Origin: Sorex araneus
Lineage: Eukaryota; Chordata; Mammalia; Eulipotyphla; Soricidae
DNA: 64,000 nucleotides
Direction: 5' to 3'
NCBI RefSeq assembly: GCF_027595985.1
Contig: NC_073307.1
Span: 45,548,594-45,612,593 of the forward strand
Shown: piece by piece, positions 1 through 64,000 of the stretch
How positions within the stretch are numbered: the first letter of the stretch is position 1
Layout: every line of letters starts with the position of its first letter
Notes under the pieces: generated by a model
Told to the model about the DNA's origin: nothing
Databases searched by the model: none
Seen by the model: the letters and a program-made list of their open reading frames with translations, nothing else
Translations under genes and position numbers: made by a program

Positions 1-520
1 AATTCCTTACAAAAGTCTCACTGCCTGGGGTAATATCAGCATCCAAAGGAAGGTTTGCTAAAGAGAATGAATGGTTCCTCTATTACTATCCTGCAGACTA
101 CTTGTACTGCAGGAATTGGAGGTTGACTTTAGTCCCTTCTAACAGCTAATGCTTTCAAAAGACACAAAAACCAAATTTCTCCATTGTGGTCTCTAATTCA
201 ATATATTGGATAGACTAATAAGACAGTCCTAATAGCAGGTAAACAATGTACTCCTCTTGCTCCAGGAATTATTTAAATATTTTACACTAATTACTTCATT
301 TAATCCTCATGACAATCCTATTATAATTTGTTTAGTGATCAAGAAATCAAGACCACCCAGAGTTTAAGGAAATTGCCCATACTCACACAGCGAAATGGCC
401 ACTTAATTTCTAAATATTTCCTTTCTGATTCTCAAGTACATGTTACTATGTATGAGTTGAATTGTTACCAATAATTATTGCTTTAGTTTTCATGCAATCA
501 TTTCAATATTTTCAATAACT
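1..520. other. No feature seen
   Basis: AT-rich unique-looking sequence. I see no gene or recognisable repeat. The same holds for 1196-1572 and 1816-2139. Confidence 0.5.
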
Positions 521-529
521 TTGTTAAGT

Positions 530-1195
530 GTATGTCCCCAGGTTCCCTCCCATCACCCCCCACCCCCGCCTCCTTCTTTCTCTCTCGCTCTCTCTCTCTC
601 TCCATCCCTCCCTCCCCCCTCCCTCCTCCCCTCCCACCGCCCCTCTTCTTTTGGGCATTGTGGTTTGCAATATTGATTATCAAGAATATAAAAAATTGGT
701 TATCAAGAAAAGTTATCAAAAATATCCCTTACCTACTTTTAACCCTCAGATCTTGTCCAGCGTGATCATTCCCAGCTATTATTGTCATACTGGTCTCTTC
801 TTTATCTTACCTACCCTCGTCCCCATGCACACCTGTGGTTAGTTCGAACCTCCTAACCCCTGTTTTCCCTGGCTGTGGCAAATTTCATGATGTAATTTTT
901 CCTGACAGCTGCATAGTGTTCCATTATGTAGGTGTGCATTGTCTTTATCCATTTGTCCGTTCTTGGGCACTCACATTGTTTCCAGATTCTGGCTATGGTG
1001 AATAGTGCTGCAATGAACATAGAAATGCAGATGGTGTTTCTGCTGTGTGTTTTTGGGCCCCCAGGTTATATTCCCAGAAGTGGTATTGCTGGGTCAAATG
1101 GGAGCTTAATTCTAGTTTGAGAAATATCCATATTGTTGTCTTTCAAAAAGGCTGAAACATTTGTGCAGCCCCTTTCTTATTTATTAATTAATATC
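530..1195 (-). mobile_element. L1 3' fragment, antisense
   Basis: A pyrimidine-rich block (540-650) followed by the reverse complement of an L1 ORF2/3' UTR end: TGCTGCAATGAACATAG, then CCCAGAAGTGGTATTGCTGG. The long open frames here are only translations of the low-complexity block and L1. Confidence 0.85.
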
Positions 1196-1572
1196 AATGA
1201 GTCTGCTGTTGCTAGTTTCCATATATACTGTCTTCTTGAGAACTCATTCATTTCCATTGCTATAGAAATATACTACTACCTTTTTTTCTAATCCAAACTT
1301 GAATCCCCTCCCCCCTTTGGGCATTACCTGATAGAGCCCCTGGTGACTTATGAGTCACTTATAGTTGTGCTCAAGAAACCACGTAGTATTGAAAATCCAA
1401 CGTGAGCCTCCTGCATGCAACACATATACACAAACCCTTTGAGCTATCTCAATTTCCTGCCTGATCATGAAATTCTTACTGCAACTGACTACCTGCCCTG
1501 TTTGATTCCAGGCACTTCACATTCACCTATGTTTTATGTTTCCTATTTTTATGTTTTTATGTTTTTTTGAAT

Positions 1573-1815
1573 TGGAGCAATAGCACAGTGGGCAGGACGT
1601 TTGCCGACCTGGATTCAATTCCCCCATCCCTCTTGGACAGCCCAGCAAGCTACCAAGAGTATCTCGCCCCCATGGCAGAGTCTAGCAAGCTACCGTGGCA
1701 TGTTCAATATGCTAAAAACAGTAACAACAAGTCTCAGAATGGAGACGTTACTGGTGCTCACTCGAGCAAATTGACGAACAACGGGATGGCAGTGACGGTG
1801 ACAGTGATGATACTT
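1573..1815 (+). mobile_element. RTE-tailed tRNA-SINE
   Basis: A tRNA-derived head with a deletion between the A and B boxes, then the RTE-like body (AGCAAGCTACC twice, CAGTAACAACAAGTCTC) and tail GGAGACGTTACTGGTG ending in GTGACAGTGATGATA repeats. Confidence 0.85.
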
Positions 1816-2139
1816 ATCATGATCTGCATGAGGTAAAAATGCTTACGGGTTGCATATTTCTGAAAAAAATCATGGATGCTCTATGAAGCTGATTTTCTCT
1901 GTCCAGATATTGATTGAACCATCTTGCAGAAGATGATCTAGAAAAAATTTTAAATAGTTAAGGAAATTTGAAGTGGAAACTCAAAAAATCGAAATCACTC
2001 CAATTTCCAAGTGCCATAAATCATTGCATCTGTAGTTAGATCATATAGCTCAGGGAAAGGACAGTTGAGGATGTGCATTGTTTATTTTTAAAATTAAAAG
2101 TTATTTTTAGGAAACTTAAAAGGTAGTCATTAAGAAAAA

Positions 2140-2632
2140 TTACTCTATTTTAGCTCCTGTATCCTTGAAGCGGGCAGGTAGATGGTGGGGACTCCTTAGA
2201 AATGAATTTAAATGCTGGTGGGCCCCTGGGTGACTTATGTGAAACAGAAAGGAGAGAGGCAGCCACTTTCTCCCTATCCATCTTTGCCACCCCAGGACTG
2301 GCTGGGAAGGCAGGACTGATAAACTCTGAGATGAGCCCCTGCCAGGCACAGACCTTCAGTGCTGCCAGCGCCACTAGGTAACCATGAAGACATGCCTGTC
2401 ATCCATTTATTCTGTGCAACATGGGAGTTAGTCTCCACTACCTGATTTCTTGGGGAGCCATGGACTCCGGCCGAAGCAAGAAACTGTTCTTTCTAAGAAA
2501 GAAAGTTAGTCCTAGGCCTGACCCAGGACTTTGGGGTCCTTGCCTTCTCATAGACAAGAATTTCAGGAGGAGACAAGAAAGCGATAAAGTAAAAACATTT
2601 TATTTGGAGGTTATTTGAGGAAGGGGAAGGAG
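2140..2632 (-). mobile_element. LTR-like repeat, inverted partner
   Basis: Reverse complement matches 6548-7195: AAATAAAATGTTTTTACTT, TCCTGAAATTCTTG, GGCTCCCCAAGAAAT and GGGAGAAAGTGGCTG are shared with moderate divergence. Confidence 0.7.
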
Positions 2633-2744
2633 GGATAGAAAATGAGAGGCTTCCTCTTTTGCACCTTAATCTATAAACTATTGACGTTCACTGTCCTTTC
2701 TAACTCTGAAATTATATTATTATTTTCATATTATTTCAATCTCA

Positions 2745-2818
2745 TGGCCGGAGATTGAACGCAGGACCTCAGCTATGTAAAGCATGCATCCTAACCCTGA
2801 GCTATATCCCTGACCCTT
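2745..2818 (-). mobile_element. Old tRNA-derived SINE fragment
   Basis: GGAGATTGAACGCAGGACC to CTGAGCTATATCCCTGACCC is a tRNA-like head in reverse orientation; no tail seen. Confidence 0.6.
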
Positions 2819-2949
2819 AATTAATTTTGAAATAGCACTGTTTTAAAAATATTACTTTGTACAAAAGTAACTATCAGATAAAAAATGAAAATGGAAACAT
2901 GAAAAACTGTAAAAAATCATGTTAGAGATAAAAATACTAGTATTTCTGG

Positions 2950-3690
2950 TAGTTCATGAAAGAGGAAGGCTGTTTCCGTTCCCCTTGCCAGCTGCTATGA
3001 GCAGTCTGTTTTTGTCTGGTCCATCCTGCAGTTTCTTTTTTTTTAATTTTATTGAATCACCGTGAGATAGTTACAAGCTTTCATGTTTGGGTTACAATCA
3101 CACAATGATCTAACACCCATCCCTCCACCAGTGCACATTCCCCACCACCAATATCCCCGGTATACCCCCCTTTCCCATCCTCCCCCTGCCTCCATGGTAG
3201 ATAATATTCCCCATACTCTCTCTCTCCTTTTGGGCACTATGGCTTGCAACATCCTACAGTTTTGACTTCTCCAAATTCCTGAGCTTTTTTGATGATCAGA
3301 GTTAACAATTGCCCATAATAAAGTTCTGTCCCAGAGTTCAGGCTCACCTAGAGGCTAAGATAATGGAAAATACATAAAGCAAATGATCAGACAAGATTCT
3401 GGTAGATCCTTGCATCCTCTGGAAAATTTCCAAGAGCCCAATTTTCATTTAAAAGGGGCTACAGGAAAACACTTACCTTTAACTTCTCTGCATTCCTTGT
3501 AACACAAAGACCCAATTTTCCTATAAAAACCCCACAAAAAGAGCCATCGTTATTTTTGTCCTATAATAAGTTCCTCCCCACTTGGGGAGCTTCTTTTTAT
3601 TTCCTGCTCTCCAATAAGCTGCTCTACTTTCCAACTCTGTAGGGTGAGCATCTTTATTACTCAATATTTTCACTCTTGAAAATATTAAAA
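2950..3690 (+). mobile_element. LTR-like repeat, copy 1
   Basis: Shares a long diverged match with 4890-5460 in the same orientation: GCCAGCTGCTATGAGCAGTC, CCTATAAAAACCCC (promoter-like) and TTTCCTGCTCTCCAATAAGC. An L1 end is inserted at 3035-3249. Family not identified. Confidence 0.7.
3035..3249 (-). mobile_element. L1 3'-end insertion in an LTR
   Basis: L1 3' UTR end in reverse (TTTATTGAATCACCGTGAG to CTTTTGGGCACTATGGC), flanked by CATCCTGCAGTTT (3022-3034) and CATCCTACAGTTT (3250-3262). Confidence 0.88.
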
Positions 3691-3785
3691 AGCTTGGTAA
3701 GCATGAACAGAGACTGCATCACTGCTGCAGCATCATTTGCACCACTGGGCTTCTCCTTCACTTAATACATAAGTATATAAAAGAT

Positions 3786-4081
3786 CATGTATCACTGTCG
3801 TCCTGCTGCTAATTGATACCCCAGTAACATCTCCATTCGTCCCTGTCACATTTAGGGTCAGGGGAATGAGGCCCATTATTGCTACAGGTTTCGGCTTATT
3901 GAATATGCCATGGGTAGCTTGCCAAGCTCTGCCCTGTTCTACATCACTCTCTTCCAGGAACTTTGTTTTCCGCTGCCAGAGATCTGCTTGGGGCCGGGAG
4001 GGAAATTCAACCTGCTCCCCCCCCTCTGAGGGGGCCCCTGGTGAGAACAGCCTGCCTGGCGCAGAGGCAGGAGATTCTGCC
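3786..4081 (-). mobile_element. Internally deleted RTE derivative, 296 bp
   Basis: Flanked by an exact 11-bp duplication ATATAAAAGAT (3775-3785, 4082-4092). In minus orientation it begins with about 230 bp related to the RTE 5' leader (including a readable Arg-Ala-Trp-Gln-Ala segment) and passes straight into the last 60 bp of the RTE (GAGATGTTACTGG to GACAGTGATACATG). All coding sequence is missing. It has no tRNA head. This is the architecture of ruminant Bov-A relative to BovB. Confidence 0.83.
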
Positions 4082-4240
4082 ATATAAAAGATATAGAAAA
4101 TAAAGTGATAGCGCACTCCATTTTGCAGTCAACCACATGCTCACTTAGTATGCATGGTTTTGGAATTTCTCCTCCTTCTCTCCACCACCAATTCTCTCGC
4201 ATATCTTCAATAAAACCATCTTTCAAATAAAAATGCCATG

Positions 4241-4425
4241 GGGCTGGAGAGATAGCACAGCAGGTAGGGTGTTTGCCTTGCACACGGCCGACCCGGGTTC
4301 AAATCCCAGCATCCCATATGGTCCCCTGAGCATGGCCAGGGGTAATTCCTGAGTGCAGAGCCAGGAGTAACCCCTGTGCATCGCCAGGTGTGACCCAAAA
4401 AGCAAAAAATAAATAAATAAATAAA
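4241..4425 (+). mobile_element. Poly(A)-tailed tRNA-SINE
   Basis: Begins GGGGCTGGAGAGATAGCACAG, has A box TAGCACAGCAGG and B box GGTTCAAATCC, and ends GTGTGACCCAAAAAGC plus an AAAT-rich tail. Duplication of about 15 bp (AATAAAAATGCCATG) at 4226-4240 and 4426-4440. This is the commonest SINE in the window. Confidence 0.92.
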
Positions 4426-4889
4426 AATAAAAATGCCATGATATTGGATAGAAATTTTTGCCTAAAAGCCAGTTTCTAATGATAAAATTTACAACTTGGG
4501 TGAAGAGTTCCAAGCGTTTTGACCACTGCGTACACAATTGTCAGTACAGTCGAGAAACAGAATGGTATCGTTGACCCCAAATACTTCTGTGTTCACATTT
4601 GCAATAAATCCCATTTGATGATTGCCAGTCTGATTTATGCACTTATAACTTTGCCATTTTAAAAATGATGTAAATAAAATAGCTAAATATGTAATAATTT
4701 GCTTCTGACTTTTTTTTACAATATTTTTTGTTGTTGATCAATGTAGCGGGTGTTCATCTCTTTTTTATGTAGAAAACGTATTTACATGTGTGTATATATG
4801 ATGGTCTATTTAAGTGATTCACATTTGGCAGGCATGATTTTTTTAAAATATTATCAATTAGGCTACAGTTAACTATTTTATAGGTTTTG

Positions 4890-5460
4890 TATTGAAAGAG
4901 AAAGTTTCAATTTACCCTTGTCAGCTGCTATAAGCAGTCTCATCATTGATTGCTCCATTCTGTGCTTTTGATTTCCAGTGAATTCCTGAGCTCTTCCAGT
5001 TAAACTGGGAGTTTGTCCAACAGAAAATTCTGCCCCAGAATTTAGACTCACAGGGGGGGCTAAGATAATGAGAAATACTTAAGGCAAATGGCCAAGACAA
5101 GAGTGTTGGATCCTTGTATTCTCTGTCACATTCTTGTCAATTCTTAAGACATGCAAATAGCTCAATTTCCATTTAAAAAGGCCTACTAGGCAAACCCTTA
5201 CCATTAACTTAGCTGTGTTCTCTGTCACACAAAGACCCAGTATTCCTATAAAAATCCACACTAAAAGAGCCATAGTCAATTTAGTCCTATACCAAGTTTC
5301 TCCCCATAAGGGAAACTTCTTTTCCTCTTTCTTCTACTTTCCAATAAACTTTTCTGCTTTCCAACTCTGAGTTTGATCATCTTTCACTTTCTCAAAAGTG
5401 AAATATTGAGGAATATTGAGGAATATTGAGGAACCTGCGAACTGTGGACCAGCGAGGAGA
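4890..5460 (+). mobile_element. LTR-like repeat, copy 2
   Basis: Counterpart of 2950-3690: GTCAGCTGCTATAAGCAGTC, CCTATAAAAATCC and CCAATAAACTTTTCTGC. A GAATATTGAG decamer is tandemly repeated near its end (5404-5434). The 1.2 kb between the copies holds no recognisable viral gene. Confidence 0.7.
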
Positions 5461-6040
5461 CCTGCCTTCACTGCTTCTACATCAGTATCAACACATTTTG
5501 ATGGGAGGGTGAAATGCGCCCCGAGTAAATGAATGCCTCATAGGTGAAATTTATAGATAAAATGATATGTGCTTGTTTAACTTTATATAGAGAATTTAAG
5601 ATTTTGCCATCAATAGTTTTAAATTTTACAAAATTATTCCATAAAGGTGCTGTTAACTCTCCCCTGACTTCTTCATAGTTTAATATGTTTATTGCACAAA
5701 ATTAAAAACAGAAATTTAACTCTTTAAATGTGTGTACATTTTGCATAGGTCTCAGCTTATCAATAACAATGCTTGTTAAAAATGTCTGGAGGCTCTCAAA
5801 TTGACCCAGTGCCACTGAGTTTCCTAGAGATGAAAGATAGTCCCCTTTTAAAGTCCATATTAAAACTGGAACAACTTTTAGGGTATATTATTATTGTATT
5901 TAAGGAGTTATTCTGCATTAGCTATCAGGGAACTTTTGATGTACGCAGGTAGACTAAGGAGGGGCTCCCCAATGGCAATGGAATTCCTGGGAAGTAGTAA
6001 AATCACCTACCCACCCACCTTTGACTACAGTGACTAAGAC
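5461..6040. other. No gene seen
   Basis: AT-rich sequence between two LTR-like repeats; could be old proviral interior, but nothing codes. 7201-7599 and 9161-9569 are likewise empty. Confidence 0.5.
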
Positions 6041-6419
6041 TTGATAAGATCTTTTCCTGGAGTTAGCTCAGACCAGAAAAGATTGGACTGACTCTCCAAG
6101 AGAAGATTCAGCAGGAACAAAGGTCAAGACAAGGAATTTCAAAGATGACCACCCCAATTCTACCCCAGTTGGCAACTGACCTAGCAACAGACTCTTACCT
6201 AGGTGTCCTATGTGGGGCATCTTGGGAAAAACCCTGTGAAACCCACCTTGAACATAGGAAGTGCAGATGTATGCTGCCTGAGCCCATGTGCTGCTTGTAC
6301 CCACATGGCTGAACACATGTGGTGCCTGAGCACATGTTTCACCTTCATCTCCCTGCTTAACATAGATGTGTACTAGGGTTCTCTCTGCTTTTGGAGAAGA
6401 CTGCATTCTCTTTCTTGAA

Positions 6420-6521
<102 letters not shown>

Positions 6522-6679
6522 CCTCCTTCCCTTTCTCAAAAAACTCCAAATAAAATCTTTTTACTTCACTGTTCATCCACTCCTGAAATTCTTTCCTGTG
6601 AGTAGGACAAATATTTAAGACCCGAGTAAGACCTGGGTAAGGCCTAGGTCTGACTTTCTTTTGCAAAGAGCAATTTCTT

Positions 6680-6858
6680 ATTTTTGTTTGTTTGTTTGCT
6701 TTTTTTGAGTCACACCTGGCAATCCACAGGGGTTACTCCTGACTCTGCACTCAGGAATTACCCCGGCAGTGCTCAGGGGACCAAGTGGGATGTTGGGAAT
6801 CAAACCCAGGTCAGCCGCTTACAAACACCCTACCCGCTGTACTATTGCTCTAGCCCCC
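6680..6858 (-). mobile_element. Poly(A)-tailed tRNA-SINE in an LTR-like repeat
   Basis: Flanked by AAAGAGCAATTTCTT (15 bp) at 6665-6679 and 6859-6873; interrupts the LTR-like repeat at 6548-7195. Confidence 0.9.
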
Positions 6859-7599
6859 AAAGAGCAATTTCTTGCTCCAGCCTGAGTCCCCGGCTCCCCA
6901 AGAAATTGGGCTATGGGGATTAATTTCTGTGCCAAGACGACCAAATGAGTCAGATGTGGTTTGACAGTCACCTCATGAGGCTGACAAGACTAGAGGTCCA
7001 TACTGCACTAGGGCTGATCATAGACTTTATTTGTCCTGGTCTTCCCAACCATTCCTGGGTGGCAGTGGTTGATTGGGAGAAAGTGACTGTCTCTCTCCTC
7101 TCTGCCTCATATAAGCCACCAGTTGGGTCACACCTACTTCACTTTGAAGAAAGGAGTTTTACTGCTGCAGTTTCTGTACTGCAAAAGCTTGCCCAGTGAG
7201 AGATAAGGGGAGAATAATTGCGTCTAAGGTCTTGCTTTTAATGCAACATGAGGTCTAGAGTTTTCTCTTGTTCACTTTTCACTGGTGAATTTTAAACAGG
7301 AGAAAAGGAATATTAAGCACTGGAGGTGATAAAAAATTAAAAGGAAAAGGGAGGCTCTTTCTATCTCATCTTGTAGAACATAGTCTAGCTGTGTCCCCAA
7401 AGAACAGATTTGTGAGGCTAGTAGATTTCTTTGAAGAACACAGCTAGACTGCTACCTATGTCTGAAGGTGTGTGTCTGAAGATCTTTGGACAAGTCCACC
7501 TAAAACAGACCCCAGAATTTGTGTGTGTTCAGTTACCCTCAAAACAAGGACTGTGTACCTGCACAAGAAACCTAAGGTAGCTGTCTCTTCCTCAGACAC

Positions 7600-8614
7600 T
7601 CAAAATCCTACTGGAAATCCATACATTTAAACTTAGCAGCATACCAAATAAATAAGTAAATGAATCACCAACAACCAAGGGAATGACAGTGATACAGTGA
7701 CAGTGATAGTCAATGATTTGAAAATGACATTCAAGCAGATAATAAACTTGAAGAGGAGATAATGGAAAAAAATAAGAAAAATCCTTCAGAGAGAAGTAAA
7801 GGAACTTAAGAATCTAGAGTTAGCCTCGAATGTGGTATGGAAGAAGCTACAAAATTAATTGGTATACTAAAAAACACAGAAACTTCCAGTAAGAAAGAAG
7901 AGGAAATAGAAAAGAGAACAAGAGAAAATAACAAAAAGAATATAATGGATATTGCCAATGCTAATAGAAATAACTTCTTAATCATAAGAACATAAAAAGG
8001 GAGAGGTGAAGAAAGATTAGTTGAAAATATAACTGGTGAAAATTTCTCAAGCCTGAATAAGAGCAAGATGAGAGAGCTTATTCAGGAAACCCGAATTACC
8101 AACTAGAATAAACCTAAACAGAAAAACATCAAAATATTTTATAATCAAAATGACAAGAACCAAAAAGTAGAGACAGATTCTTTATAGCCTCAAGACAGAT
8201 GCAGAGCTTCACATACAAGAGGAAAAACATTCTATTTATAGAAGATTTCTATAATAAAAATCTACAAGCAAGAAAAGTACAGAATAATATATACCAGATA
8301 TCAAACTTCTAAAAATCCTCTACCTGGAAAAATAGTCATCCAGCTCTGGCAAGAACATTAAAGGTCATATACATTATAAAACACAAGCAACCAAATTCTT
8401 CAAATAGAGATGGTAACCAATCTTCCATATAAATATATTTTCTAAATACCATGTATACACTAATACCATAAAGATATAAGAAAGAACAAAATTATGCAAT
8501 TTGCTGCTACATGGTTAGAACTATCATATCATGCAGATGGAAGCCGGTTTTAAGGAAGGGACAAGTACAGAATGCTCTCTCATATTAGGATTTTAATATA
8601 CAAAAGAAGGGAGC
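7600..8614 (+). mobile_element. L1/HAL1-type relic, left part
   Basis: A-rich sense-strand L1 ORF1-like sequence (GAAAATTTCTCAAGCCTGAA and CAAAATGACAAGAACC), then an L1 3' segment (TTTGCTGCTACATGGTTAG). It resumes after the LTR at 8947. No open frame survives. A stub resembling the RTE-SINE tail (GACAGTGATACAGTGACAG) is at 7684-7710. Confidence 0.75.
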
Positions 8615-8946
8615 TATACGGAGCCATCTTACAGAGCTTGGCTCTTATCATCTAGTCAAGCGGAGGCTGCTTGGGATTCCTGTGATCTTATCATTTCACC
8701 ACTTGTCTCACTAGCCAACGGCTATGCCTGATCAACATTTTACTATTGTTCCTGTGGGGGTCCAAGCATGCATACCACCCCCTCCCACCAAGAGGTATAA
8801 GTATTGTAACTGCTGTGAATAAACTCTTCTTATCTCTCTCCTCCTCCTTCTGGCTCTGCGTCTCTTCGTTCGGTTGTGTCCCCTCCTTAGCCCCACGAAA
8901 GGTCCTCCCTGCGGGACAGGATGATGCCCGCAGGGGGGACCCCACA
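8615..8946 (+). mobile_element. Solo class II (ERVK-type) LTR, 332 bp
   Basis: Bounded by the 6-bp duplication GGGAGC (8609-8614, 8947-8952) and splitting an L1 relic whose text joins across it. It has TATAAG near 8794 and AATAAA near 8819, ends in CA, and starts TATACGG where TG is expected. Six-bp duplications and about 330 bp length fit class II LTRs such as IAP-like elements. No proviral genes adjoin it. Confidence 0.85.
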
Positions 8947-9160
8947 GGGAGCAACAAATGGCCAAAAGCAACAGAACTAGAAAGTGGGTCCACAGAACTG
9001 AGTGCAAGTGGGGGAAGTGAAGCTTGAATGGAACTGACTTTTGGGACCTTGGTGGAGGGAAGCAGGTATTCTGGTAGTGGGTGTAATATCCAAAGGATGT
9101 ATGCATGCAATTATAATTAACAATATTGTCTATCACAGTACTTCAATAAACACTTTTTAA
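8947..9160 (+). mobile_element. L1 relic, right part
   Basis: Continues the element left of the LTR: GGGAGCAACAAATGGCC, then a 3' UTR-like segment with TTCAATAAACACTTTTT. Confidence 0.65.
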
Positions 9161-9578
9161 AAATTATAGAGAAAATGAAAAACATGCTGATTTTGACTGA
9201 TCAGGCATCTAAATAAACTGGGTTCTGTAAGACAGAAGTAAACTTGTAGGGGTGAATCAGCTTGACTCTTATCTAGACTGTGCCTTTCAGTATGTTTATA
9301 GCCATCTTTGATGATTCTTTGATTTCGGAAATCAAAGCTTTATTCAGGCATTGGTGGGTGGTGTGAGGGTCCGGGGGGAGGGGAAGCTAGCTATGGGAGT
9401 CTGCATTATATCTAACTCAATGATATTTTTTATTATATAATTTGTGTGTAATTGCCATTACATTCAAGATAAAGAATGTCCAGTCACCATAAAGAACTCC
9501 CATATACTACTTCTGTACAGTTTCATCTAACATACTCCATCCCTAACTAACCACCATTTTTAACTTCTGGTACCTAGT

Positions 9579-10122
9579 GAATGGCAGAGAGTCTCTTGCC
9601 CACACGCCTGGCTGTCTTCCCCAGGGCCCCTCAGAGGGAATGGGCTCCAGCTTCTCTCCCCACCCCAAGCAGAGCTCCCGGCGGCCAAAGACCACCTGAA
9701 CCTAGCTACAGCCATGCTCGAGGCCCCTCTCCACACGTTCGGACAGGCCTCACACATGAAGGCACTGGCAGAGGAACCCAGGTGTGTGTAATCCCATCAA
9801 CGGCCAACATCCAGAGAGAGACTTAAAAGCAAGCTCTCAGAAGTGCAAGGCCGCAAAGCTTTAGCCTACTTCTCCCTCTGGGAGAAACTGGCAATCTTTG
9901 AGAGTTTCCTGCCCACATGGGACAGCCTTGCAAGCTTCCCATGGTGTATTCATATGCAAAATCCAGTAATAAGCTGGATTTCATTCCCCTGACCCTGAAG
10001 AGCCCCCAGTGCAACATCGTTAGGAGGGCCGTGTCGAAATGGACTTCTAAGATCTCAGGGAAAGGATGAAATGAGATGTTACTGAGCTCGCCCGAGAAAT
10101 TGGTGATTGACAGGATTTCGTA
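9579..10122 (+). mobile_element. Short RTE derivative, about 544 bp, copy 1
   Basis: Flanked by the 9-bp duplication GTACCTAGT (9570-9578, 10123-10131). The last 230 bp resemble the RTE 5' leader (a Cys-Pro-type block around 9900, then CATTCCCCTGACCCTGAA) and the final 60 bp resemble the RTE 3' end (GATGTTACTGAG to GACAGGATT). The first 300 bp are GC-rich and probably the fuller 5' UTR of a second RTE subfamily. No coding capacity. Confidence 0.75.
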
Positions 10123-10214
10123 GTACCTAGTAGTTTGTTTTCCATGTCCATAATTTTATAATTCTAAAAATATTGTATTAATCAAATTACAGTACGCAAA
10201 CTTTGGAAATGAGC

Positions 10215-10370
10215 TTTTAGTTGTTTGGGGGAACACATTTGGCAGTTCTCAGAGCTACTCCCTCCCCAGTGTTTGGAGGTCACTCTGGCTGGTGCTTACG
10301 GAACCATGGAGTGCCCCAAGTCTCCCTCATGCCAAGTATGTGCACGAGCTCTTTGAGCTATCTTTTGGGC
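10215..10370 (-). mobile_element. Old tRNA-derived SINE
   Basis: Diverged relative of the common SINE: CTCAGAGCTACTCCCTCCCC to GAGCTCTTTGAGCTATC. Confidence 0.55.
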
Positions 10371-10374
10371 ACCT

Positions 10375-10640
10375 AAAGATGTTTTTCCCACACACAATGC
10401 TCTTGAATTCATCCAAGATGATGCATGTATACATGATTCATTTCGTTTCATTGCTGAATATCATTCCATTGAAGTATATAAAAGTTTTGACCATTCACCT
10501 AATACTAGAAATCTTGTTTCCACTCTATTACAAATAAAAGCTACTGCAAATAATGGTATGCAGACTTTTCTGAAGTAAAAATTGTCCTTCAGATATTTTA
10601 AGCCATTGTTGTTGGAGCACCAGGATTTATAGTACTTTCA
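10375..10640 (-). mobile_element. Old L1 3' fragment, antisense
   Basis: TTCATTGCTGAATATCATTCC and CACTCTATTACAAATAAAAGC match the reverse of an old mammalian L1 ORF2 end. Confidence 0.65.
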
Positions 10641-11096
10641 ATAATAATTTTTGTAGATGAATTATTCTAACACCACTCCCACCCCTGACTTCCCTCTGAA
10701 CAGAAAATTTTTCAATAAGATTTTATTTTACTCTCTGCTTCTATTACTCTAGATAATTGGATTTTCAGTGCTGGCAATTGAGTTCAGATCCTTATGGAAA
10801 AAAACCATGTGTTGCAGTCCTGACCTACATCTCCATTCCAGTTTTTTATTTTCTCCTTCATTTTCTCATATACATTCACTCAAAAGTTATCATGCAAGCT
10901 TGTTTTTCTACTCTAGAGGATCCCATGTTCTCTATTAAATACTTTTCTCTCTCCCCCATCCTCTCTCACTCGCCCCACTTCTCTAATTTCTTTCAATGAA
11001 AGTTATTTTGCTTTATAAAAATGTTATTATAAATTCTTTTTTATTATAAATTCTTTTTGTTTATAAATAAATTAAAAAGTTATTATACATTCTATA
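10641..11096. other. No gene seen
   Basis: AT-rich interval between the two short RTE derivatives; TTATTATAAATTCTTTTT is repeated at about 11022-11060. 11640-11814, 12001-12350 and 16061-16385 are also empty. Confidence 0.5.
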
Positions 11097-11618
11097 ATAG
11101 AGTCTCTTGACTGCATGCCTGGCTGTCTTCCCCAGGGCCCCTTGGAGGGGATGGGCTCCAGCTTCTCTCCCCACCCCGAGCAGAGCTCCCGGCGGCCGAA
11201 GACCACCAGAACCTAGCTACAGCCATACATCCATGGTTCTGTAAGCACCACGTTCGGACAGGCCTCATGCATGAAGGTACTGGCAGAGGAACCCAGGTGT
11301 GTGCAATCCCATCAACAGCCAACATCCAGAGAGAGACTTAAAAGCAAGCGATATCTTTAGCCTACTTTTCCCTCTGGGAGAAACTGGCAATCTTCTGAGA
11401 GTTTCCTGCCCACATGGGACAGCCTTGCAAGCTTCCCATGGTGTATTCATATGCAAAATCCAGTAACAAGCAGGATCTCATTCCCCTGACCCTGAAGAGC
11501 CCCCAGTGCAACATCATTAGGAGGGCTGAGTCGAGATGGACTTCTAAGATCTCAGGGAAAGGATGAAATAAGATGTTACTGAGCCCGCCCGAGAAATTGG
11601 TGATTAACGGGATTTCGT
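11097..11618 (+). mobile_element. Short RTE derivative, copy 2
   Basis: Closely matches the copy at 9579-10122 in the same orientation, starting at AGAGTCTCTTGA and ending at GGGATTTCG. It differs by scattered substitutions and a small indel (about 20 bp lost after AAAAGCAAGC, near 11350). I could not define a target duplication. The two copies are 1.0 kb apart; separate flanks argue for separate insertions. Confidence 0.75.
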
Positions 11619-11814
11619 GATTTGTGATTATTTAAAAAAACTCACATTACTTTGTTCCTGAAATTTTACTTATGATATCCAATTGAAAACTCAATTGCAT
11701 CCAGATAGAAATAATGAATCTTTCCTGGGATGTTTTATTGAATCATTTCTTTTATGATAAAATTATTGTCTTTTATTAGGCTGTTAGGTTATTGTTTGTT
11801 TTTCAATTTTTGAA

Positions 11815-12000
11815 TTTTCTCCTTATACTTTATGTAAACACTATAGTTTACAAAGTTGTTCCTGATGATTTGTTACAAGCATTCAATATTCCAACACCAG
11901 TCCCACAGCCATTACATCTTCCTTCCACCATTGTCTCCAATTTCCCCAACCACCCCTAAGCCTGCCCTCATAGCAGGACAACAATAATTTATTTTTGTAT
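11815..12000 (-). mobile_element. L1 3'-end fragment, antisense
   Basis: TTTACAAAGTTGTTCCTGATG with CCACCATTGTCTCC; the same sequence type recurs at 39030-39190. Confidence 0.7.
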
Positions 12001-12351
12001 TGCTGGTTATCAATAATTTGCTAACAGAATGATCAAAAAATGCTTTATTAGAAGAAAGTGAAGATTGTTGTACCTCACCACTGAGCTATTATAATAGCTT
12101 ACTAAATTAGTATAAGAGATTACTAAAATGCTTTAACAGGTTAAGCCTTCTGTGTTTGTATTTTGTTAACTGAGATTGCTTGCCTTTTACATTACATCCC
12201 ATCCAATCTGGTGTGCTACTCTTGGTTTATCAATGTTGTAGAGTTTATATTTAGCATAGCTATTTGTGGCTGGGTGCTCTAGGAAGTTCACGTTTTTTTT
12301 TAACAGGATGATACAGCCTGAGTTAAATTTTTAACTGGGTGGTGGCTTTGG

Positions 12352-12356
12352 TGTGC

Positions 12357-12389
<33 letters not shown>
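12352..12389. repeat. (TG)n microsatellite
   Basis: About 19 TG/GT units, then GAGGGAGAGAGA. Confidence 0.95.
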
Positions 12390-12392
<3 letters not shown>

Positions 12393-12409
12393 GAGAGAGA
12401 CTGCTGGGG

Positions 12410-12685
12410 TTTCTGGAAGTACAGGGAGATGGGAAAGGTAGTCTATCCCTGACCCCATAACTGCCTGGAGATTTTAGTCACAAAACACACATACTAGATT
12501 TTTTCAGTGGATTAATTTCTTGGTGAGGCTCATCCTGTGCAGTGGGGTACAGCCGGGAGCATGGCAGCCATTTTGGAGTGTGGGAGTTTTCAGGTGCTGG
12601 TGCTCTGTTTGGGCAGGTGCTGGGCTCCTCCACACCCCTCCAGGGTGTCCTGGATGAGTCAAGGCTATTCGTTCCTAGGGACAGA
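12410..12685 (+). repeat. Dispersed repeat, also at 50200-50460
   Basis: Shares GCCTGGAGATTTTAGTCAC, CACAAAACACACATAC, GCATGGCAGCCATTTTGG and a CCCCTCCAGGGTGTCCTGGAT-like block with the copy in intron 4. Family unknown. Confidence 0.6.
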
Positions 12686-12849
12686 ATAATCTTTAATTTT
12701 TTCTCTCATTCTAGCATTCAGGAGTCCAGTATGGTTTCTACAAATTGACATCAATTTAATTATTTAAATTAGTACTGATTTCCTTGTAGAGCAAGCACTC
12801 CTGAGAAAAATTCTTGAATTTCTGTCTCTGTGCTGACATTATCTTTTAT

Positions 12850-14345
12850 TTCATTAAAAAATTTATTATATCTTAGGAGGTTACAATAGTGTCAAAATGA
12901 ATAATATTGATATACAAAATTATGCCACACCAGTATCTAAGTTTCTATGACCCTCCACTACTTGTATGTCTCTTGTAGTCTGATCTTCTACTACTTCCAC
13001 TCTCTACCCATACCACTTGGTAATTGGCTCAGAATTCCAAGCAAGGGCTTGGCATTTAAAAGTACTATTTATTCTATTATTTGGGCTCTCTATATTCTAT
13101 TGATTAATGAGATGCACTGGTATTTATTCTTCCCCTGACTTATTTTACTTAATACAATGATCTTCCAATTCTATCCATGTTGCTGCAAACTGAATAATTT
13201 CATCTTTTCTTACAGCCACAATAGGATTACAAAGTGTATAAATAACACAACTTGATCCAATCATTTGTAGTTAAACTTTTGGGTTGCTTTCATATCCTGG
13301 TTAAGATGTTATTGCTGCAATGAACATGGGTGTGTGTGTAAAACACAAAAATAAAAAGAAAAGCGAGGGCGAGGGGAGAGCCTCACCGCACCGAGCCAGG
13401 CATAGGGCCTAGGGCAGCAGCGCTGTCTCTTCTGCCACCCGAGTTCAGTAGTCTCCAGCCGCTTCCCCCACCCCGGGGAGGTTGATGGCGATGATGTGGC
13501 AGGAGAAGGAAGGAACGGAGCAAAGATGGTTGGTCTCACTTGCAGTTTATTCCGATCTTCCCTCTATACACTCTCCACACCCTCTCCTTCTCTCGGAACC
13601 CCTTTTATTGATCATGGCACTTCCAAAGGGTGCAATACATTGACATCACCAAAGGCACCAAAAGATGTTACAGGAAGAACATTGAGGTTGAGGCAACATT
13701 ATTCTCTTGTATCTGCAGGCCAGTAATCTAGGCCCTGGAAAGAAGATACAAAACCAAAACCAAAGCCTTCCTTGGGCTGAAAGCACTCGGATTTACATCC
13801 CAAAGACCAGGCTGGGCTGTCATAAGAAATCTACATGTCAATTACAAACTAGGCAGCATCTGAAATCTACATCCCAAAGACTAGGCTGGGCCAGAGCCTG
13901 GAATCTACAATGTCAAGTCAGGCCTGGCTAGCACCTAAGATCTGCATGTCAAAGACCAGCCTTTTCTGTGAGAAAAGGAAAACTGCCTCTGAAATTATTT
14001 CCAGAAGGCAGCTGAAAAAGGGAAAGTATTCCTGTCTGCAGTACAGTGTCTCCAACAGGTGTGCACACATTCTTTAAAATTAATGTTTTGGGGTTTGGGG
14101 GGTAGACTATGAGAAGTGGAATTGCTGGGTTATATGGGATTAATCCAGGGGCATTCCCACACACAGTCAGTGAGGGTTCTTTTATTAACATGTCCTGCCA
14201 ACGTTTTTTGTTTCCAATCTTTTTAATACACATTCTCTTTGGCTTGAAATGAGATGAACAGATACTTTTACAAAAACATAAAGATAACCGGCTAGTAAGC
14301 ATATAAAATTTTACTCATCCTCACTTATTACTAAGGAAATGTTAA
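12850..14345 (-). mobile_element. L1 relic split by an LTR
   Basis: Antisense L1 ORF2/3' UTR at 12850-13334 (CTGCAATGAACATGGGTG) and 14058-14345 (GTGGAATTGCTGGGTTATATG), interrupted by the LTR at 13335-14057. Confidence 0.8.
13335..14057 (-). mobile_element. Solo class II (ERVK-type) LTR, 723 bp
   Basis: Flanked by the 6-bp duplication GGTGTG (13329-13334, 14058-14063) with TG...CA ends (minus strand begins TGTTGGAGAC and ends TTTTACACA). On the minus strand AATAAA occurs in the middle (TCAATAAAAGGGG, then GGAATAAACTGC), as expected at the R region. Three imperfect repeats around TACATCCCAAAGAC (13795-13950) lie on the U3 side. No viral coding sequence is attached. Confidence 0.85.
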
Positions 14346-14375
14346 TCTGAACATCTTATTTTTAAAAAATATTTT

Positions 14376-14532
14376 TGGGCTTTTAGGTTCACATCTGGTG
14401 TGAACTTACTTCCAGATCTGTGCTCAGATATCACTCCTGGCAGTGATCGGGGACCATCTGCGATGACAGGGATTGAATCCTGGTTGGTCGTGTGCAAAAC
14501 AAGAGCCTAAGCTACCCCTGAGCTCTGGCTCT
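14376..14532 (-). mobile_element. Old tRNA-derived SINE
   Basis: TTTGGGCTTTTAGGTTCAC through CACTCCTGGCAGTGATCGG to CTACCCCTGAGCTCTGGC; diverged. Confidence 0.7.
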
Positions 14533-14726
14533 TGAACATTTTCTTTTTGACATGCCATCTTGATCTTTACTTATTCTACTTAATTTCTATCATATTCACA
14601 TTAATCATTGGCTGTGCTATGCTTTTCTTCCATCTCCTGCATTGTGGGGAGCAACCATAACCTGCCTCAAACTTTATTCCAGTTTTAACTTTGTATCCCA
14701 GCAGACATGCAATAAAAATATCTTTT

Positions 14727-14910
14727 TTTTTTTTTTTTTTTTTTTGCTTTTTGGGTCACACCTGGCGATGCACAGGGGTTACTCCTGGCTCTGCACTCAG
14801 GAATTATCCCTGGCGGTGCTCAGGGGACCATATGGGATGCTGGGATTTGAACCCGGGTCGGCCGCGTGCAAGGCAAACGCCCTACCCGCTGTGCTATCTC
14901 TCCAGCCCCC
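14727..14910 (-). mobile_element. Poly(A)-tailed tRNA-SINE
   Basis: Near-consensus copy with a 24-base T run, flanked by TAAAAATATCTTTT at 14713-14726 and 14911-14924. Confidence 0.92.
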
Positions 14911-15149
14911 TAAAAATATCTTTTATTTGCTTAATTCATGAAAGATTTCTAGACTTCCCCCAAAGATTTGAAAAGCCAGAGGTGACAAATATGCCTTAAA
15001 GTAAGGTGTAAAATGATACTGCTTTTTCTACATATTTTATATAAACAGTGTTATTACTCTTCAAATACTTTGGTGATTAATTCTGGCATTGTATACCCTT
15101 TCCTATTCTTTTACTTTTGTTAAATAGTTATACTTATTTATTTATTTAT

Positions 15150-16060
15150 TTTAAACTTTTTATTAAATCACCATGTGGAAAGTTACAAAGTTCTCAGGTT
15201 TATGCCTCAGTTATACAATATTCAAACACCCATCCCTTCACCAGTGCCCATATTCCACCACCAAAAACCCCAGTATACCCCCCACCCCCACCCCCCACCC
15301 CCTACTGTATAACTAATGAATTTCACTTCATTTTCTCTTTACCTTGATTACGTTCCATATTTCAACACAAAACTCACTATTGTTGTTGGAGTTTCCCCCC
15401 AAGAAAGACAGCCCTACTACCAAGGGAGCATTTGATCATTAGTTTTCCATTGCTGGGAATGAAGAGATATGTAGCCCCACTGCTCCAAGTACATAACTCT
15501 TTTTTTTTCTTTTTCCTTTTCCTTTTTTTTCCCCCCCTCATCCCCATTCCCGCGACTCATAGTATGGTGTACGCCACGCCACGTTTCTCCCTGAAAATGG
15601 GAAACAACCTGGAAAGAGGGATATTTCCTCGTCTCAGCCAGCGTTGGGCTTTTGCTTAGTTCACAGTACAGAGAGGTGGCTGCTACTTTAATAACCTTCA
15701 ATATTTCAACAAAAACTCACTGTTATTATTTGGAGTTTCCCCCCCAAGTCAGACCTGTTCAAAAGGAACTGTTTCACATTGCTGACAATTATAGATGTTA
15801 AGTCGGTTTTGGATTTCTGTATAAAGTCCAGGGAAAATTCTGCCAGAAATTGCATAGCCAGCTCACAGTCCCAGTGCATTGCTGTAAGAAGTCTCTGGAA
15901 TCAAAATCTTTAGGCGCAGAGGGTCCACTTCACTCTCAGCAGCTCCGAATTTATCTGAGTCGAGGGCGTGCCGGTTATACCCCCTTCCCATGAGTTCATA
16001 GGAGCCCCAAGTGTAAAACTCGAATACCTCTGGGTTAGGACTCTTAGAAGATGGCACCTG
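15150..16060 (-). mobile_element. L1 3' UTR, antisense
   Basis: TTATTAAATCACCATGTGGA then CACCAGTGCCCATATTCCACC and AACTCACTATTGTTGTTGG, the shrew-type L1 3' UTR in reverse. A CTTTTCC-rich block (15500-15535) and a repeated AACTCACTGTTATTATTTGG (near 15710) show an internal duplication of UTR modules. Confidence 0.78.
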
Positions 16061-17105
16061 CCATCTAAATAGTTATATTTAAAGTGTGTTTCTTTAGACA
16101 GTGAATAAAAGAAACAAAATGACAAAATAAATGTCACATTTCTTTTCTGTCTAATATGAAAGTTTCTTATAATTTTCATATTTATTAGAATGTTTACATA
16201 ATTTGTATAATTCCATCTAGCATACAACACAGCACTGTATATTAAATAAATATTATTTTCATAAATTATATGTTATTTATGAATATAGTATAATATAGAT
16301 AATTGATATGGTTTGATTTGAATGTGTCAGTTTGATTTTTATTTTTTTGATTTATGTTTATTTCTTTTTTCTGCCTTTTAGACCTACCTAGCATTCTTTT
16401 CACTTATCACTTGTCATCCTGTTGATCTTCTATTTGCTTGAGCAGGCGCCAGTAACGTCTCCATTCGTCCCTGTCACATGCTAGTATAGACCAATGTTAT
16501 CTGCTAGCTCCAGGAACACAAACTGTTCAATTCAGAGTTTTGACAAAGAAGTCAGACCATCTCGTAGGTGAGTGGCCATGCGGTCTTTTGACGTCTCATG
16601 GAATCCAGTCCATAACAGCTCTAGTCCAGTGGTCATCTCAAAATCTCACTATGAGTTCAGCCCATCTTTGACACCTTGGCAAAAGAGACAGTGTCCCTGA
16701 TTCTTGATGCTCGACAGAGGATTCCTTCTCTCACTTGAATGAAACTTGATACTCCAAGCATAGCTCTTTCGATTCTTCTTTGGAATACCCGAATAGCATT
16801 CTCATCCTGTTTTCTTAGGGCCCAAGTCTCTGAGGTGTATGTTAGTGCAGGAAGAACAGTGGAGTCGAAAAGATGTGTCCAGAGCCAGAGGTTTTTCGTC
16901 CTCTAAATCACTTCTTCTATGCTCTGAAGGCGTTCTGTGCTGCTTTCTTCCTCCTGTGCGGTTCTGGCTCCAAGTCGTTCCTTATGTTGAGTTCTCGACC
17001 CAGGTACACATAGCTGCTGCATTCAGAGATGTTCGTTCCATTGAGAGCAAATGGAACGTCAGGGACTAGTTTGTTTTTCATGAACATTGTCTTGGTGAGA
17101 TTCAG

Positions 17106-17771
17106 CTATAGTCTGACCTTTCCACACTTGCGGTCAAAGTTGCCCAGCATTTGTGCCGCTTGACTAATGTTTGGTGTTATTAGAACAATGTCATCAGTGA
17201 AGCAGAGGTGGTGTAGTTGCTGACCATCTATCTTCACTCCTATTCCTTCCCATTCCAGTAACTGCATGACATTCTCGAGGATAGCACTGAAGAGTTTTGG
17301 TGAAATGGTATCACCCTGCCGTACCCCTCTCTTTATGTCAATGATCACTTCCTTGTAGAATGGTGAGATCCTGGTGGTGAATTCATAATACAGCTCACAG
17401 AGGATCTTGATGTACTGAGTTTGAACACTCTGTTTGGCTAGGACTTTGATGAACGTTGCAGTCTTAACAGAATCAAAGGCCTTCTTTGAATCAATGAATA
17501 TTAGACAGAGTGGCATCTTGAACTCTTGTTAAACTTCAATGAGCTTGGTCCCTGTGTGAATATCCAGCTCTGTGTGCTCATATGGTTGTCCTTCATCTAG
17601 TGTTCTGCCTATTCTCTTCAGGATGACTCGAGTGAACAACTTGTAGATGATGGATAACAAGCAGATTGGGTAATAGTTGCCGATGTCGTGGATGTCTCCC
17701 TTCTTGTACAACAGAACGGTTCTGCTAGTTTTCCATTGGAACGGAACCTTGCATTCGGACAGGTAGCACAT
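17106..17771 (-). pseudogene. RTE reverse transcriptase domain, broken
   Basis: Two fragments (17529-17771 and 17106-17516) separated by a stop. The first has the fingers motif with Leu-Leu-Tyr-Lys-Lys-Gly-Asp and Pro-Ile-Cys-Leu-Leu-Ser. The second has motif A (Phe-Ile-Asp-Ser-Lys-Lys-Ala-Phe-Asp), the RTE-diagnostic motif B (Gly-Val-Arg-Gln-Gly-Asp-Thr-Ile-Ser-Pro) and motif C as Phe-Thr-Asp-Asp, keeping both catalytic Asp. The C-terminal part and 3' UTR (16399-17105) have no long open frame. Confidence 0.88.
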
Positions 17772-17863
17772 GAAGAGCCGAGCCAGTGTATTGACGAGTA
17801 GTGGTGGCAGATTCTTCAGGTGTTTGGGTCTGACCTTGTCCAGACCGGGTGCTGTACATGTCT

Positions 17864-18223
17864 TTACTGATGAAATGATTGTTGGATTTCAGAAGGGAGG
17901 ATGTTGGGAATGACATATCCATCCTGCGGAATTTGGTATGTGGGCAGGTGGATGTGGCTGTCAAAGAGATCCAAGTAGAAGTCGTGAATAATCCTCTCTA
18001 TTGCCCTTCTAGAAGATGTGATAGATCCATCAGTATGTCTGACGGTGGTCGTCTTGGTCTTGTAGTTGGCGAGGGACAGGCAAGCACTGCAAATACTTTT
18101 CCCAGCTTCTGTTGCATCAGCTAACACTGCTGCTCTTCTCTCTTTGAGGTCTTCCTTTTTCACTTCTCTGCACAGCTTTGCAAGCTCAGACGTTAGCTTG
18201 TGGTTGCCTGAGGCTCGTGCCAA
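17864..18223 (-). pseudogene. RTE region between endonuclease and reverse transcriptase
   Basis: A fragment of 119 codons with the Lys/Arg-rich linker typical of RTE proteins (a run of Leu-Lys-Glu-Arg-Arg-Ala-Ala-Val-Leu near residues 25-35) and an Ile-Ile-His-Asp-Phe-Tyr-Leu-Asp-Leu-Phe segment that precedes the polymerase domain in this clade. It is out of frame with the endonuclease fragment; about 470 bp at 18224-18697 are broken in all minus frames. Confidence 0.7.
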
Positions 18224-18697
18224 ACCACGTTGGCGAATGAGCGCGAGAATTTCTGAAGATAGGTGTCAGTTTGTGGCTTTTCCATTCTCGGCATTCCTCT
18301 CGAAGTCATGGAGATCCTGAATCAATCAATTGTATTCCTCATTGATGTTGTCAAGGACGGCATCTTCCCACATTGCTGCAATAGTGCAGAAGAGCTCCCA
18401 GTTGGTGGTCATTCTGGGAGTTTTCTTCTTGAACTTAAACTTTGCAGTCCTTTCTCCCCACTCTGTGAAGTAGAATTTTGCACAAAGGAGATGGTGGTCT
18501 GATGCCGCTTAGAATTTTGGGATAACAGCGACATGGGTCAGGCAAAACCTTCAATTAAACATGATGTGGTCAATTTTGTTGTGCAACTGTCCACTGAGAA
18601 ACTCCCATGTCCAATGTTTAGATTCAGCCTTCTGGAACTGTGAATTACCATGGATGGTCTTGGTTGACATGATGAACTCAGACAGTCTCTCACCCTG

Positions 18698-19453
18698 TTA
18701 GTTCCATTCTAGACCATGGGACCCACTGTGGAGTTCTTCAGGTGACCTTCTCGGTCCTATCTTGGCATTGAAATCACCGACAATGATCTTGTAGAAGGTG
18801 TGGTCTTCTTTATAAAACTTCTCCAGCTCCATGTAGAACCTCTCAATTTCTTCTTCAGCGTATTTGCATGTTGGTGTGTAGACAACAAAGATAGAAATTG
18901 TTGGCAGTGAGCCACATCTATTCAAGCATAATCGTCTGATTTGAGTTGTTAGGCATTCGAATGAATCAATGTTCATGGCCAAGTTCATGTTGACAAGGAC
19001 ACTGACATCACTGACGCCTCTATTGTCACATATTCCTAGGAACAGTTCTTCTCCAGTGTGGAAAATGGCATGATGTGATTGATGCCTTCTCATCTTGGTC
19101 AGACCAATGATATCATACTTGATTTTCTGCGCTTTCACCATCAGGTCCTCGATGGATGCTGCTAATGTCAGTGTCCGTGCATTGAAAGTACAGACAATCA
19201 TTTTAGTCTGTCTTCGTTTTGGCAGTCTAGTTAGTCCCTGAGATTTTATCAGCCTCTCCTTGATCATCATTCTTAACACTGCTGTATTGGGGGGATCTTT
19301 CAGTGTCAGGGAAATGAGATCCATTGTTGTTACTGTTTTCAGCATGTCAAATACACCACGGATAGCTTGCCAGGCTCTGCCGTGCAGGTGGGATACTCCT
19401 GGTAGCCTGCCAGGCTCTCTTAGAGGGATGGAGGCTCTTAGGGCAGCCTCCAA
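18698..19453 (-). pseudogene. RTE 5' leader and endonuclease domain, degenerate
   Basis: An open stretch of 251 codons. Roughly residues 85-251 form the endonuclease domain, with Thr-Phe-Asn-Ala-Arg-Thr-Leu at 89-95, Tyr-Asp-Ile-Ile-Gly-Leu-Thr at 113-119 and Val-Gly-Asp-Phe-Asn-Ala at 225-230. The family's catalytic Glu after Gly-Leu-Ser/Thr is Lys here (position 120), so the enzyme would be dead even before the downstream stop. Residues about 1-84 translate the 5' leader (for example Arg-Ala-Trp-Gln-Ala near 26-30), which reappears in the short RTE derivatives and in the RTE-tailed SINEs. Confidence 0.85.
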
Positions 19454-19705
19454 TGGCCCTTACAGGTGTCCCCATGGTTCACACCATATTTGAACCTCAT
19501 CAAATATGGTATGGTAATTATGGAAAATGGGTATTAAATCTCTTATGATGTGTTCAGAAAGAGGCCTGGCATTTGGCAGTGGCTGGGTAGTTGAGGTAGT
19601 GGAGTTTGGCTGATGAGGTATTCATCTGGCCCTGCTAGGGTGGGGTTGACTGGGTTTGATCCCTGGGGTGCCGGAGCACTGCCAGAGAATGCACCTAGCA
19701 TTCTT

Positions 19706-20091
19706 AATTATTTTATTGCATCTCCTTTGTTATTGTATTGTATTTGTCATTGTATTGTAATATCCTTTCATGTTGTATCAAGATGTCTTTCAGTTGTTTT
19801 GATAACTTGAATAATCAGGACTCCAAGAGCAATTACAGGGATTAAAGCACATGTCTTTCATGTTGACTAACTTTGGTTGCAAATTAAATACCACATGGCC
19901 CCCCACTACAACCCCATGCATTTCTGGAGGCCCCCCTATTTGTGAGGCCAGGGTATCCCCCAATACCATGAGGCTTGAGCAGCATTACAGCCTCCAGCCC
20001 TCACATCAAACCTCTGGTCTGGTTGGTGAAGAATCTCAGACCTCTGAAACGTCTCTTGGGAGACCTCTCCTACTTGACTGCAAAAAGTAAG
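19706..20091. other. Possible old repeat, unassigned
   Basis: TGATAACTTGAATAATCAGG onward has a C-rich block (19900-19970) that may be a decayed SINE; I could not align it. Confidence 0.3.
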
Positions 20092-20272
20092 TCCTGTCCT
20101 GTCATCCCGTTGTTCATCGATTTGCTCAAGCAGGCACCAGTAACGCCTCCATTGTGAGACTTGTTACTGTTTTTGGCTTATAGAATATGCCACGGGAGTT
20201 TGCCAGACTCTGCTGTGCGGGTGAGATACTCTCGGTAGCTTGCCTCACTCTCTGAGAGGGACAGGAAATTTT
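20092..20272 (-). mobile_element. RTE-tailed SINE, head missing
   Basis: RTE-like tail and body only, from CATCCCGTTGTTCATCG to CTCTGAGAGGGACAGG; the tRNA head is absent, so it is either 5'-truncated or a headless derivative. Confidence 0.8.
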
Positions 20273-20284
20273 AAAAGACATTTA

Positions 20285-20462
20285 GGACTGGATAGATAGT
20301 ACACAAGTAATATTCTAGCCTTTAATGCTGCAGATAGCAGTTTGAATCCCACCCTCCTCCCCACTCCACACTCACACCCTTCATTTCATACCCCTGCATG
20401 AACAGGAGTGAGCCCTGAGCACAATCAAGTGAAATCCATTTCAACCCCCAAATAAATAAAAG
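20285..20462 (+). mobile_element. Old tRNA-derived SINE
   Basis: GGACTGGATAGATAGTACAC head, CAGTTTGAATCCCACC B-box region, CCCCAAATAAATAAA tail. Confidence 0.65.
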
Positions 20463-20649
20463 ATATTTTTTAAAAAATGCATTATTTTGCATGTGAATTA
20501 TCCTTTTTAGCTGTGTGTGGGATTTTTTTCCTTTTCTCTGAAAACCTTCCTTTATCGTATGTTTCAGTAAAGACATCAAGTGAATTTTATGTTAATTTTA
20601 GCTATTATTTATGAAGATAAATAATACTTTTAACCATTATTATTTTTAT

Positions 20650-20838
20650 TGAGTTTTGTTCTTGTGCTTGATAGTTTACAGGTCACACCTTGCCCTACCT
20701 GGGGCTTACACCTGGTTCTTTGCTCAGAGATCTCTCCTAGTGGTACTTAGAAAACCTTATGTGGTACCAGGGATTCCAACTGAGGGTTGGTTACAGGTAA
20801 GGTAAGATCTCTAACCCTGTACGATACCTGCAGCTCTG
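20650..20838 (-). mobile_element. Old tRNA-derived SINE
   Basis: GGTCACACCTTGCCCTACC tail and CCAGGGATTCCAACTGAGG B-box region; diverged. Confidence 0.65.
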
Positions 20839-20887
20839 TCATGGTTGTTCTTTTTTCTCACTGTTTTTTGGAAAGTATATGCCTTTA

Positions 20888-21260
<373 letters not shown>

Positions 21261-21399
21261 GCATATGCCTTTAAAGTTTTTTCACATTTCTTGAGTTTGG
21301 AAGTTAATTGAGATTTTTGGCATATCATTTTATAGCTAGAAAGTATGTTTCATGATATTACTTCAAAAAAAAATTGTAAGTGGCCATCGTGTTCAGTCT

Positions 21400-21865
21400 A
21401 TAGTCTATTTTTCGGCATCTCCCTAGGTGACCGGGTCCTCCCAGGACTCTTTACCTGGTGTTCCCTTCTCCTTTTGAGCTGCCCTTTCCCCTGGCATGTG
21501 AGGCAGGCTTCCAAGCTGTAGGGCAAACCTCCTGGTCCTTATCTCTACTACTCTTGGGTGTTAGTTTCCTATTCTGTTACTTTATATTTCACAGATGAGT
21601 AAAATCTTTCTATGTCTATCCCTCTCTTTCTGACTCATTTCACTTAACATGATATTTTCCATGTTGATCCACTTATATGCAAATTTCATGACTTTATCTT
21701 TTCTAACAGCTACATAATTTTGGCTATTGTAAACAGTGCTACAATGAACATACAAGTGCAAATGTCATTTCTACTATACGTTTTTGCCTCTCCGGGATAT
21801 ATTCCCAGAAGTGGTATTGCAGGGTCAAATGGGAGCTCAATTTCTAATTTTTTTAAATTTTAAAT
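21400..21865 (-). mobile_element. L1 3' fragment, antisense
   Basis: CAGTGCTACAATGAACATAC and CCCAGAAGTGGTATTGCAGG; 5' neighbour of a nested L1 cluster. Confidence 0.8.
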
Positions 21866-21874
21866 TAAAATTTT

Positions 21875-22710
21875 TTAAAATTTTTTATTGAGTCACCATG
21901 TGGAAAGTTACAAAGTTTTCAGGTTTAAATCTCAGTTATACAATGCTCGAATACCCATCCCTTCACCAGTGCTCATATTCCACCACCAAGAATCCCAGTA
22001 TAGCTCCACCCCGCCCCCTCACACCCCTAACCCCCCCATGCCTCTAGCCCCCCCCACCCTAGGCCCCCCCAGCCTGTGTAACTAATAAATTTCACTTTAC
22101 TTTCACTTTGATTGCATACAATATTTCAACAAAACTCACTATTATTGTTTGGAGAGTCTCTCCCCTAAAGTCAGACCTGCTGAAAAGGAAGCATTAGATA
22201 ATTTGTTTTCCATTGCTGAGGATGAAGAGGTATGAGGTCGAGTGACCACGCTTAGCGGCTTCTCAGTTTTGGGTTTCTGTAATTTAGTATTTTAGTAACT
22301 AAGTCCAGAGAGATATCTGCCAGAAGTTGCATCGTTGCCAACTTGTACTTCTCAGTTACATTATATTCCACATATGAGTGCAATCTTTCTATGTCTGTCT
22401 CTTTCTTTCTGACTCATTTCACTCAACATGATACTTTCCATGTTGATCCATTTATATGCAAATTTCATGACTTCATGTTTTCTGACAGCTACATAGTATT
22501 CCATTGTGTAGATGTACCAGAGTTTCTTTAACCAGTCATCTGTTTTGGGGCACTCTGGTTTTTTCCAGATTCTGGCTATTGTAAACAGTGCTGCAATGAA
22601 CATAGAAATACATATGCCATCTCTACTATACCGTTTTGCCTCTCCGAGATATATTCCCAGGAGTGGTATTGCTGGGTCAAATGGGAGCTCAATTTCTAAT
22701 TTTTTTAAAT
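21875..22710 (-). mobile_element. L1 3' end, antisense, outer element of a nest
   Basis: Runs from the L1 3' terminus (TTTATTGAGTCACCATGTGG) through the UTR to ORF2 (CTGCAATGAACATAGAAATAC, GGGAGCTCAATTTC). The same text resumes at about 23308 (TAATTTTTTGAGAAGTATCC). Confidence 0.8.
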
Positions 22711-22714
22711 TTAT

Positions 22715-22867
22715 ATGTTTTTTATTAGTGAATCACCATGAGGGTACAGTTACAGATTTACATATTTTCCTGCTTGTGTTTCAGTCATACAATACTCGAG
22801 TACCCATCCCTCCACCAGTGCCCATTCTCCACCACCGATGATCCCAGTATCTCTCCCACCCCCCCAC
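22715..22867 (-). mobile_element. L1 3'-end fragment, antisense
   Basis: TTATTAGTGAATCACCATGAG to GATCCCAGTATCTCTCCC; inverted relative of 23560-23705. Confidence 0.8.
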
Positions 22868-22876
22868 TCCATCTAT

Positions 22877-23156
22877 TTTTTTTTAAGAGTCACCAGCTTT
22901 TATTTAAAGAAAAAACTAAAAAAAATTGAAAAACAAAAAGCTCTGCAAATAAAGACAGGCTCTTAATTGAAGATCCTCCATGCTTGTAGAAGCTGGTTCA
23001 CTAGACATTTTCATCTCTGACTTCTCTGCATGCTAGCGACATCCACCTGTCCGGGACGTGAACGCAGAGGGAGGAGGCAGGGGGCCGGCTGGCCCTTGAA
23101 AACGCCCATCGAGGCCCCCGAAGCAAGAGCTGCCTCGGCGACTCCCAGCAACGAGT
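22877..23156 (-). mobile_element. Retrocopied mRNA 3' end, unidentified gene
   Basis: Minus-strand text ends CTTTAAATAAAAGCTGGTGA, then CTCTT and a poly(A), flanked by CTCCATCTA (22868-22876, 23157-23165). The 5' half is GC-rich (up to 23156) and unlike the surrounding L1. It has an AATAAA signal, poly(A) tail, target duplication and no intron. I do not recognise the gene. Confidence 0.75.
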
Positions 23157-23165
23157 CTCCATCTA

Positions 23166-23303
23166 ATTTTTTTTTTAATTTTTTAAATTTTATTCTTTTA
23201 TTAAATCACCATGTGGAAAGTTGAAAGCTTTCAGGTTTAAGTCTCAGTTATACAATGCTCGAACACCCATCCCTTCACCAGTGCACATATTCCACCACCA
23301 AGT
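23166..23303 (-). mobile_element. L1 3'-end fragment, antisense
   Basis: TTATTAAATCACCATGTGG to CATATTCCACCACCAAG; bounded by TCCATCTAATTTTTT copies on both sides. Confidence 0.75.
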
Positions 23304-23710
23304 CCATCTAATTTTTTGAGAAGTATCCATACCATTTTCCAAAAGGGCTGAACCAGTCGGCATTCCCACAAGCAGTGTAGGAGAGTTCCTTTCTCCCCAC
23401 TTTTGCGCCAACACTAGTTGCTTTTGTTCTTTTGGAATGGGCTAGTCTCTGTGGTGTGAGATGATATCTATTGAAAACTACAACACCCAAAAGGAGAGAG
23501 AACAAAAAGGGAATGCCTGCCACAGAGGAGGGGTGGGGAGGGGGATGGGGTGAGGGTGGGTGGGAGTGATACTGGGATCATTGGTGGTGGAGAATGGGCA
23601 CTGGTGGAGGGATGGGTACCCGATCATTGTATGACTGAAAAGCAGACACAAAAATTTGCAAGTATGTAACAGTACCTCATGGTGATTCACTAATAAAAAA
23701 ATTAAGAATT
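23304..23710. mobile_element. L1 with 5' inversion
   Basis: Antisense L1 (23304-23463, TTTTGGAATGGGCTAGTCTC) meets a sense L1 3' UTR (23464-23705, ending GGTGATTCACTAATAAAAAA). Opposite orientation of the two parts at one junction is the signature of twin priming. Confidence 0.7.
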
Positions 23711-23985
23711 AAAAAAAATGATAAAAAGCTTATTGCAATATCTGGTACAATATGCAAAGTAATATATTGCTTAATACAAATCATTAGTATTAAAATAATC
23801 AGAAAAAAATTTTGCCTCTATCTATACCTACCTTGGGGGAAATCAATGACTTAAATGTCTGCTTTCATTGTCCACAGTTCCCTGTGGCTCTCATTCTTAG
23901 CGATTTTTCCTCTCTAATACTTTGGATAGTTTCTATTATTTGTTATTTAATGCAAATAAATATATTGATCTTTATTCTTTTCTGC

Positions 23986-24126
23986 TTGTTTGTGGGACAT
24001 ACCTGGTAATGCCTAGGGATAATTCCTGGCTCTGCACTCAGGTACTATATGTGGTACCAGGGATCAAACTTAGATTAGTTGTGTGCAAACCAAGTGCCCT
24101 ACCTACTATATTATTGCTCCAGCCTA
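23986..24126 (-). mobile_element. tRNA-SINE, diverged
   Basis: GGACATACCTGGTAATGCC to ATATTATTGCTCCAGCC. Confidence 0.8.
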
Positions 24127-24331
24127 TACATCAATCAATTTTATACTTAATTTAGCATCAATTATTAGTGGATCATTCAATTTACTGTCATTCTATTTCC
24201 TATGTCTCTATTTACAATTTTTAACCATATGGAATTTTTCTTCAGTTTTAATATCCTCTGTCTTATATTGCTAACATTTTTGCTAATTTGTTTTGCTTTG
24301 GCTAAGTTTTCTGAACATTTATCTTAACAGT

Positions 24332-24490
24332 TTTGAGGGTCACACCCAACAGTGCTTGAGGTCTACTCTTGTCTGTGCTCAGGGACCACTCTTGGCATTA
24401 CAAGGGGCACCATATACGTGGTCAAAGACTGAACTGCACTCGGTTGTATACAAGACAAATGCCTTAATCCCTGTATCATTTCTCTGGCCC
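24332..24490 (-). mobile_element. tRNA-SINE, diverged
   Basis: GAGGGTCACACCCAACAGTGC to TATCATTTCTCTGGCCC. Confidence 0.75.
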
Positions 24491-24903
24491 TACATGTTCT
24501 GTATGTTTTTTATAAATTTTTGTTCTCAGTTTTTTGCTATTCATATCATCTTTTTTCTTTATTATGCTTTGTAATTTTTTTATTGAATGTTAAACATTGC
24601 TTAACTTTATTTTCAGTGAAAAAAATTAGTCAGAACTATAATGTCTTACTATTGATATACAACCTTTTTAATACTCTACTCAGAGCCTTATGAATCTTGA
24701 AGTTTTCCAATTGTGGCTAATATGAAAAGAACTTATTCATGAATCTGTGTAAACATCAGATAATAGAAGATGAACTTTTCTTTTTTTTTACACTAAGTGT
24801 TCCCTTGCATTTTTGCAGTCAACTGATGACTACTTAAGGAGTATTTATACCTATGGAATGATCTTTGATAAATAAAAGCTAGTTTGTTGGTTTGTTACTT
24901 TAA
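24491..24903. other. No feature seen
   Basis: T-rich unique sequence. 25084-25519, 25921-26300 and 26771-27498 are similar apart from a short SINE-like scrap at 27005-27075. Confidence 0.5.
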
Positions 24904-25072
24904 TTTTTTATTTCTTTTTGGGTCACACCCGGCGATGCACAGGAGTTACTCCTGGCTCTGTACTCAGGAATTACTCCTGTTGGTGCTCAGGGGACCATAT
25001 GGGATCCTGGGAATCAAACCCAGGTCGGCAGCATGCAATGCAAACTCCCTACTATGCTATCGCTTCAGCCCC
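24904..25072 (-). mobile_element. Poly(A)-tailed tRNA-SINE
   Basis: Flanked by TGTTACTTTAA at 24893-24903 and 25073-25083. Confidence 0.9.
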
Positions 25073-25519
25073 TGTTACTTTAACTTAAGCAGCATTTTTT
25101 TTGACAGCCTAGAAAGTAAGTAGACATGTTCAGACTCTCATTACTTTAATAAATGCTATCAAATTTGACATAAAGAGCCAAATGTAATAAAAAAAAAACA
25201 TGTGAATTTAATACACGACTTGATACACAAGGTAAAATTTAGGTTAAGCTCACAAAGAAAGGATTTAGCGTTTTTTGTTCACGATTCTCAGCAACAAGTA
25301 AATTTCAATTCTGTGGTTGTCAATAACTTGACTAGTCTGTCATTGTATAACAGTTGAAAAAATTCCGAGACGATAAAATGTTTTGTGATTTTTGTTAATA
25401 AATAATTTTATGTTATACAACTTATTAATAAAGCTATCTTGAGATGATTATTTAAAAGCTCATGCAACTTTCATGATAATTTGAACATGATTGCTTGTTA
25501 TGAATGAGGAAAGAAGTCC

Positions 25520-25920
25520 AGAGAATACAGAGAGGTTAAGGCTCTTGTCTTACTCTCAGCTGATCTAGGTTCAATCCCTAGCACTGTATAGGGCCCCAAA
25601 TCCCACAGTTGGCTGTGGCCCCCAAATAAGAACATACAAAATGAATAAGAAAATTAAATGTATGATAAGAATTTGTAAAGGGGACTCAGGGAGATGGCTG
25701 AGTAGAAGAGCACACAACTTGTATGTGAGACTCTGAGTTTGATCTCTGGCAGCCAGAGTTTGATCATTCCAGTGGGTGTGACCCTAGTGCTCCCCCACCC
25801 AAGCCCCCCAAACTGTTGGACCTGGTCATTGAAAGTCAAGCCCATACCACCAGGCTGAATTTCACTCTAAATGGTTCTGGGATTTCCCTGAGCACAAATG
25901 AGTGTGATCTCAGTTTAAAA
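25520..25920 (+). mobile_element. Two old tRNA-SINE fragments in tandem
   Basis: First: AGAGAGGTTAAGGCTCTTG with GGTTCAATCCCTAGCAC (25525-25625). Second: GGGAGATGGCTGAGTAGAAG with GAGTTTGATCTCTGGC (25688-25915). Confidence 0.6.
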
Positions 25921-26301
25921 AGTAACTTATAAATAGACTTTTTAACAGTAATCATACTTTAGCATGTGTCTAATCAAAAATTGTATGCAAACTTCTAGTT
26001 AAATCCTAAGGAACTAAACTATATCACTACCTAGTACCAGAATCTTATTTTAAAAATGTAATAAATACTTGTATTTAATTCCTAAAGACATTAACTAAGT
26101 AGAAAAAAATACAGTCATATACTCCTGTATCAACCTTATTTCCCTACTTTTCTCCAGTGGCAAAGGAAAGAAAAGCAGAAATAAATAAATGAGGCTGCTT
26201 CAAGTTATAAAGATTCTTTAAAATGCAGGCGATTTGCATCTAAAAGAACTGAGGTATCTTGCTAAATGGGAGAAGGTATTTACATGTATATCCAAGAGAT
26301 T

Positions 26302-26558
26302 AGACTGGAGGGATAGCACATGGGGTAGGGTATTTGCCTTGCACTCCGTCGACCCGGTTTCCATTCCTCTGCCTCTCTTGAAGAGACCAGCAAGCTACCG
26401 AGAGTATTTCGCCGGAACAGCAGAGCCTGGCAAGCTACCCGAGACGTATTCAATATGCCAAAAACAGCAACTACAAGTTTCACAATGGAGAGGTTACTGG
26501 TGCCCGCTCGAGTAAATCAATGAGCAATTAATGACAGTGAAACAGTGGCAACAGTGAT
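26302..26558 (+). mobile_element. RTE-tailed tRNA-SINE
   Basis: Complete copy with A box TAGCACATGGGG and a B-box relative, RTE body, and an ACAGTG repeat tail (GTGAAACAGTGGCAACAGTG). Confidence 0.85.
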
Positions 26559-26627
26559 CAAAGAGGTTGATCCAGACTTTTCCATAAAACTCAAGAATAA
26601 ATCTAAAAAGAAAAGATTTTTTAAATG

Positions 26628-26770
26628 GCCAGATGCCTCTGCAGAGGTTAAAGCGCTTGCCTCTGAGGCAAGCTGACACAAATTTGACACCCATCCCCAC
26701 ACACAAATTCCCAAGCATCACCAGAAGTGAGTTTTCAGCACAGAGCCAGGAGTAACTCTTAGGCTAAATT
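26628..26770 (+). mobile_element. Old tRNA-SINE
   Basis: Lies just after an RTE-tailed SINE; ends CACAGAGCCAGGAGTAACTC. Confidence 0.6.
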
Positions 26771-27511
26771 AGTCTTATGAAATAATTTAAATTAATGCTT
26801 ACTTGTAAAACCGAGTAGATTTTGCCTACACGGTAAATTTTCAGAGACAGTCTCCAGTTCTACTTTCAAAAAATTTTCAATTAAATTCCCTGCCCATAAA
26901 CACAGCTTACCTCAAGTTCTCAATGGAATCACCAGTTGCTCATCACAGTTCGAATGTCCAAGATTACAATTCTTCTACTGGTCTCAAATAACAAATCCTG
27001 GCAGTTTGGGGGGCTTACTCATGGTTCTGTGCTCAGGAGTTAGTTTAGGTGCTACTTGGAAAACCATGTACAGTACCAGGCTTGGTTGCATGTCTTTATT
27101 TTCAGTGACTTAACATTTGAGAAGGCCACTTCTAATAAAGTACATAATCTTGGAAGTTATGATCAAACTTCAATTTCTTTACTTGTAAATGAAAAACAAA
27201 ATAAGAGGTGTTCTTTAGGCTATATCTATCATTATATTATACCTATTGTTATATTGTTATATCTATCACTTAGTGATGCACTGTGAATGCTGGTAAGCTT
27301 TTTATTTCTTTGAAAATACCTCAATGAAAGTATTGATTATTTTTTCCTAAGTTTAATAAATCCAACAGTTTGTTTTACTTCATATATATATATACACACA
27401 CACAAATCTATCACAAATAAAATATATAATGCTGTCAGAATTTAGTATACTAATGAATTAAGAATGCATTCCTATTAATTAACCATGATTTTTTTAATAA
27501 AAAGGTACTGA

Positions 27512-27717
27512 GGGGCTGGAGTGATAGTACAGCGGGTAGGACATTTGCCTTGCATGCAGCCAAACTGGGTTCAATTCCTAGCATCCTATATAGTACCCTG
27601 AGCACTGCCAGGAGTAATTTCTGAGTGCAGAGCCAGGAGTAACCCCTGAGCATTGCAGAGCCAGGAGTAACCCCTATGCATCATTAGGCGTGACCCAAAA
27701 AGAAAAATAAATAGAAG
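27512..27717 (+). mobile_element. tRNA-SINE with internal tail duplication
   Basis: The tail segment AGAGCCAGGAGTAACCCCT occurs twice in tandem, lengthening the element by about 30 bp. Flanks AAAAGGTACTGA and AAAAAGTATTGA are a diverged duplication. Confidence 0.87.
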
Positions 27718-27830
27718 AAAAAGTATTGAAAATCCACAGGCCTCTTTTCTATAATCAGAAGAAATCATAAGCATTTTAGTGTTCACTAAATTTTCAGGTG
27801 ATAGAATAGGGATTCAAAAGCATCAATTGT

Positions 27831-28013
27831 GATGGGGCTGGAGTGATAGCACAGTGGGTAGGGTGTTTGGCTTGCACGCAGCCGACCCAGGTTCAAATCC
27901 CAGCATCCCATATGGTCCACTGAGCACCACCAGGAGTAATTCCTGAGTTCAGAGCCAGGAGTAACCCCTGTGCATCAGCGGGTGTGACCCAAAAAGCAAA
28001 AAAAAAAAAAAAG
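27831..28013 (+). mobile_element. Poly(A)-tailed tRNA-SINE
   Basis: Flanked by GCATCAATTGT at 27820-27830 and 28014-28024; pure A tail. Confidence 0.92.
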
Positions 28014-28024
28014 GCATCAATTGT

Positions 28025-29116
28025 AGGAAAAAAGCTGGATATTATATTGAAGAATCAAATATATCTTAACACACAACTAAATATTATTAAATACTAGACA
28101 TTGAAACTTGTACTTGTTTAAGTTCTAATCTGATAAAGGTAACAATGACATTTATAAATAGCAGGGTTTGTGTATTCAATATTCAAAAGGGCCCTTCACA
28201 TCCTATTAGACAAGATGAGATGCTTGTCTCTACAGTTTTTATTTGACCCAGACAAATAGGAAATAATTCTCAGAGGAGGGTTAGCTGATCATGGAACAGA
28301 ACCAATAGAAAGATGGATAAAGCTGTTTCCGAGTCAGTATGTTTCAAAAGGAGAGTACAGACCTGTTACATTAATATGCAAAAATAAGAGATTGATAGAA
28401 AAGAAATTTAAAATGATAGCAATGATTTATTTATTATTATTAAGTAATGATAATCTGAAATCTATTAGGCTATATTATTTTTAATCATGGTTACAGCATA
28501 ATTCTTTTTTACTAAGACATTATGGGCATATGATTGTGTGTGTGCATATTTGTGTATATGTGTGTGTGTAAGAGCAAAGATTAGAGGAAAGAATCCCATT
28601 AGTAGTAGAATATTGTATCTGGTTCAGAGTGTTATGAGGTCCAAGTTCTTTCTGAACTTGTGAGAGGTTGACTCTAAGAATCACAGAGCCCTAGAGAATC
28701 CACTGGTGTTCAAGGGGAGAAAGTGGCAAGACTGGGATTACCATCAAAGTAGTTTCTGCTCTGGGGATTGCTCATTAATGGTACTAATTTGGCAAGTAAA
28801 GAAAGGCTAACAAGACCTAATTTGCTACCTCACAGTATTGCATGAATAAACCAAGAAAGCAAATGAATAGCATATTGTTGTGAAAGATGCAGAAGGTGAC
28901 GTACCTGTAAGGGATTATAGTTATTTAGTAAATCATTATGATCATCCAGGAAACCTTTGCATAAAAAATGAAAATATTTTTAAAATAAATATTTGTCTTT
29001 GGATTCGGGAAATGAACGTTTTCTTCAGTTGTGTTATTGGTCTGCAAAATCATGTTTATTTCTTAATTTGTATGTCTCTTCTTTCTGTGTAAGTATCTTC
29101 GATGTGAATTCAGATT
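28025..29116. other. Unique AT-rich intergenic sequence
   Basis: No gene or clear repeat. 29533-30879 is the longest repeat-poor intergenic block before SPINK5 and a reasonable place to look for conserved regulatory DNA. 31151-31553 and 32043-32738 are also empty. Confidence 0.5.
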
Positions 29117-29127
29117 CTGGGCTTCTT

Positions 29128-29304
29128 TTTTTTATTTTTTTCTTTTTGGGTCACACCCGGCGATGCACAGGGGTCACTCCTGGCTCTGCACTCAGGAATT
29201 ATCCCTGGCGGTGCTCAGGGGACCATATGGGATGCTGGGAATCGAACCCGGGTTGGCCGCGTGCAAGGCAAACGCCCTACCCGCTGTGCTATTGCTCCAG
29301 CCCC
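29128..29304 (-). mobile_element. Poly(A)-tailed tRNA-SINE, young-looking
   Basis: Very close to consensus (ACCCGGCGATGCACAGGGG, GGCCGCGTGCAAGGCAAACG). Flanked by CTGGGCTTCTT at 29117-29127 and 29305-29315. Confidence 0.93.
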
Positions 29305-29384
29305 CTGGGCTTCTTGATACCTATGCTAGAGTGTAAAGTTTATATAATCTAGCTCTATTCCTTTTAACGTTGGTTTTGCATCCA

Positions 29385-29532
29385 CAATTGGCAGTGTTCG
29401 GGCCTTACTCCTTGCTCTGTGAATAGGGGTCACTCTCTGAGGGGCTCACAGGATGATATGAGGTATTAGAGATCAAACCCATTATCAGCTACTTGCAAGG
29501 TAAGTGACCTACCCACTCTACTTTCTCTTTGG
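29385..29532 (-). mobile_element. tRNA-SINE, diverged
   Basis: GGCAGTGTTCGGGCCTTACTC to CCTACCCACTCTACTTTC. Confidence 0.7.
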
Positions 29533-30879
29533 CTTCATTGATTACCCATGATCAAGGGGAAAAGATCCGCCGTGCTTGATAAATAATTTAAAGGACTGAA
29601 TCAATGTTAGTAATTGGAATTTGAGATAAGTACTCTGACAATCAAAATTGAATTTCTTAAACCCTCAAACCTATTTTTATTATTTTTATTATTATTATAT
29701 TAAAGGTTTTTTTCTAGATTTTAATTCAAAATTGGTGATTTTCTTCGAAATAAGAAAAGCCCATTAATAATGTGTGAATTGCCCCTAGTTTTCCAGCATT
29801 TCTGAAATGAAATAGAGAAAAAATTCTGATGTCAGGAGCAAGCTAATATGTTTCTAATGTGGGTGCCTACTGCATCTTCTTTCGGCTATCTTCTCTTGGA
29901 AGCAGGTTTCAGTTTCAAACTTTATATTCATCACTTCAGAAGGTTATGTGTGTCAATGAGAAACTTCTTCCTGTAAGAAGGAAACTGGTTCCTTCAAACT
30001 TTCCTCATAGCAAACATTCTTCAGAGATGCAATCACCTTTTGTTCCACCCTAGCTTCACATAAACTTTGGATACTTCCATTGGGCTAGATTTGTGATGCA
30101 TCAGAGTATTTATGCAGTCACTAATTCTATTGTAAGACAGTGCACTTTCCTTCCTATCAAAAATCACTGCACGGTTGGCATATATTTAATATGAAGTGAC
30201 AGAACTGTTTAAAAAATTTATTTGTGTGTGAGTAGAAGTTTTTAATGATAGAAACAGAATCAATGCCCATTGAAATTTAGTAATGTCAAATAAAAGTTTT
30301 AAATGTCTAATACTTTGATGTTTTTAGGCATTTTAGAATACAAAACACTGCTCAAAGGGTACTTGATGTTGGTTTTTATAATTTCACCTCAGAATGGGAT
30401 GGGGATGATATTCTTTTCAGTTAACTTAAATTTGCTTTAAGTTAACATCCCTTTTCAAGAGATGCTTACTTTTCATAGAATTTTGTAAATTACCTAGTGT
30501 CTTAACATCATTGTACGACAAGAACTCAACACCAATTATTCCGAACTATAGGGATTATCACATATACTTGGAATTATAGAACATATATACACATGCATTA
30601 TCACTAGCTTTTATAACAATTGTATGTTGTAGTTATCATTAATTTCTGTTGTATAGTTAGGAAACTTCGAGAAAAAAGTCACTTGCCCAAGGCAATGAAC
30701 TAGTACTTTGTGAGTCAATGTTTGGACCAAGATCTACTCTGTACTAAAATCATACTGTTTCATTATATTGTGTGGATGAGTAGTCTGAAATAGAAACAAG
30801 TTTCCTGACTCTTCATCCCATTCTCTTTGCAGTAAGCTACAGTGTATTTTATTTTCTTTCTTTTAAAAAAAACAAAATT

Positions 30880-31150
30880 ATTAATTTATTTTTATCAATA
30901 ATCTTGAGATACACAGTTACAAAGTTGTTCATGATTGTGGTTCAGTGATACAATGTTCCATCACCCCTCCCTTCACCAGTGCACATTTCCCACCATCAGT
31001 GTTCCGGGTTTCCCGCCCCGCCCCCTCTCACCCCTCCCCCCCACCGCCCCCGGCAGCCTGCCTCTATGGCAGGCACTTTTCTTCTTTCTCTCTTTCTCCT
31101 TTCCTCTCTCTCTTTCTTTCCTTTTGGGCATTATGTATGCCATTTCCTAA
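30880..31150 (-). mobile_element. L1 3'-end fragment, antisense
   Basis: TACACAGTTACAAAGTTGTTC, CACCAGTGCACATTTCCCACC and a CTTTCTCTC-rich block ending CTTTTGGGCATTATG. Confidence 0.82.
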
Positions 31151-31553
31151 GGTATAACTTGAATTTTGTGGAAATGTATTTCACTAAACCGTTGGATTAA
31201 AACAAAGCTTTATAGAGCTTGAAACTAACTAATATATTTTCATAGAAATGAATTACTTGTTGGGGGTGGAGGAAGGAAAATTCTGATAACATTCTTAATA
31301 TTGACATCATCCCAAAGACTAGTCTTTGACCCATTTTCTGTAATAATCTGAAGAGGGCTGTGTGATCCCATAAAGACTCAGACTTTCCTGAGTTTTCACA
31401 TTGTGAAAACCCTGGTGACTTTAACCCTTTGTCTCTTTCTTCTGTCATCTTTTCAAATTTCTTTGGGAGACTGCTTAAGCCAGTAAAGTAAGACAAGACT
31501 CTAAAAAAAAAAAAATCTGTAGAGCAGAAGAAGGTTCCCAAAGAGAGATTAAT

Positions 31554-31612
31554 TTCTCTAGTATAGATTCATATATTCTCAGGCTTCTAGTATAGATTCA
31601 TATATTCTCAGG
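31554..31612. repeat. 29-bp tandem duplication
   Basis: TAGTATAGATTCATATATTC with CTCAGG occurs twice in a row immediately before a SINE. Confidence 0.9.
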
Positions 31613-31764
31613 TTTTGGAGCTGGTGATGCTCAGGGTTTACTCCTGGCTCTGTGCTCAGGACTTATTCTTAGCAGTGCTCAGGGTATATGGAGAGCTGGG
31701 GACTGAACCTAGGTTGGCAGCATGCAAGGCAAGTGCCCTACCCACTATGCAATCTCTCCAGCCC
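31613..31764 (-). mobile_element. tRNA-SINE, diverged
   Basis: GGTGATGCTCAGGGTTTACTC to CAATCTCTCCAGCCC. GATTCATA follows, matching the tandem repeat just before it. Confidence 0.8.
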
Positions 31765-31889
31765 GATTCATAATTTTAATATTTTATTTCTTCTTTATTC
31801 TTGGGACATCCAGTCTTCTTGAATGAGTAATTAGTGAAACAATATCTGTATAAACTGAATTTAGGGAAAAATTATTGAACTGATTTTGG

Positions 31890-32042
31890 AGGTTCCAGAC
31901 CTGCTGTGCTCAGGGTATTTTATTCCTGGTTCTGTGCTCAGAAATTGGTGGGTTTTAGGGGACCATATGTGGTGCCAGGAATCAAGCCTGTGTCTGCTGT
32001 GTGCCGGGTCAGCATATCTGCTGAACTATTGCTCCAATCCCA
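31890..32042 (-). mobile_element. tRNA-SINE, diverged
   Basis: TGTGCTCAGGGTATTTTATTC to GAACTATTGCTCCAATCCC. Confidence 0.75.
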
Positions 32043-32738
32043 AGGAGTCAAAACTCTTTAAACTAATTTGGGAATTGATGGGCTATGGAACGCTAAATCT
32101 TGGTTCTCATGTTTATCACTCTGGGATAGCGCTAGAGTCTGAAATGCCTCTAGAATGTACAAATATTCTTCAAAGTGATAATTATAAGTTAGTTATGTAA
32201 CAAAATTTGATTCACAAAGTTTCTGCCATTACTTATGATGGGGAAGGATTGAATGGAGAGAAAAATGCTGAAATGCAGGGTTCTTTTAAGTACTGCCTCT
32301 GGTTTTTCTCTTTCTAAACTATGCTCTTGGGAACACCATTTATTCTTATCTGAGTTTTCATTTACTGTAATGGTAAAATTTTGCATTTTACCATCTTAGG
32401 GTATCTTAAATGATCTTTGGACAATGACACTGAATAGACACTTTAGAAGATGCAGACAGAAATAACAAGAATTATAATTCTTGATTCCCTGACCATAAGT
32501 AGCTTTCTCCAGATATGAATATCTTTTGATCTTTACTCAACTGGTAGGATTATCAATGTCTTCTTTTTTCCCTCCTTCCCTTCCACTTATGAATGGAGTC
32601 CAGTTACACATGTTTCTGTCTATGAGGCAAAAAAATCTGATGTTGCTGAGGAATTCACTTCTAACATAGAACTGTGAAATATTAAAGGCTGCTTATCATC
32701 CTTGAATTAAATCTATCACTTTATGTGATAGATGGGAT

Positions 32739-32766
32739 AACACACACATGCACACTCACACACACA

Positions 32767-32818
<52 letters not shown>
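32739..32818. repeat. (CA)n microsatellite upstream of SPINK5
   Basis: About 40 CA units with TA interruptions near the left end; ends 120 bp before the TATA-like box. Confidence 0.97.
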
Positions 32819-32820
<2 letters not shown>

Positions 32821-32938
32821 AAGTATCTCAGGAGAAACAGACTTTGTTCAACTTCGTTCAGTTCAACCGGAAGAATGATAGAAGCAGACCTGACCAACTG
32901 GTTCTGTGTTGGTCATAGAACAATGTGAGTTGAGGAGA

Positions 32939-32944
32939 TATAAG
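32939..32944 (+). promoter_or_regulatory. TATA-like box of the SPINK5 promoter
   Basis: TATAAG lies 97 bp before the start codon in a short non-repeat stretch. A start site about 25-30 bp downstream would give a 5' UTR of roughly 65 nt, a usual size. A long CA microsatellite ends 120 bp upstream. The box is seen in the sequence; its use is inferred. Confidence 0.5.
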
Positions 32945-33035
32945 AAGTGAGCTGCATCTCGGAGTTCAGTCTCAGAGTACCAGCAGGTGAGCAATGCACG
33001 GAGCTGACTTATAACCGACTTACATCATCTTCAAC

Positions 33036-33090
33036 ATGAAGATAACCACAGTTCCAATTCTTCTGACCCTGGCTCTTTGCCTCATACAAG
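33036..33090 (+). CDS. SPINK5: SPINK5 exon 1, signal peptide
   Basis: This exon starts at the ATG and encodes residues 1-18 plus the first base of codon 19. The peptide MKITTVPILLTLALCLIQ has one Lys followed by a hydrophobic run, a typical secretory signal, and is very close to the start of human LEKTI. Cleavage probably falls a few residues into exon 2, near the Ala-Ala-Ser. The donor is CAAG|GTGAGC (phase 1). The ATG is the only one giving this signal sequence. No upstream ATG in frame lies between the TATA-like box and here without an intervening stop that I could see. Targeting to the secretory pathway fits LEKTI, which is exported through lamellar granules. Confidence 0.93.
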
Positions 33091-34595
33091 GTGAGCAATT
33101 TACATGAAATTTAAGACCTTTGCCACATATAACAAAACTCTGGGCAGGTATTTGTCTCCCCCTTCTCTTTCTCCTTCCCTAAATATATGCAAGTATGTGT
33201 GTATTCACAAAAGATCTTGACAGCCACAAAGTTTTGAAGAATTTCACATGAGACTCTGTGACTGTGTTGTAATTTTCAGATGTAACATGTAGTTTGAGAA
33301 CATCTGAATTTTTTTAAACATTTTAATTTAATTAACATTTTATAGCTATATATAAATATGTATAATATGTAGGCTTCAGTTACATATCATTATAGTTTGA
33401 CACCTGCAACATTTTGATTGCCACAAACAATTTAATTTATAGTGACAATCTGAATTTTATCTGAGAAATTAATTTTTTAAAATTTAACCTCAGAAATTAT
33501 TTAATTAGTCCTGTATGAGTCCTGAAAGGCTTATAGATTCTTCTTCATCTCATCCTCACTCAAATATAAATTATACTGAGATGTTGAATATTTTGTATAT
33601 GTGATAAAACATAAATTTTTGCTGATAACAATTAGGTATTACATATATTATAAACAGTTTTATGCTGTACATGTGTTTATGGTATATATGGTGCTATATA
33701 TATGTTTAGATATATATATAAATAAAATATTTAAAAATAAAATGTAATGACATACTTTTATCTTTTAGTAGTAATGCCTTATAGTACATTTTATGTTAGT
33801 GCTTCTAGTCATCAAATGAAGAAAGTATTTCTCCTAGTGTAAGGGACTTTAATGTGAATAGGAAGTAGATTGCTGATTTGTTATAAAAATTTGAAGGAGA
33901 CAAATTTCTAGATTTATCTTCTGTAACAATGCATTTAAAAAAAGGAATTATCAGAGATGGAGAGTTAGGAGTTCATTAGACACAAATAATGCTCACTTTC
34001 CTAAAATAAGTGTGTAAGTTTAAAAAAGAGGAATTTTCACGGTGATTCAATAAAATTTCAAAAAATAAAATAAATTAATTAATAAATAAGAGGAACTTGT
34101 TAATAAAAGTCTGTGATTTTAATTAATCTTAATTTTTGGGGATTTAATTTTTATGACTAATTAGGATGTAAATGATCAGATTTCAGAATATTTAACTTTA
34201 TGCACATATATCAGCTTTATACTATAATTTGAAATTATATGTATATTTTATATGTATTCTAGATTACAATTTTAAGAGGTCTGCCTGCCATACTTTGTTC
34301 TGAAAGAATATTTTAGAAATTAGCTATTTTGATGGGGTTAGAAAGCACATGCACATGATTTTCAAAAGCAATTGGACCTCTACATGATTAGGGAATTTTG
34401 AGTGTTTATTCTAATCTCCTGATATAACCCTCATTTTATTTGTCATAATAATTTTTATTGTGTTCAAAAGCAATTTGTGGTTTTACAACATAGTGTCATT
34501 AAAGAAAGTAAGAATTCACTGTATTTAGTGAATTACTTTTTATTTCTTAAATATTTTGCTTTCCCTTAATTTTGGTTTCTGTATTTTAGTCCCAG
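33091..34595 (+). other. SPINK5 intron 1
   Basis: 1.5 kb, AT-rich, with TA tracts near 33700. No repeat I can name and no further exon. Confidence 0.9.
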
Positions 34596-34621
34596 ATGCT
34601 GCCAGTAAGGATGGAAATCAG
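34596..34621 (+). CDS. SPINK5: SPINK5 exon 2, short pre-domain segment
   Basis: This 26-bp exon completes codon 19 and encodes D19-Q27 (DAASKDGNQ), the likely mature N-terminus. It returns the frame to phase 0 and has donor CAG|GTTAGT. The acceptor chosen is cccag|ATG, because the resulting Asp-Ala-Ala-Ser-Lys matches the known LEKTI N-terminus. A second AG six bases upstream (ttttag, ending at 34589) would add Val-Pro in frame. Tiny exons of this kind are easily missed by gene finders; phase continuity on both sides supports it. Confidence 0.88.
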
Positions 34622-36127
34622 GTTAGTCCTGCTGCTTCTGTTCATCCCCTTCCAAGATCCCTAAAGAAATATGGTTTGTGGCCAACACCTTCATGTTAAT
34701 AATACAAAGATATTGTGCTGAAAACATACTAATAGCTTTTGTTAAAAGGATTGAAACATAAATCAGGAAATGAATCACAAATACACATACAAAGTATTTT
34801 GAATGTCTTCAAGAAGTAATCTGTGTGCTAAAGGAGTGCTTTTACAATTCCACAAAGAATTACTGTTGTTCAATGCAACATCTGAAAAAGTTATGACATG
34901 TAGTAAGCTCAAGTAAATTTCTCAATATTGTTATGTGAAAAAGGGGTCATCTATGCTCTGTATACAGTATATTTATTCCATCCAATAAATATGCATTGAC
35001 CTTTTATGATGTTATAGAACCTTTTTGAAATGCTGTAATAATCTAAAGTAAAGAAAACAAACAATAACACAATTCTCATAAAAATGAAATCTCAGTGGAA
35101 GAGAGTAGGCAATTAAAATAATCTAATAAAATGTATAAGACATTTAAAAATAATGTTGAGGGAAATAAAATGGAATGGAATATAGAAATTTGGGGCTTTA
35201 GATTTTCTTAGGATAATTAAGTTAGTTCTCTCTAGAAAAGTAATATTAGAACAGGGTCTGAAGCCAATAAGGGTAGTAAAATTATTTCAATTTAGAGGAG
35301 ATTAGGCAGAAGTCTTGTGATAAGAGCATAATAAAATAATTGGCAAATAACTTTTTTCTACAGAAGTTAAGTCTTACATATTTAACAAATAAATTGTATG
35401 GGCTAATTAAACACACAAAGACTCATACCTATATCAATACCACTAATTTAGCATTCAAAATAGTGCTAGGTACATAAAAAGACGGACCACAGTTTTCCAA
35501 AACATTATTTTCCCACATTGTGAGAATGTTCTAATGTGTTATGTTATAGTCTATTAAATCTTCTAAACTGAATAACAAAGGAGAGGTTTAAAGTACAGTG
35601 GTAAGAGAAGAGACAGAGGCTAGATTCTAAAGACTCAAAGGGCATACTGACAGGAATGCTCATATTGGCAAAGACAAGAAAATATAATATAACTCTCACT
35701 GTGCTGCACTTTTCTGGATTATTTGATAATGGGTGTGATTTTCAGTGTGTATTTAAAAATTTTTGCCCTGCTTTTAATATCATTAAGCTGTATTTAATAG
35801 TTTTTCAAATAAAAGGTTTTTGAAAATCATAAATTTAGCTTTCCTTTATGTTGGCATACGTAAGAACACAAGGAGTGATTATTTATTTGGAAATATTTCT
35901 CATCATAGACTTTGGCTAATTTTTCAGAAATGAAAATGATTGTTTCAGTCTTTCTACAGGTGCTAGAAATTTTGTTTCCCAAGTACATTAATGAGCTCTT
36001 TTTAGTAACAAAGTAAACATAAACCAGAACAACCTGGAAAAGCCCTGTAGTAATCTGCAGACAACTTCACCCTATCCTAAAATCTGTCCTCTTGAAAGGA
36101 TTATTATGAAGCTCAAGGCAACATTGT

Positions 36128-36310
36128 CTTTTTTTTTTTTTTTTGGTTTTTGGGTCACACCCGGCGATGCACAAGGGTTACTCCTGGCTCTTCACTCAGG
36201 AATTACCCCTGGCGGTGCTCAGGGGACCATATGGGATGCTGGGATTAGAACCGGGGTCGGCCGCGTGCAAGGCAAACGCCCTACCCCCTGTGCTATCGCT
36301 CCAGCCCCAA
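36128..36310 (-). mobile_element. Poly(A)-tailed tRNA-SINE, intron 2
   Basis: Near-consensus copy flanked by CTCAAGGCAACATTGT (16 bp) at 36112-36127 and 36311-36326. Confidence 0.93.
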
Positions 36311-36793
36311 CTCAAGGCAACATTGTTAGTGCTCTTAAGAGAAGGGTGACAGATTTTGTTATGAAGTCTGAGGAGCAACAATAGAAGACAAACAGCTCGA
36401 TCACAGTCAATGAAAAAAACAGCGAAGACTTAACCCTTTTTTTTTCTGAGCGAGTTGGAGATAATATAAGCATAAATAAAATGCAAGCCAAAGACTGGCG
36501 GTGAAGTTGCTAGATAAATAGCAGCTGAAAAGTCATCTTCATATCCTGGCAAATGCCTTTTGGACTGGATATGTGCTTGCTTAACGCTCTCTAGAATTAG
36601 AACTATCTAATTAGAATTATTTTCCCTTTCCCCCTAAGAGAAAGCCCAAAGATTGCTTTCATTTTTTTGTGGATTTTTAGTTTTTAATTTTTTGATAGAT
36701 CACTTAAAATTATTTAAAAATTTAAAATTTATTCTAGTATTATAAATTTTTGTTTTAAATACTTTATGATCTGCCTCACAAGGATACATTTCT

Positions 36794-36971
36794 TTTTTTT
36801 TTTTTTTGCTTTTTGGGTCACACCTGGCGATGCACAGGGGGTTACTCCTGGCTCTCCACTCAGGAATTACCCCTGGCGGTGCTCAGGGGACCACATGGGA
36901 TGCTGGGATTAGAACCCGGGTCGGCCGCGTGCAAGGCAAACACCCAACCCGCTGTGCTATCGCTGCAGCCC
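36794..36971 (-). mobile_element. Poly(A)-tailed tRNA-SINE, intron 2
   Basis: Near-consensus; flanked by ACAAGGATACATTTCT (36778-36793) and the same with one extra G (36972-36988). Confidence 0.92.
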
Positions 36972-37851
36972 ACAAGGGATACATTTCTGTTACAGTGATT
37001 CCATGATATCTTTTAGGATGCTGTCACAAAATCTTTGTTAGACTTTCCACAATGAGTATATCCAGCAAACTAAGCAGTTATTGTAGTATTTACATAAAAC
37101 ATTATAGAATTATAGATCAAACATATCTCAAGAAGCTTGGTTGCCATTCTGTTGCCAGAAATTATTACCATGCTACTCAGATAAGATCACTGAGCTGATA
37201 ATAATCTTGGAGATATTTCAGTAGGTCATCCATAACACAATTTCCCAGGACTGGTCTCTAATATTGTTTATTTGTTATTCTTCATCATTAATCATTATGA
37301 AAGTGTTGCCAACTACCTCCCAGGTTTAGTAACCTAGATTAGTTTCATTATTACCCATTCTTTGGTAAGCACCATTTAGGCAGTGATCTGCTTGCTTGCC
37401 CACAGCACCTAGCAAAGTACAGTAATTTAAAATTTTTCAGTTGCAAGAATCTTTGATGCAAGATTTTTTTTTCTGTTGTAAAATCAAAACAAGAAACCAA
37501 AGATCTGCTTTAGAGACCCACTGGCTATTTGGGATTAGAATATTTGAAGTCAGGTACTAAAAACATGTGGATTATTTTCAAGCTCCTAGACAAACGTGAA
37601 TGACATATAGCAGGCATTCAATAAAATATATCAAATGAACAAATGAAAGTCTTTTTAAAATTTCTATTTTATTACTCAACATGGTTTCTTCTCTCTTCCT
37701 TAGACTTGACACAGCGCTATCATTAGAACTTACAAAAACAAACACACAAAACCAAAATTGAGTATAGCATACCATGTCTTTTTTTATTTTTTGTATTGTG
37801 CTTCCCAGGTAATGTTCACAGGACCTGGGTGCTTGTAAATGTAAACTTGCA

Positions 37852-38030
37852 GGGTCCAGAGTGATAGATAGTACAGCGGTTAGGATGTCTGCCTTGCATG
37901 TGGCCGACCTGGGTTCGATCCCCAGCATCCCATATGGTCCCCCAAGTACCACCAGGAGTGATTCCTGAGTGCAGTGCAAAGCCAGGAGTAATCCCTGAGC
38001 ATTGCTGGGTGTGACCCAAAAAGAAAAAAA
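37852..38030 (+). mobile_element. Poly(A)-tailed tRNA-SINE, intron 2
   Basis: Diverged copy with a small insertion in the head (GATAGATAGTACAG). Flanks GTAAACTTG and GTGAACTTT may be the decayed duplication. Confidence 0.85.
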
Positions 38031-38239
38031 AAAGTGAACTTTGATATAATAAATAAATCAGTTCTTTTGATTGAGTTGTTCAAGATATTTTTATTTTTAT
38101 TGTTTCATGAATCTTTATTACATGAAGTTGAGACATATGAGATTTCAGTGTCATTTATGTGTATAATTGAGTGAATGTCTTCTTTACAAAGGATTAGTGG
38201 CTATAAATAATATTGGAAAAAAGGAAATTATTTTACTTT

Positions 38240-38348
38240 AGTATAACTCCTGGTGGTGCTTAAAGGCCATATGAGGAGTCAGTTGTAAAACCAGGGCCTG
38301 TCTTGTGTAAGGCAAGGGCCTTAACCTTTGCTAATCTCTCCAGTCCCA
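38240..38348 (-). mobile_element. tRNA-SINE fragment, intron 2
   Basis: ACTCCTGGTGGTGCTTAAAGG to TAATCTCTCCAGTCCC; 42-bp tandem repeat begins 18 bp later. Confidence 0.7.
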
Positions 38349-38365
38349 TCAGAGAAGTGATTTTT

Positions 38366-38449
38366 CATTTTGTTAAAACTTCTTTTATTGAGACAATATT
38401 GATTTTACATTTTGCTAAAACTTCTTTTATTGAGACAATATTGAATTAC
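38366..38449. repeat. 42-bp tandem duplication, intron 2
   Basis: Two copies of a unit containing AAAACTTCTTTTATTGAGAC, differing by a few bases; 150 bp before exon 3. Confidence 0.92.
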
Positions 38450-38598
38450 AGGATTGTAATGTTTGAAAGGAACACTTTCACACTTTTTGAAAATAAATGT
38501 TTCCGCAGCACATCTGTTAACAAAGTGCCTGTATCTTATTAACACGAAAATGCCTTTGATAAGGTTTCAGTAAATAAGACATTTCCTTCTTTTTGTAG

Positions 38599-38726
38599 GA
38601 AACTTGCAATGAATTTCGAGCATTGATGAAAAACGGAAAACTGTTGTGTTCTCAAGAGCAACCCTCTTATGCTGGTCCTGAGGGACTAAACTTCATCGAT
38701 AGATGTGTCTCATGCAAAGAGATACT
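38599..38726 (+). CDS. SPINK5: SPINK5 exon 3, LEKTI domain 1 core
   Basis: Encodes residues 28-69 and two bases of codon 70. Cysteines at 30, 44, 63 and 66 give the four-Cys LEKTI pattern, which lacks the third disulfide of classical Kazal domains. By position (two residues after the second Cys) the reactive bond would be Gln46-Glu47, instead of the Arg-Glu seen in domains 3 and 4, so trypsin-like targets are unlikely for this domain. The segment Cys-Asn-Glu-Phe-Arg-Ala-Leu-Met-Lys-Asn-Gly-Lys-Leu closely follows human domain 1. Acceptor tttttgtag|GAA, donor ATACT|GTAAGT (phase 2). A 42-bp tandem duplication lies about 150 bp upstream in intron 2. Confidence 0.95.
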
Positions 38727-39029
38727 GTAAGTAGAAGTTCTCTTTCTTTCCTGAGTATAAATTAGCAGCCATTCCGGGAGGGTTTTTTTTTTCTTGTCAG
38801 ATATATTTATAGATATTTTTATTTTTTGTCAGATCTATTTTCCAATCAGAAGCAGTTAAAATAATAATGCGTAGCAGGTCACTCTGATAAAGCTGAATAA
38901 GTGCCACCTACCTGAAAAGATTCTTATCACTCAAATGATATTCCCAAACATCCCAGAGAGTGTAGTAATTAGAGCTAAGGTGGCACTTTTGGTCTTTTAT
39001 AAGACATCAACTCCCTTCTCCCCGCTCCC

Positions 39030-39192
39030 CCCCACACACTTTATTTAAACACTGTGGTTTACAGAGCTGTTCATGATGATTTGTTACTGGCATTCAATAT
39101 TCCAACACCATTCTCACCACCCCTGTCACCTTCCCTCCACCATTGTCTACATTTTCCCAATCACCCCTCAAGTCTGCCCCAGTGGCAGATCC
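39030..39192 (-). mobile_element. L1 3'-end fragment, antisense, intron 3
   Basis: GTTTACAGAGCTGTTCATGA to CATTGTCTACATTTTCCC. Confidence 0.72.
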
Positions 39193-40180
39193 ACAAAAAA
39201 TAGGACATCATCTTTTGAGGTGTAGTTCCACTTTGAGTTTTTTGTCCGTGAGAAGAAAAAAATAGAAACAAGTTAGGAAATTCAGATTTCCTGGGCCTGT
39301 TAAGACCCAACTCTTTGTCCCCAGGGCCCTGAGAAAAACTCCTTGGGCATGATGCCAAACTCTCCCAGTGGCGGCAATCCAACAGAAGGATATAACTGGT
39401 TCTAACTCAGACTCTATGAACTGCCAGTGTCTTTTTTTTTTATGTCCTTATTAGATGCTTTCATTTTAATACTTTGGCCAGAGAAAAGGGAAAAGTGATT
39501 TTCTCTATTAAAATATCAGAATAGAAGTGTAACTCTGATGAATACAAGGCCCCAAATATGGAAGTGCCTCTTAATATAGAAACACAACTGTTCAGAGGGG
39601 ATAAGAAGGGGACAAGGTTGAATAGACAAGGTTGAATAGACATGCTTTTATTACTAAATCTTAGAACAATAATAAATCTTAAGCAAGAGTTGAATGTTGC
39701 TTCAAACTCTTTGCTTTCAGAATTAGTGTCAAAAAAGTTACCTACATATCTGCTGCAGTGCTTACAAACCCGATTTCTCTCCTCTCGAACCCTAAAGGTA
39801 GAAAAGATCTTGAGTTATCCTTTGAAAATTCATTATATCTAAGACTCCTAATTTGCTTATTCTCACTTTCTGACCACCATCCCAACTCAACACTGGAACC
39901 ATGCCAACAATAAGCTTACCATTTTAGGATAATTGTGTTATAATGAGTCTTTTAAATATCAGGTTAGTGTGTGTCAGAGAATTTAATTTCACATGGTGAA
40001 AAATATTAGGATAATAAAGTGCTGATCATAAGCACTGCGTCTAGTGAAGAGACTGAGAAGATAAAGTGAACAAGGTTGAACTAAGGATGGGGGAGACTCA
40101 GGGCAAAATGAATGGTTTTTCCCTATCCTTTTGAAAACAAAATATAAATAAGCAAATTATAGTAGTATATATTATTTGGT

Positions 40181-40422
40181 CACTATCATCCCATTGCTCA
40201 TCAATTTGCTCGAGTGGGCATCAGTAAGGTCTACATTGTGAGACTTATTTTTGCTGTTTTTTTTTTTCTTTTTGGCATATCGAATACGCCACACCCTGGG
40301 TAGCTTGTCAGGCTCTGCCGTGTGGGCGGGATACTCTTGGTAGCTTGCCTGGCTCTCTGAGGGGGATGGAGAAATTGAACCCGGGTCGGCTGCGTGCAAG
40401 GCAAACTCCCAACCCACTGTGC
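40181..40422 (-). mobile_element. RTE-tailed tRNA-SINE, intron 3
   Basis: Tail and body complete, with a T-rich insertion expanding the middle (about 40255-40272). The A-box end of the head is cut at ACCCACTGTGC. Confidence 0.83.
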
Positions 40423-40504
40423 GTATAAAGTTGTTTTATTCTTGTTAAGCAGAATGTTGTAGGATACTACGACTGTGTATTTAATGAATTTACTGAAAAA
40501 TAAT

Positions 40505-40678
40505 TTTTTTTTTGCCTTTTGGGTCAAACCCAGCGATGCACAGGAGTTACTCCTGGCTCATACACTCAGGAATTACTCCTGGTGGTGCTTGAATGACCAT
40601 ATGGGATGCTGGGAATCAAACTTGGGTCAGCCTTGTGCAAGGCAAACGACCTACCCACTGTGCTATCTCTCCAGCTCT
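40505..40678 (-). mobile_element. Poly(A)-tailed tRNA-SINE, intron 3
   Basis: Flanked by TGAAAAATAAT at 40494-40504 and 40679-40689. Confidence 0.9.
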
Positions 40679-41221
40679 TGAAAAATAATATTAAACACAG
40701 AATGCCTTAAGACACGCAATAATTTGTACTTTGAAGTTATTTGCTCAATTATTACTTTTTTTTGTCCCAGATAAATTGTGTTGTAATAAACTTGGTTTCT
40801 TCATTTGGAAAAAAGGAAATTGTATAAGGGCAGTCAAAGTAACCTTAAATTGTTAATTTTCTCATGAGGGTTTTTGGAAGGAAAACAAGGAGGAAAACTT
40901 TGGCTCAATGTAAATATAGAGTTTCAAAGAGAACATTCCAATAATACAGTTGGCTTTTAGAGTTGTTGACTGCCTAGGTGTTAAAAGTATGTTAAGGAAA
41001 GGCCTGTTATATAATTAAATGAGGAGCTGCTTGTCATCAACAGAATAATATTTAAAATATTATTTGGTATTGAGGAGAAACTTGTGGTATCTGTGCTCAT
41101 TTCTGGACACACCTCAGACTGGGCTGAGGAAGAACATAAAAACTAAGTTAATGTTTTTATGCTATTTGCCTGAGAATTTGCCAAGAAAGTTTAATATATA
41201 TCATTTCTTTTTCTCTCTCAG

Positions 41222-41285
41222 AGAAAAAGAAGCAAAATCGGAGGAAAAGGCTAGACTTTCAGCAAGAGATACTGCCCCAGCAAAG
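41222..41285 (+). CDS. SPINK5: SPINK5 exon 4, domain 1-2 linker
   Basis: Encodes residues 70-91, a charged helical tail of domain 1 and the linker to domain 2: Leu-Glu-Lys-Glu-Ala-Lys-Ser-Glu-Glu-Lys followed by an Ala/Arg-rich stretch. LEKTI linkers are where proprotein convertases cut the precursor, but no Arg-X-X-Arg is present here. The closest is Arg81 and Arg85, with four residues between them in register (R-L-S-A-R). The acceptor has a good pyrimidine run (ttctctctcag) and the donor is AAAG|GTGAGA at phase 0. The linker looks a few residues shorter than the human one as I recall it. Confidence 0.92.
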
Positions 41286-42644
41286 GTGAGACTATTTAGA
41301 GTCAACTTGTCATATTTGCTGTCAAGATTTGTTTGGTTGTATTTAAAACTATGTGCTTTATTTCCTAATTACTAGGTCATCCTTATTGTGGAGCCAGCTA
41401 CTTAAAAGGGAGGGGACATGGCTTAGTCCAGGAGTAGGCTGGTACAGTTTGTACATAGGCCCAACCCCATGACCCAACTCTTGAAAACACTTAAACACAT
41501 TAGGCACTGACAGACTCAGAAATGGAAAAGCCAGCATGACATCTGCCTCCATGATCATTTCTCATCCCTCTTGTCCTATCTTAACCCAACAAGAAACTTC
41601 AACGACTGTAAAAGTTTAATTCTGAGTTCTTACTTTTAGTCTGTATCACTTGAACAAATTTCATCTATGAAGTGAAACTAAGTTTAAAGAGTCAGCTACT
41701 GTGTTAGTAGGCACTTGACTCATTTTTTAAAATTTTCTCTTTTCTTCCTTTGCTTCCTAATGCAAATCTCTTCCAGCCCTTAAAGAGTTTCCCTATTTCA
41801 GCTAGATTTTCTCTTTTTTTTTTACCTATCAGTATTCAGGCAAACAATTGCCTGGAAAAATAATTTTGTGGTTAAAAAAACAGACAATCATATAAAATAA
41901 AAAAATTGCACAGATACAACCCGCAATACAGCATTTTATGTAATAAGGACTTTTAAAAATTCATACACAAAATAAAACTAGATTAGGTTGGGAGTAGTTT
42001 CTGGTCTATAATATTTCGCAGTAAGTCATTGACAAAGCTGAAGCTATCACCAGATACTCTAGCTATTCATCACAGAAGGTCTCCTCTGTAGCTTTTGATT
42101 CAGTATCTTCTTTCTCTTCCTCCTCTCCTGTCCCTGACACATAATTAAAATAATCAACCAGGACAGGCACACCCACATTTCTTTAACATCACAGCTCTAA
42201 TCAACCTAGTATCTTCCTTGTCAGTGTTACTCAGGAATGTCTGAGAACCTCAGCCTCCGTAGTCAATCTTGCCCGTCACGTTCTTCTCCTGGCCTCTACT
42301 ATTCTCACTTTTAAAACAGAAATAAAATGTTGTATGCCTAAGTTGTAATTTCATCTTGAAATAAAATTTGCACAGTTATGTATTGGGCCCACAAAGAACT
42401 ACTTATTTACGAGTAGTTAAGGCAATTAATTTTTTGATGTTGTGTCTTTCAACTGTTTAACTATATTTTTCCTTCTTTGTGCTTACATTAATTTATTCAA
42501 CTACTATGTTTTTTGTCATTAATTTACTCTGCAGCATGAAAGAGAACAACTGTCTCCTTTCTCTGCTTACACTTGTCTCATCAAAAGTATTCGTTGATTC
42601 TAATTCTCAGATTATAGTTCTTTATCCATTCAGAATATTCCTCC

Positions 42645-42815
42645 AGGGTCTGGAGCGATAGCATAGCGGGTAGGGCATTTGCTTTGCACGTGGCAGACCA
42701 GGGTTCGATTCCCAGCATTCCATATGGTCCCCCGAGCACAGTCAGGAGTAATTCCTGAGTGCATGAGCTAGGAGTAACCCCTGAGCATTGCCGGGTGTGA
42801 TCCAGAAAGCAAAAA
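42645..42815 (+). mobile_element. Poly(A)-tailed tRNA-SINE, intron 4
   Basis: Flanked by AGAATATTCCTCC at 42632-42644 and 42816-42828. Confidence 0.92.
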
Positions 42816-43744
42816 AGAATATTCCTCCTATAGTCATCCTTTCTCATATCAAAAATTTTTTCTTCACAAGTATTTCTCACATTCTTTCATAGATAAGGGA
42901 CTAGGTGTCCATCATCATTTGATATTGTCTCCAAAATATATCTCAAATTTGACTCATTTTGACATTTCTGTTTCTATTGTCCTCTACAAACCTCTGTAAT
43001 TTCTCATCTCTACATCTTTAGTCCATTTGAAATTTTGTTTTTAATTGATGACTTGACATATTCAATGTTTTTCATTGATTTAAGTTGTCAACTTTATAAT
43101 ATAATAAATTCCTATGTATGTGCAAGTGATTTTGAATTCCCTATTGTGCTCAAATTATCTTCTGCTCAGATTACTTTTAGAACTAAAAAAGCAGTCTTAT
43201 GTCTAGCTCTTTTTTTTTTCAAACTTGACTTATTTATGCTTAGATGTATTTTTTCCATCTTAGTATAAATAAAGTTTGCTAAATTTATGACAGGATCAAT
43301 TGGACTACAGGATCTCAATATGTATTAGTTTGAGTAGAATTTATTATCTATAATAGCAACATGATCAACTCAAAGGCATAAAATATCTTGTAATTAATAT
43401 ATTTCTAGGTAATTTTTATAATTATTCCTAACATCTAGAAAAATTCATGGTTTTATTGTTGTTAGAGTGAAATTATTTTTGGTTTTGTATTTCTATAATT
43501 TTTAGAAAAAATCCACTGATATTTTTAGTTTATCTTATATTAAGCAATTTCATGATCTCTGTAAATTCTGATAGTTTATCAATTCTGTTTTTCTTGGTAG
43601 TTGATATCATCTGCATATATAGAAATCTTATAACTCACCTTTTCAATCATATCATTTTTATTTATTTTTCCTTACATGTCATTAGCAAGAATAGTTTTAA
43701 TAGTTAATTGATAATAATAATAAACAGTAAACTAGCCTCTCTCT

Positions 43745-43765
43745 CTGTATATATATATATACATG
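43745..43765. repeat. (TA)n tract, intron 4
   Basis: Short TATATATATATA run within AT-rich intron; similar short tracts are at 27380-27405 and 33700-33725. Confidence 0.85.
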
Positions 43766-44086
43766 TTAAGCTTCTCTGTTAAATATGTTTAATATATGTT
43801 GTTCTTTTTTATCTTTGACAAGATAGGATGTTTCTGCTATTAGTTTTCTAAAATACCTTATGTGGAAACTTTTAAACAATATTTTGATTTTTCTATTTAT
43901 ATATTAATGCAATAAATTTTAGATAAATATACTAATGTTAGAAAGTCAATGTTTTTTAGGGTATAACATTCTCAACTGTGGTACTTTATTTAATGTTCTA
44001 TTAAATTTGAATTGCTAATTTTGTATTTAGAGACGATTGAACATACGTAAATGATTCTTTACTTTTTTTCTTCTTAATATTTGTCT

Positions 44087-44334
44087 GGGCTGGAGCAATA
44101 GCACAGTGTACGTAGAGCATTTGCCTTGCACACGGCTGAAGTGGGTTTGATTCCTCCGCACTTCTCAGCGAGCCCGGCAAGCTACTGAGAGTATGGAGCC
44201 CGCACGGCAGAACCTGGCAAGCTACTCATGGCATATTTGATATGCCAAAAACAGTAACAACAAGTCTCACAATGGAGACGTTACTGGTGCCCACTTGAGC
44301 AAGTCGATGAGCAATGGGATGACAGTGATACGTG
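44087..44334 (+). mobile_element. RTE-tailed tRNA-SINE, intron 4
   Basis: Complete copy flanked by AATATTTGTCT (44076-44086) and AATATTTATCT (44335-44345), an 11-bp duplication with one change. Ends GGGATGACAGTGATACGTG. Confidence 0.87.
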
Positions 44335-45251
44335 AATATTTATCTACAGTTACATTGAGAAGTGTCACTTTAGACTTTGGTTTAATGAGAAAATTAACAA
44401 ATTCTCTTCCCCTATGCAACTATATAAGACTGCAAAATTGATCAAACAGTTGTTTTAACCCTCTGGAAATTCACCAGAGACTATGTGTGATAAATCATTC
44501 ATAAAATTAGGGACCAACTTTGTATAAAAAATGGAGGGGGATGTCTTTAGTGTTCTTACTTAGGGATATTCCTATCTTACTTCTATTACTTGGCTGAATA
44601 AGAGATTAAAAAAAAAGCAAGGCAGACAACTATTGAAAGGAGATTGTCTAATTTGGAGTAAGAGACAATATTCATACCTGGAGATATGTTCAGTGGTAGT
44701 TGTGGTCTTCACCAAGATTAAAGAGGAGAACCTGAGGTTGTAGCAAGGTTGGGGCAGTCATATTTCTGACTATTTCTTTACACCTGGCAACAGAAACTAA
44801 GAGAAACTAGATTACAGGCAAGCACATAATAATTTCAGGCAACCACATTGATGTATATAAAAACCACAAGGTAAAGTAAATGCAAGTATGAACATAGAAT
44901 GGCCTGAACAGTGAGTTCCCTCCCCTACACACACTGTTCCATTTTCAGAGCACAGAAGACTAAAACATTCTGTTTCCATCCAAAATTATAAAAGACAACA
45001 TAATTTGAATGTATTATTCATAGTTGAGGAAAATGAGGTTACCTATGAAAACTATATCTGACATGTTAGAGGTGACAAAGATTAAAAATGAACTTATTTC
45101 AAAAGTTTCAAACACTAATACTTGAAGAATTGTAAGAAAGTATGAAAGCAATAAATTAATGCATAGATATTTTAATGAGGAAATAGTAAGATTTATCACA
45201 ACTGAAAACTCTAAAGCTGAAGAACGCAGTAACTCAATAAAATTTTCAATC

Positions 45252-45480
45252 AAGGACTGGGAGGTAGTACAAAGCTTAAGGTGCCTACAATGTGCTGCAC
45301 TTCAGTCTGATCACCAGAACCACATGGTCCTCTGAGTCTTGTTGGGTGTAGCCCCTGAAGGCCTCTAGCACTGCCAGGGTACCCATGAATCCTCAGCTCT
45401 CCAGGGCCTAAGCAATGCAACACCCTTGCATTGAACGATTGGCCTGGTTGGACAAGAATCACTTGTGGTCCCCAGGGCTT
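45252..45480 (+). mobile_element. Old tRNA-SINE, intron 4
   Basis: GACTGGGAGGTAGTACAAAGC head with CACATGGTCCTCTGAGTC tail segment; the last half is uncertain. Confidence 0.55.
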
Positions 45481-45547
45481 CCTGTGAAGTTCCCCTTCTC
45501 TCAAAAAAGAAAAATTTAATAGAGTGTCTAAAAATAAACTCAAAGAT

Positions 45548-45935
45548 ACAGAAATCCAAAACCATGTGGCTGCTAGTGTGGCCGCTTGACCTCATATCTC
45601 TTCATTCTCAACAATAGAAAACAATTATCAAATGCTTCCTTTTCAGCAGGTCTGATTTTAGGGGGGAGAAACTCCAAATAATAATAGTGAGGATTTTTTG
45701 TTGAAATATTGAATGTAATCAAAGTAAAGTGAAATTTATTAGTTACACAGGCGGGGTGGGGGCTGGAGAGGTGGAGGGGTTGGGGAGGTACTGTGATCCT
45801 TGGTGGTGGAATATGTGCACTGGTGAAGGGATGGGTGTTTGAGCATTGTATAACTGGGACTTAAACCTGAAAGCTTTGTAACTTTCCACATGGTGATTCA
45901 ATAAAATAATAAATTTTTAAAAAATAAAATAAAAT
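45548..45935 (+). mobile_element. L1 3' UTR, sense, intron 4
   Basis: AACTCCAAATAATAATAGTG, GGAATATGTGCACTGGTGAAG and the end CACATGGTGATTCAATAAAA with an A-rich tail. Confidence 0.85.
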
Positions 45936-46101
45936 AAAAATAAACTCAGAGAGCATAAAATGCAGTAACAATAAATTTTAAAAACGATTTATAAATTAAT
46001 AAATAAGAAGTTCCCCTTTTCTCACAAATAGAAAAATTCAGTAGGGCACCTAAAATAAATTCTGAGATAATGTAAAATATAGTCACAATAAATATGATGA
46101 T

Positions 46102-46350
46102 TGTAGCACTGTAGCACTGTTCTGTTTTTCATCGATTTGCTTGAGCAGGCACCAGTAACTTCTGCATTATGAGATTTGTTGTTACTGTTTTTGGCATATC
46201 AAATACGCCATGGGTGGCTTGTCAGGCTCTGCTGTGTGGGTGGGATACTCTCGGTAGCTTGACTGCCTCTCTGAGAGAGATGAAGGAATTGAACCTGGGG
46301 CAACTGCGTGCAAGGCAAAGGCCCTACCCACTGTGCTATCACTCCAGCCC
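46102..46350 (-). mobile_element. RTE-tailed tRNA-SINE, intron 4
   Basis: Complete copy flanked by AAATATGATGAT (46090-46101, 46351-46362). The tail reads GTAGCACTGTAGCACTGT, two tandem copies of the terminal octamer-like unit. Confidence 0.9.
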
Positions 46351-46849
46351 AAATATGATGATAGATATGTAAAAATTAACAGTGGAATTGTGTATAAATT
46401 ATAGAGAAAATACTGAGTAAAGTTGAATAGAGAGATCTTGAGACAATGAGCAAGTCATGGGAAGCTAGTAGACAAAAATATTTATAATAGCTTTGATCCC
46501 CTGTGGATAGTATCAGAAGTAGAAAGCATGAGAGTATTGAAAAAACAGAAGTATGGTGAATGTAACTGTATTACTTGCCTTATTAGGTGTGAATTTTAAA
46601 CATCCAATCAAAAGGCAAATTACCATATAATAAAAATCTATAGCTTCGAAGACACAAAGAGTCTCAAATGATGTCACTGGGACACCATGCCAAATGCAAT
46701 CATAAAAGCTAAGAATTTTCTCTATTTCTATATAAAAATAGATATGAAGACATATAATGGTACTACTGATACAGGGAAATTTTAAGAATTATCAGTTCAG
46801 CAATAGATAAGAATTATAACATGTATCAACTAATCAATACTTAAAAATT

Positions 46850-47880
46850 ATGCAGAAGTAGTGTGAGTCAGCATTATTATAAACAGGTTTATAATATAAA
46901 ATATAAATATGCCCAAAGTTTAGTAGCAAATATTTTTAAAGAGGAAAAAAATGGACAATATAACAGTCATAGTTGAGGAGTCAGAGAGATAGAATAATAG
47001 GTAAGGCATTTACCTCACATGTGGTTGACTCTGGTTTGAACCCCTCCACCACAACTGGTACCCCAATTCCTGCCAGAATGACCCCTGAGCATAGAGTTAG
47101 GAGTAAGCCCTGGGCATAGCCTGTGTAGCTCAAAACCCAACATTTAAAAGAAAACTATTTAAAATATACAAAAGAAGTAATAGTTCAGAAATTGATAAGT
47201 CAAAAAGTAAAATATCATCAAAGACAGGTTACTAAAGCAACACTTTCAAGTATCTTACTCAAATTAAAAGAGAGTGATTCCCAATGATAATACAAGGTAC
47301 ATTCTTTTCAATAAATATTCTTTAGAATATAAGTATCTCTCAATATATGAAAAGATTCCAATCATACAAAGCATATCTTCTAACAATATCAAGTATTAAA
47401 TGGGTTATGAAGCTAGAACAAAAAGTAAAATAGAGAAATCTCCAAGTAATTTGACATTATCCAATAGATTACAGAAATAATAATCCAAAATCAGAGCATA
47501 ATTTGAATTCAGTAGAAAAAGCATGTAAGATTCAGCTCAAACATGACTTATGAAATTTAGATAAAACATTATAGAAAATTTTAAATATCTAAATAAACAA
47601 AAGGTTCTTAAATATATATTCTAAAATAAATTTGAAAAATTGAGAAAAAAGCAAGCAAGCAAAAGAAACATAATAAAATACATCAGAAATTAAAAAATAC
47701 AAAAGCAACAGAAAAAATTTTAATGCAGACTGACTTTAGATAAATTAAACAAGAAAATAATAACAAAAGTAGGAATAAATAATGCTATATGCCTCAGGAA
47801 ATTTACAAGGATCATAATGAAAGATTGTAAGCAAATATCCAGACTATCTAGCAGTCACTGGCATAAGAGAGAAAATTCAG
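46850..47880 (+). mobile_element. Old L1 ORF2 fragment, sense, intron 4
   Basis: GAGTGATTCCCAATGATAATA with TACAAGGTACATTCTTTTCA parallels the conserved L1 ORF2 text; A-rich, heavily mutated, no open frame. A SINE interrupts it at 46975. Confidence 0.65.
46975..47145 (+). mobile_element. tRNA-SINE, diverged, intron 4
   Basis: GGAGTCAGAGAGATAGAATAA head and GAGTTAGGAGTAAGCCC tail, inserted within an old L1 stretch. Confidence 0.7.
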
Positions 47881-48175
47881 GGGCTGGAAGCTCAGCCAGT
47901 AGAGCATCTGCCTCACATGAATGAGGCTCTGAATTTGATCTTCTGCACCAGGTTAAAAAAATAAAAAAGAACAAAAAAATCCATAGAATCTATTTTAAAA
48001 ATTTGATATAAAAAGAAATAAAAGTGACCAGAAATTGACATAAAAAAATAGAAGGGGCCTTGCATATTTGAGGCCCAGGGTTTAATTCCCAACACCATAT
48101 GATCCTTAAGCACTACTAATATTGTGACCCCCAGCACCAAGCTGAGAGTAGCTTGTGGGCACAGTGGGTTAGTTT
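47880..48175 (+). mobile_element. Two old tRNA-SINE pieces, intron 4
   Basis: GGGGCTGGAAGCTCAGCCAG (47880-47953) and GCCTTGCATATTTGAGGCCC (48055-48175), the latter with a CACCATATGATCCTTAAGC tail. Confidence 0.55.
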
Positions 48176-48265
48176 AGATCCTCCAAACAAAACAAAAACA
48201 AAAGATAAAATCAAAAACAAAAGACAGAAATGGGCACTGGCTAGATCTTCCAAACAAAAGACAAA

Positions 48266-48326
48266 ACAAAAGACCATATATATAGATATAAATATAGATA
48301 TAGATATTATATATATGGTCTTTTGT
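48266..48326. repeat. Perfect 19-bp inverted repeat, intron 4
   Basis: ACAAAAGACCATATATATA at 48266-48284 pairs with its reverse complement at 48308-48326 across a 23-base AT-rich loop. Confidence 0.9.
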
Positions 48327-48746
48327 GTATATGTGTATATAAAATCCTAGAAATTACATATACATATATACATATAAATGTATATATATAATCCTAGAAA
48401 TAAAATCTGACCAATAGCAAGGGAAAAAATAAGTTTTTACGAATATTGGTTGAGGCTTGCTCCTTCAAGCCCCATTTTTCATGGAACACATACATTTGCT
48501 TGCTTTTTTTTTCCACTCTGGGTTAGCCTGTTTACTCTCTTAAGCACTATTCCTCTCCTTCTCCCCCCTCACAGATATCTAAGTAAATTTCATTTGAATA
48601 AAAACAAAATCTTGCTTTTCCAAAAAAAAGGAGCAATAAGAGTAATAGTGCAGGTTTAGATGACAACTATGTGGGTTAGCTCCATCATATATCATAATAT
48701 TAAGAAGGTTATTAATCAAAGATTCTGCTCTTTATTCTTTGTATTT

Positions 48747-48995
48747 TGGCCCACATCTGGCAGTGCTCAGGTGTTAATCCTAGAGGTTCTCTTGCCAGAA
48801 CTAATTCCTGAGTGCAGAGCCAGGAGTAACCCCTGAGCATCACCAGGTGTGACCCCCCCCAAACAAAATAATAATAATAACAACAACAACAATAATAAAT
48901 CTTGGAGGTTCTCGGGAGACCATATGAGATGCCGGGGATCAGCCTGGGTCAGCCGTATGCAAGCAAATACCCTACCTGCTGTACTCTCTCTGGCC
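48747..48995 (-). mobile_element. tRNA-SINE split by a second SINE, intron 4
   Basis: The minus-strand copy runs 48747-48789 and 48899-48995. A 5'-truncated plus-strand SINE tail (about 48797-48848) with a C8 run and an (AAT/AAC)n tail sits between, flanked by AGAGGTTCTC and GGAGGTTCTC. Confidence 0.78.
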
Positions 48996-49514
48996 CTGAT
49001 TTTTCTACTTTCATTCGGCATTGAACTAAAGGTCTGGACAAGTGTTTCTCAAACTTTTCCTACACAATTGCCACCTTCCAATCTTGTTTTCTTCGTGTTT
49101 TTCCCGCTGTCCAAATCTGGGACTATCTATTAGCCACTAGTCTCTTGTCCTGGCCCAATTTTATCTGTGTCTCCTTTGGATAAAGGCCCCCAGTTGAGAA
49201 ATGATAAACTAAGCACTACAATAGGCCAAGTTATTTAATTGATTAGTGGTATTCTGAATCCAAAGAAAGCTTTCACTAATTTTAAGACTATGATATTGCA
49301 CATGTAAAGTATTATGCTTCCCCAATTAAAAATGATTAGAATTCACATTTACCAAGGTCTCAACAGGCATTACCAACAAAGATACTTAATTATATTTCTA
49401 CATGGTAGCACTGAACAATGAGAAAATGAAATTAATCATTTATAAAACTAAATTAATAATTTAAATAATACATTCACAATAGCATAAAAAATATGTTGTA
49501 CTGGATGTGCTTTT

Positions 49515-49622
49515 TCTTGCCAGTGGATGAGTCCAGTTTGATTCATGGCACAGCATATGTTCCCCAGAAGTGCCAGGAATGATCCCTGGACTCATAATCA
49601 GGAGTAAACCCTAAGAACCCCA
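49515..49622 (+). mobile_element. Old tRNA-SINE fragment, intron 4
   Basis: GTTTGATTCATGGCACAGC through GGAATGATCCCTGGACTC to GGAGTAAACCCTAAG. Confidence 0.5.
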
Positions 49623-49699
49623 GGAAAAATATAGATAGACATTAAAAAATATAAAATCACAATCACCATTACATACAGGTTCTACTGTATTAAAACATT

Positions 49700-50215
49700 A
49701 GAATGTTTTTATTACATTCAAACATTAGAATGGTTGAATTGTAAAAACAGAAAATATAAATTATTACAGTTGCAGGGAAACTAAAGTATTTACATGTTTT
49801 ATTGTATATAAGGATATAGCCACATTGGAAGAACAGTTTGGAGGGTTCTTTAAAAGATAAGCATAAATTTATTCTATGATCTAGCATATTCAAAGTCAGA
49901 CTCGTGAATCTCTATAACAACATTATTCTTAATAGTCCCAAACTGGATCAATCTAAATGTCTAAATACCCTTTGGAGTATGAACAAAGATGAACTATGTT
50001 TATTTAATAAAACATTATAATAAATATTACTGATGAACCACAAAATCATCATGCAAACTGAAGGAATCCAGAATCAGACAACATACTATGTCCCCATTTG
50101 TATAAAAGATTCAGAATTCCTACCACCATTATTTTGAATTTTCCCAATCACTACCCAGAGGTAGTTAGTGATTGCCAGGCTTTAGAGGAACAGGGGCATG
50201 GGGGAGGTCGCCCAT
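49700..50215 (+). mobile_element. Old L1 3' fragment, sense, intron 4
   Basis: GAACAGTTTGGAGGGTTCTT, AACAACATTATTCTTAATAG and TTAGTGATTGCCAGGC follow the end of an old L1 ORF2 and 3' UTR. Confidence 0.72.
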
Positions 50216-50460
50216 CCCCAACTTCATGAAAGCCTGGAGATTTTGGTCACAAAACCCACATACCTGAATTTTTCAACATACTCATTCATGGCTGAGGCTC
50301 GCCTGAGCCTGTGGAGATTGGCCATTAGCATGGCAGCAATTGGGTTTTGGAGGTTTTTGGCTGCCAGGTTGTTTGGGCGGGTGGAGGATTCACCAAACCC
50401 CTCTGGGATGCCCTGGATATGATATTCAGTCTGGTGTGGGGTCTGGAGGCATCTCTGGAG
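50200..50460 (+). repeat. Dispersed repeat, partner of 12410-12685
   Basis: GCCTGGAGATTTTGGTCAC, GCATGGCAGCAATTGGG and CCCCTCTGGGATGCCCTGG align in order with the earlier copy. Follows an L1 3' fragment directly and may be part of its 3' UTR. Confidence 0.6.
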
Positions 50461-50546
50461 AATAAGTAATTGAAGTTAAAAGTACAGTAGTTTTCTAAGG
50501 CTGGGATTTGGGAGCAATTGAAAATAACACCAAGAACGTATCAGGT

Positions 50547-50697
50547 GGGCTGGAGCACTGTAGCACAGCAAGCAGGGCAATTGCACTGCACACAGCTGAC
50601 CCAGGTTTGATCCCTGCCATTCCATAAGGTCCCCTGAGCCCCACCAAGAGTGGTCCCCGAACTCAAGCCTGTACACTGATGGGTGTGGGCCAAAATC
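50547..50697 (+). mobile_element. tRNA-SINE, diverged, intron 4
   Basis: Head GGGCTGGAGCACTGTAGCACAG and tail GGTGTGGGCCAAAATC; no clear duplication. Confidence 0.8.
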
Positions 50698-50771
50698 AAA
50701 AATATCAAAACAAACAAAAATATTTATCAGGGTGATAGGGACATTGTTAAAGTTGTGCTTCTTCCTCTTTT

Positions 50772-50938
50772 TATTTCTTTTTGGGTCACACCTGGTAATG
50801 CTCAGGGGTTATTCGTGGCTCTGTACTCAAGAATTACTCCTGGCAGTGCTCGGTGGACCATATGGGATGCTGGGAATTGAACCTGGGTTGGCCACGTGCA
50901 AGGCAAATGCCCAACCCTCTGTACTATTGCTCCAGCCC
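50772..50938 (-). mobile_element. Poly(A)-tailed tRNA-SINE, intron 4
   Basis: Tail TTTCTTTTTGGGTCACACC to head CTATTGCTCCAGCCC; moderately diverged. Confidence 0.88.
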
Positions 50939-51205
50939 TGTACTACTTCTTAAACCTAAAAATCATTAACTTACACCCTCAAAGGAATAAATTTTGTAGT
51001 ATGTGTAGAAAGCCTATTCTCCCATTTTTTAACTTTTCCCTAATTCTATTAATGTTTTCTATTTATTTTAATTTTTCTATTTATGTTTAGCTCACTTTTG
51101 ATACTTCTATTTGTATTTCTTCACAATTTAAAATTTGTTCTCTTTAGAATTTAGAGTTAAACTTTTTAAACTTTTTTTCCACTAAAGTTAGCTGCCTTTG
51201 TGTAA

Positions 51206-51398
51206 ATTAAGTATCACTGTATCACTGTCATCCCATTGCTCATCGATTTGCTTGAGCAGGCACCAGTAACGTCTCTATTGTGAGACTTGTTACTGTTTTT
51301 GGCATATTGAATATGCCACAGGTATCTTGCCAGGCTCTGCCATACGGGCAGGATACTCTCGGTAGCTTGCCGGGTTGACCCAGGTTTGAATTGAGAGC
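51206..51398 (-). mobile_element. RTE-tailed SINE, partial head, intron 4
   Basis: Tail with tandem GTATCACT units, complete body, then a junction at CCGGGTTGACCCAGG where most of the tRNA head has been lost. Confidence 0.8.
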
Positions 51399-52117
51399 AT
51401 TTCTATTAAATAAATTTTCAGTCATTTAAAGCTTTTCTCCATCCAATTCACCTTCCCAGAAATACACAATGATATACACAAAGGAATACTTATTTCTTTT
51501 GTAGACATTTTATAAGAAATTTGCTTTACATAATAAAACTATTAGTCAAGATGACTAAAAGCTGTAAATTAACTTTATTCTAGAGAAAAGTGATAACTTG
51601 GTTTCACCTATGAAACCTGCCAATTGGTAAAATACATGAATGTAAACAATATACTCATTTTTAATCAATAATAACAAATTTTAATTCAACATAGTTATAA
51701 TAGCACTTACAACAACAATGGCATTTTTTTCCCTAAAAGTTCAAGGCCAAAATTAAGTATGGTCTTTTCTCTTTCCTAGTGAGAATAAGGACAGAAAGGG
51801 ATCAAGTCCAGAGCTGAAAGTTCCGGAATTAGAATTCCCCTCCGCAGTTAGCGGCCATTCCACAGGGCAGGAGTCTACATGACACTCTCAGAACTGGTCA
51901 GACCTAGGAAGGAGATGCTCTTTTTAGGTGAATGCCCAGGCCTTGAGAGGAGAAGGAGGAGGAGGAGGACGAGGAGGAGGAATAGAAATTGCTGCACCTG
52001 TTCTCATCATCTCTCAGTTGGGCTCTGTCTGTCTTGTCACCACCTGGGCAGCATCTGTGCCCTGGTATGCTACTGTTAATTTTTGCTGTGGCAGAGGTAC
52101 AGCAATGACAGCCCTGA

Positions 52118-52124
52118 TGACTCA
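52118..52124. promoter_or_regulatory. AP-1 consensus in intron 4
   Basis: TGACTCA in a GC-richer, non-repeat block (about 51780-52260) of an otherwise AT-rich, repeat-rich intron. AP-1 sites are common in epidermal enhancers, but one motif is weak evidence. Confidence 0.3.
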
Positions 52125-52685
52125 TCTGCATTGTCATGTACCTGTCATTTCTCCGGGAATATTTTTGAGTGACAACTGCTAACTCTCCTGTATTTTCCTC
52201 ACATTCCTTTAAGGAAATTCTCCTTTCTGCCCCTTCAAGCTCACATTCTATTCTTTGCCGAGTTCTCTATGTTGGAATGGTTTTCCCCACAGGTCTATCA
52301 TGGCTGGCTCAATTCATCTGATTTCACCTCTAGTGTTTCTTTTACAAAGAAATCTTTCTTTACCCCATATTTCAGGTAGTCACTATTACATTATTCAGCT
52401 GTTTTTCATAGTACTTTTATATAATTTCAATTTATTATACTACCTATTTTCACATAAGGATGGAAGTTCTTCAGAGTCTATATTCTACTTCTCTTTTTGC
52501 TATGAAAATACTACAGACTAATTTAATAACTAGAGCCTAGTAATGTGTAATGGATTATATGGAATAAAATATTTTTCTATCACAAAATAACTAAATTTTT
52601 ATTTTTAATGTGGTGTAAAGATAAAATTCTTCTAGTTTCATTTTATATTTTAGGTAAAAATTCAATTTAATTCTGTGTATTTTTA

Positions 52686-52870
52686 TTTTTATTTATTTAT
52701 TTATTTATTTATTTATTTTTTTTTTTTTGCTTTTTTGGGTCACACCTGGCTCTGCACTCAGGAATTACTCCTGGCGGTGCTCAGGAGACCATATGGGATG
52801 CTGGGATTTGAACCCGGGTTGGCTGCGTGCAAGGCAAACGCCCTACCCGCTGTGCTATCACTCCAGCCCC
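52686..52870 (-). mobile_element. Poly(A)-tailed tRNA-SINE with deletion, intron 4
   Basis: Flanked by AATTCTGTGTATTTTTA (17 bp) at 52669-52685 and 52871-52887. Long (ATTT)n tail; lacks about 25 bp after TCACACCTGGC. Confidence 0.92.
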
Positions 52871-53754
52871 AATTCTGTGTATTTTTAGATAATGCAAATC
52901 ACAATAGTGAGTTGTCAAATAATATTTTAATCATTTGATAGTACCACAATTTTGTAATGTGGATATACTGTAGATTTACATATCCCAGATAAGAAAAGGA
53001 AGGTTCAAAGTTGTGAAGTAAGTGGGTGATAGACCTGAAATTCAGCACTAGTTTTCAAACACAACTTGCTTATTATAGTTTTTCTTTATATACATGTATT
53101 ACTTAGCATATTATTAGTAAATTATTAGTGCAGTGATTTGGGATTTCACCAATCAGCCCTAAAAAGTGTTTTGTTTCAACTTGATTATCAATAGATAAAG
53201 CATCTAAAATAAAAAACAATAAAGGTCATGTTATTTTAGGGCTCTTTAAAAATATTTTATACCTGTTAATACATTTAAATCTCTATGATTCTTAAAGATT
53301 AGTAATATGCATATAATTTTGAAAATGGATACACTAAAGTGCATAGGGTTTAAATAATTTCTCCAATCACACCTCAACTAAGTGGTGGAATTAGAATTGT
53401 ATTCCTAGCCATTTGGCTCTTGAACTCAGTTCTAATTTATAATAGTAAGAACTTAGTTGGCTTATAGTTTACAGAGAACTTTTATACCCACATCTGCTGA
53501 ATCTATCCTAATCAATACAGAAGTCATATTCTAATCCCTGTTTCTAAATCCTAAAAAAAAATCTCTATTTCTATTTATATCTTTAAAATAAGTATATTTA
53601 TTGGATTATGTATTGCTATGCATGATTTTATTAACACATTATACTCTTAATATTTTGTTTCTTAAGTGATTTTAAAATGGAATTAAGTAGCAACCTGTCC
53701 TAAGATCTATCTCATTGCTTAATTTTAATGTTCCTTGAACATTGCTTCTTACAG

Positions 53755-53876
53755 TTGAATTGTGATGACTTCAAGAAAGGAGAAAGAGATTTTGTTTGTA
53801 GCTTTGATAATACAGCTGTTTGTGGCACAAATGGAAAAACATACAGCAACAGATGTGCACTCTGTGCCGAGAATGT
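53755..53876 (+). CDS. SPINK5: SPINK5 exon 5, domain 2 (Kazal) core
   Basis: Encodes residues 92-131 and two bases of codon 132. Cysteines at 94, 106, 114, 125 and 128, with Cys146 from exon 6, make the classical six-Cys Kazal motif. The diagnostic stretch Val-Cys-Gly-Thr-Asn-Gly-Lys-Thr-Tyr-Ser-Asn-Arg-Cys is intact. The P1 position (two residues after the second Cys) is Phe108, which predicts a chymotrypsin-like rather than trypsin-like preference. The segment before Cys106 appears two residues shorter than in human LEKTI. Acceptor ttcttacag|TTG, donor AATGT|GTGAGT. Two SINEs are inserted about 145 bp into the following intron. Confidence 0.95.
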
Positions 53877-54022
53877 GTGAGTATTTTCAAGCATGCTTCC
53901 TTTGCAAATCATGTTCTCTGTCTAATTATATAATAAAATTTATTCTAGTTTTTAAGATACTCAATTATGTGGAAGAGAGTTATAGAGAGTTATGCATAAT
54001 TTTTTCTTACCCCTTCTTTTCT

Positions 54023-54196
54023 TTTTTTTTTTGCTTTTTGGGTCCCATCCAGAAATGCATAGGAGTTACTTCTGGCTGATGCACTCAGTAATTACTCCTG
54101 GCGGTGCTCAGGGGACCATATGGGATGCTGGGAATCAAACCTGGGCCGGCCGCGTGCAAGTCAAATGCCCTGCCCACTGTGCTATTGCTCCAGGCC
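54023..54196 (-). mobile_element. Poly(A)-tailed tRNA-SINE, first of a twin, intron 5
   Basis: Tail at TTTGCTTTTTGGGTCCCATCC, head ending CTATTGCTCCAGGCC. Preceded by CCCCTTCTTTTC, which recurs after it. Confidence 0.88.
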
Positions 54197-54200
54197 CCCT

Positions 54201-54377
54201 TCTTTTTTTTTTTTTTCTTTTTGGGTCACACCTGGCACTGCACAGAGGTTACTCCTGGCTGCGCACTCAGGAACCACCCCTGGCGGTGCTCAGGGGACCA
54301 TATGGGATGCTGGGATTCAAACCCGGGTCGACAGGTGCAAGGCAAACGCCCTACCCGCTGTGCTATCACTCCAGCCC
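54201..54377 (-). mobile_element. Poly(A)-tailed tRNA-SINE, second of a twin, intron 5
   Basis: Starts within four bases of the first copy's end; followed by CCCCCTTCTTTTTTA. The shared CCCCTTCTTTT at all three boundaries suggests two insertions at one target. Confidence 0.88.
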
Positions 54378-55023
54378 CCCCCTTCTTTTTTAAGGGAAAA
54401 ATATACACCTAGTAAAGCTTTACAATTCTACAAAAAAATTCAGATACTATTGTTTTATCAAATAGACATCTGGATATTTATAGCTATAAATACATAACTC
54501 CCTCCACACACATATACACAAGACCTATATAGACATATGTGTATATATGCATTTTATCATTGACCTATTTCATACCTATATATTTAGAAGTAGATCTTTT
54601 TATGGAGAACTATTTAATGGTAATAATATTTTGTGCAAACATTTATAAATAGAATAAATCATTGGAACTTTTAATATTGAACATCTTCCCATCTGTTCAG
54701 TCTTTGTCACATAGCTACAGTGTCTCTCTGTCCTATATTTTGTCCCCATTTGGTTCCTTCTCCACCCTCTATGCAAGGTTTGGTTATCGATTGTCCTCAG
54801 CTAACAAGATGACAGACCTGCTTTTCAGGTTCTGGTTTATGACCTCAATACTGAACTGTCTACTCTTCAGATTTTTCAGACTATAGCAAACAATTTTGAG
54901 AAGCCTTGTGTAGGATTTGACAAAATACACTCTGAAATTATTCCTTCGATCCTCACAAGCAGAAAACAAAAATAGACACAGAAAAAACACACATTAGAAA
55001 AGAATGCTTCATGCTGACTTTCT

Positions 55024-55222
55024 TTTCTTTTCGTTTTTTTTTTTTTGTTTTCTTTTTGCTTTTTGGGTCACACCCGGTGATGCACAGGGGTTACTCCTGG
55101 CTCATGCACTCAGGAATTACTCCTGGTAGTGCTGAAGGAACCATATGGGATGCTGAGACTCAAACCTGGGTTGGCTGCGTGCAAGGCAAATGCCCTACCC
55201 ACTGTGCTATTGCTCCAGCCCC
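55024..55222 (-). mobile_element. Poly(A)-tailed tRNA-SINE, intron 5
   Basis: Flanked by GCTGACTTTCT and TACTGACTTTCT-like copies (55010-55023, 55224-55238). Confidence 0.9.
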
Positions 55223-55356
55223 TGCATACTGACTTTCTATTGTGTCTTAAAGTGGGGAGTCATGCAATCAGTTCTTTAAGTCTAGTTCAGAGGAACTTTC
55301 TTTCCCCTACTTTCTCATCCACAATTTTTAGCTTTAATAATTATTATCTTTTTTGT

Positions 55357-55520
55357 TTGGGGGGCCTCAATAGTTCCACTTAGGGCTTACTCCTGACTCT
55401 GCACTCAAGGATCACTTCTGGAGGGGCTCAGGGGACCATATCAAGTGCAAGGGATGGAACCTGAGTCAGCTTCAAGCAACACAAGTCTTACTCACTGTGT
55501 AGCCTGTGTACACCCCTGTG
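55357..55520 (-). mobile_element. tRNA-SINE, diverged, intron 5
   Basis: GGGCTTACTCCTGACTCTGC to CTTACTCACTGTGTAGCC. Confidence 0.7.
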
Positions 55521-56124
55521 GGGTTTACATATTTTACATAGTAGAAGCCTCAGTTTGTTTTCTCTTTTAGTACTGAGAAAACTACAATAATTCTTAAATT
55601 TAATATTTCTACTTTACCTCCATTGATGTCTTTGAGATAAAACACTCTTATTATTTTAGTTATTCATGTTTTCTTTATATTATTGTCATCATTATACAGA
55701 CGCTATAATAGAAAACTTATAATTTAGAAAGTATAAAGTGTATCTTACACTTTTAGAATTTATGATTCTATCTTCAAATATACTTAAATCTGTTCTTGAA
55801 TTAACATCTCGCAAACATTTGTGTAGTTACGAGTAAAAAAACATTAGTCAGAATAATTCAAATGAAGGAAAATATATAAAGTGCTAGATGCTCTAAACTT
55901 GAATTTGCTTATTTGAAACAACAACCTTAACAGCAATTAAATTCATTGAAAGTCACTTAATATCTTACCACATTTCAGTCTTTTGATATGAATTCCCTCT
56001 AGAAACACTTTGAAAACTTTCTAAAAATAATACTTAGAGTCTGAATCTTTTAGTTCTTTAACATGATTTTAGTTTTTTGTTCCAAGTTACAAACAAGACT
56101 CTAATTAGAAAATACAAACAGAAA

Positions 56125-56278
56125 TAGAGGTCAGAGAGATAGCTAGTACAGGGACAGGGCCCAACCCCTGGTACCACATATGGCTCCTCAAGTCCAACCA
56201 GGACTTAGCCCTGAGCACAAAGCCAGGAGTTAGCCTTGAACACCACCAGATAGGCCTCCAAATAAACAAACAATAGAA
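56125..56278 (+). mobile_element. tRNA-SINE, diverged, intron 5
   Basis: GGTCAGAGAGATAGCTAGTAC to CAAAGCCAGGAGTTAGCC and CAAATAAACAAAC tail; ends about 130 bp before exon 6. Confidence 0.7.
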
Positions 56279-56408
56279 ACTGCTATTAAAAATGAAGTTA
56301 ATGTAGTTCTGTTTTCAGGAGAAAAGGAGAACCACTGAAAAGGTAAGTAAGCTTTAAATGAGAAATCTGTGTTATTAAAATACTTTGTCTTTTCCCTTTC
56401 AATTCTAG

Positions 56409-56472
56409 TAAAACTGGGTCTCAAGTTGACATAAAAAGCGAAGGGGAATGTGGGAGCAGTGGCCCCGAACAG
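56409..56472 (+). CDS. SPINK5: SPINK5 exon 6, end of domain 2 and linker
   Basis: Encodes residues 132-153. It supplies Val-Lys-Thr-Gly-Ser, the beta-strand and turn before the sixth cysteine (Cys146 in Gly-Glu-Cys-Gly), then the Ser-Ser-Gly-Pro-Glu-Gln linker. This Lys-Ser-Glu-Gly-Glu-Cys ending is the usual C-terminus of a Kazal domain. Acceptor tcaattctag|T, donor ACAG|GTGAGG at phase 0. No dibasic or Arg-X-X-Arg site is present, so domains 2 and 3 probably stay joined after processing. Confidence 0.93.
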
Positions 56473-57739
56473 GTGAGGACGACAGTCATAGTGGAAGCAC
56501 TGGGGTGAAAGAGGAAGAAAACTTTTCCTCTGTCACCTTACGTCTTCGTATTTCTTTCTTTTTTTTTTCACCTTACGTCTTCGGAAGGGAATCTGGGAGG
56601 AAATAATTTTTGCAGTTCTTGAGCTGAGACACTGCTTCTTTAAAATGAAAAAAAAAAGTGGTTAGTGAGATAAAAACAATTTACTTTGGTATACCTTCTA
56701 GCTCTGATTTTTTTCCTTTAAAAATAATAAAGAAAAATATCAAAAGAAAATTATGTGTAGGGAATGTACTGAAATGGAGCGGAAACTCCAGAACTGTCAC
56801 TACTGTCAAGTGACCTTGGGCAAAGCCTTTAACCACTGGGCATCATTGTTTCCACAGCTAAAAGTGAGACTTGAGGAACTAACACAAACTGGCTTATATA
56901 ATACAATTTTGTGAGCCTATAATGGTAGAGAAAAGAAATGAGAGTCTTATACCTAGCACACCTGACATTTCCTTTTCTTTTTTATTCCTTTTCTTTTATT
57001 TTTAATTTGAATCACCCTGAGCTACAGTGAGAAAGCTTTCACTTTTGATGGTTGGAGGGATTGCTCGGGACGGGAGATGTGTGCTGAAAGTACATAAAGC
57101 ACCTCACATTTTCTAGCTGAATGATCTTCTGAGTGAAGATTTAGTGCCTTTGCTATGTATGTTCTTAAAACACCTGGGATTACTTCCGCCAGCTCATAAT
57201 ATTTTACTTACTAATTTGTCTATCTATTGACTTGTTTTTATTAACTTAATTTTATTGAAACATCACGGTTTACAACGGCATGAAATATTTCTGTTTTATG
57301 CTTACAATGGTACTATACTACATTCTCCTTGGGACAAATATTCCTCCACATCGTTCCAAGGCACTTATTCCTCACTCCTACATAGTGTTTCAGTTTTCAG
57401 TTCTAAAATATGATGTGCTGTAATATAAATATCACATCATGTTTTAAATGTCTCCTCATTTGTATTGCCCCAGTAGATTCCGGGCAAGCTAAGGGTGGGA
57501 CTGTGTTCTACCTTCATTCTAACACGTAATAGGTTATCAGTGTTTGATGAATAAATAGGTTAATGAGTTCTAGACTGAACCACATGAATTATACAATAGC
57601 AAGCTAAGTGTTGGATGCCTGGCCATTACTGCTCTTGGTGGCCTAGGGCAGAAGAATAGAGTTGGTACAAGATGTGAAATCAGTGTTGTAAGCATTACAA
57701 TCAGAACAGTAATGCCAAATTCCTTTTCCTGACTTTCAG
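56473..57739 (+). other. SPINK5 intron 6
   Basis: 1.3 kb; CACCTTACGTCTTCG is duplicated at about 56536 and 56569 around a T8 run. Otherwise an old L1 scrap only. Confidence 0.9.
57225..57420 (-). mobile_element. Old L1 3'-end fragment, antisense, intron 6
   Basis: TTTATTGAAACATCACGGTT and TACTATACTACATTCTCC resemble the other L1 termini here but are diverged. Confidence 0.5.
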
Positions 57740-57867
57740 GATGTGTGTAGTGCTTTTCGACCATATGTAAAGGATGGAAGACTGGGGTGCACCAGGGAAA
57801 ATGATCCAGTTCTTGGTCCTGATGGAAGGACCCATGGCAACAAGTGTGCGATGTGTGCTGAGTTGTT
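57740..57867 (+). CDS. SPINK5: SPINK5 exon 7, LEKTI domain 3 core
   Basis: Encodes residues 154-195 and two bases of codon 196. Cysteines at 156, 170, 189 and 192 give the four-Cys pattern. The inferred reactive bond is Arg172-Glu173 in Cys-Thr-Arg-Glu-Asn-Asp-Pro, the typical LEKTI trypsin-like inhibitory loop. The Gly-Pro-Asp-Gly-Arg-Thr-His-Gly-Asn-Lys-Cys stretch is almost identical to human domain 3. Acceptor gactttcag|GAT, donor TTGTT|GTAAGT, phase 2, the same exon shape (128 bp) as domains 1 and 4. Confidence 0.96.
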
Positions 57868-59259
57868 GTAAGTATCATTATTCGTGCACCTGAACAAATG
57901 GGCATCAGAGGATGGACTTGGGTTTTATCCTGAGAACCTTACAGCAAGATAACTTCCTTCTCAGAAATCAGGCAGTTGTTTGTCTCGATAATGTGAAATA
58001 TTCCTTGTTCCCAGAGGAGCTACTTTTCTCCTTAACTCACAGAATCAAAGTTTCATAAAAGGAGTAGATAAATCTTTAAGTTCAAGACACTAATGCTAAT
58101 CATTTGAAAACACAATATAAAACTTGCCATTGTACTTTCATATGTAAGAATCTAAGGCAGTCATTTGACATGAAAATTTTTTTGGCGATAGAATTCGAAG
58201 ATTTAAGTCTCATTTAAATTAATTATAATGCTATGTGCCTTTAATTCCTGTTATTATGAAAGGCAGAACTTTATGAGAAGGAATAATGTTGGGGTTAATT
58301 TTCCTGTGACTGTGTATCACTGCTCTAATCACTGATACCCAGATGTGAATGAGATACAAAATAATCTTTACTATTCTGACTCTTAAACGATGTTTAAGAG
58401 TAAGGTTTTGCCTTGCATCCTGCTGATACTGATTCTAACCCTGGCACCATACATGGTTCCCTGAGCACTCTTGGATGTAACATCAAAACAAACAAAGACA
58501 TTTTATAGACACTAATATTTATGCTAGTATATTTTCAAGTTTTCTATGTTATAGAATTTGAAAAATCCAGATAGAGAAAGATTTAAACAATTAATAAACT
58601 TCACACCTGGAAATTCTCGTGCACTTCTATAGAATTCAAAGACTTGCCATACCAGTCTTAATTCTGTGACTTTTTTTCTTTTTATGCACTACTTAGAATA
58701 TTTTTGACCTCCCTAATTCCTGATTTTTTTCTTTTCTTTTTTTTTTTTTTGCACTTAGAACTAAGGTATTTCCCTTTTCCGGATGATATTTAAACTGGTA
58801 TGAAAGCACTTAAAAGTAGAATTCAGTGTGACTCTTATTAATGAAGATGCTTTCACATGAAGACAAACAAATACTTTACAAAGTATGAAAAGTTACTCAT
58901 AATATGGGTGTTGGTGGCAATACTTCTAATGCTGTTTGGTTTCATCCTGGTATCTGCATTGTTTTAAAGCTCTTGGTTCTGCCAGTTAAAGGGAATTTTC
59001 CTGACAGTCTTCTGTTTGTCAATCAAGAAGTCACACCCTTTCGGTCTTACAGAACAAAGCTTCTAATTGACTGCCAGTGAGTCAGTTTCACACCCTTCCA
59101 TATCCTCGGCTCTTGCCTTCAGCACAGGGAAATGTTTTGTCTCCCATAAGTGAATAGGTTTAACAAGTCCCTGCTTAGGAGATGAAAGTGCTTAACATAG
59201 AAATGAATCTGAAAATATAATTTGGCCATAAACTGACCAGCTATTTTCTTCCCTAACAG
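57868..59259 (+). other. SPINK5 intron 7
   Basis: 1.4 kb with one old SINE scrap; remaining sequence is unique. Confidence 0.9.
58395..58492 (+). mobile_element. Old tRNA-SINE fragment, intron 7
   Basis: GTTTTGCCTTGCATCCTGC to CATGGTTCCCTGAGCACTC. Confidence 0.5.
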
Positions 59260-59326
59260 CTTAAAAGAAGCCGAGGAAAATGCCAAGAGAGAAAATGAAA
59301 CTAGAAATCGGAGAAGTGCTGAGAAG
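59260..59326 (+). CDS. SPINK5: SPINK5 exon 8, domain 3-4 linker with furin site
   Basis: Encodes residues 196-218: Phe-Leu-Lys-Glu-Ala-Glu-Glu then a basic segment ending Arg-Asn-Arg-Arg-Ser-Ala-Glu-Lys. Arg211-Asn-Arg-Arg214 before Ser215 is a strong furin consensus (R-X-R-R), so cleavage here would release a domain 1-3 fragment from the precursor. The human linker has a comparable R-X-R-R. Acceptor ccctaacag|C, donor GAAG|GTAAAT, phase 0. An RTE-tailed SINE begins only about 40 bp after the donor. Confidence 0.93.
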
Positions 59327-59369
59327 GTAAATTAATCACTCGCACTATTTAATTCTTATGATCATAACT

Positions 59370-59571
59370 GTAGCACTGTAGCCCTGTTGTTCATCGATTT
59401 GCTTGAGTGGGCACCAGTAACATCTCCATTGTGAGACTTGTTACTGTTTTTGACATATCAAATATGCCACGGGTAGCTTGCCAGGCTCTTCGAGAGGGAC
59501 AGAGGAATCAACCCCGGTCTGCCGCATGCAAGGCAAACGCCCTACCTGCTGTGCTATCGATCTAGTCCATA
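59370..59571 (-). mobile_element. RTE-tailed tRNA-SINE, intron 8
   Basis: Flanked by ATCATAACT (59361-59369, 59572-59580). Lacks about 40 bp of the body between CAGGCTCT and TCGAGAGGGA. Lies 43 bp after the exon 8 donor. Confidence 0.88.
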
Positions 59572-60064
59572 ATCATAACTACAAACCAAAATTGAACTTC
59601 TGAGGTAATAGAATTGTTTTCTGTTATTACATTGAGTTTCTTCCCTTAATTTCAAAATCTCCCAAGTTCACATATCCTAATATATTAATCACTGAATTCA
59701 AATTTAAAACTACATTTTCCACTTGAAACTAAAAATTGTGTTACCTTACTGCTTAAAAAAAGATGAGGGAAGAAATAAAATGGAAAATTTATACAAATTA
59801 CATTCTACATAATTTCCATTAGACTTGTCCTTGACATAAACTCAGTTTTGCTTTGAATAAATTATTTTTGAAATGCCCACAATGTAAATTAAACAGTAAT
59901 AACTTTAAAACTACCCAAGTTTTTAAAACAGTGTGCTGACTAGTTTATGCTATATTTAATCCTATTAATACAAATTGAAGTTAATAATTTTATTATGTTA
60001 ACTATTTGCAACGAGTTCCACATTTAAATATACTTTGCTTCTCTTTATGTGAAAATGTCAAACA

Positions 60065-60228
60065 GGGTCTGGTGTAAAAACTACAGTGGGTTCAGTGCTT
60101 GCCTTGCATGTGGTCAACCCAGGTTCAATCCCTGTCACCCAGAGACCTGTCAGGAGTGATCTTTGAGAACAGAGCTAGGAGTATAACCTGAGCATTACTG
60201 GGTGTGCGCCACCCCATCAAAAAAAAAA
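60065..60228 (+). mobile_element. tRNA-SINE, diverged, intron 8
   Basis: CAGGGTCTGGTGTAAAAAC head, GGTTCAATCCCTGTCACCC, tail ending in an A10 run. Confidence 0.75.
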
Positions 60229-61831
60229 GAGAGAAAAGAATGTAAAATAAACATATTGGATTGTGGTTTGAAAACTATCCTTTAAATTAATTTTCAAAGC
60301 TTTTTTAATAATTTCCTTTCTAATCCAGTAAAAAATAATCCTTTTGTTAATTATAGAATCATTGCAGCAAGGATATCCTAAATTGCCAAAGGAATTAAAT
60401 CTTAGTTGCAATGAAAGTAATATTAGTTATTGTGCTAAATGACTAACCTTTTGCTGAGAAGTCAGAACACTTGAGGTTTAGCCTTAGTTCTGTCATGTTT
60501 TGGGTGTGGAAAACAGGGTCAGTCATTCTCTCTGAGCCTCTATTTTCTTAACAGCAAAATTAGGGGACTTATTGATATTTATCCTACTGGCAAAATTGCT
60601 TTCCTTCCTACATATGCACTGTGCATAAAGAATATTTCCAGTCTATAAATTAGGTAGGACATATATTTTTCTAATAAGAGACACCAGAGCTGAAATTCCT
60701 CTTCATAGTCAGAATTCCTTGAAGAAAATTTTCACCCTAAATAAGATGTCCAGAGTTTAAATTAGAAACATAAATCATTTTTATCATTTGCTCAACATGG
60801 GAGATTTTAAAAAATAAATAGTTTTTGTAGTGGTTGGTAAATTTCAGTGTAAAATATTGGGTTATCTGTGAATATTGTATCAATCTAATCCTATAAAAGT
60901 TTGATTCTATCCTTGACTGTGCAATTGACCCCTTTTACTCAAATTATAGATATTTATTTATAATGAGACACACTTGAAACTTCTATGATACTAGAATCCT
61001 ATGTTATTTCAATGAAAAATTATTTTGAATATAATATAAAGTTTGAAAAACAAAATAAAGCAGAACAAAACTTTGGGTAATCTTCATATGACCTTCAGCA
61101 TTTCTCTGTTCCCTAAACTCAGAGTTCTATTCCGCTGTATTTTATCAGCATATATTCCCCCTTTCCTCCTGTAGGTGGCTTGATTGGTTTGGTGGGATTA
61201 TTGGCATGATCATGCTGCATAGGACTGGCCTTATAGTGATTGCTCAATATCTGCCCCATAATTAGCCTGTCAGTGGGTTGCCCACAAGACTATTTCTTCA
61301 GAATATCCTTGGATGAGTCACAACTTATAAACTGAAATTATCATTGTTTCCTTTATGGGAATCATTGAGTCCTAATTTAATTGCAATGCTATGATTATCA
61401 GGTGACTGACTTCTGCATTTGTATTCCTAGATTGTTACAACCAGGAAGTTTGGAGCACACCCATTGCTCTTCCTGAACAAATACCTGTTTATTTAGCATT
61501 CTCCTTTAAAATACCCTATGAAATATGAGATCTTGAAATATCAGAGAATATTAAACCTAAAGAAAGTCCTAAATATCATCTATTCCTAAAACAATTATGT
61601 ACTTGCTGAGAGTGAGGTTTCAGAAGTGATTGGAATTGGCTTCGGTTTCCCAGAGAGTAAGAGAGATAATCTAGCACCCAGGTTTTCTGATTCAAACTGC
61701 ACTCTTTATGCTCAGGTTTGCCTGACTGAAGGGGAAGATAAGGATCACTGAGTTATATAAAGGAAAAAGAAAGGCTATAAAAGCATCTTATTGAGAATGG
61801 CATACTAGAATCATAAGAAATACTATATTGT

Positions 61832-62009
61832 GGGGCTGGAACGATAGCACAGTGGGTAGGGCGTTTGCCTTGCACACGGCTGATCCGGGTTCGATTCTCA
61901 GCATCCCATATGGTCCCCTGAGCACCGCCAGGAGTAATTCCTGAGTGCAGAGCCAGGAGTAACCCCTGTGCACTGCCAGGTGTGGCCCAAAACGCAAAAG
62001 AAAATAAAT
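61832..62009 (+). mobile_element. Poly(A)-tailed tRNA-SINE, intron 8
   Basis: Near-consensus copy flanked by AAATACTATATTGT at 61818-61831 and 62010-62023. Confidence 0.93.
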
Positions 62010-62349
62010 AAATACTATATTGTAGTTATATAAACCATTAGATTGATTGATTAGAAATTCCCACGTTTACAATCTATATTAATATATTTATAAATATCAG
62101 TATTTATGTAATGTCAATAATATAATAAAGCATGATACATAATATAGTACATAAATATGAAATATAAAATTCACTTATTTAAATTTCTACCATACCAAAT
62201 AGTAGAATTTTCAAAACCCAGAGCCAAATTTAAAGGTTTAGAATATAATCCCAAACATTAGGAAACCTGGGTACAAATCTCTCTTGGATTTTGATGAGGA
62301 TGGGGATTCAAATTTTTAGACTCCCAAAAGAAATACCAACCTTGATTTT

Positions 62350-62572
62350 TTGCTTGTTTTATTTTGTCTGGACCACATCCAGTACCACTTAGAGTTTACT
62401 CCTGGCTCTGTGCTCAGACATCACTCTTGGTGGTACGAAGTGGGCACTGATATGCAGGGTTCAGGGGAACTGATAGATAACCCCGGGGATCAGAACAACT
62501 TCTGTTGTGTGTTTTCTAGTGCACCTAATGTGAGACAAGCACTTTAACTCCGTACTATCTCCCTACCCAGAT
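62350..62572 (-). mobile_element. Old tRNA-SINE, intron 8
   Basis: GACCACATCCAGTACCACTT to ACTATCTCCCTACCC; an insertion-like segment in the middle. Confidence 0.55.
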
Positions 62573-62675
62573 TTATTAATCTTGATGGCCTATTTCTCTA
62601 AGGTGGAAAGTGAAAGAAACTTAGAGTCTATGATTTCCACCAATAAATTTAATAAGGATTATCAGTTAAGGAAAC

Positions 62676-62926
62676 ACTGTAATACTGTAGCACTGTAGTC
62701 CCATTGTTCATCGATTTGCTCGAGCGGGCACCAGTAACATCTCCATTGTGAGACTTGTTACTGTTTTTGGCATATCGAATATACCACGGGTAACTTGCCA
62801 GGCTCTGCCGTGCAGACGGGATACTCTCAGTAGCTTGCTGGGATCTCCAAGAGGGATGGAGGAATCGAACCTGGGTCGGCTGCCTGCAAGGAAAATGCCC
62901 TACCCACTGTGCTATCGCGCCAGTCC
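62676..62926 (-). mobile_element. RTE-tailed tRNA-SINE, intron 8
   Basis: Complete copy with near-consensus tail, body and head (TCGAACCTGGGTCGG B-box region). Confidence 0.87.
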
Positions 62927-62982
62927 AGAAATATTAAGAAAACAAAATACATAAAAATTATCCGCAATGAAAACAAGCTGAG

Positions 62983-63170
62983 CCTGAGAGATAGTATAAC
63001 TGGTAAGGTGCTTGCCTTGCACAGGGTCAACCCCAGTTTGCTCCCCAGCATCCCCCTGGTGTTTCCCCCACCCCTGCCCTGAGCCTCAAGTCATAATACT
63101 GATGAGTTTAGTGTTCCTTAGAGCAGAGCAGATGTGGCGTAAAAGCTCCCCCCTCAAAAAAAATAGATTA
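62983..63170 (+). mobile_element. Old tRNA-SINE, intron 8
   Basis: GCCTGAGAGATAGTATAAC head with TTGCCTTGCACAGGGTC; the tail is poorly preserved. Confidence 0.55.
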
Positions 63171-63662
63171 AACATTAAAAAAAATAAAGTAAGCATAATT
63201 CTATTTGTAATAGTTCATATCATTCTTGACTTGATCCAAGTCAAGATCAAGAGACTTTCAAATATTAAGTCTCACAGATTTTTCTATGATGCACATTGGT
63301 AACATAGGAATAGGATCTTGGCTACTATATTTTGTTGAGTTGTTGATGGAACTCCATGGTAGTTTTCCTATATTTAATAATCTTCATAGATTTGAAAGCA
63401 ATAAAAATCTAATTTTTAGGAAATATTTTCCTAGCCTCAAAGTTCCTTCCTAGATTCTTTATCTTTTATATAAATGCCCTAAGTAGCATATAAGATATTT
63501 AATAGTTTGACATTGTTATAAATATTATTAATTCTGTTATAACTATTATTAATTCACATTATTGAGCATCTTACCCAAACCATTTAGCTATGATGTTCTT
63601 TGACTACAAATCCTTGACGCATACATTAGGTTAAAGTAAAGTAATTGCTTCTCTTTTTAAAG

Positions 63663-63790
63663 GCTCTGTGCAAGGACTATGAAAGCCAGGTGAGGAATGG
63701 AAGACTTTATTGTACACGGGAGAGTGACCCAATCCGTGGCCCGGATGGCAAGATGCACGGCAACAGATGTGCCCTGTGTGCTGAAGTCTT
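63663..63790 (+). CDS. SPINK5: SPINK5 exon 9, LEKTI domain 4 core
   Basis: Encodes residues 219-260 and two bases of the next codon; the companion linker exon lies beyond the window. Cysteines at 221, 235, 254 and 257 fit the four-Cys LEKTI pattern. The inferred reactive bond is Arg237-Glu238 in Cys-Thr-Arg-Glu-Ser-Asp-Pro. The Gly-Pro-Asp-Gly-Lys-Met-His-Gly-Asn-Arg-Cys stretch is diagnostic. The domain begins Ala-Leu-Cys where I recall Asp-Phe-Cys in human. Acceptor tctttttaaag|GCT, donor GTCTT|GTGAGT (phase 2). Confidence 0.95.
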
Positions 63791-64000
63791 GTGAGTATGG
63801 TGTGGTTTGCTCACGGAGACTCCAAGGGAAGAGGGATGAAACGATGCAATTAAGTGAGAAGTGTTGGAGTGGTAGATTTATTGACAATTCTGTTTGATTC
63901 TAATTTATTAAGGGTTCATAAGTTGATTTGTACTAGGCCTCTAGAACCCTTTGCTATTTTTCTACCAGCCCATACATGATTTTTCTAACATGAAGATGTG

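Follow-up and report, generated by a model that had tools for sequence, protein, structure and literature searches.

Among described systems, the closest is Bov-tA, a ruminant SINE that joins a tRNA-Glu head to a Bov-B tail (PMC3747384) and that, like Bov-A2, is termed RTE-dependent (PMC8620236); the accessible text of PMC13295347 treats the Bov-B LINE itself as likely acquired by horizontal transfer. Ped-2 of the springhare carries the head of an ID SINE on a BovB tail, and in Bov-A2, RTESINE1, MAR4 and RTE1-N1_LA the 5' end of an RTE is joined to the tail (PMC3747384). In shrews, Sor is listed as a T- SINE (PMC8466645), and the LINE RTE1_Sar is reported from nine parasitic nematodes and, among the mammals tested, from Sorex araneus alone, a distribution for which horizontal transfer has been invoked, with a nematode origin thought likelier and the direction unproven (PMC6542046). 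The accessible text of PMC8384839 cites RTE1_Sar once.

In a 64-kb window of Sorex araneus DNA (the whole stretch that was analyzed; Table 1), we consider it quite probable that one pol III promoter serves two SINE families, of which family A moves on L1 and family B, an A head joined to a deleted RTE, is moved by RTE. The earlier note on this DNA had proposed one tRNA head common to two SINE families with different tails, and the comparison bears this out: a run of A in the tail (at least 10 A in 12) is present in 17 of 19 copies of family A and in none of the nine of family B, and the consensus heads of young A and B are identical at 62 of 66 positions.

Table 1. Coordinates of the features in the 64-kb window
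Feature	Coordinates	Strand	Remarks
Family A SINE, full, A-rich tail	61832..62009	+	flanking duplication of 14 bp, exact, 61818-61831 and 62010-62023
Family A SINE, among the least diverged copies	14733..14909	-	head called tRNA-Ala(TGC) by ARAGORN
L1 ORF2 C-terminal fragment	22361..22732	-	L1 present in the same sequence
Fragment, probably of an L1 3' end, lying between copies 44087 and 46102 of family B	45735..45940	+	81% over 199 nt to 22037-21841, downstream of the ORF2 fragment
Broken, nearly full-length RTE	16399..19692	-	258-nt leader; region in common with B from 19434; reverse transcriptase among the frame pieces; 3' end near 16400
5' target-site duplication of the RTE copy	19693..19705	-	13 bp, exact
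3' target-site duplication of the RTE copy	16386..16398	-	13 bp, exact
Family B SINE, full	44087..44334	+	head 44087-44152, RTE 5' part from 44153, RTE 3' part starting near 44266, tail of the CAGTGATA type
5' target-site duplication of copy 44087, AATATTTGTCT	44076..44086	+	10/11 identical to 44335-44345
3' target-site duplication of copy 44087, AATATTTATCT	44335..44345	+	
Family B SINE, full, ACAGTGCT repeats in tail	46102..46350	-	
3' target-site duplication of copy 46102-46350	46090..46101	-	12 bp, exact
5' target-site duplication of copy 46102-46350	46351..46362	-	12 bp, exact
Family B copy, internally deleted	59370..59568	-	duplication 11/12 identical, 59569-59580 and 59358-59369
Family B copy	26302..26556	+	duplication 10/12 identical, 26290-26301 and 26557-26568; relaxed rule only
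Family B copy with the lowest divergence among the nine (0.032, non-CpG K2P)	62686..62926	-	rule-found duplication without T|A, off the head
Family B copy	1573..1795	+	no duplication by strict or relaxed rule
Family B copy, head shortened at its 5' end	40180..40422	-	no duplication by strict or relaxed rule
Headless RTE 5'+3' part of family B	51211..51374	-	
Headless RTE 5'+3' part of family B	20099..20261	-	

The window is mammalian-type sequence rich in family A, from which 19 near-complete copies were aligned; their common plan is a 67-nt head and a body, followed by the end GTGTGACCCAAAAAGC and a tail rich in A. Target-site duplications were called by a strict rule applied alike to both families (score of at least 8 at +1/-2) and by a relaxed rule with a lower mismatch penalty. 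By the strict rule 15 of the 19 copies have one, 14 of them measuring 11-18 bp (the 18-bp duplication contains a mismatch) and one 8 bp. The earlier note, which had given the common SINE as GTGTGACCCAAAAAGC plus poly(A) with 10-17 bp duplications, was right about the consensus end and the A tail but too narrow about the lengths, which run from 8 to 18 bp, and its example, copy 61832, ends in GTGTGGCCCAAAACGC instead of the consensus. At 54024-54378 (-) two family A copies stand head to tail with few bases between them, the duplication of the upstream copy running into the head of its neighbor; copy 54024 passes the strict rule and was left out of the family A duplication counts, as its match is the tail belonging to the neighboring copy. 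ARAGORN calls tRNA-Ala(TGC) in five family A heads. The single tRNA that Rfam reports at the gathering cut-off also lies inside a family A head, at 52794-52864, so Rfam is uninformative on the heads of family B.

Taken together with the L1 sequence in the window, where the segment at 45735-45940 is one of the probable L1 3' ends, to judge from the position of its match downstream of the ORF2 fragment, the anatomy of family A would fit a resident SINE mobilized by L1. Older, more diverged A-like SINEs are also present (24330-24490 (-), 46983-47147 (+), 50547-50703 (+), 60069-60226 (+) and others), and they suggest that elements with this head and body followed one another for a long time before the young copies. 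Family A fits the shrew SINE named Sor and, to judge from the host, would be that element.

Family B is represented by seven headed and two headless copies. In a headed copy the 67-nt head is followed by RTE 5' region (about 113 nt), RTE 3' end (about 66 nt) and a tail of the CAGTG type. The middle of B corresponds to 19434-19314 (-) and the 3' part to 16465-16400 (-), both ends of one RTE copy, which confirms the RTE 5'/3' fusion described in the earlier note. Identity to the RTE 3' end is 76-87% where aligned, and one longer alignment (26484-26617) stands at 65%. The ACAGTG-type repeats in which B had been said to end hold for most copies and not for every one, at least one terminal CAGTG being present in seven of the nine; duplications are lacking under the strict rule in three of the seven headed copies. 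The coordinates given at the outset for one example of each family, 46102-46350 and 61832-62009, proved exact, with perfect flanking repeats of 12 and 14 bp, respectively. Two forms of tail are seen, CAGTGCTA in copies 46102-46350, 59370-59568 and 62686-62926 (-) and CAGTGATA in the copies at 44087 and 51211, a division that suggests subfamilies of B. Divergence, as non-CpG K2P, is 0.060 for family A (sd 0.034, n=19) and 0.070 for family B (sd 0.030, n=9), and these overlapping values indicate that the families are of similar age.

The sharing of the head extends to individual copies. The seven headed B copies match the family A profile at E values of 1.3e-10 to 4.7e-18 (1.9e-12 for the copy at 44087 and 1.6e-16 for that at 46350), and the profile found no match at E 0.01 in one Markov-shuffled window, so that chance does not account for the likeness. 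The comparison was made among 19 young A heads, seven B heads and 14 older A-like heads, the last a subset picked from weaker profile matches, and descent was judged by shared states, as 67 nt is too short for a head-only tree. The old A-like consensus agrees with B at 55 of 66 positions. At positions 17, 33 and 65 all seven B heads have the young-A base, which is found in 6, 4 and 5 of the 14 old A-like heads, respectively; all seven also lie nearer to the young-A consensus than to the old one, a single base making the difference in two, and so do 17 of the 19 young A heads. Because B carries the younger A states, it most simply took its head from the lineage of A, and since the A body spans old and young copies whereas B consists otherwise of RTE sequence alone, transfer of the head from A to B is the simplest course. 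The alignment of heads that the earlier note had suggested as a way of finding the ancestral family thus points to the A lineage as donor. That the two families instead drew their heads independently from the same tRNA gene family is scarcely credible. Heads of tRNA origin arise often, and the tRNA-Ala(TGC) calls in five A heads could be read in this sense, but when A and B are compared with each other, the whole head agrees at 62 of 66 positions and derived states are shared, contrary to the heads from different tRNAs that would have refuted the note's reading.

The point at which the families part is the end of the promoter. In the consensus heads, the A box and B box patterns of pol III promoters lie at 14-24 and 57-67, and the head ends at position 67, the final base of the B box pattern, with the A/RTE join directly after it. 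A join at this point means that the piece that moved is essentially the pol III promoter, and selection to keep a promoter functional would be expected to leave a join there. The majority B box of family B is GGTTCAATTCC; the exact GGTTCGATTCC occurs in one of seven copies and the other six match at 9 or 10 of 11 positions, while the B consensus, hand-altered at CpG-type positions, owes its exact B box to one restored base. TTTT is absent from both consensus sequences.

The RTE copy whose two ends recur in B measures 3294 nt between its duplications, and an A tail is absent. In its frames Pfam detects RVT_1 (E 7.9e-15) and no endonuclease, nor any family in the first frame; an upstream frame piece shares 72% identity over 82 aa with Sorex protein P0106 in the N-terminal part of that protein, which is itself without endonuclease annotation. 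Relatives and motifs would place the LINE in the RTE clade. For the 140-aa reverse transcriptase piece, every named organism in the best 120 of 536 matches is a nematode or Sorex araneus, about twenty of these 120 rows being without an organism name. The named nematodes in this best 120 are nearly all strongylid (Haemonchus, Angiostrongylus, Necator and others), with one Plectus, and P0106 is found there at 77% identity over 56% of the query. The earlier note had not remarked on this likeness of the RTE to those of nematodes. With relatives in strongylid nematodes and Sorex alike, the window RTE fits RTE1_Sar. We infer that it is RTE1_Sar, acquired from a nematode, and the LINE behind family B would then probably have come from a parasite. 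Little probability attaches to the alternative of an ordinary, vertically inherited mammalian RTE, which would be compatible with our explanation of B. It gains from the facts that the relatives rest on one 140-aa piece and the best 120 of 536 matches, some of them nameless, and that the link to RTE1_Sar was drawn from relatives, but the named organisms in that best 120 are without exception nematodes or Sorex araneus, and RTE1_Sar is reported from none of the other mammals tested in PMC6542046.

Beyond the part shared with B, the RTE copy continues for 258 nt, so the join does not lie at the 5' end of this copy. Its leader (19435-19692) has no second match in the window; another RTE leader is common to 9588-9834 and 11099-11349 (89%) and, weakly, to 4104-3965 (66%). 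It is conceivable, if unlikely, that the RTE lineage first gained a tRNA-like head and that B is a plain internal deletion of such a head-bearing RTE. The colinearity of B with the RTE ends and the varied leaders that RTE-derived copies here have before the same region speak for this origin, but the window's sole nearly full-length RTE carries a different leader, of 258 nt, and no head, and no headed copy with coding sequence occurs in the 64 kb. Upstream of the common RTE 5' region, leaders differ among 19435-19692 (-), 9579-9872 (+), 3937-4081 (-) and the B heads, and RTE 5' ends look modular. A SINE fragment within the RTE leader was considered and rejected, as the sense score was 17.5 and the antisense score 15, with shuffles reaching up to 21 against the antisense. 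Older nonautonomous RTE derivatives, with an internal junction unlike that of B, lie at 3775-4092 (-) and 9570-10131 (+), flanked by exact duplications of 11 and 9 bp, respectively.

A published signature of RTE insertion, T|A at the cut with TTT about 10 nt upstream (PMC13295347), allowed the sites of the two families to be compared. The strict rule was passed by 15 of 19 A copies and four of seven headed B copies, and by 17.6% (A) and 9.5% (B) of swapped-flank controls; with the relaxed rule the controls passed at 39% (A) and 16.7% (B), high rates that make single relaxed-rule duplications less safe. T|A together with TTT in -13..-8 was found at three of four B sites and two of 15 A sites under the strict rule (Fisher p 0.037) and at four of five and one of 17 under the relaxed rule (p 0.003), the criterion in both cases having been coded after the B flanks were inspected; the two occur jointly at 1.07% of all window positions. 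TTT stands at -11..-9 in all four B sites that were placed by hand (44087, 46102, 59370 and 26302, the last with two mismatches; 62686, 1573 and 40180 were left out) and in two of 14 A sites, a set that excludes the 8-bp site at 31640, and TTT makes up 4.35% of window trinucleotides. The duplication of B copy 62686 satisfies the strict rule but shows no T|A, and this copy was not forced to fit the signature. Family A sites have A as the first base in 12 of 14 and C or T before it in 11 of 14. The RTE copy at 16399-19692 itself has T|A at its start and no T run. The two older RTE-derived copies give a mixed picture: T|A and TTT at -12..-10 accompany the exact 11-bp duplication of 4092 (-), and the exact 9-bp duplication of 9570 (+) shows T|A only when its first base may mismatch.

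The target-site profiles of A and B thus differ in a small sample of four to five B sites, as the earlier note had predicted. In the insertion-site and length comparison that it had outlined, run here in the window, the T run and T|A differ between the families, but duplication lengths overlap (strict rule, B 9-12 bp and A 8-18 bp) and the mean match to TTAAAA is close (3.6 of 6 for A and 3.0 for B, strict rule). Because these last two measures barely differ, the contrast is carried by the T run and T|A. We give very little credence to the idea that B is moved by L1 as A is, its RTE ends being passive cargo. The overlapping lengths, the near TTAAAA match and the presence of L1 in the window would all suit it, but the A run so frequent in A is found in no B copy, the RTE 3' end with its repeat tail is retained, and T|A with the T run marks three of four B sites against two of 15 in A. 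Mobilization of B by RTE protein is instead the likelier reading, and the earlier proposal that one promoter has been served by two machineries finds support in anatomy and in these four to five B sites.

Starting from what is observed, namely the common head, the RTE ends, the tails, the duplications and the small-sample contrast in sites, we infer an origin in which template switching would be the simplest route. An RTE reverse transcriptase copying the RNA of an internally deleted RTE (5' region plus 3' end) may have switched onto a young A-type RNA at a point immediately downstream of the B box and gone on to the 5' end of that RNA, which would yield head, RTE 5' part and RTE 3' part in the order seen. 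Template switching is described for LINE reverse transcriptases, RTE-like ones included, in the accessible text of PMC4476161. The resulting B RNA would be transcribed by pol III from the borrowed promoter, taken up by RTE protein through recognition of the common 3' end, and inserted at RTE-type sites.

A SINE of this kind, RTE-dependent, is already known; family B as a member of it is apparently undescribed in searchable papers and may be listed elsewhere. Among the papers listed in the searchable literature, no title or abstract opening describes it (Repbase and most subscription papers lie outside this scope and may list B); RTE1_Sar is named there in PMC6542046 and PMC8384839, and the accessible main text of PMC6542046 on RTE1_Sar has no mention of SINE, short interspersed, non-autonomous, truncated, tRNA or UTR. 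With the same promoter on two 3' ends, in one genome and at similar age, the families form a natural matched comparison of the role of the tail, bearing on the choice of partner LINE, the insertion site, the duplication and the spread. If the RTE is nematode derived, the pair also shows nonautonomous elements of a host adopting a newly arrived LINE, at a speed that could be dated.

Bov-A2, RTESINE1, MAR4 and RTE1-N1_LA resemble B in the RTE 5'/3' join, but no tRNA head is listed for those four. Ped-2 resembles it in that the head of a resident SINE was placed on an RTE-clade tail, but head and LINE differ, and the accessible text of PMC3747384 leaves a 5' RTE part unstated for Ped-2. By analogy, B would work like Bov-tA, as an RTE-dependent SINE, each having a tRNA head and the tail of an RTE-clade LINE. 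Bov-tA also contains Bov-B 5' sequence. Family B differs from Bov-tA in its head, in its nematode-type RTE lineage and in its host, and in that its head also occurs in this window on a poly(A) SINE of about the same age. We regard it as fairly probable that an ancestor of the shrew received a LINE from a parasitic nematode, that this LINE took over the promoter of the resident L1-dependent SINE, and that a new SINE family began in this way, with the donor SINE continuing on L1; this would make the shrew a second mammalian lineage, besides the ruminants with BovB, in which a host SINE arose from a horizontally acquired RTE.
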